From Anaerolineales bacterium (GTDB lineage Bacteria > Chloroflexota > Anaerolineae > Anaerolineales > UBA11579), in NCBI GenBank assembly GCA_016935415.1, contig JAFGRA010000423.1:1-40729 (forward strand): DNA of 40,729 nucleotides, in the 5' to 3' direction. The notes beneath the pieces are model-generated. The model searched no databases. It saw only the letters and a list, made by a program, of their open reading frames with translations, and was not told where the DNA came from. Both the position numbers and the translations under genes were made by a program. Every line of letters starts with the position of its first letter. Within the stretch, counting starts at the first letter, position 1. Positions 1 to 40,729 of the stretch are shown here, one piece after another.

Positions 1-1
1 A

Positions 2-523
2 GAACTGGCGATGATCTTTGGCTCGGCCGAGACCTGGGCAGATGTTCGCTCGGACTGGCCTGCCGAACCGATTGCCCGCTTCATCCCTGGCACAGACAGT
101 GGTACCTTTGATTATTTTGTCGAGGAAGTATTCGATGAGAATGAGGAACCGCACCTCTCCGCCAGCAATAACCAGTTGAGTGAAGATGATAATGTCTTGG
201 TACAGGGTGTGTTGGGCAGCCCGTATGCAGTTGGCTACTTTGGTTATGCTTACTATGCTGAAAATGCTGATACGTTGAAAGTTTTGAGCATCAATGGCGT
301 CGCCCCGGTACGCGAGAACGTTGACAACAACAGCTATCCGCTGTCCCGCCCGCTGTTCATCTACTCCGATGCTCAAATTATGGTAGAGAAGCCGCAAGTT
401 GCAGCCTACATCAACTTCTTCCTGACCTACGTGAACGAAGAGGTTGTGGATGTTGGTTACTTCCCGGCCCCCGAAGCAGCCCTCGAAGGTGCCAAGCAAG
501 CCTGGTTGGATGCTGTAGAGTAA
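2..523 (+). CDS. pstS: Phosphate ABC transporter substrate-binding protein PstS (3' part only)
   Basis: The reading frame is open from the left edge (first full codon at base 2), so the N-terminus, signal peptide and Pho-type promoter lie outside the window. About 173 C-terminal residues are present. They match the second lobe of PstS: a 'SAETWADVRSDWP' block, then 'PGTDSGTFDYFVE', where the SGT turn is part of the phosphate-binding region of the family. The tail has the usual 'FFLTYVNEEV' helix and ends at TAA 521-523. PstS captures phosphate outside the membrane and hands it to PstC/PstA. The pstC, pstA, pstB and phoU genes directly downstream make the assignment firm. An internal ATG at base 11 is not the start. 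Confidence 0.93.
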   Translation, partial: ELAMIFGSAETWADVRSDWPAEPIARFIPGTDSGTFDYFVEEVFDENEEPHLSASNNQLSEDDNVLVQGVLGSPYAVGYFGYAYYAENADTLKVLSINGVAPVRENVDNNSYPLSRPLFIYSDAQIMVEKPQVAAYINFFLTYVNEEVVDVGYFPAPEAALEGAKQAWLDAVE

Positions 524-558
524 ATTCGAACGCAACAAAAATTTTGGTAAGACCAATA

Positions 559-592
559 GATATCCCTTCCTCAATAATGAGGAGGGGATATC
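559..592 (+). terminator. Perfect 15-bp hairpin between pstS and pstC (partial terminator or mRNA-stabilising element)
   Basis: Arms 559-573 and 578-592 pair over 15 positions, one of them G-U, around the loop ATAA. No real T-run follows (the next bases are AAAATTCTTT), so it is a poor intrinsic terminator. Its position after the binding-protein gene fits a 3' stabiliser or partial terminator that lets more PstS than permease be made. The 3' arm also contains a GGAGGGG that would otherwise look like a ribosome binding site. Confidence 0.75.
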
Positions 593-649
593 AAAATTCT
601 TTCAACGATGCAAAAACTAGAAGAGATAGAAGAGAAAAAGGATGTATCG

Positions 650-1840
650 ATGGCAGAAAAGGAATTAATTCCTGATTTATCTATGGCACAGCCAGACGTC
701 CAAGTGTTGGCAAAAGAACTTCGGAAGCGGCCAAGAGTAGGCGAAACTGTCATTCAGGCTTTTTTGTTTTTATGTGGTGCGCTTTCAATTTTAATCACCT
801 TAGGTATTGTCTATGAGTTGGGCAAGGAATCGTTGCTGTTCTTTACCCGGCAGCAATGGGAGTTATCGAATAAGGCGATTGTCGAAAATATCGAGCGTTC
901 ATATACGGCTTTCGATGTTGAGAAAGAGGGAGCAACGCTTGCGGTTGATCAGATTATCAAGATCAATAGTGAAATTATGCGGATCACCGCGATTGATGGT
1001 AGTCGATTATCGGTTGAGCGCGGTGTTCAAGGTTCTACGATAAAGCCGCATGAAACGGGGGCGCTGATCGAAACTGGGCGGAGGGTTACACTAAAAGAAT
1101 TTTTTACAACCACGGATTGGAACCCGCAGATCGGCCAATTTGGAATTTGGGCTTTGGTGAATTCTACATTGATGACTTCTTTAGCGGCGACTATCGTCGC
1201 ACTCCCCTTGGGACTGATGGTGGCGATCTATTTGAGTGAATATGCGTCCGCCCGGGCGCGCTCGATCATCAAGCCGGTTCTGGAAGTTCTGGCAGGAATC
1301 CCAACCGTTGTGTATGGTTATTTCGCGTTGACGTTCATGACTCCGCTGTTGCGATTTATTTTGGGGCGGGATGTGGTCGATATTTACAATACGGCTTCAG
1401 CGGGTATTGTGATCGGTATTTTGATTCTCCCGCTGGTCAGTTCAATGAGTGAGGATGCGCTGAGTGCTGTGCCGCGATCTTTGCGAGAGGCGGCTTATGG
1501 CTTAGGGGCTACGAAATTGGAAACTGCGGTGCGGGTTGTCGTCCCCGCTGCGATCTCCGGAATTGCAGCAGCTTTCATTGTTGCCATTTCGCGCGCGGTT
1601 GGTGAAACAATGATCGTTTCGATTGCTGCTGGTGCAGGATCGAAGTTTACCTTCAATCCCTTTGAGGCTGCAGAAACAATGACTGGTCATATTGTGCGCA
1701 TCAGTGGTGGCGACTTGAGCTACGACTCAATCGACTATAACAGCATTTTCGCGATCGGCTTGCTGCTGTTTTTTATGACCTTGTCCCTGAATATTTTTAG
1801 CCAATGGGTCGTACGTAAATTCCGGGAGGAATACGAATGA
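650..1840 (+). CDS. pstC: Phosphate ABC transporter permease PstC with an extra extracytoplasmic insert
   Basis: PstC is one of the two membrane permeases of the high-affinity phosphate importer. I place the start at ATG 650 because AAAAGGA lies 7-8 bases upstream. The upstream in-frame ATG at 608 has no free Shine-Dalgarno. From 650 the protein is 396 residues. TM1 is about residues 34-56 and the core permease begins near residue 165 ('[21 protein letters not shown]'). The EAA-type loop is '[15 protein letters not shown]', followed by 'ISRAVGETM'. Between TM1 and the core lies an insert (about residues 68-146) absent from typical PstC of roughly 300 residues. It contains '[19 protein letters not shown]' and '[17 protein letters not shown]'. 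The stop overlaps the pstA start (ATGA). Confidence 0.95.
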
Positions 1841-3108
1841 GCGCTGAGAACAACCCCCTTAATACGCTGCCGGAAGCGGAAGAAAATAAAGAATTTTCTT
1901 CCAACCTTAAACGTCGCCATGTTAAGGGTTCGCGCTGGCAGATGGTCTTCAGAGTATCAACAATTATCGGTGTCGTCGCATTATCTTTGTTATTGTTGAA
2001 TATTATTAACAGTGCTTTTGGTTATGTAGCGATTGAAAATGAAGTCGATCCAGAGTCGCTTGCTGTGAATGGCGTTGCTCTGGATGATTTGCCTAAAGAA
2101 GAGTTGGTCAGTATCTTGGAAGCGAATGTTTCTGCTGGCTTGTTCAGGCGCTTCGAACACGATATGCCTTTTGAAGAAAGAACAAGTGAAGAAGTGCTTG
2201 AGCTTGTTTATGAACGGGTCATTGAACCCAAAGTTATCGAGCGCTGGTCCTTATTTGATTCGGTGTTCAGGGCTGATGAGATCAAGACAGGTGTGGCGGA
2301 AGAACATCCCAATGCCAGAGTATCGTTCGAGAGTTGGCTGGATATTGCTTTTATTACCTCCCCGCAGTCTGGTGATGCGGTCCGCGCTGGAGTCAGGACA
2401 GCGATCTTTGGTTCGCTCTGGACAATCTCGATTGCCTTTTTGTTTGCATTCCCCATCGGGGTTGGAGCAGCGATCTATCTGGAAGAATATGCTTCTGATA
2501 ATATGATCAACCGGGTCATCCAAACCAATATTAATAACTTGGCTGGGGTGCCATCGATCATTTATGGTATCCTTGGGCTGGCGATTTTTGTGCGCGGATT
2601 GGAGAAGATCACCAGCGGCGCATTCTTGGGAGTTACCGATCCTACCACCGCAAACGGCCGGACGATCCTTTCGGCTGGGCTTACGCTGGGCTTGTTGATC
2701 TTGCCGTTGATCATCATAAACGCCCAGGAAGCGATCAAAGCAGTGCCGAATTCTTTGCGGCAGGCCAGTTTCGGCTTAGGTGCCACGCGCTGGCAGACTG
2801 TCTGGCATCATGTACTCCCCAATTCTATCCCCGGTATTCTTACCGGAACGATCCTGGCGGTTTCCAGGGCGATTGGTGAGACGGCTCCATTAGTGGTTGT
2901 GGGCGCTTCTACATTCATCACTGTTGATCCTGACGGCCCGTTTTCTAAATTTACGACCTTGCCGATTCAGATCTATCAATGGACATCACGTCCACAGGAC
3001 GTGTTTCGTAATATTGCAGCGGCGGCAATCATTGTGCTTTTGATCATGTTGCTGTCTTTGAACGCAACTGCGGTTTTACTGCGAAATCGTTTCAGTCAAA
3101 AACTTTAG
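1837..3108 (+). CDS. pstA: Phosphate ABC transporter permease PstA with enlarged outer loop
   Basis: PstA is the second permease subunit and pairs with PstC to form the phosphate channel. The start ATG overlaps the pstC stop by 4 bases, so the two are probably translationally coupled. The protein is 423 residues, longer than the usual 280-300. TM1 spans about residues 37-58. It is followed by an acidic insert of roughly 115 residues (about 62-178) that should face outside. The conserved permease core then starts at '[21 protein letters not shown]' and includes '[19 protein letters not shown]', the cytoplasmic loop '[14 protein letters not shown]' and '[12 protein letters not shown]'. These are family hallmarks, so only the role of the insert is open. 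Confidence 0.96.
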
Positions 3109-3126
3109 CACTGCAAAGGGATTATC

Positions 3127-3918
3127 ATGTCAGACTCTGTAGCAACTTCAAATGGGAAATTAGCAATCGAAGCCTGCGATCTGTCAATTTACTATGGCGA
3201 TTTTCGGGCTGTAAAGAACGTGGATTTGGTTATCCCTCGCCAGAAGATCACAGCAATCATCGGTCCATCTGGCTGTGGCAAAAGCACAATGCTGCGTTCG
3301 TTCAATCGAATGAATGAATTAGTTCCTTCGGCGTGGGCAGATGGCAATATTTTCTTTGGCGGCATAAATATTTATGGTTCTGGAATTGACCCGGTTGAAA
3401 TCCGCCGGCGAATAGGAATGGTCTTCCAAAAGCCTAACCCGTTCCCAAAGAGCATTTATGATAATGTGGCCTGGGGCGCAAAGGTCAACGGCTTCAAAGG
3501 CAACATGGATGAACTTGTGGAAGAATCTTTACGGCAGGCAGCCATTTGGGACGAAGTAAAGGATAAGTTGGATCAATCCGGGCTATCGCTCTCGGGTGGA
3601 CAGCAGCAGCGTTTGTGTATTGCACGTACAATTGCTGTGAAGCCGGAAATCATTCTGATGGATGAGCCAGCATCCGCCTTGGACCCAATTGCCACACTGC
3701 GCATTGAGGAGCTCATGCGTGAGCTTGCCAAGAACTACACCATTATTGTGGTCACTCACAATATGCAGCAAGCCGCCCGGGCGTCCGACTATACCGCGTT
3801 TTTCAATATGGATGATGACCGAGCCGGGTACCTTGTGGAATATGGTGAGACCAACGAAATCTTTACAAATCCGCAGGAAAAATTAACCGAAGAGTATATC
3901 ACCGGGCGTTTCGGATAA
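3127..3918 (+). CDS. pstB: Phosphate ABC transporter ATP-binding protein PstB
   Basis: PstB is the cytoplasmic ATPase that drives phosphate import through PstCA. At 263 residues it has the normal family length. Visible motifs are Walker [10 protein letters not shown] (46-54), the PstB-typical '[17 protein letters not shown]' Q-loop region (101-117), the signature LSGGQQQR (155-162), Walker B IILMDE (175-180) and the switch histidine in 'VVTHNM'. It starts 18 bases after pstA. The C-terminal '[18 protein letters not shown]' is characteristic of PstB rather than of other ABC ATPases. Confidence 0.98.
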
Positions 3919-3961
3919 GCCTGTTCGTTTAGGCTTGCAAAGAATTATTGGGAGTGTTGGT

Positions 3962-4663
3962 GTGAAAGTTGTTGTCTTCTCTGACGTTCATGCAAACATA
4001 CATGCCTTGAACGCGGTCATGGATGATGCTCGTAAGTTGAATCCTCAGCTCATCATTTGCCTGGGTGATTTGACCGGCTTCGGAGCGTTCCCGAACGAAG
4101 TTGTCAAATTGGTCAGGGAAGCGCAGATACCGACACTCCTGGGCAGTTATGACGAAGCTGTGGGGTTTGGTTTGAGTGATTGTGGCGATTCTTCAAAGAG
4201 CTTTGATGAATTTCGACAGCGTGAGCGTACTTTGAAATGGACTTGCAACCAAGTGACAGAGGGAAATAAGCGATATTTGCGAGAACTACCGATGATCATC
4301 CGACGAAATCTTGCCGGAAAACATGTACTCTTCGTTCATGGCAGTCCACGCGATATCAATGAAAGCCTGTATAAAGACCGGCCTGAAGCAACGTTTATTC
4401 AGGTTGCAAAGATAAGCGGCTGTGACTTGCTGGTTTTTGGTAAAACGCATCAATTCTATCAAAAGAAAGTCAACAATACGGTATTTGTCAATTCGGGGTC
4501 GGTCGGCCTTCCAATGGAAGATGTAAATGTCGCCGGTTATGCTGTGTTGGATATTGACAAGCAAATCCGGGTCGAGTTCAGGCGAGTAGATTACGATTTT
4601 TCCGCAGCAAATCTGGCGTTGAAGCAGGCGGGCCTTCCGTTGCTTTCGCCCCAAATTAGTTGA
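3962..4663 (+). CDS. Calcineurin-like metallophosphoesterase with altered metal-site motifs
   Basis: A 233-residue protein of the YfcE/MJ0936-like metallophosphoesterase family. The GTG start at 3962 is preferred because GGGAG lies 7 bases upstream and the protein then begins directly with the first strand 'MKVVVFSDVHAN'. An upstream TTG at 3935 has no such support. D8 and H10 (DxH), D36 (GDL) and H125 (VHGSP) are in place. The usual GN(Y/H)D reads GSYD (Ser62) and the usual GHTH reads GKTH (Lys160), so two metal-site positions are changed. The sequence 'GSYDEAVGFGLSDCG' still clearly belongs to the family. It sits between pstB and phoU, which suggests a part in phosphate metabolism or signalling. 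The substrate is unknown and full catalytic activity is uncertain. Confidence 0.85.
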   Translation: MKVVVFSDVHANIHALNAVMDDARKLNPQLIICLGDLTGFGAFPNEVVKLVREAQIPTLLGSYDEAVGFGLSDCGDSSKSFDEFRQRERTLKWTCNQVTEGNKRYLRELPMIIRRNLAGKHVLFVHGSPRDINESLYKDRPEATFIQVAKISGCDLLVFGKTHQFYQKKVNNTVFVNSGSVGLPMEDVNVAGYAVLDIDKQIRVEFRRVDYDFSAANLALKQAGLPLLSPQIS

Positions 4664-4674
4664 GGTAGGTTATT

Positions 4675-5364
4675 ATGGCAATAAGAGGAACTTTGGAAAA
4701 AAAACTGCAACTGCTCCAAGATGAAATTCTTGTATTGGGCAGTATGGTTGAGAACGCTATTCTGGCATCGGTAAATGCTTTGCAGAAGCGGGATATCGAA
4801 GCTTCGAAGCGCATTTATGCCTCGGATCGGCAAATCAATGACCGGCGATTCAAGTTAGAGAATGAATGTATTGCGCTGATTGCAACCCAACAACCTATGG
4901 CGCGCGATATTCGCATGCTGGCAGCAGTATTAGAGGTGCTCACCGAATTAGAGCGCATGGGAGACTATGCCAAGGGGATTGCGCGTATCAATGTCCTGAT
5001 TGGCAAGGAAACGTTGTTAAAACCGCTGGTCGATGTTCCCGAGATGGCGGAGATCACGGTGGATATGCTGCACAGGGCCTTGCTGGCTTTTGTTGAGGTA
5101 GATGAGGGCGCAGCCCGTCAGATCCCAGTCGAAGACGATAAAGTCGATGCTCTGTACAATAAGATTTATCGTGAATTAGTCGCCTTCATGATCGATAATG
5201 GTGATGCAATTGACAAAGCCAATTATATGCTGTGGGTAGCACACAATCTGGAGCGAACGGCAGACCGGGTGACCAATATTTGTGAGCGTACCGTCTACGT
5301 CGCGACAGGTGAAATGGTTGAATTGAGCACCTCGGATGATGAAGTAAGGGAAGCTCATTCTTAG
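4675..5364 (+). CDS. phoU: Phosphate signalling/transport regulator PhoU
   Basis: PhoU links the Pst transporter to the PhoR/PhoB-type sensor and keeps phosphate uptake in check. The protein has 229 residues, near the usual length, and is built as two similar three-helix repeats. The signature helices are 'ERMGDYAKGIARIN' in the first repeat and 'ERTADRVTNICERTVY' in the second. Their E-x3-D positions bind metal clusters in characterised PhoU proteins. The gene starts 11 bases after the phosphoesterase and closes the pst operon. No clear T-rich terminator for this strand is visible between it and the convergent lipid operon. Confidence 0.96.
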   Translation: MAIRGTLEKKLQLLQDEILVLGSMVENAILASVNALQKRDIEASKRIYASDRQINDRRFKLENECIALIATQQPMARDIRMLAAVLEVLTELERMGDYAKGIARINVLIGKETLLKPLVDVPEMAEITVDMLHRALLAFVEVDEGAARQIPVEDDKVDALYNKIYRELVAFMIDNGDAIDKANYMLWVAHNLERTADRVTNICERTVYVATGEMVELSTSDDEVREAHS

Positions 5365-5435
5365 TGTAAAAATACTATTTTTGTGTGCGGGCAATTCCTA
5401 CAAAAAACCAATGACGTTTCCGGATTTCGAATAAC

Positions 5436-5464
5436 AAAAAAAGAGAAGTCTTAATGGACTTCTC
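5436..5464 (-). terminator. Intrinsic terminator of the lipid operon, overlapping the last stop codon
   Basis: On the minus strand GAGAAGTC (5457-5464) pairs with GACTTCTC (5443-5450) around a 6-base loop. A run of seven T (5436-5442) follows at once. The 5' arm is made of the final codons of the PlsC-like gene and the loop contains part of its stop codon. On the plus strand there is no T-run, so it probably does not end the phoU transcript. Confidence 0.85.
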
Positions 5465-6233
5465 CAATAACTTCACCTTCTACCTTGTTTGCCCAAGGAT
5501 AGATTTCTGTGCCTTTAGCGGCTTCTCGAATAGCGGGGTCATCGGAGTAATAGCCGCGTTGTTCTGGAGGGATCAGTTCTGCAATGCGCTCCATGATCTT
5601 ATGTCCAATTTCATTTAACTGCCTGCGGCGCTCTTGCCCGCGGCCGCTGATCTTGAAGGGGCCGAACGGCTTGCCGATATTGAGGGTTACGTGTGCTCTT
5701 TTGCCCTTGCGTAGGGAAGGAAATACGTTGGTAAGGCCATCAATACCAATTGGAAGGAGTTGGGCTTCGGTGCGAGTTGCCAAAAAGGCGGCTCCCGGCC
5801 TGGCAGGACGCAAAACGGTTGCCCAATTGCCGCCTTCGGGGAAGATACCTATGACACCTTTCTGTTTAAGAATCCCTTCACCGGCGCGTAATGCATAAGT
5901 CGATCCTGTTCCCCTAAAAAGTGGATAGTAACCCCATGTTTTGGGAATCCACTTTACTATCGTCGGGGCATGAGGGAGATCAAAGCCGCCTAAGAATTCA
6001 ATTGGCCAGGGGGCAATACTGGCAACTGCAACGGGATCGATGAAACTGAAATGGTTGCCAACAACTAGAAATGGTCCTTCTTTCGGCAGGTTTTCTTCCC
6101 CAGTGATGTGATAATCAGTCAGTGTTCCCAACGCCAGCCGGGCCAACATTTTTAGGAAACGTCGCAGTACTACTCGCCTGGGATAAGGGAATTCTTTGTT
6201 ATCGACTAAAACGATCTGTTGATTAGTTTGCAT
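5451..6233 (-). CDS. 1-acyl-sn-glycerol-3-phosphate acyltransferase-like protein (PlsC family)
   Basis: A 260-residue acyltransferase of the PlsC family. The family moves an acyl chain onto lysophosphatidic acid or a related lipid at the inner face of the membrane. The catalytic HX4D motif is NHFSFID (H61, D66) and the phosphate-binding motif is FPEGG (131-135). 'GIDGLTNVFPSL' fits the family's fourth block. The start ATG lies inside the end of the upstream transporter gene (11-base overlap), so the two are probably cotranscribed. It is the last gene of a four-gene lipid operon. The exact acyl acceptor cannot be read from the sequence. Confidence 0.9.
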   Translation of the reverse strand: MQTNQQIVLVDNKEFPYPRRVVLRRFLKMLARLALGTLTDYHITGEENLPKEGPFLVVGNHFSFIDPVAVASIAPWPIEFLGGFDLPHAPTIVKWIPKTWGYYPLFRGTGSTYALRAGEGILKQKGVIGIFPEGGNWATVLRPARPGAAFLATRTEAQLLPIGIDGLTNVFPSLRKGKRAHVTLNIGKPFGPFKISGRGQERRRQLNEIGHKIMERIAELIPPEQRGYYSDDPAIREAAKGTEIYPWANKVEGEVIGEVH

Positions 6234-7539
6234 CTATTTTGGCTTTACTTTCATTGACCCATAGGAGCAAAAATAAACCGAGGATTAGAAAAGCGGCAAT
6301 CGACAACAGGGCTAGCCTTTGTCCTAGCTGTTCTGCAATCGCGATCGTGCTTCCTTGGGCTTGATACCAGAGGGCCGCCTCGGCAGCCAACCAGCCATAA
6401 ACAGCCGGGCCGATAAAGGAGGATGTCCTGCCGGCTACCGCAAAGAAGCCGAAAAATTCAGCGCTCTTGGCCTTTGGGCTGAGCAAGGCAACCATTGTTC
6501 TGCTAACGGATTGCACGCCGGTCAGGGCGAAGCCAGCCAGCGCCCCAATGAAATAGAAGCCTAATTGGGTTTGCTCGAAATACATCCAGATGATCGCTAC
6601 CAACATCAAGATCAGAGAAATGATGAGGGAGCGCTTACCGCCGAAGCGATTAGCTACATTACCAAATACAAATGCGCCAATGGAACTGGTTACCTGGACG
6701 ATGATCATGAAGATAATCAGTTCTTCTTGTTTCATACCAAACAACACGGCTCCTAAGATAGCGGCGAAATCAAGCGCCATGAGGATGCCGTCATTGTAGA
6801 CTAAGAAGGCGACAATGAATTTAATGAACTCCCGATAGTTTTTCACAGAAGCGAAGGTTGTCTTGAGGCGTTTGAAAGCGATTGTAAACACGTTTTCGCC
6901 AGCCGGGATTTTGCGAGCTTCAGCTTTTTCTGTTAGCCAAAAGAAAAGAGGTAGGGCAGATACCGCGAAAAACAGGGCCGTGATGACAAACGATAGGCGG
7001 ATCATTAAATTGGAATCGACGATTGTAATGAGCGCCAATACGATAATGAGGCAGACCACGCCCCCAGCAGAACCAATTGCCCAGCCATTACCAGATACTT
7101 TACCCATTTCTTCGGGAGAAGCGATTTCCGGTAGTAAGGCATTGTAGAAGACCTGGGCGCTGCGATAGCCGATTTCGGCGATGATAAAGAGCACCATACC
7201 AAGCACAATGTTCCCAGCTTGAACGAAGTACAGCGTTCCGCAGAAAATGATTGCCACGCCGGTATAGAAGAGCAAGAACCATTTCTTGGCACCCGAATAA
7301 TCGGCGATCGTACCCAGAATTGGGGAAGTGATGGCGACCACCAACATGGCAATCGCAACTGCTATACCCCATAAACGCGATCCTTCCGCACCGCCAACGA
7401 CCGCACCTTGGAAATAAGCGGAATAAACCGCCAATAAAACCACAGCCGCATAGGCTGAGTTTCCAAAATCATATAAGTACCAGGCCCAACGTTCGCGTTT
7501 GGTTGATGCAACCGGGGGATTTGCAGCAGTGCTGATCAT
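6223..7539 (-). CDS. MFS transporter of the Atg22/UMF1 type
   Basis: A multi-pass membrane protein with about 12 hydrophobic segments. The N-terminal 'RERWAWYLYDFGNSAYAAVVL' is the hallmark of the Atg22/UMF1 branch of the major facilitator superfamily. Bacterial members are poorly characterised; eukaryotic Atg22 exports amino acids from the vacuole. I chose ATG 7539 (438 residues) because the upstream reading frame is reachable only through a TTG at 7623 and adds a hydrophilic stretch unlike the family. AGAGG lies about 11 bases before 7539. The gene overlaps the PlsC-like gene by 11 bases and sits inside a lipid operon, so a lipid-related or small-solute export role is possible but unproven. 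Confidence 0.88.
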   Translation of the reverse strand: MISTAANPPVASTKRERWAWYLYDFGNSAYAAVVLLAVYSAYFQGAVVGGAEGSRLWGIAVAIAMLVVAITSPILGTIADYSGAKKWFLLFYTGVAIIFCGTLYFVQAGNIVLGMVLFIIAEIGYRSAQVFYNALLPEIASPEEMGKVSGNGWAIGSAGGVVCLIIVLALITIVDSNLMIRLSFVITALFFAVSALPLFFWLTEKAEARKIPAGENVFTIAFKRLKTTFASVKNYREFIKFIVAFLVYNDGILMALDFAAILGAVLFGMKQEELIIFMIIVQVTSSIGAFVFGNVANRFGGKRSLIISLILMLVAIIWMYFEQTQLGFYFIGALAGFALTGVQSVSRTMVALLSPKAKSAEFFGFFAVAGRTSSFIGPAVYGWLAAEAALWYQAQGSTIAIAEQLGQRLALLSIAAFLILGLFLLLWVNESKAKIDAN

Positions 7540-7663
7540 CTTTGATGTTACCTCTCTAAGTTTATGATTGAGTTCTGTGGAAAATTGCAAATTACTAGCA
7601 TTCGTAATCACCAATTCTACCAAATAATCATGTTAAAAATTGTTAAGGCCGTTGCTACCATAT

Positions 7664-8566
7664 TCAGGGGACTTCAGGGCGTAATTCGGGCCAGAGGGGG
7701 TAGTACATGAGCCATTGGCGCGGGTTTTGGCGAATGAAGTCCTCGACGAGTGCAGCAACTTTTTCTGTGTTCTTCTGAATGCTTTGGCTGCGATTAGCAT
7801 GAACGTCCATGCTGATCGGGTCGGTGATATCTACCTGATAATTTCCGGCTTCGGTCATGCAGCAAACCACGATACGGACCGGAACCTCACAATCTATTGC
7901 CAGGCGCACATGGGCGTTGGGCAAATATGCTGGTGATCCAAAGAATGGAGTGGTATTTTTGATACCCGGAACGGGACGATCTAGCCCCGTGGCGACAACC
8001 CCGCCAGCCTTCAGGGTTTCGGTCGCCTGTTTGAGGGCGCTGATACTGATCGGGGTAAGCTTCAAACCGCTTTTCTCCCTGAATGAGTTTTGATATTTGT
8101 ACCCACTGGTGGGGTTAGGATAAGACAATACCTGAGCGTGAAATCCGAGGTATCCGAGGGCGATCATAGTGAGATCGAAATTGCTGAGATGCGGTCCGGC
8201 AATGACACTATTTTCCTGGCCTGTTGTTACTGCCGATATGATCTGATTCGCGCGGTCTGAGAAAGTTACCAGGTTGGTTATCTTTTCAGGCGAATCAATG
8301 GCATGGTAAAGATCGTACAGACAATGGGTAGAGTGCTGGATCACTTCGAGAACCGCGCGATCTAGTTCAGGGCCGGAAATCTTTTTATCGTGCGCTACCC
8401 ACTGGTTCAGGCGAATGCTTTGCACGAATGGCATGGACTTGCGTGTTGCAATGCGACCCGCGATAAAGTTGCAGAAGCGATACCCCATACGTGGTGGAAG
8501 CGCTTTTGCTAATCCAATTGTGGTTTTGACGCCCAATTTGCTCGTGGAAAAATCCTGGAAGTTCAT
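7664..8566 (-). CDS. Lysophospholipid acyltransferase, LpxL/HtrB/PatA-like
   Basis: A 300-residue member of the family that includes lipid A late acyltransferases and the mycobacterial PIM acyltransferase PatA. The catalytic HX4D is HLSNFD (H126, D131). The later blocks 'ETLKAGGVVATGLDRPV' and 'NPRQWLMYYPLWPE' match the family's substrate-pocket and C-terminal W-x3-(H/Y) regions. It starts 3 bases after a CDP-alcohol phosphatidyltransferase, an arrangement like the PIM-synthesis clusters of Actinobacteria. No LPS genes are nearby, so a glycolipid or inositol-phospholipid acceptor seems more likely than lipid A. That acceptor is inferred from context only. Confidence 0.87.
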   Translation of the reverse strand: MNFQDFSTSKLGVKTTIGLAKALPPRMGYRFCNFIAGRIATRKSMPFVQSIRLNQWVAHDKKISGPELDRAVLEVIQHSTHCLYDLYHAIDSPEKITNLVTFSDRANQIISAVTTGQENSVIAGPHLSNFDLTMIALGYLGFHAQVLSYPNPTSGYKYQNSFREKSGLKLTPISISALKQATETLKAGGVVATGLDRPVPGIKNTTPFFGSPAYLPNAHVRLAIDCEVPVRIVVCCMTEAGNYQVDITDPISMDVHANRSQSIQKNTEKVAALVEDFIRQNPRQWLMYYPLWPELRPEVP

Positions 8567-8569
8567 GCG

Positions 8570-9196
8570 CTAGCTCGGTTGTGACTGGGCTTGTTGTTCC
8601 TTTAACGGGGGATTTTTTAGGAGTGCGTAGCCTTCGATCAGTACGGGTAGACCGCGTGCGATGGTCAGTGAAACTGTGAACCAGCTCAACGCGATGCTGA
8701 TTGGATGAATAATGTGGAGATTGGGGGATGATAATTTGATGAAACCCAGTTCGAGGGAGAGGCTGACGAATGCCAGCGCTTTTGCGATACCATAGATAGA
8801 ACGCATAAAGGGCGAAGAGACCAGAAATTGACTAATCCGAGCTTTGACTTGTTCGAAAGGCGCCAGCCCGTTGCTCATGCCGACAGCCCGGATGGCGTCT
8901 ACAATGGTGCCACGGGTAATGACGATCAATGGAAAGATGACGGGGATGATCTTTAGATCGGCGAAGACCACCCATAAAACAATTTCAAGCGTGCGATCTG
9001 TTGCAATGTCTAGAACGCTGCCAAGTAGACTGACCTCGCCACGGCTACGAGCAATAAAACCATCGACACTATCCATCAGGATGATGATCAGTAAAAAGGG
9101 GACACCCCAGAGGATGGCGTTACCATTGCCGAAATAAAGCAAACCAACGTAAGCAAAGAGCAATGGGAAGCGTAGAATTGTAATTATATTTGCCAT
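8570..9196 (-). CDS. CDP-alcohol phosphatidyltransferase family protein
   Basis: A 208-residue integral membrane enzyme with about six hydrophobic segments. The diagnostic motif DGx2ARx8Gx3Dx3D is complete: D45, G46, A49, R50, G59, D63 and D67. The family transfers a phosphatidyl or similar group from a CDP-linked lipid to an alcohol such as glycerol phosphate, inositol or inositol phosphate. ATG 9196 is the start because AAGGA lies 7 bases upstream; an upstream TTG at 9226 is not supported. It is the first gene of the minus-strand lipid operon and has a promoter candidate in the divergent spacer. The acceptor alcohol cannot be told from sequence. The PatA-like neighbour hints at inositol chemistry. 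Confidence 0.9.
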   Translation of the reverse strand: MANIITILRFPLLFAYVGLLYFGNGNAILWGVPFLLIIILMDSVDGFIARSRGEVSLLGSVLDIATDRTLEIVLWVVFADLKIIPVIFPLIVITRGTIVDAIRAVGMSNGLAPFEQVKARISQFLVSSPFMRSIYGIAKALAFVSLSLELGFIKLSSPNLHIIHPISIALSWFTVSLTIARGLPVLIEGYALLKNPPLKEQQAQSQPS

Positions 9197-9246
9197 GAGT
9201 TTATCCTTAAGTAAAACAATCTCCAAAAGTAAAAGTCGCGATACTG

Positions 9247-9275
9247 TTTAAAAGTTACATAGAAAGTCATTTCAA
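9247..9275 (-). promoter_or_regulatory. Candidate sigma-70 promoter of the lipid operon
   Basis: On the minus strand TTGAAA (9270-9275) is separated by 17 bases from TTTAAA (9247-9252), a 5/6 and 4/6 match to consensus. The predicted start near 9240 gives a leader of about 44 bases before ATG 9196. On the opposite strand, TACAAT (9282-9287) is a good -10 for the divergent aldolase gene, but its -35 is weak. Confidence 0.5.
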
Positions 9276-9320
9276 CTCTGCTACAATATGTTGAGCACCA
9301 TTATATCAAGGAGGTTGAAA

Positions 9321-10157
9321 ATGAGAGGTAGTGAGATCAAAGCCGCATTACACAGCGGTCGGCGGATATATGGAATCGCGGTTGAGGGATATTCGCAGCC
9401 ACGCTGGCCGCGTAATTTCGCCCAGTACGACCTGGATTTTGTTTTTATTGATACGGAGCATACGCCTCAGGAACGCCAGACCCTGTCCTGGGCGGCGCAG
9501 GCCTATGCAGCCAATAATATTGCTCCATTTGTGCGAATCGCAGAGCCATCGCCCACTCTGGCGGCACAGTGCCTCGATTTTGGAGCGCAGGGCGTGATCG
9601 TGCCTTACGTCGAAACTGTTGAGCAGGTTAAGGGGATGGTTGGCGCGGTGAAATATCGCCCGCTGAAGGGAGCGGCGCTGCGTGCGGTATTGGACGAAGG
9701 ACATTTCCCAAATGTCGAGACTGAGGAATACCTGGAACACTACAACGCTGAAGCAGTTTTGATCATTATGATTGAAAGCCCGGAAGGCGTGAAGAATCTG
9801 CCTGCTATGCTGGCCGATGGAAAGGTGGATGGCGTGTTGCTTGGCCCGCATGATTTTTCGGTCTCGCATGGCATTCCAGAGCAGATCGAACACCCTGTTT
9901 TCGAGGCGGCGTTCAAGGAAGTGATCGCGATTTGCAAAGCCAATCAGGTTGGGGTGGGCATTCACTACACTTCTGGTGGTATGCAATTGCAGGAAAAATG
10001 GATCGAGTGGGGATGCAATTTGATCGTGCATCTTACCGATACGATCTTTGTGGCGCGTGGCATTGCTGATAGTTTGAGCGCGCTGCGCAAGAAATTTGGA
10101 GACGATGTTGCGGATGTGGATGCTGATAAGATCGGGTTGAGTGGCCACGCAGTCTAA
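9321..10157 (+). CDS. HpcH/HpaI-type aldolase family protein
   Basis: A 278-residue TIM-barrel class II aldolase of the HpcH/HpaI family, whose members cleave 4-hydroxy-2-oxoacids or 2-keto-3-deoxy sugar acids to pyruvate and an aldehyde. ATG 9321 is preceded by a near-perfect AAGGAGGT 5-6 bases away, whereas the upstream ATG 9288 has none. Family residues visible are the catalytic-histidine block 'FIDTEHTP' (H47) and the metal ligands E152 ('IMIESPEG') and D178 ('LLGPHDFS'). 'GAQGVIVPYVETVEQV' is the conserved barrel strand. It stands alone between two minus-strand operons with its own terminator. The substrate cannot be assigned from context. Confidence 0.88.
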   Translation: MRGSEIKAALHSGRRIYGIAVEGYSQPRWPRNFAQYDLDFVFIDTEHTPQERQTLSWAAQAYAANNIAPFVRIAEPSPTLAAQCLDFGAQGVIVPYVETVEQVKGMVGAVKYRPLKGAALRAVLDEGHFPNVETEEYLEHYNAEAVLIIMIESPEGVKNLPAMLADGKVDGVLLGPHDFSVSHGIPEQIEHPVFEAAFKEVIAICKANQVGVGIHYTSGGMQLQEKWIEWGCNLIVHLTDTIFVARGIADSLSALRKKFGDDVADVDADKIGLSGHAV

Positions 10158-10230
10158 TGCTTTGCAGGACGGTAACCCGGAACCGTTAATTTATCTATTT
10201 GATAAGTAGTGGACAATCATTAATAAATGT

Positions 10231-10263
10231 CTTCCCGGCTATCAAGGCCGGGAAGTTCTTTTT
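10231..10263 (+). terminator. Intrinsic terminator after the aldolase gene
   Basis: CTTCCCGGC (10231-10239) and GCCGGGAAG (10247-10255) form a 9-bp stem with a 7-base loop, followed by TTCTTTTT. It lies between convergent genes. On the minus strand the same hairpin is followed by a less T-rich tract, so it could also partly end the hydrogenase transcript. Confidence 0.85.
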
Positions 10264-10296
10264 GTGAAGATATTGGTATAGAAGAACGCTTTGAGC

Positions 10297-10749
10297 CTAT
10301 GCTTCGGCGGCGATCAAATCGGCGATGGCCTCGATCACAACCGGCACTTTTTGGGCGATGGCCGGGGACAACGCTTCGGTAATGTCGAAGAGGTTTGAGG
10401 TCACTGAAACCACGGTTGCCGGAGGATGTTCTCCGTACAAACCCTGTACAGCAGAAAGTAGTGTGTCAGGGTCAAAGAAATGTGAGACGGGCGAATCTAG
10501 CCGGGAGTTGGGTTTGATTGGTGTAACGTCAACCTTGCCGATTTCGTCACCCAGGCGGGCGTCAATGAAAATAACCAGGTCAACCTGGCCGATGGGTTCG
10601 ACCAGATCCATGGTTAGCTGCTGTACGTGTTGGACAACGACATTCGGATTGGAATCGTAAATTTGGGCCAGCACCTGGGTTGCGTGCCAGCCCAAACCAT
10701 CATCTCCACGAAGGGGGTTACCAATACCAATAATTAGTACGTTTTTCAT
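10297..10749 (-). CDS. [NiFe]-hydrogenase maturation endopeptidase
   Basis: A 150-residue protease of the HyaD/HybD/HoxW family that removes the C-terminal peptide of the hydrogenase large subunit once nickel is in place. The N-terminal 'IGIGNPLRGDDGLG' carries the family's first nickel-sensing acidic residue. 'VIFIDAR' and 'GEHPPATV' supply the acidic and histidine positions used by characterised members. The start overlaps the hoxH stop by one base (TAATG), tying its expression to its substrate. It is the last gene of the hydrogenase operon. It equals hoxW in function, but the symbol is left empty because naming differs among groups. Confidence 0.93.
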   Translation of the reverse strand: MKNVLIIGIGNPLRGDDGLGWHATQVLAQIYDSNPNVVVQHVQQLTMDLVEPIGQVDLVIFIDARLGDEIGKVDVTPIKPNSRLDSPVSHFFDPDTLLSAVQGLYGEHPPATVVSVTSNLFDITEALSPAIAQKVPVVIEAIADLIAAEA

Positions 10750-12173
10750 TAATCGCGACGAACTTCTTCCAGTAATTCCTCGTCTTGATTATAAACCTTA
10801 ATTTCGATGGGCATCTGGCCCAGCGCGTGGGTCGAGCAGGACAGGCACGGGTCATGAGCACGGATGGCAGCCTCTACGCGGTTGAGCAGACCTTCGCGTA
10901 CGTCACCATTCTTGATGTAGTGCTTGGCAACCATGCCGACCGAATGATTCATGGACCAATTGTTATGGCCGGTGGCGACGATCAGGTTGACGCGCTCCAG
11001 TTTGCCGTCTGGATTTGCCCAGTAATGGTGGAACAGTGTGCCACGTGGTGCTTCAATCACACCGACGCCTGTACCTGTGTACTCCTGATGCGTGTTCAGG
11101 ATATCTGCGCTGAGAATGTCGGGGTCTTCAAGCAATTCTTTAGCGCGTTCCATAGAGAAGACCGTTTCGATCAGACGGGCATAGTGGAAGTAAAGCGTGT
11201 TCTCAAGCGGCTTGCCGGGGTTGATCGCTTTATAGGCTGTTAGCTCTTCGTTCGCCAACGGGGTGTCGATCTCTTTGGTTACGTTCAGGCGGCCAAGTGG
11301 GCCAACGCGGTAAACGCCACCGGGGTACCCCATTTTTTTGTAATACGGGAACTTGAGATAGCTCCAGTCTTCCACGTGTTCGGCAATGTAATCGAGGTAA
11401 TCTTCACCGGGGAACTGTTCCAACTTCTCACCGTCTTTATCGATCAGCTTGAATTCACCGTCGTACAGTTCGAGGTTGCCATCTTCGGTGACCAGCCCAC
11501 CGTATCCTGATTGGAATACGGCAAATTCTTCGATCACATTCATGTTTTCTGCGGCCCAATTCTTGATAATATCGAGGCCGACTTGGACGGTAGCCAGATT
11601 TTCTTCATATCCAGCCAGCATCTCGTCGCGTTCAGTAACGGAGAGTTGTTTATTTACGCCGCCGGGTACGGCGAAGTTGGGGTGAATGCGGCGGCCGCCG
11701 ACGAGGCGGATGATCTCTTGGCCGTATTTGCGCAGCGCGACGGCTTTCAAGGCCAGTTCGGGGTTGGCCTGGATCAGGCCGACCACATTGCGGGTTGCCG
11801 GGTCGGAGTCGAAACCAAGTAACAGGTCAGGCCCGGCCAATTCAAAGAAATGCATGCCGTGGCTCTGGATCATCTGGCCCATGTGCATCAGTTCGCGTAG
11901 CAGGTTAGCAGGGCGCGGCGGCGGAGCGCCTACGACCTGGTCACAAGCCTTGACCGAAGCGAGGTGGTGGCTGACCGGGCAGATACCGCAGATACGCGGC
12001 GTAATCGAGGGCATTTCGTAATACATGCGCCCTTCGCAGAATTTTTCGAAGCCGCGGAATTCGTTGACATGGAAATAAGACTGGGCGACATTGCCGTCAT
12101 CATCTAGGTGGATGGTGACTTTTGCGTGTCCTTCAATGCGGGTGATCGGTTCAATTGTAATTTTTTCCATCAT
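10749..12173 (-). CDS. hoxH: NAD-linked [NiFe]-hydrogenase large (catalytic) subunit HoxH
   Basis: The 474-residue catalytic subunit carries the Ni-Fe(CN)2CO site that splits or makes H2. The N-terminal motif RICGIC (C62, C65) with 'PVSHHLASVKA' and the C-terminal DPCLSCSTH (C443, C446, H449) supply the four cysteine ligands. These motifs are those of the group 3 (cytoplasmic, cofactor-linked) enzymes. A 25-residue tail after H449 is the expected pro-peptide, removed by the protease encoded next. Two tandem ATGs (12173, 12170) are possible starts. GAGG is upstream, and its spacing is slightly better for the second. Clustering with HoxE/F/U homologues supports group 3d over the F420 types. Accessory hyp genes are not in the window. 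Confidence 0.95.
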   Translation of the reverse strand: MMEKITIEPITRIEGHAKVTIHLDDDGNVAQSYFHVNEFRGFEKFCEGRMYYEMPSITPRICGICPVSHHLASVKACDQVVGAPPPRPANLLRELMHMGQMIQSHGMHFFELAGPDLLLGFDSDPATRNVVGLIQANPELALKAVALRKYGQEIIRLVGGRRIHPNFAVPGGVNKQLSVTERDEMLAGYEENLATVQVGLDIIKNWAAENMNVIEEFAVFQSGYGGLVTEDGNLELYDGEFKLIDKDGEKLEQFPGEDYLDYIAEHVEDWSYLKFPYYKKMGYPGGVYRVGPLGRLNVTKEIDTPLANEELTAYKAINPGKPLENTLYFHYARLIETVFSMERAKELLEDPDILSADILNTHQEYTGTGVGVIEAPRGTLFHHYWANPDGKLERVNLIVATGHNNWSMNHSVGMVAKHYIKNGDVREGLLNRVEAAIRAHDPCLSCSTHALGQMPIEIKVYNQDEELLEEVRRD

Positions 12174-12188
12174 TAAGCCTCACTTATA

Positions 12189-12731
12189 CTAATGCCAGTG
12201 CAGTTTGTCGCCCTTGATTTCAGGGACGCGCCCGTTTGCTAACTCGGCTAAGGTATAGAAGATAGCATCGGCATCTGGCGGGCAGCCGGGCAAATGGATA
12301 TCTACGTCTACAACTTCATGAACGGCACGCACTTTGGTCGGGCGGCCAAGTTCCGGACTGGAAGGTATTTTACCTTCGGAGTCAGTGCTCTCGGTTTCGA
12401 TGTACGCCCGTTCGAGGGCGACGACTTCTCCAGCCATATTGCGGTGAGCAACGACGCCGCCGAAAACGGCACAATCACCCATGGAGATCAGGATCTGGCA
12501 GCGCTCGCGCATGCGTTTGCATACTTCTTCATGGGTGGTGAGATTGACTGCGCCGGTCAAAATACCGACGGTAACGCCGTCTTCATCAGGGTGTTTCAAA
12601 TCGGTAATGGGAGTGGCGCGGATGTCGACTGCTTCAACGATCTGGACAATGCGTTCATCTATATCCAGCAAAGACATGTGACAACCAGCGCAAGCAGCCA
12701 GCCATTCTGAGGATACTGTTGGTTTTGCCAT
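12189..12731 (-). CDS. hoxY: NAD-linked [NiFe]-hydrogenase small subunit HoxY
   Basis: A 180-residue small subunit with no Tat signal, which fits a cytoplasmic enzyme. It holds the single proximal [4Fe-4S] cluster that passes electrons from the Ni-Fe site to the diaphorase part. The four ligands are visible as C14-x2-C17 ('CAGCHMSLLDID'), C87 ('SMGDCAVFGG') and C150 ('LPGCPPD'). This short one-cluster form is typical of HoxY and unlike the three-cluster membrane-type small subunits. It lies 15 bases from both hoxH and the HoxU-like gene. Confidence 0.94.
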   Translation of the reverse strand: MAKPTVSSEWLAACAGCHMSLLDIDERIVQIVEAVDIRATPITDLKHPDEDGVTVGILTGAVNLTTHEEVCKRMRERCQILISMGDCAVFGGVVAHRNMAGEVVALERAYIETESTDSEGKIPSSPELGRPTKVRAVHEVVDVDIHLPGCPPDADAIFYTLAELANGRVPEIKGDKLHWH

Positions 12732-12746
12732 ATGGGTACTCCTACT

Positions 12747-14666
12747 CTATGCAACGATCTTGGCGAATTCGCCGACTTTCATCTGCCATTCGTCTTCGAC
12801 TTCGACGCCGATCTCTTTGGCAATCGCTTTCAATACAGCCGCGTTTTGCCGGACGCTTTCGGGAGCTTCCAGTGATTTGTAAGCTTGCTGGACGCGTCCT
12901 TCCAGGTTGACGTAGTGGCCCTCCTGCTCGAGCCAGGTAACGACCGGCAGGATCACATCTGCTTTTTCAGAAAGCGGCGAGTCATAGCTGGACATCACGA
13001 TTACATAAGGTGCGTCGGCTGCTTTTTCGAGCAGCCGCTCGCTGACGTGATCGTCACCCAGGTCGAGGAATACAGCTTCCCGGCCTTCGGTTTGGAAGAC
13101 TATATCCAGACCCAGCGCCTGGGCAACTACACTGTTCGATTGTCCTTTGGGGGTGAAGACCTTGGCATCTACTTTAGAAGCAAGTTCGGCGATCAGCTTG
13201 ACGATTTCAGCGGCTTGCTTGCGGGCGATACCCTTGCCAAAGGCGATTACGGGCGATCCAGCTTCGGCCAGCAAGGTGGCTACTGCAGCGATACGTTCGC
13301 TGGCGATACCGGTATCAGCAAGCAGTTCATCGACCTTAGCCCGGTCCCCGTCTAGAGCAGCCAAGATGGCACTCAATAGGGCGCTGTCTGAACCGGCAGG
13401 AGCCTTCAAGTGATCCATGGCTTGGGTAGCCATTTTGTTTTCGGCGGGGTCGATCAATGCGATTTGCATACCGTCCAACAGGTGGCGGCGGATCTGGAAC
13501 CCGGCAACCTGGTGGCTGGTGAACAAGTCGATGCCAACTGCTAACACAAAGTCAGCTGCGTCGAGATCTGCTACCAGCGCTTTGCGGTCGGCAACTGCGC
13601 TTTCATCTGTAACGGTCATGCCTTCTTCGATGCTGGTAACCATGCTGCCTCCCAACTGATCCTTGAAGAGGCTGGTGAAGGTCGCCAGGGTTTCGGCGGG
13701 TAGTTTGGTGGAGACCAGTGCGGCGACCCCGCTGCCGTTCTTGCCGATTAGAGGCTTGAGGTGCTCGGCGGCTGTCTGGATAGCTTCTTCCCAGGTAACG
13801 GGAACTAGGCTACCGTTCTTGCGCACCATGGGCATCTCAATGCGCTTGCGGGTGTCAAATGGAGCTTTGAAGCGGCCGTACTCGCACAGCAGGCCGTGGT
13901 TCACAGGGCCGTCCCAGCGGCTTTCGACGCGGAATAACTGGTTGCCGTGGGTGAGAACGTTGATGCCACAGCCAACACTGCACTGTACACAGATGCTCTC
14001 AGTAACATCAGCGTCCGATTTCTTGCCTTTGTAAGCGCTGTTGCGATCGACCAGGGCGCCAGTGGGGCAGACTTGCAGACAGGTGCCGCAGCTAATGCAG
14101 GAGCTTTCGCCAAGGGGGAGGTTGTTATCCGCTCGCAGCATGGCGTCGTGGCCGCGTTCCTGTACGTGTAGCGTGTGATTGCCAACCAAATCCCAGCAGG
14201 CTCGCACGCAACGGCGGCAAAGAATGCAGCGGTTGTGATCGACGTAGAACCAGGTAGGGGAGGCGTCGACCGGGAAAGGCGACCAATTTGGCTCCATTGG
14301 CCAATGGGTCATTTCTTCATGGTAGGCGGCGTTTTGTAGTTCGCAATCGCCGTCCGTAACCGTGCAGTACATGCAGAAGTGGTTGCGTTCGCTGAAGAGC
14401 AAGGAAAGCACAAATTCGCGGGCAGCTTTGACTTTCTCGTTTTGGGTGTCAACAACCATACCTTCTGCTACTTTGGTCGTACAAGAGGTTTGCAGGGTGG
14501 GGATGCCTTCGATCTCTACCATACACATGCGGCAGCCACCAAATGGAGTGAGGTGTTCGAATTCGCACAGGCGCGGGATGATGATGCCGGCCTGCTCGGC
14601 TGCTCGTAAGATGGTGGTACCTTCTTCAGCCGTTACAGCTTGATTGTCAATTGTCAGTTTTACCAT
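12747..14666 (-). CDS. hoxU: HoxU-type iron-sulfur subunit with a NuoG-like C-terminal extension
   Basis: This 639-residue protein is much longer than classical HoxU of roughly 240 residues. The first 210 residues are HoxU/NuoG-like. They hold a [2Fe-2S] domain (C34, C45, C48, C62), a His-containing cluster region (H96, C98, C101, C108) and two [4Fe-4S] sites (C147/150/153/157 and C190/193/196/200). Next comes a further [4Fe-4S] motif (C226, C229, C233, C261), as in the N-terminus of NuoG and molybdopterin oxidoreductases. The last part (about residues 280-639) resembles a shortened bis-MGD domain. I see no obvious molybdenum-binding Cys or Ser, so this part is probably structural, as in NuoG. 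It should wire HoxYH to the NAD site of HoxF. Confidence 0.88.
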   Translation of the reverse strand: MVKLTIDNQAVTAEEGTTILRAAEQAGIIIPRLCEFEHLTPFGGCRMCMVEIEGIPTLQTSCTTKVAEGMVVDTQNEKVKAAREFVLSLLFSERNHFCMYCTVTDGDCELQNAAYHEEMTHWPMEPNWSPFPVDASPTWFYVDHNRCILCRRCVRACWDLVGNHTLHVQERGHDAMLRADNNLPLGESSCISCGTCLQVCPTGALVDRNSAYKGKKSDADVTESICVQCSVGCGINVLTHGNQLFRVESRWDGPVNHGLLCEYGRFKAPFDTRKRIEMPMVRKNGSLVPVTWEEAIQTAAEHLKPLIGKNGSGVAALVSTKLPAETLATFTSLFKDQLGGSMVTSIEEGMTVTDESAVADRKALVADLDAADFVLAVGIDLFTSHQVAGFQIRRHLLDGMQIALIDPAENKMATQAMDHLKAPAGSDSALLSAILAALDGDRAKVDELLADTGIASERIAAVATLLAEAGSPVIAFGKGIARKQAAEIVKLIAELASKVDAKVFTPKGQSNSVVAQALGLDIVFQTEGREAVFLDLGDDHVSERLLEKAADAPYVIVMSSYDSPLSEKADVILPVVTWLEQEGHYVNLEGRVQQAYKSLEAPESVRQNAAVLKAIAKEIGVEVEDEWQMKVGEFAKIVA

Positions 14667-14699
14667 AGTGCACCTTTTCTCAAATGCCTTCGAAGCAGT

Positions 14700-16007
14700 C
14701 TATTGCAATGCTTCAAATTTGCAAACACCGGCGGGACAAGAGTGGTCTTCGATGTGGGCGATGATCTCGGCTTTGAAATATTCGAGAATGCCGGATATTG
14801 GAGCGCAGGCCGTATTTCCCAGGCCACAGTTCGAGAGCGCTTTCATGTTCGCGGCAAAATATTCCAGGAGGGAGATGTCTTTGATGGTCCCTTTGCCCTG
14901 GGAGATTTTGACAAATGTTTCGTAACCGCGCTGCGTCCCAATGCGGCAGGGCGCGCATTTACCGCAACTTTCATTCCGGAAGAAGTTGAGCAATACGATG
15001 GACAGGTCTACAACACAGGTATGCTCGTCGCAGATTAGCATCGCACCTGAGCCGAGGGAAACGCCATATTCTTTCATCGCATCAAAATCAAGCGGCACAT
15101 CCAGCAAGCTGGGGGGAATTACCGTGCCGCTGGAGCCACCGGTTTGAGCAAGTTTGAACGTTGCGCCATCTTTCATGCCCCCGGCGAAATCGTCGATGAT
15201 CTCACGCGTGGTGATGCCCAGGGGAACTTCGATATAGCCGACTTTGTTTACATTACCCAAGATGGTATAGATTTTGGTGCCGGCGCTGTTGGCTGTGCCA
15301 ATCCCTTTGTACCACTCTGCTCCGTTGAGAATGATTGGGGGAACATTGGCGAAAGTCTCGACGTTATTCACCAGGCTGGGCTTGCCGCGCAGACCGTAAG
15401 TGGTGGGGAAGGGGGGGCGTGTACGTGGCTCGCCGCGTTTGCCTTCGATGGCTTCGATCAGAGCGGTCTCTTCACCACAAATGTAGGCGCCAGCACCAGC
15501 GTGAATGTGGATGTTGAAATCGAAACCCGAGTCGAGAATATTTTTACCCAGGTAGCCAGCTTCATTGGCTTGCTCAACAGCTTTGGTCATGCGTTGCTGG
15601 GAGAGGTGATATTCACCGCGGATATAAATGTAGCCTTCTTGAGCGCCAACGGCAAAACCGGCAATCGTCATGGCTTCGATGATGCTATGTGGATCGTTTT
15701 CCATGATGATGCGGTCTTTGAAGGTGCCGGGTTCGCTCTCGTCGGCATTGCAGATCACATATTTGATGGGGCTTTCAGCAGAAGACACGAAACCCCATTT
15801 CAAGCCAGCGGGGAAGCCTGCACCACCACGGCCGCGCAAACTGGAAGCCTTTACTTCTTCTCTAATTTCTGCAGGTGTCATACTGGTGAGGGCTTTTTCG
15901 AGGGCTCTATAGCCATCGTGTTGGACAAATTCTTCGATGCTTTCGGGATCGATAAGGCCGACTCTGCGCAGAAGAACGCGCTGTTCTTTGATTTTTATTG
16001 ATTCCAT
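14700..16007 (-). CDS. hoxF: NAD-binding diaphorase subunit HoxF/NuoF
   Basis: The 435-residue subunit binds NAD(H), FMN and one [4Fe-4S] cluster and is the site of NAD+ reduction or NADH oxidation. The NAD/FMN glycine loop is RGRGGAGFPAGLKW (58-71). The FMN block is 'GAGAYICGEETALIEAIEG' and the cluster motif is 'ESCGKCAPCRIGT' plus the cysteine of 'SNCGLG'. It lacks the thioredoxin-like N-terminal extension of classical HoxF; that function is in the separate HoxE-like gene. The tail 'CPAGVCKFEALQ' looks like the first turn of a C-terminal ferredoxin domain of HndC-type proteins, but the domain itself is missing. AGGAG lies 7 bases before the start. Confidence 0.94.
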   Translation of the reverse strand: MESIKIKEQRVLLRRVGLIDPESIEEFVQHDGYRALEKALTSMTPAEIREEVKASSLRGRGGAGFPAGLKWGFVSSAESPIKYVICNADESEPGTFKDRIIMENDPHSIIEAMTIAGFAVGAQEGYIYIRGEYHLSQQRMTKAVEQANEAGYLGKNILDSGFDFNIHIHAGAGAYICGEETALIEAIEGKRGEPRTRPPFPTTYGLRGKPSLVNNVETFANVPPIILNGAEWYKGIGTANSAGTKIYTILGNVNKVGYIEVPLGITTREIIDDFAGGMKDGATFKLAQTGGSSGTVIPPSLLDVPLDFDAMKEYGVSLGSGAMLICDEHTCVVDLSIVLLNFFRNESCGKCAPCRIGTQRGYETFVKISQGKGTIKDISLLEYFAANMKALSNCGLGNTACAPISGILEYFKAEIIAHIEDHSCPAGVCKFEALQ

Positions 16008-16016
16008 TATGCGCTC

Positions 16017-16499
16017 CTACTTGTATTTGGTCAGGATGCCGGGCAGTTCGTCGAGGCTGAAATTGCCATGAATATTGTCATTGATCACGATCACCGGCCC
16101 GTCGCTGCAAACTCCGATGCAGCTGGTGGCAACAAGTGTCCACATACCATCGGCGCTGGTCTCGCCAGGTTGGATACCTAATTCGGCTACCAGTTTTTCA
16201 TACATCGCTTTGCCGCCCATTACGTGGCAGGGTGCACTCTCGCAGAAGAGTACGAGATTCTTGCCACGAGGCTGGATGCGAAGCATTTTGTAAAAACTAG
16301 CGACAGAATATACCTCGCCAATCGGGAGCCGCATTGCTTTGCTCACATCAACCATTGCACTGGTGGGGACATGCCCCAATTTATCATTGATCTCGCTTAG
16401 CACTGGGATCAACTCTTCGCGCGAGGTTCCGTGAATTTGGAGCGTCTCCTGTACGACAGAAGAGACTTGGGCGTCTTCTGTTCGATCCATAGTTACCAT
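16017..16499 (-). CDS. hoxE: [2Fe-2S] thioredoxin-like diaphorase subunit HoxE/NuoE
   Basis: A 160-residue NuoE-like subunit. The cluster ligands are C86-x4-C91 ('FCESAPCHVMGG') and C127-x3-C131 ('SCIGVCSDGP'), the standard pattern for this thioredoxin-fold [2Fe-2S] protein. The N-terminal helices include 'LGHVPTSAMVDVSKAMRLP'. With HoxF and HoxU it forms the NADH-dehydrogenase-like half of the enzyme. AGGAGG lies 6 bases before ATG 16499. It is the first gene of the operon and is preceded by the Rex-like operator and promoter described separately. Confidence 0.94.
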   Translation of the reverse strand: MVTMDRTEDAQVSSVVQETLQIHGTSREELIPVLSEINDKLGHVPTSAMVDVSKAMRLPIGEVYSVASFYKMLRIQPRGKNLVLFCESAPCHVMGGKAMYEKLVAELGIQPGETSADGMWTLVATSCIGVCSDGPVIVINDNIHGNFSLDELPGILTKYK

Positions 16500-16593
16500 A
16501 AAGATCCTCCTATATTGATACTTTTATCTAACTAAGATAAGGAAAACCAGGTTTTCTTTATCGCGTATTCGGATATATGAATAAGCGGCATAT

Positions 16594-16611
16594 CTGTGAA
16601 AATATTCACAA
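16594..16611 (-). promoter_or_regulatory. Rex-type operator (NADH-sensing repressor site) before hoxE
   Basis: On the minus strand the site reads TTGTGAATATTTTCACAG. It matches the Rex consensus TTGTGAAN4TTCACAA at all but the last defined position. It starts about 5 bases after the predicted transcription start, the expected place for a repressor. The inner part also fits the CRP/FNR-family TGTGAN6TCACA pattern, but an activator would normally bind upstream of the -35. Confidence 0.7.
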
Positions 16612-16622
16612 TTTTCGTCGAC

Positions 16623-16651
16623 ATTCTACTATTTTAAGTAGGGCAAGTCAA
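16623..16651 (-). promoter_or_regulatory. Promoter of the hydrogenase operon
   Basis: On the minus strand TTGACT (16646-16651) and TAGAAT (16623-16628) are separated by 17 bases, each 5/6 to the sigma-70 consensus. The start should be near 16616, giving an untranslated leader of about 115 bases before hoxE. That leader contains an imperfectly explained inverted repeat, TTATCT-N5-AGATAA (16524-16540). Confidence 0.75.
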
Positions 16652-16804
16652 CTGACAAATGTCCTGTTAAACGGGGGTTATTTGCTTCAAGTTGAATTCG
16701 CTTTGATTAATGGGTGAAGATTAATCGATGCCCCTTGGGGTGATGTGTAAGCACGAAATATGCGCATAGCCATAACAATATACACTTTCTATGCTTTATA
16801 TGAT
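16652..16804. other. Spacer between the divergent hox and aro promoters
   Basis: No coding sequence is supported here. The only pattern I see is a direct repeat of GATTAAT at 16705-16711 and 16719-16725 (period 14 bases), and a small CCCCTTGGGG hairpin at 16731-16740. Either could be an operator, but nothing identifies a regulator. Confidence 0.4.
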
Positions 16805-16833
16805 TTGACAATAATACAAAAAGGTTGTATACT
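16805..16833 (+). promoter_or_regulatory. Strong sigma-70-type promoter of the aromatic amino acid operon
   Basis: TTGACA (16805-16810, perfect -35), a 17-base spacer and TATACT (16828-16833, 5/6 -10). The predicted start is near 16840, about 165 bases before aroH. The transcript first passes the leader ORF and attenuator. Confidence 0.85.
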
Positions 16834-16844
16834 CTGCGAAACTT

Positions 16845-16931
16845 ATGAAAATGCACTCTACTTCTAAATTTTTTGCGTTCTATTTTTATTACGGCACCAA
16901 AACTCGGCTGCCGTTGGCGATGTTTAAGTAG
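16845..16931 (+). CDS. Phe/Tyr-rich leader peptide controlling the aro operon (pheL-like)
   Basis: A 28-codon ORF, MKMHSTSKFFAFYFYYG and then a short basic tail, ending at TAG 16929-16931. Codons 9-16 (16869-16892) read Phe-Phe-Ala-Phe-Tyr-Phe-Tyr-Tyr, so seven of eight are aromatic; one more Phe is near the end. The ORF lies between a near-consensus promoter and an intrinsic terminator in front of the aro genes, and resembles E. coli pheL in size and composition. Ribosome stalling at these codons when charged tRNA-Phe or tRNA-Tyr is scarce would expose the antiterminator pairing. The first ATG is only about 5 bases after the predicted transcription start and has no Shine-Dalgarno, so translation may be nearly leaderless. 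A second ATG (codon 3) is an alternative. The peptide itself probably has no other role. Confidence 0.85.
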   Translation: MKMHSTSKFFAFYFYYGTKTRLPLAMFK

Positions 16932-16985
16932 AGCAGAAATCCCCTTACTTAGAAAAAAACACGAGACCAACGGTCTCGTGTTTTT
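16891..16985 (+). promoter_or_regulatory. Transcription attenuator of the aro operon (alternative RNA helices)
   Basis: Helix 1:2 pairs ACGGCA (16891-16896) with TGCCGT (16909-16914). Region 2 can instead use CCGTTGG (16911-16917) to pair with CCAACGG (16967-16973), which is the loop and inner stem of the terminator. The two states exclude each other. Region 1 begins at the last Tyr codon of the leader ORF, so a stalled ribosome covers region 1 and leaves region 2 free. A ribosome at the stop codon covers region 2 and permits termination. Confidence 0.75.
16955..16985 (+). terminator. Intrinsic terminator of the aro attenuator
   Basis: A perfect 14-bp stem: the arm ending CACGAGACC (16955-16968) pairs with the arm starting GGTCTCGTG (16972-16985) around the loop AAC, and the 3' arm ends in TTTTT. 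It sits upstream of aroH and downstream of the aro promoter, so it can only act as a leader terminator on this strand. The A-run before it would also allow it to work on the minus strand. Confidence 0.93.
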
Positions 16986-17005
16986 CGCTTAACAGGAGTT
17001 TTGTT

Positions 17006-17374
17006 ATGGCTACCAGAGGAATCCGCGGTGCGATCAATGTCTATAAGGATACCCCCGCAGAAATTAGCACTGCAATCGATACACTGTTTGCAACGCTCAT
17101 CGAGAAAAATGCTGGATTGACTCAAGAAGATGTGGGCAGCATCCTGATTACGGTGACACACGATATCCGTTCAGCGTTCCCCGCCAAGGCGATCCGGGAA
17201 ATGGGGTGGCAGACGGTTCCTATGATGTGCGCTCAAGAGATTCCGGTTGAAGGTAGTTTGCCCTTGTGCATCCGAGTGTTAGTGCATTGGAATACAGATC
17301 TCCCCCAAAATAAAATTACGCACATTTACCTGCGCGAAGCAACAAAGCTGCGCCCAGAACTAGCTGAAATATAA
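17006..17374 (+). CDS. aroH: Chorismate mutase, AroH class
   Basis: Converts chorismate to prephenate in the cytoplasm, the first step toward Tyr and Phe. The 122-residue protein closely follows Bacillus subtilis AroH. It starts with RGIRGA (active-site R7), has '[23 protein letters not shown]' (the Glu that sits in the active site) and '[12 protein letters not shown]' with the second active-site Arg, and ends '[13 protein letters not shown]'. AGGAG lies 7 bases before ATG 17006. It is the first structural gene after the attenuator. Its placement ahead of the shikimate genes makes the operon one for Tyr/Phe supply, not only for chorismate. Confidence 0.96.
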
Positions 17375-17411
17375 CCAACTTATTTTTGAGGATTTTAGAA
17401 GGAGCGTGATC

Positions 17412-18461
17412 ATGATGATTGTTATGCGTTCAAATGCTACGGAGACGGAAATCGAGACGATAATTTCGAGAATCGAATCTTTTCATCTTAATGCTCACAT
17501 TTCTAAGGGGATCGAGCGGACGGTGATTGGTGTCGTTGGCGATGGGCGTCCGGTACAGTCTAGCCAGTTCATCCATATGCCTGGCGTTGATCGAATTGTG
17601 CCAATCTCACGGCCATACAAGCTGGCCTCACGCGAGTTTCAACCGGAAGATTCCTCCTTTCCGTTGGATGGCGTGACAATTGGCGGCAATGAGATCGTGA
17701 TTATGGCTGGGCCGTGCTCAGTAGAGAGCCGGGAGCAGCTTATGGAAACGGCGCATGCCGTGAAAGAAGCAGGCGCGCACATTTTGCGTGGTGGGGCGTA
17801 CAAACCACGCACTTCACCCTACTCGTTCCAGGGACTGGGCTTGAAGGGACTGGAATTGCTGGCGGAAGCTCGGGAGGAGACCGGTCTGGCAGTGGTTACG
17901 GAAGTGACTTCTCCTGAATTGGTACCGATCGTTTGCGATTACGCCGATATGCTGCAAATTGGGGCGCGCAATATGCAGAATTATGTGTTGCTGCACGAGG
18001 TCGGCAAAAGCATGAAACCGGTTTTGTTGAAGCGCAGTTTCAGCGCTAAGGTTGAAGACCTGCTGATGGCGGCCGAATACATCCTCTCGCATGGCAACCG
18101 CAAGGTTGTGTTGTGCGAGCGCGGCATCCGCACCTTCGAAACTGCAACCCGCAACACAACGGATATCAATGCTATCCCGGTTTTAAAGTCCCTGACACAC
18201 CTACCGGTAGTGCTCGACCCCAGCCACAGTACCGGACATTGGGAATATGTTACTGCAGTGGCACGCGCGGGGGTAGCGGTTGGCGCAGATGGCCTGGTTG
18301 TTGAAGTTCACAATCATCCCGGTGAAGCTTTATCTGATGGCGGGCAATCGCTGAAACCAATACGCTTTGCTGAATTGGTTACCCAGGCATCAGCCGTGGC
18401 TGAGGCAGTTGGTAGAAAAGTAGCTCCTTCGAAAGCGCTCCAGGAAGTTGCATGGAATTAG
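17412..18461 (+). CDS. aroF: 3-deoxy-7-phosphoheptulonate (DAHP) synthase, type I-beta with N-terminal ferredoxin-like domain
   Basis: Condenses phosphoenolpyruvate and erythrose 4-phosphate, the first committed step of the shikimate pathway. ATG 17412 is chosen because AAGGAG lies 7 bases upstream; a GTG at 17406 is too close to it. Residues 1-70 form a small alpha/beta domain like the ferredoxin-like regulatory domain of Thermotoga-type enzymes. The barrel begins at '[12 protein letters not shown]'. '[16 protein letters not shown]', '[10 protein letters not shown]' and '[12 protein letters not shown]' are conserved catalytic and PEP-binding blocks. The N-terminal domain suggests enzyme feedback control on top of the transcriptional attenuator. 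It overlaps tyrA by 10 bases. Confidence 0.95.
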
Positions 18462-19315
18462 CTGACGCTACGATCGCGATCATGGGCCTGGGGTTGATGG
18501 GCGGTTCCCTGGCGCTTGCCCTAAAGGGCAAATGCTGCTCGCTGCGCGGAATGGATGTGGACGCCGAGACCCTGGCTTATGCTACCGATCGTGGGATTGT
18601 CGACATCGCTTCCAGTGATCTGGAAAGCATCCTTGCCGGTGTGGACGTACTCATCCTGGCGATGCCCGTAGGCCAGATCGTGCGTTTTATTCAGGATCTT
18701 CCTAAGGTATATTCGGGGAAGATCATGCTAATGGATTTAGGCTCGACCAAGGCTGATATCGTGAACGCGATGTCGAAACTCCCGAAACGCTTCGATGTAT
18801 TGGGTGGGCATCCGATGTGTGGCAAAGAAAAACTGGGTATCCAAAACGCCGATCCTACCATGTTTTCCAACGCTCCCTTTGCTTTTACCAAATTGGAAAA
18901 TACGTCACCCAAAGCGGTAGATTTTGCCAACCAACTCGTTGCGGCGATTGGCGCTAATCCACTGTGGATTTCTGGAGAAATCCACGATGCCTGGACGGCT
19001 GCAACCAGCCATTTCCCCTACCTGATATCGACACTGTTGGCCAGGGTGACTCCGGCGGCAGCACGGCCGTTGATCGGAAGCGGATATCGCAGCGCAACCC
19101 GTTTAGCGGGTACGCCAGCCTCTTTGATGCTGGATGTATGCCTTTCCAATCACGAGAACATCCTGGCTGCTTTCGATCACTTTGTAGCAGAAATGCAGCA
19201 ACTGCGCGAATTGCTGGCAGCGCAAGATGCAGATGCGCTGCGGGTATGGATGGACAAAGCAGCCACTCATCAAAACCACCTTTTAGGACAGAGCACACAT
19301 GAAAGTCATCACTGA
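18452..19315 (+). CDS. tyrA: Prephenate (or arogenate) dehydrogenase
   Basis: Oxidatively decarboxylates prephenate to 4-hydroxyphenylpyruvate, or arogenate to tyrosine. It has 287 residues. The Rossmann loop is [10 protein letters not shown] (12-21) and the active-site histidine lies in '[14 protein letters not shown]' (H120). '[10 protein letters not shown]' and '[13 protein letters not shown]' are family blocks in the helical dimerisation domain. There is no C-terminal ACT domain and no fused chorismate mutase, so chorismate mutase is supplied by aroH. The start lies inside the aroF end and the stop inside aroA, so translation is coupled. Cofactor (NAD or NADP) and substrate preference cannot be read reliably. 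Confidence 0.94.
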
Positions 19316-20618
19316 ATCCGGTTATCCCCTGCGCGGGACAGTCTCGTTACCCGGCGATAAATCCATCTCTCACCGGGCTGCTTTATTTGGCGCGTTGGCA
19401 ACCGGACACAGTCACATTGAAAATTTCCTGGTGGCCGGGGTGACCGAAAAGATGTTGGATGCGTTGACCGCACTTGGGGTGAGTTACACGCTGAACGGTA
19501 CAACCCTGGACATCAATGGCAAGGGGTTTGCAGGAATTGAACCCGCTGAAAAGGTACTGCATTGCGGTAATTCAGCTACGACCATGCGCCTGTTGATTGG
19601 CGCGTTGGCAGGTATTGGCCTTCCGGCAAAGTTAGATGGTTCAGAAGGGTTGCGTAGCCGGCCAATGGGGCGTGTGGTCAATCCACTCAGGGAAATGGGC
19701 GCACAGATCGAAACAACTGAGGCCGGAACTGCTCCTCTCCAGATACTTGGGATGGATGGCAAACATTTGCAGGGAAGGAATTTTGCGTTGCCGGTTGCCA
19801 GTGCGCAGGTGAAAACGGCGCTCATGTTAGCTGCGCTGCAAGGTAACAGCCCAACTACGATCCTGGAACCAGGCCCATCGCGCGATCATTCTGAACGTAT
19901 GTTAGCGAGTATGGGGGCTTCTATAGAAACAGTTGCTCAGCAGGGAAAGCCGTGCATTACAGTTGAGCCGCTACAGAAGCATCTTACTCCGCTTGAGATA
20001 ACCGTTCCCGGCGATTTCTCATCGGCAGCCTTCTTGATCGTGGCTGCATTGGTTACGCCTGGATCAGAGATCGTATTGCAAGGGGTTGGCCTGAATCCAA
20101 CGCGGACTGGTTTACTGGATGTGCTCCATACAATGGGGGCACAGATCGAAATCTTGAACGCCAGAGAACAGCACAATGAACCGGTTGGTGACATTGTTGT
20201 GCGGCATAGTCGACTGCATGGCATCGAAGTCAGTGGTTCTGTGGTGGTGCGTATGATCGACGAATTCCCGGTCTTTGCGGTTGCCGCAGCCTACGCGGAA
20301 GGACAGACGGTTGTCAAGGACGCGGTGGAATTGCGACACAAAGAGTCGAATCGTATTTCGATGCTGTGCGCGCAGCTAACTGAGGTGGGCATCTCTGTGC
20401 GAGAACAACCAGACGGCTTCGTGATTGACGGCGGCGCGCCGGTGACAGGCGGAATCGCCGACCCACATTCGGATCACCGCCTGGCGATGTCTTTGCTGGT
20501 AGCGGGATTGGATGCACAGGGGCCGGTTAGTGTGCAGCATGCCGAGATCATCAACGAATCATTTCCACAGTTTCTAGATAGCCTGACGCATTTGGGGGCC
20601 AGGTTCGATGTCGTCTAA
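19299..20618 (+). CDS. aroA: 3-phosphoshikimate 1-carboxyvinyltransferase (EPSP synthase)
   Basis: Transfers enolpyruvate from PEP to shikimate 3-phosphate. It has 439 residues, the usual size. The substrate-binding Lys-Ser is in 'LPGDKSISHRAALFGAL' (K21, S22, R26). 'HCGNSATTMRLLIGAL' is the conserved glycine-rich block, 'VRMIDEFPVFAVAAAYAEG' carries the catalytic Asp and 'DPHSDHRLAMSLLVAGL' the C-terminal signature. The gene overlaps tyrA by 17 bases and aroE by 11. Confidence 0.97.
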   Translation: MKVITESGYPLRGTVSLPGDKSISHRAALFGALATGHSHIENFLVAGVTEKMLDALTALGVSYTLNGTTLDINGKGFAGIEPAEKVLHCGNSATTMRLLIGALAGIGLPAKLDGSEGLRSRPMGRVVNPLREMGAQIETTEAGTAPLQILGMDGKHLQGRNFALPVASAQVKTALMLAALQGNSPTTILEPGPSRDHSERMLASMGASIETVAQQGKPCITVEPLQKHLTPLEITVPGDFSSAAFLIVAALVTPGSEIVLQGVGLNPTRTGLLDVLHTMGAQIEILNAREQHNEPVGDIVVRHSRLHGIEVSGSVVVRMIDEFPVFAVAAAYAEGQTVVKDAVELRHKESNRISMLCAQLTEVGISVREQPDGFVIDGGAPVTGGIADPHSDHRLAMSLLVAGLDAQGPVSVQHAEIINESFPQFLDSLTHLGARFDVV

Positions 20619-21492
20619 AAGAGATTATCAGTTAGGTTTGATCGGTTGGAAACTCGGCCACAGCCTTTCTCCTGCTATGCATAATGCTGCACTCGAAGCG
20701 TTGGCGTTGACCGGAGATTACCGCCTGTATTCGATTGACCCTGCTGATTCTGGTAGCTTAGTTGATCTGTTGGACAAAGTTCGCCGCGGTGAGATCGACG
20801 GCTTGAATGTTACCATCCCTCACAAGCAAAACGTAATGCCGTTGCTGGATGCGCTTACACCTACAGCAGAACAGATCGGAGCAGTGAATACAATTATTCG
20901 AGATAAGGACAAGTTGCTTGGAGATAACACTGATGCAGCCGGTTTCCTCTACGACCTGGAAAACTTTTTTGCTGCTGAGAATATTGAACTCCTCACAAAA
21001 GAGAAAGAAGCGCTGATCCTCGGAGCGGGTGGTGCGGCTCGGGCAGTGGTCTATGCTTTGGCGCAGGCTGGCTGGAACGTTGCGATTGCTGCCCGGCGCG
21101 TCGTGCAGGCTGCAGAATTGGTGGAAAGCCTGGGTATTGGGAACGCACATGTGATTGATTTGACGGAACAGGAAATCGCGGCGTTATCCCCACATCTGAT
21201 CGTGAATGCCACACCGGTAGGTATGTTCCCACAAGGGGATGCTTCCCCTTGGCCGGAAGGCCTGGTATTTCCAGCCGGAGCGGCAATTTACGATCTGGTC
21301 TATAATCCCCCCATTACGCAACTGGTTGCCGAAGCGCACGCTGTAAACATACCCGCCATCACCGGCTTGGGCATGCTGGTCGAGCAGGGGGCGGCTGCTT
21401 TTCAGACCTGGATCGGACAAGAATCACCACGCACAGTCATGCGAGTAGCCTGTAAAACTGCCCTGGCCGCACAAACCTACCCCAAAGGATAG
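20608..21492 (+). CDS. aroE: Shikimate dehydrogenase
   Basis: NADPH-dependent reduction of 3-dehydroshikimate to shikimate. It has 294 residues. The substrate-binding 'GHSLSPAMHNAAL' is near the N-terminus, the catalytic lysine is in 'NVTIPHKQNV', and the catalytic aspartate is in 'GDNTDAAGF'. The nucleotide loop is 'LGAGGAARAV', and 'VNATPVGMFP' follows. The start ATG lies within the last codons of aroA. Confidence 0.96.
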   Translation: MSSKRDYQLGLIGWKLGHSLSPAMHNAALEALALTGDYRLYSIDPADSGSLVDLLDKVRRGEIDGLNVTIPHKQNVMPLLDALTPTAEQIGAVNTIIRDKDKLLGDNTDAAGFLYDLENFFAAENIELLTKEKEALILGAGGAARAVVYALAQAGWNVAIAARRVVQAAELVESLGIGNAHVIDLTEQEIAALSPHLIVNATPVGMFPQGDASPWPEGLVFPAGAAIYDLVYNPPITQLVAEAHAVNIPAITGLGMLVEQGAAAFQTWIGQESPRTVMRVACKTALAAQTYPKG

Positions 21493-21499
21493 AGAGCTT

Positions 21500-22672
21500 A
21501 TGTCATTACGTTACCTGACTGCCGGAGAATCCCACGGGCCTGCCCTGGTTGCCATTCTGGAAGGGATGCCGGCCGGATTATTACTTCCAAGTGAGGTTAT
21601 TGACCACGAACTGGCGCGTCGCCAGCAGGGGTATGGCTCTGGGGCGCGCATGAAAATCGAAAGTGACAGCGCCGAAATTTTGAGTGGGGTCATGGCGGGG
21701 GTGACGACCGGCGCGCCGTTGGCCTTCATGATCCAGAACCGCGATCACGTCAAATGGCAGGATAAAGCGATTGCCCCCTTCACCGTGCCGCGTCCCGGCC
21801 ACGCAGACCTTACCGCGGCGATTAAGTATGGCTACACTGATCTGCGTCCTTCGCTAGAACGCGCCTCTGCTCGCGAGACCGCGGCACGTGTGGCGGTGGG
21901 CGCGGTGTGTAAGCATTTTTTGCAGCAATTTAGGATTACAGTCGGAGGGTACGTGGCTTCGCTTGGTGAAGTGGAGGCTGAAATTGCAGACATTGCTTTT
22001 GATGGAAGAATTGCGACGGCGGAAACCAACGAGGTGCGCTGTCCGGCACAAAGCTCAGTAGACGCATTTACAGAAAAGATCAGGGCGACGATGCAAGCCC
22101 GCGATACCTTGGGCGGCATTATTGAGATCCTCGTACAGGGGTTGCCGGTGGGCCTGGGATCGCACGTGCAGTGGGACCGGCGCATCGAGACCCGTTTGAG
22201 CGCGGCGATCATGAGTGTGCAGGCTATGAAAGGGGTGGAAATTGGCGATGGTTTCGCCAATACGCGCTTGCCTGGTACCCAAGCGCAAGACCAGATTTAC
22301 CTCGAAGGCGAAGAGATCGTCCGCAAGACGCACCGCGCTGGGGGCGTGGAAGGCGGTATCACCAACGGTGGCCCCCTGATCCTGCGGGCCGCGATGAAAC
22401 CGATTGCGACCACACTGACCCCGCAGCATTCCGTTGACTTGGCGACCGGCCAGGAGACGGACACGCAGTACGAACGCTCAGATTTCTGCCCGGTGCCGCG
22501 CGCAGTGCCGATCCTGGAAGCAGTTGTAGCTTACGTACTGGCCGATGCGTTGCTCGAGAAATTGGGCGGCGATCAACTGGCGGTAATGCAGGAACGTTTT
22601 GAGAGGTTGCCCAAGGCAAGGCTCAGCGATATCCAGCTTGCGAATGAAGCACAAACTTGGTGGCGAACATGA
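21500..22672 (+). CDS. aroC: Chorismate synthase
   Basis: FMN-dependent trans-elimination of phosphate from EPSP to give chorismate, the branch point for Tyr, Phe and Trp. It has 390 residues. All three family signatures are visible: 'GESHGPALVAILEGMPAG' at the N-terminus, 'ERASARETAARVAVGAV' in the middle and 'GGVEGGITNGGPLILRAA' further on. It starts 8 bases after aroE, and its TGA overlaps the ATG of the AroKB gene. Confidence 0.97.
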   Translation: MSLRYLTAGESHGPALVAILEGMPAGLLLPSEVIDHELARRQQGYGSGARMKIESDSAEILSGVMAGVTTGAPLAFMIQNRDHVKWQDKAIAPFTVPRPGHADLTAAIKYGYTDLRPSLERASARETAARVAVGAVCKHFLQQFRITVGGYVASLGEVEAEIADIAFDGRIATAETNEVRCPAQSSVDAFTEKIRATMQARDTLGGIIEILVQGLPVGLGSHVQWDRRIETRLSAAIMSVQAMKGVEIGDGFANTRLPGTQAQDQIYLEGEEIVRKTHRAGGVEGGITNGGPLILRAAMKPIATTLTPQHSVDLATGQETDTQYERSDFCPVPRAVPILEAVVAYVLADALLEKLGGDQLAVMQERFERLPKARLSDIQLANEAQTWWRT

Positions 22673-24225
22673 AACCTTTTATCTTTTTGTATGGCCCTTC
22701 TGGTTCGGGTAAGAGCACAATTGCACCAATCCTGGCGCGTAGCCTGGATATGTCGACCGTTGACCTCGATCAATTGATCGTCCAGGAAACGGGACAGGAG
22801 ATCCCACAAATTTTCGAGATAGCAGGCGAGCCTGCGTTTCGGCAGTACGAGCGACATGCCTTACAGCAGGTGCTCGCCGGGCCGTCGCAGGTGGTTTCAT
22901 TGGGCGGCGGCGCGCTGCAAGCCGCCGGGAATCGTGACCTGGTCGAAGCGGCGGGCGTTGTGATTTGCTTGAGCGCTTCGGTGGATGTGCTGATTGCTCG
23001 CTTACAAGCCGATGTCGAGGAACGTCCATTACTGGCTGCCGACCTGGTCGAGAATCTGGAAGCAATGCTGCAGAAACGGAAGGAACATTACGCTTCTTTT
23101 TCCTATCAATTGGACACGTCTGAGCTTACTCTAGAACAGGCTGCCCACGAAATCCAAATCATGACCGGCTTGTTTCACATTAGTGGGATGGGGACAGGCT
23201 ATCCTGTGCAGATTGGTGCTGGCAGTTTAGCAGAAGTAGACTTCTTGCAGATACATACAGCATATGCTATCGTCAGCGATGAAAACGTCAGCCAGTACCA
23301 CCTCGATCCTTTATTGGCAGCTATGAATAAAACAGATGTAAAGGCTGCTCCCATTGTGATTCCGTCAGGCGAACAGCAAAAGAGTATTGATACGGCCGTG
23401 AAGCTTTGGGAGCAATTCTTACAGGCCGGACTTGACCGTAAGAGTGCAGTGTTGGCCCTGGGCGGTGGTGTGGTGGGTGATCTGACCGGTTTTGCGGCGG
23501 CGGCTTACATGCGCGGTATTGCCTGGGTATCCGCGCCGACTTCATTGCTGGCAATGGTTGATTCCAGCCTGGGGGGTAAGACAGGCGTCAACCTGGCCTT
23601 TGGCAAGAACTTAGTAGGCGCTTTTTATCCGCCGGAGATGGTCGTCATTGACCCGGCATTGTTGGAGACGCTGCCACAAGCGGAACTCATTAATGGCATG
23701 GCTGAGGTGGTCAAGCATGGTGTGATCGCCGATCCGGTCTTGTTCGAAATGTGTGCTCGACCGCTTGAAACGCAGGATTGGGAAGCCCTCGTACGCCGGG
23801 CGGCGGCTGTGAAGATCCGGGTGGTCAACCAAGACCCATATGAGCAAGGTTTGCGGGAAACGCTGAATTTCGGCCATACAGTCGGGCATGCTATAGAGGC
23901 GCTGACCCATTACGGAGTCAAACATGGAGAAGCAGTGGCGATTGGCATGGTGATTGAAACCCGCTTGGCGGAAAACCTGGGGACTGCGGAGTCGGGACTG
24001 ACTGAGCAAATCATTGCTGTGCTTGAAGCGGTTGGATTGCCAACCGAGCTTCCCGCATCGATCGAAATCGACGATTTGCTGGTTGCTATGCAGTCCGATA
24101 AGAAGAAACGTGCCGGAAGAGTGCGTTTCTCTTTGCCGGTTAAGATTGGGGAGGCGGTTTGGGGTGTTGAAGTCGAAGACTTGAAAGCCGCGCTTGCTAA
24201 AGTCTATGGAGGAATCTATGCCTAG
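22669..24225 (+). CDS. aroKB: Fused shikimate kinase - 3-dehydroquinate synthase
   Basis: A 518-residue two-domain enzyme covering shikimate pathway steps 5 and 2. Residues 1 to about 165 are shikimate kinase, with P-loop GPSGSGKST (9-17), the shikimate-binding Asp in 'STVDLDQLI' and '[10 protein letters not shown]'. From about residue 175 the sequence is an NAD- and metal-dependent 3-dehydroquinate synthase, with '[20 protein letters not shown]', '[12 protein letters not shown]', '[11 protein letters not shown]', '[12 protein letters not shown]' and 'HGEAVAIGM'. ATG 22669 (ATGA overlap with aroC) is the start; an upstream TTG at 22657 is not needed. Similar fusions are known, for example in Thermotoga. 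The reading frame is continuous and neither domain looks damaged. Confidence 0.95.
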
Positions 24226-24655
24226 TATTCTGGTGCTGCATGGCCCTAATCTAAATCTGCTAGGACAGCGCGAACCTGATGTATATGGTGCAATCACGCT
24301 GGATGATATCAACCAGCAGCTTGTGGAAGCCGCGGCGGAAATGGGAATTGAAATCAGTGCTTTCCAGTCCAATCAGGAGGGAGCATTGATTGATGCCTTG
24401 CACCAGGCCGAACAAAACGCGGACGGTGTGATCTTCAACCCGGCTGGGTACACGCATACCTCGGTTGCGCTGCGGGATGCCGTTGCTGCTATCGAGGTGC
24501 CGGTGGTCGAAGTGCATATTTCTAATGTGTACGCCCGCGAGGAGTTCCGTCACAAGTCGCTGCTCTCCCCGGTATGCATGGGTAAGATCACTGGTTTTGG
24601 CTGGCGCTCTTACCTGCTCGCTTTATATGCTTTCAAAGAAATCGTGTTTGAGTAG
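24218..24655 (+). CDS. aroQ: Type II 3-dehydroquinate dehydratase
   Basis: Dehydrates 3-dehydroquinate to 3-dehydroshikimate. It has 145 residues, typical for the small dodecameric type II enzyme. '[19 protein letters not shown]' holds the substrate-binding Asn, catalytic Arg and Tyr. '[16 protein letters not shown]' and '[19 protein letters not shown]' hold the catalytic His and binding residues. ATG 24218 is preceded by GGAGG and overlaps the aroKB stop, so an upstream in-frame ATG at 24194 is not the start. Confidence 0.96.
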
Positions 24656-24664
24656 GAATAAACA

Positions 24665-25831
24665 ATGCAATCTACATCGATCCGTATGCAGCAATTAGGT
24701 ACTTATTTCTTTGCCGAATTAGACGCCAGGATCAAATCCCTGCAAGCCAATGACGCAGATATTATCCGGTTGGATGTGGGTTCCCCGGACCTGATGCCCC
24801 CACCTTTAGCTATTGAAACCTTGCGTGAACGAGCCGGAGACGCCAACGCACATCGTTATCAACCACACAACGGCACAGTTTCTCTGCGGGAAGCCTGGGC
24901 AAATTATTATCAGAATTGCTTCCAGTTGGAGTTTGATCCGGAAATGCAGATTTTGCCCTTGATGGGTTCGAAGGAAGGTATCTTCAACCTGATCCAGGCT
25001 TTTGTCGATCCGGGTGATGTTGTACTCATCCCTGATCCAGGCTATCCGGCATATACGCGTGGGACGCGATTTGCAGGTGGTGAACCTTGCTTCCTGCCAC
25101 TGTTGCCCGAAAATGATTTCCGATTTGACTTAAATGGCATCCCCGCTGAAGTCGCGCGGCGAGCAAAATTGCTGTGGCTCAACTATCCTAATAACCCCAC
25201 TGGGGGAACAGCCTCGCTCGATTTCTTCGAGGAGGTGATTGCCTTTGCGCACGAATACGAATTCCTGGTCTGTCATGACGCAGCTTATGCCCAGGTTTCC
25301 TATGATGGGGTGTTCCCACCCAGCATCTTGCAGGTCCCTGGAGCGGAGGAGGTCGCGGTTGAATTCAATTCGCTCTCCAAGACCTTCCATATGGCCGGAT
25401 GGCGGACGGGCGCTCTGGTGGGTAACCAGGACGCGATCCAAACCCTCTCGCGTTTGAAGACGAATGTCGACAGTGGACATTTCCGTCCGATCTTGGAAGC
25501 TGCCGCGGCCTGTTTAGAAGAGCTCGATAAAGAGTGGATCGCTGAGCGAAACGCGATCTTGCAACGTAGACGCGATGTGGTTGTTGACGGACTTGAGAAT
25601 TTGGGCATACCGGTGCAATCTCCCCAGGGTGCGTTGTATATCTGGTGTCCGGTGCCACCAGGACAACGATCCGGAGCGTTTGTTCTGCGGCTTTTGGAGG
25701 AGGCGCATGTTAGCTTTGCACCCGGCACGGTGTTTGGGGCACAAGGCGAAGGCTATATGCGGATTTCGCTCACTGCTTCTGAGGAACAGCTTCATGAAGC
25801 TATTGATCGGATGGGCAAAATCTACATTTGA
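24665..25831 (+). CDS. Pyridoxal-phosphate aminotransferase class I/II, probably for aromatic amino acids
   Basis: A 388-residue fold-type I aminotransferase. The PLP lysine is K239 in 'NSLSKTFHMAGWRTG', the pyridine-binding Asp is D205 ('HDAAYAQVSYDG'), and 'LNYPNNPTGGTAS' is the family's Asn-Pro block. It resembles LL-diaminopimelate and aspartate aminotransferases. As the last gene of an operon that ends at prephenate/4-hydroxyphenylpyruvate, it most likely transaminates an aromatic keto acid or prephenate, using glutamate or aspartate. A lysine-pathway role cannot be excluded by sequence alone. AGGA lies 7 bases before the start. Confidence 0.85.
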   Translation: MQSTSIRMQQLGTYFFAELDARIKSLQANDADIIRLDVGSPDLMPPPLAIETLRERAGDANAHRYQPHNGTVSLREAWANYYQNCFQLEFDPEMQILPLMGSKEGIFNLIQAFVDPGDVVLIPDPGYPAYTRGTRFAGGEPCFLPLLPENDFRFDLNGIPAEVARRAKLLWLNYPNNPTGGTASLDFFEEVIAFAHEYEFLVCHDAAYAQVSYDGVFPPSILQVPGAEEVAVEFNSLSKTFHMAGWRTGALVGNQDAIQTLSRLKTNVDSGHFRPILEAAAACLEELDKEWIAERNAILQRRRDVVVDGLENLGIPVQSPQGALYIWCPVPPGQRSGAFVLRLLEEAHVSFAPGTVFGAQGEGYMRISLTASEEQLHEAIDRMGKIYI

Positions 25832-25885
25832 CTCATTATGCAATTTGCACAATAGATCATGATGTAATTTAGGAAGGTTTACCAA

Positions 25886-25914
25886 TAGACAAATGGCATG
25901 GAGGATTGTAAACT
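25886..25914 (+). promoter_or_regulatory. Candidate promoter of the gltB leader
   Basis: TAGACA (25886-25891), a 17-base spacer, then TAAACT (25909-25914): 5/6 and 4/6 to consensus. The start would be near 25921, about 270 bases before gltB, so the transcript would include the structured leader and terminator. Confidence 0.4.
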
Positions 25915-25939
25915 CATTCTATATGGAGCTTGAAGGCTA

Positions 25940-26072
25940 ATGAACCGACCTGCATTTTTTGCATCAACTATTATTTTGCATATCATAGGTACTACTCGGG
26001 CCATGTGGGAAGGAGAGATCCTGGATGGTCGTGAGGGTTCGTAGTCGGATACATTAGTTATTCAAAGACCAT
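25940..26072 (+). other. Structured leader with a 34-codon ORF upstream of gltB
   Basis: This is the core of the non-coding stretch of about 358 bases between the aminotransferase gene and gltB. A 34-codon ORF (25940-26044) contains Phe-Phe, Ile-Ile-Leu and Ile-Ile runs, with AAGG just before its ATG. The RNA can also fold: ACTAC (25991-25995) pairs GTAGT (26041-26045), GGCCAT (25999-26004) pairs ATGGTC (26025-26030), and AGGA-GAGA-TCCT (26011-26022) forms an inner tetraloop hairpin. ATGGTC can alternatively pair GACCAT (26067-26072). I do not recognise a known riboswitch or T-box. It could be a leader peptide, a cis-acting RNA or chance. Confidence 0.4.
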
Positions 26073-26084
26073 AACCAACTCAGC

Positions 26085-26111
26085 GGGCTGTCCAGACGGA
26101 CAGCCCCTTTT
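26085..26111 (+). terminator. Intrinsic terminator between the aro operon and gltB
   Basis: GGGCTGTCC (26085-26093) and GGACAGCCC (26098-26106) make a perfect 9-bp stem with loop AGAC, followed by CTTTT. It may simply end the aro operon. If transcription starts at the candidate promoter near 25900, it would act as a leader terminator for gltBD. Confidence 0.88.
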
Positions 26112-26120
26112 ATAAATTAG

Positions 26121-26149
26121 TTGACCGTGGATTGCATTATTTGTATGTG
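26121..26149 (+). promoter_or_regulatory. Weak candidate promoter directly before gltB
   Basis: TTGACC (26121-26126) is a good -35, but the hexamer 17 bases on, TATGTG (26144-26149), matches the -10 only 3/6. If real, it would start gltB transcription after the terminator, independent of the leader. Confidence 0.3.
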
Positions 26150-26189
26150 GAATATGGTCATGATCTAATTGAAGTCATGGAGAGGATCG

Positions 26190-29100
26190 ATGATGTATAC
26201 CCAGCCTGAGCAGCAGGGCCTTTACGACAGTGTCAATGAACATGATGCTTGTGGAATCGGTTTTGTCGCCAATATTAACGGACAACAATCGCACGAAATT
26301 ATTCAGCGGGGGCTACAAGTACTTGAGCGCATGGCACATCGCGGTGCTGAAGGTGCTGACAACGAGAGCGGGGATGGTGCTGGTATTCTGCTCCAAGTCC
26401 CAGATATCTTTCAACGTTGGCTGCCGCAGCTCCCTGCAACCGGACAATATGGCACTGGTTTAGTTTTCTTCCCTACCGAAATTGAGCAAATTGAATATTG
26501 TAAGAATGTCATTGAGCGGATCGTCACGCATGAAAATTTTGAGTTGATCGCCTGGCGAGATGTTCCCCGTGACGGTAATATGATCGGGCGGATCGCCCGT
26601 GCATCTGAACCGGTAATCGAGCAGATTTTTATTGCCCCCCGATCAAACATTCAAGATCAAGATGAATTAGAACGGAAACTCTATATCATTCGCAAGCAAA
26701 TTGAAAAGCAAATTCGCGAATCGCATATCCCACTCGCGAAAATGTTTTATATTGTCTCCCTTTCCTGCAAAACTATGATCTACAAAGGGATGTTCACTTC
26801 TGCCCAGTTGCGGCAGTATTTTCTCGATTTACAAAATAAGGATCTAGAGAGTGCCATTGCGTTGGTGCATTCGCGTTTCAGTACCAACACCTTTCCTACT
26901 TGGGATCTAGCCCAGCCTTTTCGAGCGCTGGCGCACAATGGAGAGATCAATACGATCAAGGCCAACCGCTTCTGGCTGCATGCATCTGAGGATAGTTTAG
27001 AATCTCCGGTCTTTGGCGACGATATCAAGAAAGTGTTGCCTGTCATCGAACCTGATAAAAGCGACTCAGCCTCCCTGGATAATGCTCTGGAATTACTGGT
27101 GCATGGTGGCCGCTCTCTGCCGCATGCCTTGATGATGCTGATCCCCGAATCCTTCAACATGCTCAACCCGATCCCAGATGATGTCAAATATTTCTATGAA
27201 TATCACTCGGCTTTCCTCGAACCCTGGGACGGTCCTGCTGCATTGTTATTCAGTGATGGCCGTTATGTGGGTGGCACATTGGACCGCAATGGTCTCCGCC
27301 CCTCGCGTTACCTGGTCACCAAAGACGGCCTGATCGTGATGGGATCGGAAACTGGCGTGCAGGATTTTGCACCGGAGCGGATCGCATCCAAAGGAAGGCT
27401 GCGCCCCGGCAAACTGTTGCTTGTGGATACTCAAGCAGGCCGCATTATCCCCGACGAGGAAATCAAGCACAAGATCAGTAACCAGCAACCCTACACTGAA
27501 TGGGTCGAAAAGAACCGCATCACAATGAAGAAAGTTCCTGCCAAACGGTCAGTTGCGGTGGGCATCGCGCCTCAAGAATTACACGAATTACATTTGTTGT
27601 TTGGTTATCGATCGGAAGATGTAGAAAATATTATCACGCCAATGGTCAATGACCACAAGGAACCTGTTAGCTCGATGGGGACCGATACCCCGCTTGCAGT
27701 TTTCTCTGAGAAGCCGCAGCGGCTGTTCAATTATTTCAAACAAATATTCGCCCAGGTAACTAATCCGGCCATTGACCCTATCCGTGAAAAACTAGTCATG
27801 ACGCTGACAGGCTATATTGGTAAAGAGGGGTCATTGCTGGCTGAAACGCCCGAACACTGCCACATGGTACAGTTTAAAAACCCATTTTTTACGAACCTCG
27901 GTATCGATAAATTGCGCACCTGGAATGAGGATAGCTTCAAAGCTGCCAGTCTCGATGTTACCTGGCCTGTCAGCGAAGGGGTTGAAGGATTGGAAAAAGC
28001 GCTGCAAAGACTTTGGATTCAGGCTGAAAATCTGACCGATAAAGGCTACAGCTTCATTATTCTTTCGGATCGCAACGCTAACGAAGAAAATATCCCCATC
28101 CCCAGCCTGCTGGCCTGCGCCAGCGTGCATCACCATTTGGTGCGGGTCAAAAAACGCACCCAGGTGGCATTGGTCATCGAGACCGCCGAAGCCTGCGAAG
28201 TCATGCACTTCGCCCTGCTCTTTGGCTACGGGGCTAGTGCGGTCAATCCCTACGGCGCTTTCGCTACAATTTACGACCTTTTCACCCAGGGGCGTTTCCC
28301 CAATATATCAGATTACCTGGAAGCCGAAAATAACTATATCGAGGCTTTGCACAAGGGGCTGCTTAAAATCCTTTCCAAGTTGGGGATATCTACTTTACGC
28401 AGCTATCATGGCGCCCAAACCTTCGAGGCCGTTGGCCTAGGTGAAGACCTTATCGAAACACACTTCACCGGCACCGATTCTCGCATTGGTGGCATTGGCC
28501 TGCCAGAAATCGCTCAGGAAGCGCTGATGCGCCATCATATGGCCTTCGTTGAACGCCCCGAATTGCTGCCATCTGAGGGCGTTTACCAATACCGCAAAGA
28601 TGGAGAAAAGCATGCCTGGAACCCAGAAGCCATTGCTAAGCTGCAGTGGGCAGTGCGCAGCGGTGATTATGAGAAATATAAAGAATTCGCCCGTTTGGTG
28701 AACGGGCAAAATCAGCGTCCTCACGTCATTCGGGGGTTGCTCGATTTCATAAAGCGAGATTCGATCCCGATTTCGGAGGTTGAACCCGCGGCCGAAATTC
28801 TCAAACGCTTTACGACCGGTGCTATGTCTTTCGGATCGCTGGGCGAGGAAATTCACGAGACTATTGCGATAGCCATGAACACAATTGGCGGCCGCAGTAA
28901 TTCTGGTGAAGGTGGTGAAGACCCCCAAAGATACCAACTGCGCCCCGATGGCACATCCAGTCGCAGCGCCATCAAACAAGTCGCATCTGGACGTTTTGGC
29001 GTCACGATTAACTACTTGGTAAATGCAGACGAATTACAAATTAAAGTTGCTCAGGGTGCCAAGCCTGGCGAAGGCGGTCAACTCCCCGGTCACAAGGTTG

Positions 29101-30761
29101 ATGAGAAGATTGCTAAAACGCGCTATGCCACCCCTGGTGTGACCTTGATTTCACCTCCGCCTCATCATGATATCTACTCTATTGAAGATCTGAAACAGTT
29201 GATCTTCGATCTCAAGAATGCCAACCCCGCTGCGCGGGTCAGCGTCAAGCTGGTCTCCGAAGTAGGGGTCGGCACCATTGCTGCGGGAGTCGCCAAGGCT
29301 CATGCTGATAATATTGTTATCAGCGGGTATGATGGCGGTACCGGGGCCAGCCCACAAAGCTCGATCAAGCATGCCGGATTGCCCTTTGAGTTGGGCATCG
29401 CCGAAACGCATCAGACCTTGTTGCTCAATAATCTTCGCGGGCGTGTGCGTTTGCAAACCGATGGGCAGCTCAAAACCGGCCGCGATGTGGTCTTGGCTGC
29501 TATCCTGGGGGCAGAAGAATTTGCCTTTGGCACCGCGTCTTTAATTGTATTGGGCTGTGTCATGATGCGCAAATGCCATAAGAATACTTGCCCAGTGGGC
29601 ATCGCCACCCAGAACCGGGACCTGCGCGCGCTCTTTGCCGGAAAACCCGACCACCTGATCAACTACTTTACCTTTATGGCTGAGGAAGTGCGCGAAATTA
29701 TGGCAGAGTTGGGTGTCCGCACCTTTAATGAATTGGTCGGACAAACCAATCTGGTGCAGGTGCGCTCAACAGATCATTGGAAAGCCAGTACCGTCAATCT
29801 CGAAAAAATCCTGTACCGGCCTAAAGAAGTAGATATATATCCCAATTACTGTGTGGAAACACAAGCCCACCAGTTAGAGCATGTCTTTGATAGAGAATTA
29901 ATTCAACGAGCACAGCCCGCCTTGGAAAATAAGGAACAAGTCAAAATTGAATTCCCCATTACTAATGTAGACCGTACAGTCGGTACGATGTTATCTGGTG
30001 AGGTTGCCAAACGTTATGGCAGCCAGGGTTTACCAGACGGGACCATTCAATGTGAGGTGACCGGCAGCGCCGGACAAAGCTTTGGAGCCTTTCTTGCTAA
30101 AGGTATCACCATGCGATTACACGGGGATGCTAATGATTATTTCGGTAAGGGGCTTTCCGGTGGGAAGTTGATCGCTCTTCCTCCCGAAGGCAGCACCTTT
30201 GCTCCCGAAGAAAATATCATTATTGGGAATACGGCCTTTTACGGTGCTACTGGTGGCGAGGCTTATATCCGTGGTGTAGCTGGCGAGCGCTTCTGTGTTC
30301 GCAATAGCGGCGTGCATGCTGTGGTAGAGGGGCTGGGCGATCATGGCGCAGAATACATGACCGGTGGCGGACTGATTGTGCTAGGCAGTGTAGGTCGTAA
30401 TTTCGCGGCTGGGATGAGTGGTGGTATTGCCTATGTGCTCAATCTGAATGGCAGCTTTAATTATTTCTGCAACCTTGATATGGTCGAACTCACTCCCGCT
30501 ATTGGGCTGGAAGATCAAAAATATATCAAACAACAATTGCTCAATCACATCCACTATACAGAAAGCTCCTTGGCGCAATCTATTCTGGATCAATGGTACA
30601 AATTCATGCCCAGGTTTATCAAAGTTTTACCTCTGGATTACAAACGTGTGTTGGAAGAAACCAAGGATCATGAACGGACAGAACAGTCAGGTCAGATGAT
30701 GACAGAATACAAAATTTCTCCGGGAATGGCAAAAGCCGAAATGTTTGAGGAGGTAAGCTGA
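26190..30761 (+). CDS. gltB: Glutamate synthase large subunit
   Basis: The 1523-residue alpha subunit takes the amide nitrogen of glutamine and, with reducing power, makes two glutamates. ATG 26190 is chosen because GGAG lies 7 bases upstream; the ORF can be extended to a TTG at 26169 without support. Domains in order: an N-terminal nucleophile glutaminase, whose catalytic Cys is C21 in 'NEHDACGIGF' after a short pro-peptide; a central linker domain; and the FMN synthase domain with 'TTGAMSFGSLGEEIHE', 'KPGEGGQLPGHKV' and the [3Fe-4S] ligands C1123-x5-C1129-x4-C1134. It ends with the glycine-rich GxGxG beta-helix ('GLGDHGAEYMTGG'). Full length, with no frameshift. The stop overlaps the gltD start by one base. 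Confidence 0.97.
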   Translation: MMYTQPEQQGLYDSVNEHDACGIGFVANINGQQSHEIIQRGLQVLERMAHRGAEGADNESGDGAGILLQVPDIFQRWLPQLPATGQYGTGLVFFPTEIEQIEYCKNVIERIVTHENFELIAWRDVPRDGNMIGRIARASEPVIEQIFIAPRSNIQDQDELERKLYIIRKQIEKQIRESHIPLAKMFYIVSLSCKTMIYKGMFTSAQLRQYFLDLQNKDLESAIALVHSRFSTNTFPTWDLAQPFRALAHNGEINTIKANRFWLHASEDSLESPVFGDDIKKVLPVIEPDKSDSASLDNALELLVHGGRSLPHALMMLIPESFNMLNPIPDDVKYFYEYHSAFLEPWDGPAALLFSDGRYVGGTLDRNGLRPSRYLVTKDGLIVMGSETGVQDFAPERIASKGRLRPGKLLLVDTQAGRIIPDEEIKHKISNQQPYTEWVEKNRITMKKVPAKRSVAVGIAPQELHELHLLFGYRSEDVENIITPMVNDHKEPVSSMGTDTPLAVFSEKPQRLFNYFKQIFAQVTNPAIDPIREKLVMTLTGYIGKEGSLLAETPEHCHMVQFKNPFFTNLGIDKLRTWNEDSFKAASLDVTWPVSEGVEGLEKALQRLWIQAENLTDKGYSFIILSDRNANEENIPIPSLLACASVHHHLVRVKKRTQVALVIETAEACEVMHFALLFGYGASAVNPYGAFATIYDLFTQGRFPNISDYLEAENNYIEALHKGLLKILSKLGISTLRSYHGAQTFEAVGLGEDLIETHFTGTDSRIGGIGLPEIAQEALMRHHMAFVERPELLPSEGVYQYRKDGEKHAWNPEAIAKLQWAVRSGDYEKYKEFARLVNGQNQRPHVIRGLLDFIKRDSIPISEVEPAAEILKRFTTGAMSFGSLGEEIHETIAIAMNTIGGRSNSGEGGEDPQRYQLRPDGTSSRSAIKQVASGRFGVTINYLVNADELQIKVAQGAKPGEGGQLPGHKVDEKIAKTRYATPGVTLISPPPHHDIYSIEDLKQLIFDLKNANPAARVSVKLVSEVGVGTIAAGVAKAHADNIVISGYDGGTGASPQSSIKHAGLPFELGIAETHQTLLLNNLRGRVRLQTDGQLKTGRDVVLAAILGAEEFAFGTASLIVLGCVMMRKCHKNTCPVGIATQNRDLRALFAGKPDHLINYFTFMAEEVREIMAELGVRTFNELVGQTNLVQVRSTDHWKASTVNLEKILYRPKEVDIYPNYCVETQAHQLEHVFDRELIQRAQPALENKEQVKIEFPITNVDRTVGTMLSGEVAKRYGSQGLPDGTIQCEVTGSAGQSFGAFLAKGITMRLHGDANDYFGKGLSGGKLIALPPEGSTFAPEENIIIGNTAFYGATGGEAYIRGVAGERFCVRNSGVHAVVEGLGDHGAEYMTGGGLIVLGSVGRNFAAGMSGGIAYVLNLNGSFNYFCNLDMVELTPAIGLEDQKYIKQQLLNHIHYTESSLAQSILDQWYKFMPRFIKVLPLDYKRVLEETKDHERTEQSGQMMTEYKISPGMAKAEMFEEVS

Positions 30762-32185
30762 TGGGTGATCCAGCCGGATTTTTGAAGATTCAGCGAATCG
30801 ACAATATCTACCGTCCCGCGAGTTTGCGGGTGATGGATTATGCCGAGATTGAAGAACTGCTTCCCGCCAATGAACGCCAGTTACAGGCCTCGCGTTGTAT
30901 GGATTGTGGTGTGCCTTTTTGCCATTGGAGTTGCCCGGTAAGTAACTTGATCCCGGAGTGGCAGCAAAAACTTTTTGATGGTGACATGCAAGCTGCTTAT
31001 AAACTGCTCCAGAAAACCAATAACTTCCCTGAGATCACAGGACGGATTTGCCCGGCTCCTTGCGAACCATCATGTGTGCTGGGGATCAATAATGAACCGG
31101 TCACCATTCGGGCTAATGAGTTAGCCATCATCGAAAATGCTTTTGACGCAGGATATATCCAGCCCAAACAGCCCCAAATCCGCAGCGGCAAGAAAGTAGC
31201 TGTGATTGGCAGTGGGCCGGCCGGATTGGCCTGCGCCGATGATCTCAATAAATTGGGACACACCGTAGTTCTATACGAAGCTGCAGACGCGGTGGGTGGA
31301 TATTTGCGTTATGGTATCCCTGATTTTAAGCTCGATAAACGCGTTATCGATCGCCGGGTGGAAATCATGCAGATGGAAGGCTTGTTGATTGAAACCGGGG
31401 TCGAGGTCGGGGTCGATATTGCCGCCCACGAATTACTCAAAGAATACGATGCGGTTGCCATTACCATTGGGGCCAGAAAGCCTCGTGACCTGCCGATTGA
31501 AGGGCGTGATCTAGCTGGTATCCATTTCGCAGTGGATTATTTGACCCAGCAGAATAAAGTCGTGGCCGGTGAGAACATCCCGGCAGAAAATCGCATTATA
31601 GCAACAGATAAACACGTAGTGGTCATCGGCGGCGGCGACACCGGATCTGATTGTGTGGGTACAGCCAACCGCCAGGGAGCGAAAAGCGTCACTCAGTTAG
31701 AGATCTTGCCCAAGCCGCCGGATCAGCGCACTGCTGATAATCCCTGGCCACAATGGGCCAAAGTCTACAAGACATCATCATCTCACAAGGAAGGTTGTCA
31801 GCGACATTTTAACGTGAGTACCAAAAATTTCAGTGGTGAAAACGGGAAAGTTGAAAGCTTGCTTACTTGTGAGGTCATTTGGGAGCAGGATAAAAACAAT
31901 CACTATCAAATGTCGGAAATTCCCAACACTGAACAAGAATATCCCGCTGATTTGGTTTTACTGGCTATGGGGTTTGTGCATGTGATGAAGGATGGTCTGG
32001 TTACTGACCTGGGACTGGAACTCAGCGAGCGCGGTAATATCAACGTGGATGAAAATTTCCAAACGAATATTGAAGGTGTTTTTGCGGCTGGTGATGCCAA
32101 ACGCGGCGCATCCCTGGTTGTCTGGGCTATTCAGGAGGGGAAGGAAACGGCGAAAAACATACACCAGTATCTAATGGCTGGTTAG
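30761..32185 (+). CDS. gltD: Glutamate synthase small subunit
   Basis: The 474-residue beta subunit oxidises NAD(P)H on FAD and passes electrons through [4Fe-4S] clusters to GltB. The N-terminal cysteines 'CMDCGVPFCHWSCPV' and 'CPAPCEPSCVLGI' are the cluster ligands. The FAD loop is 'VIGSGPAGLACADDL', the NAD(P) loop 'VIGGGDTGSDC', and the C-terminal FAD block 'GVFAAGDAKRGASLVVWAI'. Its ATG shares a base with the gltB TGA, and AGGAGG sits just upstream inside gltB. The bidirectional terminator follows at once. Confidence 0.97.
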   Translation: MGDPAGFLKIQRIDNIYRPASLRVMDYAEIEELLPANERQLQASRCMDCGVPFCHWSCPVSNLIPEWQQKLFDGDMQAAYKLLQKTNNFPEITGRICPAPCEPSCVLGINNEPVTIRANELAIIENAFDAGYIQPKQPQIRSGKKVAVIGSGPAGLACADDLNKLGHTVVLYEAADAVGGYLRYGIPDFKLDKRVIDRRVEIMQMEGLLIETGVEVGVDIAAHELLKEYDAVAITIGARKPRDLPIEGRDLAGIHFAVDYLTQQNKVVAGENIPAENRIIATDKHVVVIGGGDTGSDCVGTANRQGAKSVTQLEILPKPPDQRTADNPWPQWAKVYKTSSSHKEGCQRHFNVSTKNFSGENGKVESLLTCEVIWEQDKNNHYQMSEIPNTEQEYPADLVLLAMGFVHVMKDGLVTDLGLELSERGNINVDENFQTNIEGVFAAGDAKRGASLVVWAIQEGKETAKNIHQYLMAG

Positions 32186-32205
32186 GTACACGAATAATAA
32201 AGTAA

Positions 32206-32248
32206 ATAAAAAAACGGGCTGCTTTTCTTTGGGATAAGCAGCCCGTTT
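32206..32248. terminator. Bidirectional terminator between gltD and the VWA operon
   Basis: AAACGGGCTGCTT (32212-32224) and AAGCAGCCCGTTT (32236-32248) form a 13-bp stem with an 11-base loop between convergent genes. On the minus strand it is followed by seven T and an AT-rich tract, so it is strongest there. On the plus strand it ends in TTTGTGTTT. Confidence 0.88.
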
Positions 32249-32267
32249 GTGTTTCTGGTAAGCCAAA

Positions 32268-33338
32268 TCAAGGCAAGGGATTCCAGCGCTGGGATAGTAA
32301 GATCGCCGTAAAGGCAAACAACGCGCCCACTGCTGTGAAGATGGCCGAAATTTCTACGTCCATCTTGGTGGTGACGAGGTGCTTGGGGACATTATCGAAA
32401 ACGTCCAGCAATTCGTCCGCGCTCTCAGCTAGGTAGTATTCTGCATCTGTAAGTGCAGCGACCTCCTGCAGGGTCTCTTCGTCCAACCCGCGTCGGAAGC
32501 CACCGCCAAAACCGCCGCCGAATCCGCCACCCCCGAAGCCATCCCTGAATTCAAAGCCGCCCAATTGTTCACGCGTACAGTTGAACGGCGCACCCTGGGG
32601 TGTGCCGAAACCAATTGTGTAGACGCGCACGCCGCGGTCGTTGGCAGCCTGTGCCGCATCCAAGGGCAACGCGCCGCGGTTGCTGGCGCCATCGGTCAGC
32701 AATACGATGATATCCTGGTGGAGCTGACCTGCCGGAACCGGTGTCGGCTCATTTTCGCCGTCACCGCCCAAATACACATCTGCGGGGGCGATCAGGCCGT
32801 TGACTTCGGCAATCGCATCGAGCGAGCGTAATATGGCGCTGCCAATGGCCGTATAGCGGGCGGTGGTCAGGTTATCGACTGCTTCGAGCAAGAGTTCCTT
32901 GTCAGTGGTCGGCGGCACAACCAGTTCGGCAAAACCGGCAAAAGCAACGATACCGACTTGTGTGCCGGCTTCCTGATTGCGAATAAAGGATTTGGCAGCC
33001 TCCTGGGCGATCACCAGGCGATTGGGCGGAATGTCGGTGGCGCACATGCTCCAGGAAACGTCGAGCGCCAACACGATCGTCGCCCGGTTGGACGGTACCT
33101 GCATGGAAACGGTTGGTCGTCCCAGTGCCAGGATCATGCTGGTCAGAGCAATCAGGAAGAGTGTGAACGGTATGTGCCGCCGCCAGTTGACGCGGCTGGG
33201 CATTGCATCCCGAATCAGGGAGAGGCTGGAATAACGCACCGCAAATCGTTTGCGGCGTTTCAATACCCAGATGTAGAGCGCGATAATTATTGGGATGAGG
33301 GCAAGCAAGAAGATAAAATTAGGCCAGATCAATCCCAT
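32268..33338 (-). CDS. VWA-domain membrane protein (BatA/BatB-like) with a Gly/Phe-rich loop
   Basis: A 356-residue protein with two N-terminal hydrophobic segments (about 8-26 and 57-73), a von Willebrand factor A domain and a C-terminal hydrophobic segment. The metal-ion-dependent adhesion motif DxSxS is D93-V-S95-W-S97, with 'LLTDGASNRGAL' further on. ATG 33338 is supported by GGAG 7 bases upstream. Residues 268-281 (about 32496-32537) are almost pure glycine and phenylalanine, an unusual low-complexity loop absent from the paralogue next door. It is the last gene of a MoxR-DUF58-VWA-VWA operon. Such operons (Bat/aerotolerance type) are linked to envelope stress or protein assembly, but the substrate is unknown. 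Confidence 0.87.
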   Translation of the reverse strand: MGLIWPNFIFLLALIPIIIALYIWVLKRRKRFAVRYSSLSLIRDAMPSRVNWRRHIPFTLFLIALTSMILALGRPTVSMQVPSNRATIVLALDVSWSMCATDIPPNRLVIAQEAAKSFIRNQEAGTQVGIVAFAGFAELVVPPTTDKELLLEAVDNLTTARYTAIGSAILRSLDAIAEVNGLIAPADVYLGGDGENEPTPVPAGQLHQDIIVLLTDGASNRGALPLDAAQAANDRGVRVYTIGFGTPQGAPFNCTREQLGGFEFRDGFGGGGFGGGFGGGFRRGLDEETLQEVAALTDAEYYLAESADELLDVFDNVPKHLVTTKMDVEISAIFTAVGALFAFTAILLSQRWNPLP

Positions 33339-33351
33339 CTTGTGTCTCCAA

Positions 33352-34344
33352 TCATGCGATGCGGCCAAACCAGAATAACGATAATAGACCGCCAATCAAC
33401 AGGACGAGCATACTGATCCCGGTGAGGACGGCGGTAATCTCGGTCCTTTCGGGCCGGATCACGAACTGGGGTCGCAGGTTTTCATATATATTGAATACTT
33501 CGTCCGAACTCTGGGCGTTGTAATATTCACCCTCGGTCAATGCGGCGATCTCTTTTAGAATATCTTCGTTCAATTGGGTATATACGTTGAAGCCATCGAT
33601 CTCCAGCGTGGTACCGGCGGAGGTGCCGACGCCCACGGTATAGATGCGCACACCTTGCTCGATGGCAGTTTGGGCGGCTTCGATCGGATCGGGTAAGTCG
33701 GTGTTTTCGCCATCGGTCACCAGCACGAAAATAGTAGGTGAAAAGGTGCCGCGCGGTAGCGGTGCAACTTGTTCCACGCTTTCTGCTTCACCATTTTCGG
33801 TATCTGCTGTTTCGGTGACGGCGTTCAGCGCCGCGATAATGCCATGTCCTAACGAGGTGCCGCTTTGGGGCACCAACCGTTCGATGGTGGCGGAAATGGC
33901 GGCGCGGTCTTCGCTGGGCGGCTGCACAACCAATCCGCCATCGCTGAAGGCGACCACACCGATCTTGATATTGGTTGGCTGCTGCTCGATGAAGACCTGA
34001 GCGGCGGCCTTGGCGGCTTCCATTCGGGTTGGTTCGATATCTTCAGCGGCCATGCTGGCGGATACGTCGAAGATCAACATCACCACACCTTCCACCTGGG
34101 GAAGCGAAACCACCATTTGCGGGCGGGCAGTTGCTATCAGCAACAAGGCCATGCCTATCAGGAGAATCGTAAAAGGAAATGACTGCCAGCGTCCTAAAGA
34201 CTTGCCGTGGCTTTCTTGCACTATGCCCAGCGCGCCTAATTGGGCGGTTTGCTGGCGTCTGTGTTGGCGCACGCGTCGGTGTAGGAGCACTATGAGGGGA
34301 ACCAGCAAAAGAGAGAACAGCATCCACGGCCAGATAAAAGACAT
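33352..34344 (-). CDS. VWA-domain membrane protein (BatA/BatB-like)
   Basis: A 330-residue paralogue of the neighbouring VWA gene with the same layout: hydrophobic segments at about 7-21 and 57-72, then a VWA domain with the DxSxS motif at 93-97 (FDVSASMAAEDI). The later metal-site block is 'LVTDGENTDLPD', and the C-terminal membrane segment is 'GISMLVLLIGGLLSLFWFG'. Its ATG follows the DUF58 stop with no gap (TAAATG), and the second VWA gene starts 13 bases after its stop. Together they probably form a membrane complex served by the MoxR ATPase. Confidence 0.88.
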   Translation of the reverse strand: MSFIWPWMLFSLLLVPLIVLLHRRVRQHRRQQTAQLGALGIVQESHGKSLGRWQSFPFTILLIGMALLLIATARPQMVVSLPQVEGVVMLIFDVSASMAAEDIEPTRMEAAKAAAQVFIEQQPTNIKIGVVAFSDGGLVVQPPSEDRAAISATIERLVPQSGTSLGHGIIAALNAVTETADTENGEAESVEQVAPLPRGTFSPTIFVLVTDGENTDLPDPIEAAQTAIEQGVRIYTVGVGTSAGTTLEIDGFNVYTQLNEDILKEIAALTEGEYYNAQSSDEVFNIYENLRPQFVIRPERTEITAVLTGISMLVLLIGGLLSLFWFGRIA

Positions 34345-35289
34345 TTAGTGTGTGCCTCCATAATGTCTTGCGCGTTTGCGCATTTCGGCAAATCGCAAGA
34401 TGGCTTGCACCAGATCTTCTTCGGTGGAAAGTGATAGTGCATTCACCCCTGCCTGCTTGAAGGTTTGGGTCAACTGCTTCTCGCGGCTTTGGGCCGCGGC
34501 GTAGAAGCGCTGGCGATATTTTTTGTTGTGGGTATCAATGTAAATTTGCTCGCCGGTCTCCAAATCTTCAACCAGGACGATGCCAATTTCGGGCAGTTCG
34601 ATTTCACGCCGATCCCATAAGCGGATGGGAATCAGATCGTGGCGGCGGCTGAGCAGGTTGATCGAACTGTCCCAACCCGGCGCACAGATAAAATCGGATA
34701 TCAGGAAGATCAGCGAGCGCTGTTTGATGGAATTCAATGCGGCATTCAGTAGGGGAGTTAGGTCGGTGATTGAGCCGGATTGCGCCGGCCTACGCTTGAG
34801 CATGTCGTTGATCAGGCGCAGTACCTGGGTGCGCCCGCTGCGTGCTGGAATGGTGAGTTCAACGCGGCTGTCGAAGAAGATCGCCCCGACCCGGTTGCCG
34901 TTGCGGGTGAGCAGGCGCGCCAATGTCGCTACGAAATCGACCAGTACGGATTCTTTATCACGTTCCAGTGCACCAAAACCCATCGATGGGCTGAAATCCA
35001 GCAAGAACCAGGCTGTGACTTCGCGGTCTTCAATGTATTGGCGTACGTAAGGCGAATTCATGCGCGCAGTCACGTTCCAGTCGATGTTGCGAATGTCGTC
35101 CCCGGGCTGGTATTCGCGCAGGTCGGCGAAGTCCAGCCCGGTGCCGTAGAATAAACTGCGGTAATCGCCTTGCAGGATACCGTCCAGGCGGCGGATCACA
35201 TGCCAGTCCAGGCGTTGTAAAATGCGCTCTGGAGATCGGGTCTGTCTTTCTTTGCCGTTAGTAGGCCGGTTGGCGGTTGCTGTATTCAT
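34345..35289 (-). CDS. DUF58 domain-containing protein
   Basis: A 314-residue soluble protein with the DUF58 signature 'REYQPGDDIRNIDWNVTAR' and a following VWA-like fold ('FLLDFSPSMGFG', 'FLISDFICAPGWDS'). DUF58 proteins nearly always accompany MoxR ATPases; their biochemical role is not settled. ATG 35289 overlaps the end of moxR by 32 bases, and no strong Shine-Dalgarno is visible, so translation may depend on moxR. A longer reading from a TTG at 35322 is less likely. Confidence 0.86.
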   Translation of the reverse strand: MNTATANRPTNGKERQTRSPERILQRLDWHVIRRLDGILQGDYRSLFYGTGLDFADLREYQPGDDIRNIDWNVTARMNSPYVRQYIEDREVTAWFLLDFSPSMGFGALERDKESVLVDFVATLARLLTRNGNRVGAIFFDSRVELTIPARSGRTQVLRLINDMLKRRPAQSGSITDLTPLLNAALNSIKQRSLIFLISDFICAPGWDSSINLLSRRHDLIPIRLWDRREIELPEIGIVLVEDLETGEQIYIDTHNKKYRQRFYAAAQSREKQLTQTFKQAGVNALSLSTEEDLVQAILRFAEMRKRARHYGGTH

Positions 35290-36268
35290 GCAGCGGTACT
35301 TTCGGTAGTGGAATAACCTCAAGGATTTGATTCAGGATATCGTCGCTGCTCACGTTGTCCGAAAGCGCTTCGTAGGATAGCACCAGGCGGTGTCTGATCA
35401 CATCCAGAGCGACGTCACGCACTTCCTGGGGTAAAACGTAGTCGCGGCCGCGTACGAAGGCCAGCGAGCGAGCAGCGACGATCAGGTTGATGGAGGCACG
35501 TGGGCTGGCGCCGAACATAATGTAACGTTTGAGATCGCCCAGGCCGGATGCGCCGGGCTGGCGTGTGGCGGTGACCAGCTTGACGGCGTAGTCGATCAAC
35601 GCCGGGTCTACGTAAACTTGAGCAGCGCGCTGCTGCATGGCGCGTAGTTGTTCGGTGTCGAAGACTTGCTGAACAGCTTGCAATGCGCCGATCATGCGCT
35701 CGACAACTACGAATTCTTCCGTGGCGCTGGGATAGCCTACCAACACTTTGAGCATGAAGCGGTCGACCTGTGCTTCGGGTAGGGGATAGGTGCCCTCGGA
35801 TTCGATTGGATTCTGCGTTGCCATCACCAGGAACGGATCGGGAACCGGAAAGGTCTCCCGGCCAATGGTGACCTGGCGCTCCTGCATTACCTCGAGCAGC
35901 GCGCTCTGCACCTTAGCTGGAGCGCGGTTGATCTCGTCTGCCAACAGCAGGTTGGTAAAAACCGGGCCAAGCGAAGTATTGAATTCACCGGTTTTCTGAT
36001 TGTAAATGCGCGTTCCGATCAGGTCGGCAGGCACCAGGTCGGGTGTGAACTGGATGCGATGGAAGTCGCCACCAATCGTTTCGGCCAACGTCTTGATCGC
36101 CATCGTCTTCGCCAGACCGGGTACGCCTTCGACCAGGATGTGGCCGCGCGAGAGCAGCGCCACAACCAGGCGTTCCAGCAGGTTATCCTGACCGACGATG
36201 ACCTTCTTGACCTCGTAGAGCACGCGCTCCATTGGCTTTTCGTTTACTTCTTCGATTATATGATCCAT
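35258..36268 (-). CDS. MoxR family AAA+ ATPase
   Basis: A 336-residue AAA+ ATPase thought to act as a chaperone-like activator of VWA-domain partners. Walker A is GVPGLAKT (48-55) and Walker B LLLADE (107-112), followed by 'INRAPAKVQSALLEVMQERQV', the MoxR insert region. 'MATQNPIESEGTYPLPEAQVDRF' carries sensor 1 and the arginine region. ATG 36268 has GAGAGG 8 bases upstream. It is followed by DUF58 and two VWA proteins, the classic MRP-type operon, with a protease gene 52 bases upstream. Confidence 0.92.
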   Translation of the reverse strand: MDHIIEEVNEKPMERVLYEVKKVIVGQDNLLERLVVALLSRGHILVEGVPGLAKTMAIKTLAETIGGDFHRIQFTPDLVPADLIGTRIYNQKTGEFNTSLGPVFTNLLLADEINRAPAKVQSALLEVMQERQVTIGRETFPVPDPFLVMATQNPIESEGTYPLPEAQVDRFMLKVLVGYPSATEEFVVVERMIGALQAVQQVFDTEQLRAMQQRAAQVYVDPALIDYAVKLVTATRQPGASGLGDLKRYIMFGASPRASINLIVAARSLAFVRGRDYVLPQEVRDVALDVIRHRLVLSYEALSDNVSSDDILNQILEVIPLPKVPLHEYSNRQPAY

Positions 36269-36320
36269 AACAAATCCTCTCGACCGATTTTCCAATAAGA
36301 TGATAAAAAGTACTTATCGC

Positions 36321-37172
36321 CTACTGAGGTGGTCCTCCGGCTGCGCCAGCCGCCACATTGATCGGGACAGCAAAGCCAATGCCGATGAATACTTCTTGTT
36401 TAGTAGGGTTGACCAAGCCAGTGACAATCCCGACGACTTGACCACTCCGGTTGAGCAGCGGTCCACCGGAGTTGCCGGGATTTACAGCCGCATCGAATTG
36501 GATCAGCCCATCCAGGTGCTGGTTGCTGTTTTCCAGGGTGAACGAACGGTTGAAACCGGAAACCACCCCCGCGCTCATTGAACCGGTCAGCCCTAGCGGA
36601 TTGCCTACTGCGTAGACCTCATCACCGATCCTCATCCCGCCGGTACTACCGATCGTGGCCGGAACGAAGACGGTTGGCGATCTTTCTGGCATCAGGACAG
36701 CAATGTCGTTTTCAGGTTCTTCGGCGATGATCGTGGCCGGGGAGCGAGTACCATCGGCGAAGAATACCTCGATCGTTTTGGCGTTTTCGACTACGTGCAG
36801 TGCAGTAAGGATGGCCGCAGCGTTGTTAATGACTACGCCGCTGCCAACGCCAAAACCATTGTCGCCTGCTTCGTCGACGCGCTCGGTTTGAATGGTGACT
36901 AGTGAGGGGAGGATGAATTGATAGACTTGAGAGGAAATTGCGGGGGGCGGGGTAGCGGAGGCCAGAGTCAGGCCGACCATGTCCTCGATCTGGTTTTCTG
37001 TCAACGGGTCAGGCCCGGCAGTGTTCGCGCTGTAGATCGTAAAAGCGAGCAAAGAGACCAGAACAGTGAGGGCAAATGGGATGGCCTTTGTTATTCCCGT
37101 GCGCAGGCGCTGCCAACGTTTCTGCCATCGGTGCGCTTCAGGAACCGGTGCATTACTCAAGTTGTCGGCCAT
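36321..37172 (-). CDS. Membrane-anchored trypsin-like serine protease (HtrA/DegP-like, no PDZ)
   Basis: A 283-residue protease with a short cytoplasmic N-terminus, one hydrophobic anchor (about residues 31-49) and an extracytoplasmic S1C-type catalytic domain. The triad is H126 ('TALHVVENA'), D156 ('ENDIAVL') and S235 ('NPGNSGGPLL'). 'AVGNPLGLTGSMSAGVVSG' is typical of HtrA. The protein stops soon after the protease fold with a Gly/Ala/Pro tail, so the PDZ domains of DegP are missing. GGGAG lies 8 bases before the start. It lies 52 bases before moxR on the same strand and may be cotranscribed, hinting at a joint envelope quality-control function. Confidence 0.88.
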   Translation of the reverse strand: MADNLSNAPVPEAHRWQKRWQRLRTGITKAIPFALTVLVSLLAFTIYSANTAGPDPLTENQIEDMVGLTLASATPPPAISSQVYQFILPSLVTIQTERVDEAGDNGFGVGSGVVINNAAAILTALHVVENAKTIEVFFADGTRSPATIIAEEPENDIAVLMPERSPTVFVPATIGSTGGMRIGDEVYAVGNPLGLTGSMSAGVVSGFNRSFTLENSNQHLDGLIQFDAAVNPGNSGGPLLNRSGQVVGIVTGLVNPTKQEVFIGIGFAVPINVAAGAAGGPPQ

Positions 37173-37284
37173 ACAGCGTACTCCCTCGATAGGGTCTAAT
37201 AAGGTCTGAATGGTCTGATTTCGTTTATGATAACATTTTATTTCCTTTCAAGGATGAGGTATTGATTAAAATATTTTCGGCGTT

Positions 37285-38106
37285 TCAGCTTCTGTGGGTT
37301 GTTTTATGCAGCGCAGTCGCCATGGCTTTTACGAACTGCCCGGCGGCGCGGGGAGCATCTGGCGCATTCGTCACGGTTTTGATCAGCGCCGAACCAACGA
37401 TTACGCCATCCGCAACCTGACCAACGGCCTGGGCTTGTTCGGGTGTGGAGATGCCAAAGCCAACCGCGACCGGCTTATCCGTGTGTGCCCTGACGCGCTC
37501 GACAAAGGCTTGTAGGTTGACGGGGAGGGAGGTGCGCGCGCCGGTAATACCGATCACCGAGACCAGGTACACGAAACCGGTGGAACGTTCGGCCACCAGT
37601 TTGATGCGTGCTTCTGGGCTGTTGGGCGAGAGTAAGAAATTCAAAGCCAGCCCGCTTTGCAAACACAATGTGTGCATCTCATCTGCTTCGTCTGGCGGCA
37701 AGTCGGGGATGATGAAGCCGTTGGCTCCGGCATCCAGCGCGTCAGCAACAAATTTTCCTACGCCATAGGCCAGGATGGGATTGTAATAGCCCATCAGGAT
37801 CAGCGGGGGAGTTACGCCGCGTTCGCGCAGCATTTTTATCCCGGCCAGGCAGCGAGCCACTGTAACCCCATTCTGTAAAGCTACCTGGGTGCTATGTTGG
37901 ATGGTCGGGCCATCGGCCAGCGGATCAGAGAAAGGCACGCCCAGCTCGATCAGATCGGCCCCATTTGCCGCGCAGGCTTCGATCACCGCCAGGGAGGTTT
38001 CCATGTCCGGGTAACCGAGCGTGAAGTATGGCATGAATGCAGCGTGGTCTTTTTGAAAAACGTCCAGTACGGCTTGTGCTTTGGTATTCGTTGTTGTGAT
38101 TTCCAT
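37285..38106 (-). CDS. trpA: Tryptophan synthase alpha chain
   Basis: Cleaves indole-3-glycerol phosphate to indole and glyceraldehyde 3-phosphate and channels indole to TrpB. It has 273 residues. The catalytic acids are E54 in '[16 protein letters not shown]' and D65 in the same block. '[14 protein letters not shown]' and '[27 protein letters not shown]' are the loop and phosphate-binding segments. It is the last gene of trpC-F-B-A. No convincing hairpin terminator follows, so some read-through toward the protease gene is possible. Confidence 0.97.
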
Positions 38107-38115
38107 TTTGTTATC

Positions 38116-39312
38116 CTACTCGATGAATTGGCGAACGGTGTCCAGGTCTTTATCGCCACGACCTGAAAGATTGATGAGGATGATCTCGTCTGGACGCATC
38201 TTGGGAGCCAGTTTGATGGCTTCAGCTACGGCGTGAGAAGATTCTAGTGCGGGGATGATGCCTTCCATTTCACTCAGCATTTTGAAGGCAGCCAATGCTT
38301 CCGTATCGGTAGTGGCGGTGTACCCGGCGCGTTCGATCTTGCGCAGGTGAGTGTGTTCCGGCCCAACGGCAGCGTAATCCAGTCCGGCGCTGATACTGTG
38401 GGTCAGCGCGATCTGACCGTCACCATCTTGCAGCACATAGGTGTAGCAGCCGTGCAGCACACCGGGGCGGCCCATTGCTGGATCAGAGAAACGCGCAGCG
38501 TGTTCGCCGCTTTCCAGGCCATGCCCACCGGCTTCGACACCGATCAGGTCAACTTCTTCGTCCGGGATGAATTCGTGGAAGATGCCGATGGCATTCGAGC
38601 CGCCACCCAGGCAGGCAATAATCTTGTCCGGTAGGCGGCCTTCATGTTCTAGTATTTGGGAGCGCGCTTCCTTGCCAATCACGGATTGGAAATCTCGCAC
38701 GATGGTGGGGTAGGGGTGGGGGCCGAGCGCTGAACCAAGCAGGTAATATGTATCCTCCACATTGGTTACCCAATCGCGGATAGCCTCGTTGATGGCGTCC
38801 TTGAGCGTTTGTGAGCCGCTTTCGACGGGCTGCACGCGTGCCCCGAGCAATTCCATGCGGAAGACGTTAGGGCGCTGACGGGCCATGTCGACCGTGCCCA
38901 TATACACCACACAGTCCAACCCCAGCAGCGCACAGGCGGTGGCCGTAGCCACACCGTGCTGCCCGGCGCCCGTTTCGGCGATCACACGTTGTTTACCCAG
39001 GCGTTTCGCCAGCAGCGTCTGCCCCAAGGCGTTGTTGATCTTGTGCGCCCCGGAATGGGCCAGGTCTTCGCGCTTCAGGTAGATCTTTGCGCCGCCCAAT
39101 TCTTCGGTCAGTCGGCGGGCATAGCTGACCGGCGTCGGGCGGCCAACGTAGTTTTTAAGCAGGTCTTCCAATTCGGCCTGGAAAGCTGGATCGGCTCTGA
39201 GGGCGATGTAGGCGCTTTCCAACTCGTCCAGGGCGGGCATGAGCGTTTCGGGGACGAATTGACCACCGAAGCCACTGAATTTTTTGGGTAATGTTTTAGA
39301 TTGTGCTTGCAT
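38116..39312 (-). CDS. trpB: Tryptophan synthase beta chain
   Basis: PLP enzyme that joins indole and serine to make tryptophan. It has 398 residues. The PLP lysine is K91 in '[17 protein letters not shown]'. '[19 protein letters not shown]' holds the catalytic Glu, '[15 protein letters not shown]' binds the PLP phosphate and '[15 protein letters not shown]' forms part of the active site. This is the TrpB1 type, normally paired with TrpA, which is encoded 9 bases downstream. Confidence 0.97.
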
Positions 39313-39327
39313 AAAAGTGCTCCAATA

Positions 39328-39981
39328 TTATGGGGTGATGATTTCCTGAGCAGCCACACGTGCTTGCTGGATAAAGTTGACGATGCGCTGTGAGTCTTTG
39401 ACGCCGCGCTGTGATTCCACACCGGAAGCCACGTCTACGCCCCAGGGTTGTACCACACGAATGGCTTCAGCAACATTGTCCGGATTCAGGCCGCCCGCCA
39501 AGAGAATGGGATAGCTTTTAGCAATCCTAGCAGCCAGTTCCCAATCACCGGTCTGGCCGCTGCCGCCGAAGCTACCTTTGTGATGGCTATCCAGCAGGAA
39601 GGCTGGGGCGTTCTGGCGGCTGGGCAGCGCGGCGATCAGCTCGTTTAGTTCGGCAGGATCCTGGGGACGCAGCGCCTTGAAGGCGCGTTTTCCCAATGCA
39701 GTTAATGTTTCCGGCGGCTCGTCACCCGAAAGCTGCGCTAGGTCCAGGCCGATAAAATCCATGATCGTTTCGATCTGTGTGGCGCTATGATTGACGAATA
39801 CACCTACACAAACAACCTGTGAAAAGACGGCCTTTATCTCCGTAATGATCTTACGGCAAGCGGTTTGCTCGATGTAACGTGGGCTGGGCGCGTAAAAGTT
39901 GAAGCCGAGCATATCTGCTCTGGCCCCACATGCGATCAGGCTGTCTTCCAAGGTTTTCACGCCACAGATTTTTATTCGCAT
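39328..39981 (-). CDS. trpF: Phosphoribosylanthranilate isomerase
   Basis: Amadori rearrangement of phosphoribosylanthranilate, third step of the tryptophan pathway after anthranilate formation. It has 217 residues. The catalytic pair is C6 ('IKICGVKTLED') and D131 ('FLLDSHHKGSFGGSG'). 'LAGGLNPDNVAEAI' and 'GVDVASGVESQRGVKD' are the two C-terminal phosphate-binding segments. It starts 10 bases after trpC and ends 15 bases before trpB. Confidence 0.96.
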   Translation of the reverse strand: MRIKICGVKTLEDSLIACGARADMLGFNFYAPSPRYIEQTACRKIITEIKAVFSQVVCVGVFVNHSATQIETIMDFIGLDLAQLSGDEPPETLTALGKRAFKALRPQDPAELNELIAALPSRQNAPAFLLDSHHKGSFGGSGQTGDWELAARIAKSYPILLAGGLNPDNVAEAIRVVQPWGVDVASGVESQRGVKDSQRIVNFIQQARVAAQEIITP

Positions 39982-39991
39982 TCTTTAACCT

Positions 39992-40729
39992 CTAGCGAAC
40001 GGCGACGCGTGTAAAGCTGCGCACTTTTTCGGCCACGTCCTCGGCAGTGACCAGGGACTCGCCGACCAGGATGGCATCCACACCGGCTGCGCCCAGGCAT
40101 TCGATATCTGCCTGGCTCTTGATCCCGCTTTCCGAGACCAGTAGAATGCCCTCTGGGCATTGTGCAACCAGCCGTAAGCTGGTTTCCAGGCTGACGCTGA
40201 AATCGTGCAGGTTGCGATTATTGATGCCGATCACGCATGCGCCGGCATCCAACGCACGCTTGAATTCGGCTTCATCGTGCACTTCGACAAGTGGTGTCAA
40301 TCCCAGATCGTTACATTCTGCAATCAACTGGGCCAATTCTGCTTGCTTCAACATGGCCACGATCAAGAGCGCCGCGCTGGCTCCGGCAGCGCGCGCTTCC
40401 AGGAGTTGGTAGCGGTCGAAGATAAAATCTTTGCGCAGCAACGGTAGACCCAATCCCAGGGCGTGGATCATTCTGAGTCGCCCCAGACAGCCACCGAAGT
40501 ATTTCTCGTCGGTCAGTACCGAGATCGCCGCGGCCCCATTGTGGGCATAGGTTTCAGCCAATGGTAGCGCATCGAAGGGTTCACGCAGCATGCCCTTGCT
40601 AGGGGAACGTTGCTTGATCTCGGCGATCAGACGCGGCGTTGGTTTGCCAGGGTTGGTCAGGGCGGCCGCGAAATCCGGCGGGAAGTGTGTGTTCTGGGCA
40701 CGTTCTTCAAGCTGCTCAATGGGTAGGGC
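39992..40729 (-). CDS. trpC: Indole-3-glycerol phosphate synthase (5' part cut by window edge)
   Basis: The frame is open to the right edge, so the first residues are missing. About 245 residues are present. The internal ATG at 40591 is not the start, because the conserved 'RLIAEIKQRSPSKG' lies upstream of it in the same frame. The other catalytic blocks are 'LLRKDFIFDRYQLLEARAAGA', 'IGINNRNLHDFSVSLETS' and 'LLVSESGIKSQADI'. It heads the visible trpC-F-B-A order; trpE, G and D, and any promoter, would be beyond the window. Confidence 0.95.
   Translation of the reverse strand, partial: ALPIEQLEERAQNTHFPPDFAAALTNPGKPTPRLIAEIKQRSPSKGMLREPFDALPLAETYAHNGAAAISVLTDEKYFGGCLGRLRMIHALGLGLPLLRKDFIFDRYQLLEARAAGASAALLIVAMLKQAELAQLIAECNDLGLTPLVEVHDEAEFKRALDAGACVIGINNRNLHDFSVSLETSLRLVAQCPEGILLVSESGIKSQADIECLGAAGVDAILVGESLVTAEDVAEKVRSFTRVAVR

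Follow-up and report, generated by a model that had tools for sequence, protein, structure and literature searches.

A candidate Phe/Tyr-sensing leader-peptide attenuator in front of the shikimate–tyrosine operon of an Anaerolineales bacterium

Leader region and downstream operon

The window, that is, the whole 40,729-nt stretch of DNA analysed here, carries an operon that covers all steps of the shikimate pathway together with chorismate mutase and prephenate dehydrogenase (Table 1). The original prediction placed a leader directly upstream of aroH-aroF-tyrA and the remaining shikimate genes, and the same gene order is recovered by matches to protein family models. The operon had also been described as complete for the aromatic amino acids, which holds as far as Tyr but not for Phe, given that pheA is not part of it and sits elsewhere in the genome behind a leader of its own. 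Shikimate kinase models match the N-terminal part of the aroK-aroB fusion below cut-off, and for the PLP aminotransferase encoded by the last gene, a role as aromatic aminotransferase is plausible. A divergent operon on the minus strand (10297–16499), which by eye reads like a bidirectional NiFe hydrogenase with diaphorase-type and hydrogenase subunits and a maturation protease, shares its intergenic region with the leader promoter.

Table 1. Coordinates of the leader elements and operon genes in the window and of other control elements in the same genome
Feature	Position	Strand	Remarks
Sigma-70-type promoter, TTGACA-17-TATACT	16805–16833	+	11/12 consensus matches
Leader peptide ORF	16845–16931	+	28 codons, MKMHSTSKFFAFYFYYGTKTRLPLAMFK-stop
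Outer helix H0, 5' arm, CUCUACUU	16856–16863	+	pairs with 16926–16933
Regulatory codons 9–16, F-F-A-F-Y-F-Y-Y	16869–16892	+	within leader ORF
Region 1, ACGGCA, protector arm	16891–16896	+	starts in last Tyr codon; pairs with 16909–16914
Region 2, UGCCGUUGG	16909–16917	+	UGCCGU (16909–16914) pairs with region 1; CCGUUGG (16911–16917) pairs with region 3
Outer helix H0, 3' arm, AAGUAGAG	16926–16933	+	overlaps UAG stop codon
Intrinsic terminator (3:4)	16955–16985	+	stem 16955–16968/16972–16985, loop 16969–16971
Region 3, CCAACGG	16967–16973	+	top of terminator stem plus loop; antiterminator with 16911–16917
Shine-Dalgarno of aroH, AGGAG	16994–16998	+	read from sequence
aroH, monofunctional chorismate mutase	17006–17374	+	TIGR01796, 141 bits, over cut-off
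aroF, DAHP synthase (B. subtilis type)	17415–18461	+	TIGR01361/NF006421 over cut-off; start codon approximate
tyrA-like prephenate dehydrogenase	18452–19315	+	best 176 bits, below subfamily cut-offs
aroA, EPSP synthase	19299–20618	+	TIGR01356 over cut-off
aroE, shikimate dehydrogenase	20608–21492	+	TIGR00507 over cut-off
aroC, chorismate synthase	21500–22672	+	TIGR00033 over cut-off
aroK-aroB fusion, shikimate kinase/3-dehydroquinate synthase, one frame	22657–24225	+	TIGR01357 over cut-off (aroB part)
aroQ, type II 3-dehydroquinate dehydratase	24203–24655	+	TIGR01088 over cut-off
PLP aminotransferase, LL-DAP aminotransferase-like	24665–25831	+	best models below cut-off
pheA leader	G000:C249:14463–14599, in L148	−	start codon ~28 nt after -10 box, not leaderless
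His6 leader with terminator, MQNQPTTLHLHHHHHHYDNRPSHRAGLF-stop	L370, G000:C32, before hisG at 58671		own genome
T-box before trpE	L300:3004–3320	−	own genome

The leader ORF, with its FFAFYFYY run, is present as translated in the original prediction, as are the near-consensus promoter and the strong terminator. The latter forms a perfect 14-bp stem with a 3-base loop, AAAAACACGAGACC-AAC-GGTCTCGTGTTTTT, which ends in a T-run and has a folding energy of -17.6 kcal/mol; a simple terminator scan missed it because the T-run sits inside the stem. When the 506-nt intergenic region was shuffled 2000 times at the dinucleotide level, a same-strand short ORF as dense in F/Y codons (at least 7 in 8 codons) arose only twice, and none of the other short ORFs on either strand of the window reaches even 6 F/Y in 8 codons.

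Conservation of the leader and leaders for other amino acids

We collected 110 aroH loci from 30 of the 61 searched relatives and from 80 named records, most of them titled Anaerolineales, Anaerolineae, Chloroflexi or Chloroflexota, with a few genomes counted twice. Retention of the short Phe/Tyr ORF in related genomes had been proposed as a check on the prediction, with its loss or random codons in the cluster counting against it. The ORF lies directly upstream of aroH at 103 of the 110 loci, and 72% of the 504 cluster codons in the dereplicated leaders specify Phe or Tyr (plus Trp), while the codons outside the cluster vary. The seven exceptions are L012, L020, L023, L038, L082, L031 and L060; at L038 and L082, the upstream sequence reads like the end of pheA, and the records of L031 and L060 hold too little upstream sequence for a leader. 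In a phylum-wide sample, the leader occurs both in families belonging to the same class and in four families of other classes (f36, f46, f72 and f75), and was not found in some families, for instance f41, f54 and f67.

Several loci depart from the common arrangement. L012 has no F/Y leader; a T-box (positions 165–400, 119.8 bits) precedes a trpS-like gene there, and aroH follows immediately after this gene, an apparent swap of the control mechanism. At L267, an F/Y leader immediately precedes aroF (DAHP synthase) instead of aroH, and the aroH loci of two other members of that family have no leader. In L047, L051, L058 and L106, the cluster is shortened (..YFYFTAPN..) and the following frame is shifted, with the leaders still ending at a stop codon and the RNA helices kept.

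Dereplication below 86% identity left 56 leaders, and 53 of these are preceded by a promoter with at most three mismatches. The distance from the end of the -10 box to the leader AUG is 6–12 nt in 44 of the 56, most commonly 10, and an SD-like motif is found before 2 of the 56 leader ORFs versus 55 of the 56 aroH genes. In the window, the 5' UTR, with the start placed from the promoter position alone, measures ~5 nt and contains no Shine-Dalgarno sequence. The short gap and the missing SD motif suggest that most of these leader ORFs, that of the window included, are probably translated from leaderless or nearly leaderless mRNA. In the other classes of the phylum, the gap is mostly ~35–45 nt.

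A covariance model built from the aroH leaders was used to search the genome of the window and those of its relatives. In the former, it retrieved a Phe leader, MNNKIFIVNCKFDFIDGIEQPHTVSGVY-stop, directly before pheA (prephenate dehydratase), with four Phe and with Tyr solely as the last residue; in a relative, it retrieved a Thr-rich leader, MSISPFTTTNTMTTTARTRQPSLPVG-stop, before aspartokinase-asd. Thr leaders precede aspartokinase at 6 of 17 loci (L272, L274, L276, L278, L279 and L281), with Thr runs of up to TTTTTTT and, in some, a terminator recognizable by eye, and His leaders precede hisG at 9 of 15 loci, in the same genome as well as in relatives. In each of these cases, the leader codons match the amino acid made by the downstream genes, and this agreement provides strong independent support for an attenuation mechanism. 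By contrast, no Trp leaders were found before trpE in the relatives, nor, with the exception of one Ile/Val/Leu-rich ORF (L354), any branched-chain leaders before ilvB. For the control of aromatic amino acid synthesis, the genome of the window combines leader-peptide attenuators with a T-box. Two further matches of the covariance model were rejected, namely, L152, from outside the order, which is a plain terminator, and L266, from inside the order, which has neither a leader nor a biosynthetic gene.

Competing helices, codon constraint and alternative explanations

In addition to the terminator, the leader region of the window contains a protector hairpin and an antiterminator, both absent from the original description. 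Judged from these predicted pairings, the leader RNA holds three mutually exclusive helices, 1:2, 2:3 and 3:4, which is the anatomy of the trp/phe attenuators. The antiterminator CCGUUGG/CCAACGG pairs perfectly in the window; at about -11 kcal/mol, it is weaker than the terminator, so that read-through has to rely on kinetics, as it does in attenuators already described.

The promoter, protector, antiterminator, terminator and outer helix are all kept in the relatives with fixed spacing. When RNAalifold was applied to the leader alignment, the terminator alone was recovered, because the alternative helices are mutually exclusive and the outer helix aligns poorly. We therefore compared pairing within each locus with pairing to partners from other loci, using reversed partners as controls. 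Own partners were favoured for the outer helix H0 (z = -9.8; reversed control, -1.5), the protector 1:2 (-6.1; -0.9), the antiterminator 2:3 (-5.3; +1.0) and the terminator 3:4 (-18; -5.8). Across the 56 leaders, both sides have changed in 11 of the 14 terminator pairs; the protector is paired in 79% of alignment cells and the antiterminator in 87.5%, compared to 14–48% when the latter is slid by 1–3 columns. Column-wise covariation is slight for the antiterminator, as its sequence hardly varies, and poor for H0 on the leader alignment owing to gaps. In some lineages, both arms of the antiterminator have changed in concert: GUUGCUC pairs with GAGCAAC in L009, and GUUGCUUCGCG pairs with CGUGGAGCAAC, G-U pairs included, in L150.

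The coding side of the leader is constrained in a different manner. The nine-codon cluster of the 56 leaders (504 codons) contains 181 Phe, 182 Tyr and 21 Trp codons, and both Phe and Tyr are present in every leader. Substitutions within the cluster are mostly synonymous or exchanges among F, Y and W: in the 45 distinct leaders of equal length, the fraction of comparisons with a difference at codon positions 1, 2 and 3 is 0.11, 0.44 and 0.36, respectively, and F/Y/W exchanges make up 69% of the nonsynonymous ones. Over the cluster stretch of the 56 leaders, the leader frame contains 363 F/Y codons versus 96 and 73 in the other two frames. This pattern indicates that what is kept is 'Phe or Tyr', rather than a fixed peptide or merely U-rich RNA. 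Downstream of the cluster, 87 leaders read the segment CGGYUGCCGUUGGYGGCGCUUAAG as ..AVGGA-stop, and 10, including that of the window, read it as ..RLPLAALK..; given these two frames, the segment is conserved as RNA and not as peptide.

These observations bear on the ways in which the locus could be read other than as an attenuator. The hairpin might be a constitutive terminator brake, with the short ORF a mere translated patch at the 5' end and no control by aminoacyl-tRNA, and it is in keeping with this reading that the literature searched contains no Chloroflexota leader of such kind with in vivo data. However, a constitutive brake, which we consider improbable, leaves unexplained the retention of F/Y codons along with their free exchange, an antiterminator tuned to each locus, and the Thr, His and Phe leaders that match their own downstream pathways. 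Still less probable is nascent-peptide arrest of the TnaC/SecM type, whereby a free metabolite, instead of uncharged tRNA, would be the signal for the aromatic peptide to stall the ribosome: although the peptides are aromatic, of fairly fixed length and frequently carry Tyr-Gly after the cluster, arrest peptides need particular residues, whereas here F and Y interchange freely in no conserved order and two different frames are used for the residues following the cluster. An open and conserved reading frame would also be expected if a functional small hydrophobic protein were encoded and the hairpin were incidental, but the N-terminus varies freely and the C-terminus is read in different frames among relatives over a retained RNA whose helices are supported, which makes this explanation extremely improbable. 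Control of the operon by a T-box or riboswitch, brought to mind by the T-boxes before trpE in the same genome and before the trpS-like gene upstream of aroH in L012, is likewise extremely improbable, considering that the window has no Rfam match at the gathering score; even at E ≤ 10, a search of 16740–17010 returned no leader family and no T-box (RF00230), with chance sRNA-type matches alone.

Proposed switch and comparison with known attenuators

For the switch predictions, we folded transcripts of the 56 leaders that end before the second terminator arm and modelled the ribosome by masking. Free RNA is predicted to favour the protector 1:2, which nonetheless reaches 4 or more pairs in just 40 of the 56 leaders. 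With the ribosome on the last F/Y codon, the antiterminator 2:3 forms in 55 of the 56, versus 102 of 560 controls in which the downstream RNA was shuffled. With the ribosome at the stop codon, neither 1:2 nor 2:3 remains; such losses of helices under the ribosome are a consequence of the masking and do not count as independent evidence. The spacing from the last F/Y codon to the start of region 2 is 22 nt in 65 of 98 leaders, and that from its CCG to the stop codon is 14 nt in 79 of 98, compared to 18 nt in the window.

The original prediction had the ribosome stalling at codons 9–16. In the window, region 2 is predicted to become entirely free when the ribosome pauses on codon 14 or 16, but 1:2 to stay partly formed when it pauses on codon 9. 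The stall-sensitive codons would be mainly the last ones (~13–16), because a ribosome on codons 9–10 would not cover the protector arm. The positions covered are based on the usual ribosome footprint.

The evidence of the retained F/Y cluster, along with an antiterminator and a protector that are complementary within their own locus, supports the ribosome-mediated Phe/Tyr attenuator envisaged in the original prediction. We consider it very likely that the leader controls aroH-aroF-tyrA-aroAECKBQ through ribosome-mediated transcription attenuation of the trpL/pheL type, with charged tRNA-Phe and tRNA-Tyr as the signals that it reads. The ribosome would probably start on the near-5'-terminal AUG, so that its coupling to RNA polymerase would be immediate. 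With Phe and Tyr plentiful, it would reach the stop codon, cover ~16911–16942 and hide region 2, and the terminator would form. With Phe or Tyr in short supply, it would pause at the last F/Y codons (~13–16) and cover region 1, allowing the free region 2 to pair with CCAACGG while the second terminator arm has yet to be transcribed, and RNA polymerase to read through. If the leader is not translated, 1:2 and the outer helix would hold region 2, making termination the default.

If so, the leader would extend trp/phe-type attenuation to Chloroflexota, provide the common shikimate pathway with a pooled Phe and Tyr sensor, and serve as a naturally occurring case in which to test the part of leaderless initiation in transcription–translation coupling. 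The searchable leader model, with its Thr and His relatives, may also aid the annotation of regulation in uncultured bacteria known from metagenomes only. A broader scenario, which we put forward tentatively, is that attenuation by Phe/Tyr, Phe, His and Thr leaders might be old and general in Chloroflexota, predating the split of several classes and not derived from Proteobacteria, and that the form found in Anaerolineales might be leaderless, with the 70S ribosome starting on a near-terminal AUG, coupled to the polymerase from the first nucleotides, and with a single sensor that pools two amino acids.

In E. coli pheL-pheA, pheM-pheST and trpL, a cluster of codons for the end product lies in a short ORF between promoter and intrinsic terminator, and the protector, antiterminator and terminator are mutually exclusive, with the stop codon placed such that a terminating ribosome covers region 2. 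The window shares with these systems the codon cluster, its location ahead of a biosynthetic operon with a promoter on one side and an intrinsic terminator on the other, the exclusive helices and the placement of the stop codon. Unlike them, it would read Phe and Tyr about equally and control the whole operon from shikimate to Tyr, and has a probable leaderless start and an extra helix tying the beginning of the leader to its stop codon. It further differs from the leader families of Proteobacteria in lacking a match to an Rfam leader model.

The leader ORFs LeuL, TrpL1 and IlvL of Streptomyces lividans are transcribed without a 5' UTR and followed by competing hairpins (PMC8079986), as is probably the case here, so that the Chloroflexota leaders are not unique in this respect; the window differs from them in phylum and in the amino acids concerned. 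A survey of Actinobacteria reported no Phe, Tyr, His or Thr elements (PMC1262725). His-leader attenuators have been described in the Bacillus cereus group, Peptostreptococcaceae and Erysipelotrichales (PMC9413887) and, like the present leader, lie outside Proteobacteria and were recognized by their leader codons and competing hairpins, but they belong to Firmicutes and concern His only. An RNA motif survey from 2013, with Chloroflexi among the groups covered, suggested that such attenuators originated in gamma-proteobacteria (PMC3766115). For Chloroflexota, the literature searched reports riboswitches and T-boxes and describes no leader-peptide attenuators, though an earlier prediction for an operon of this phylum may exist. 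Overall, whereas the mechanism and the anatomy are already known from other bacteria, the dual sensing of Phe and Tyr for a common pathway, the probable leaderless start and the deep conservation within Chloroflexota would be new.
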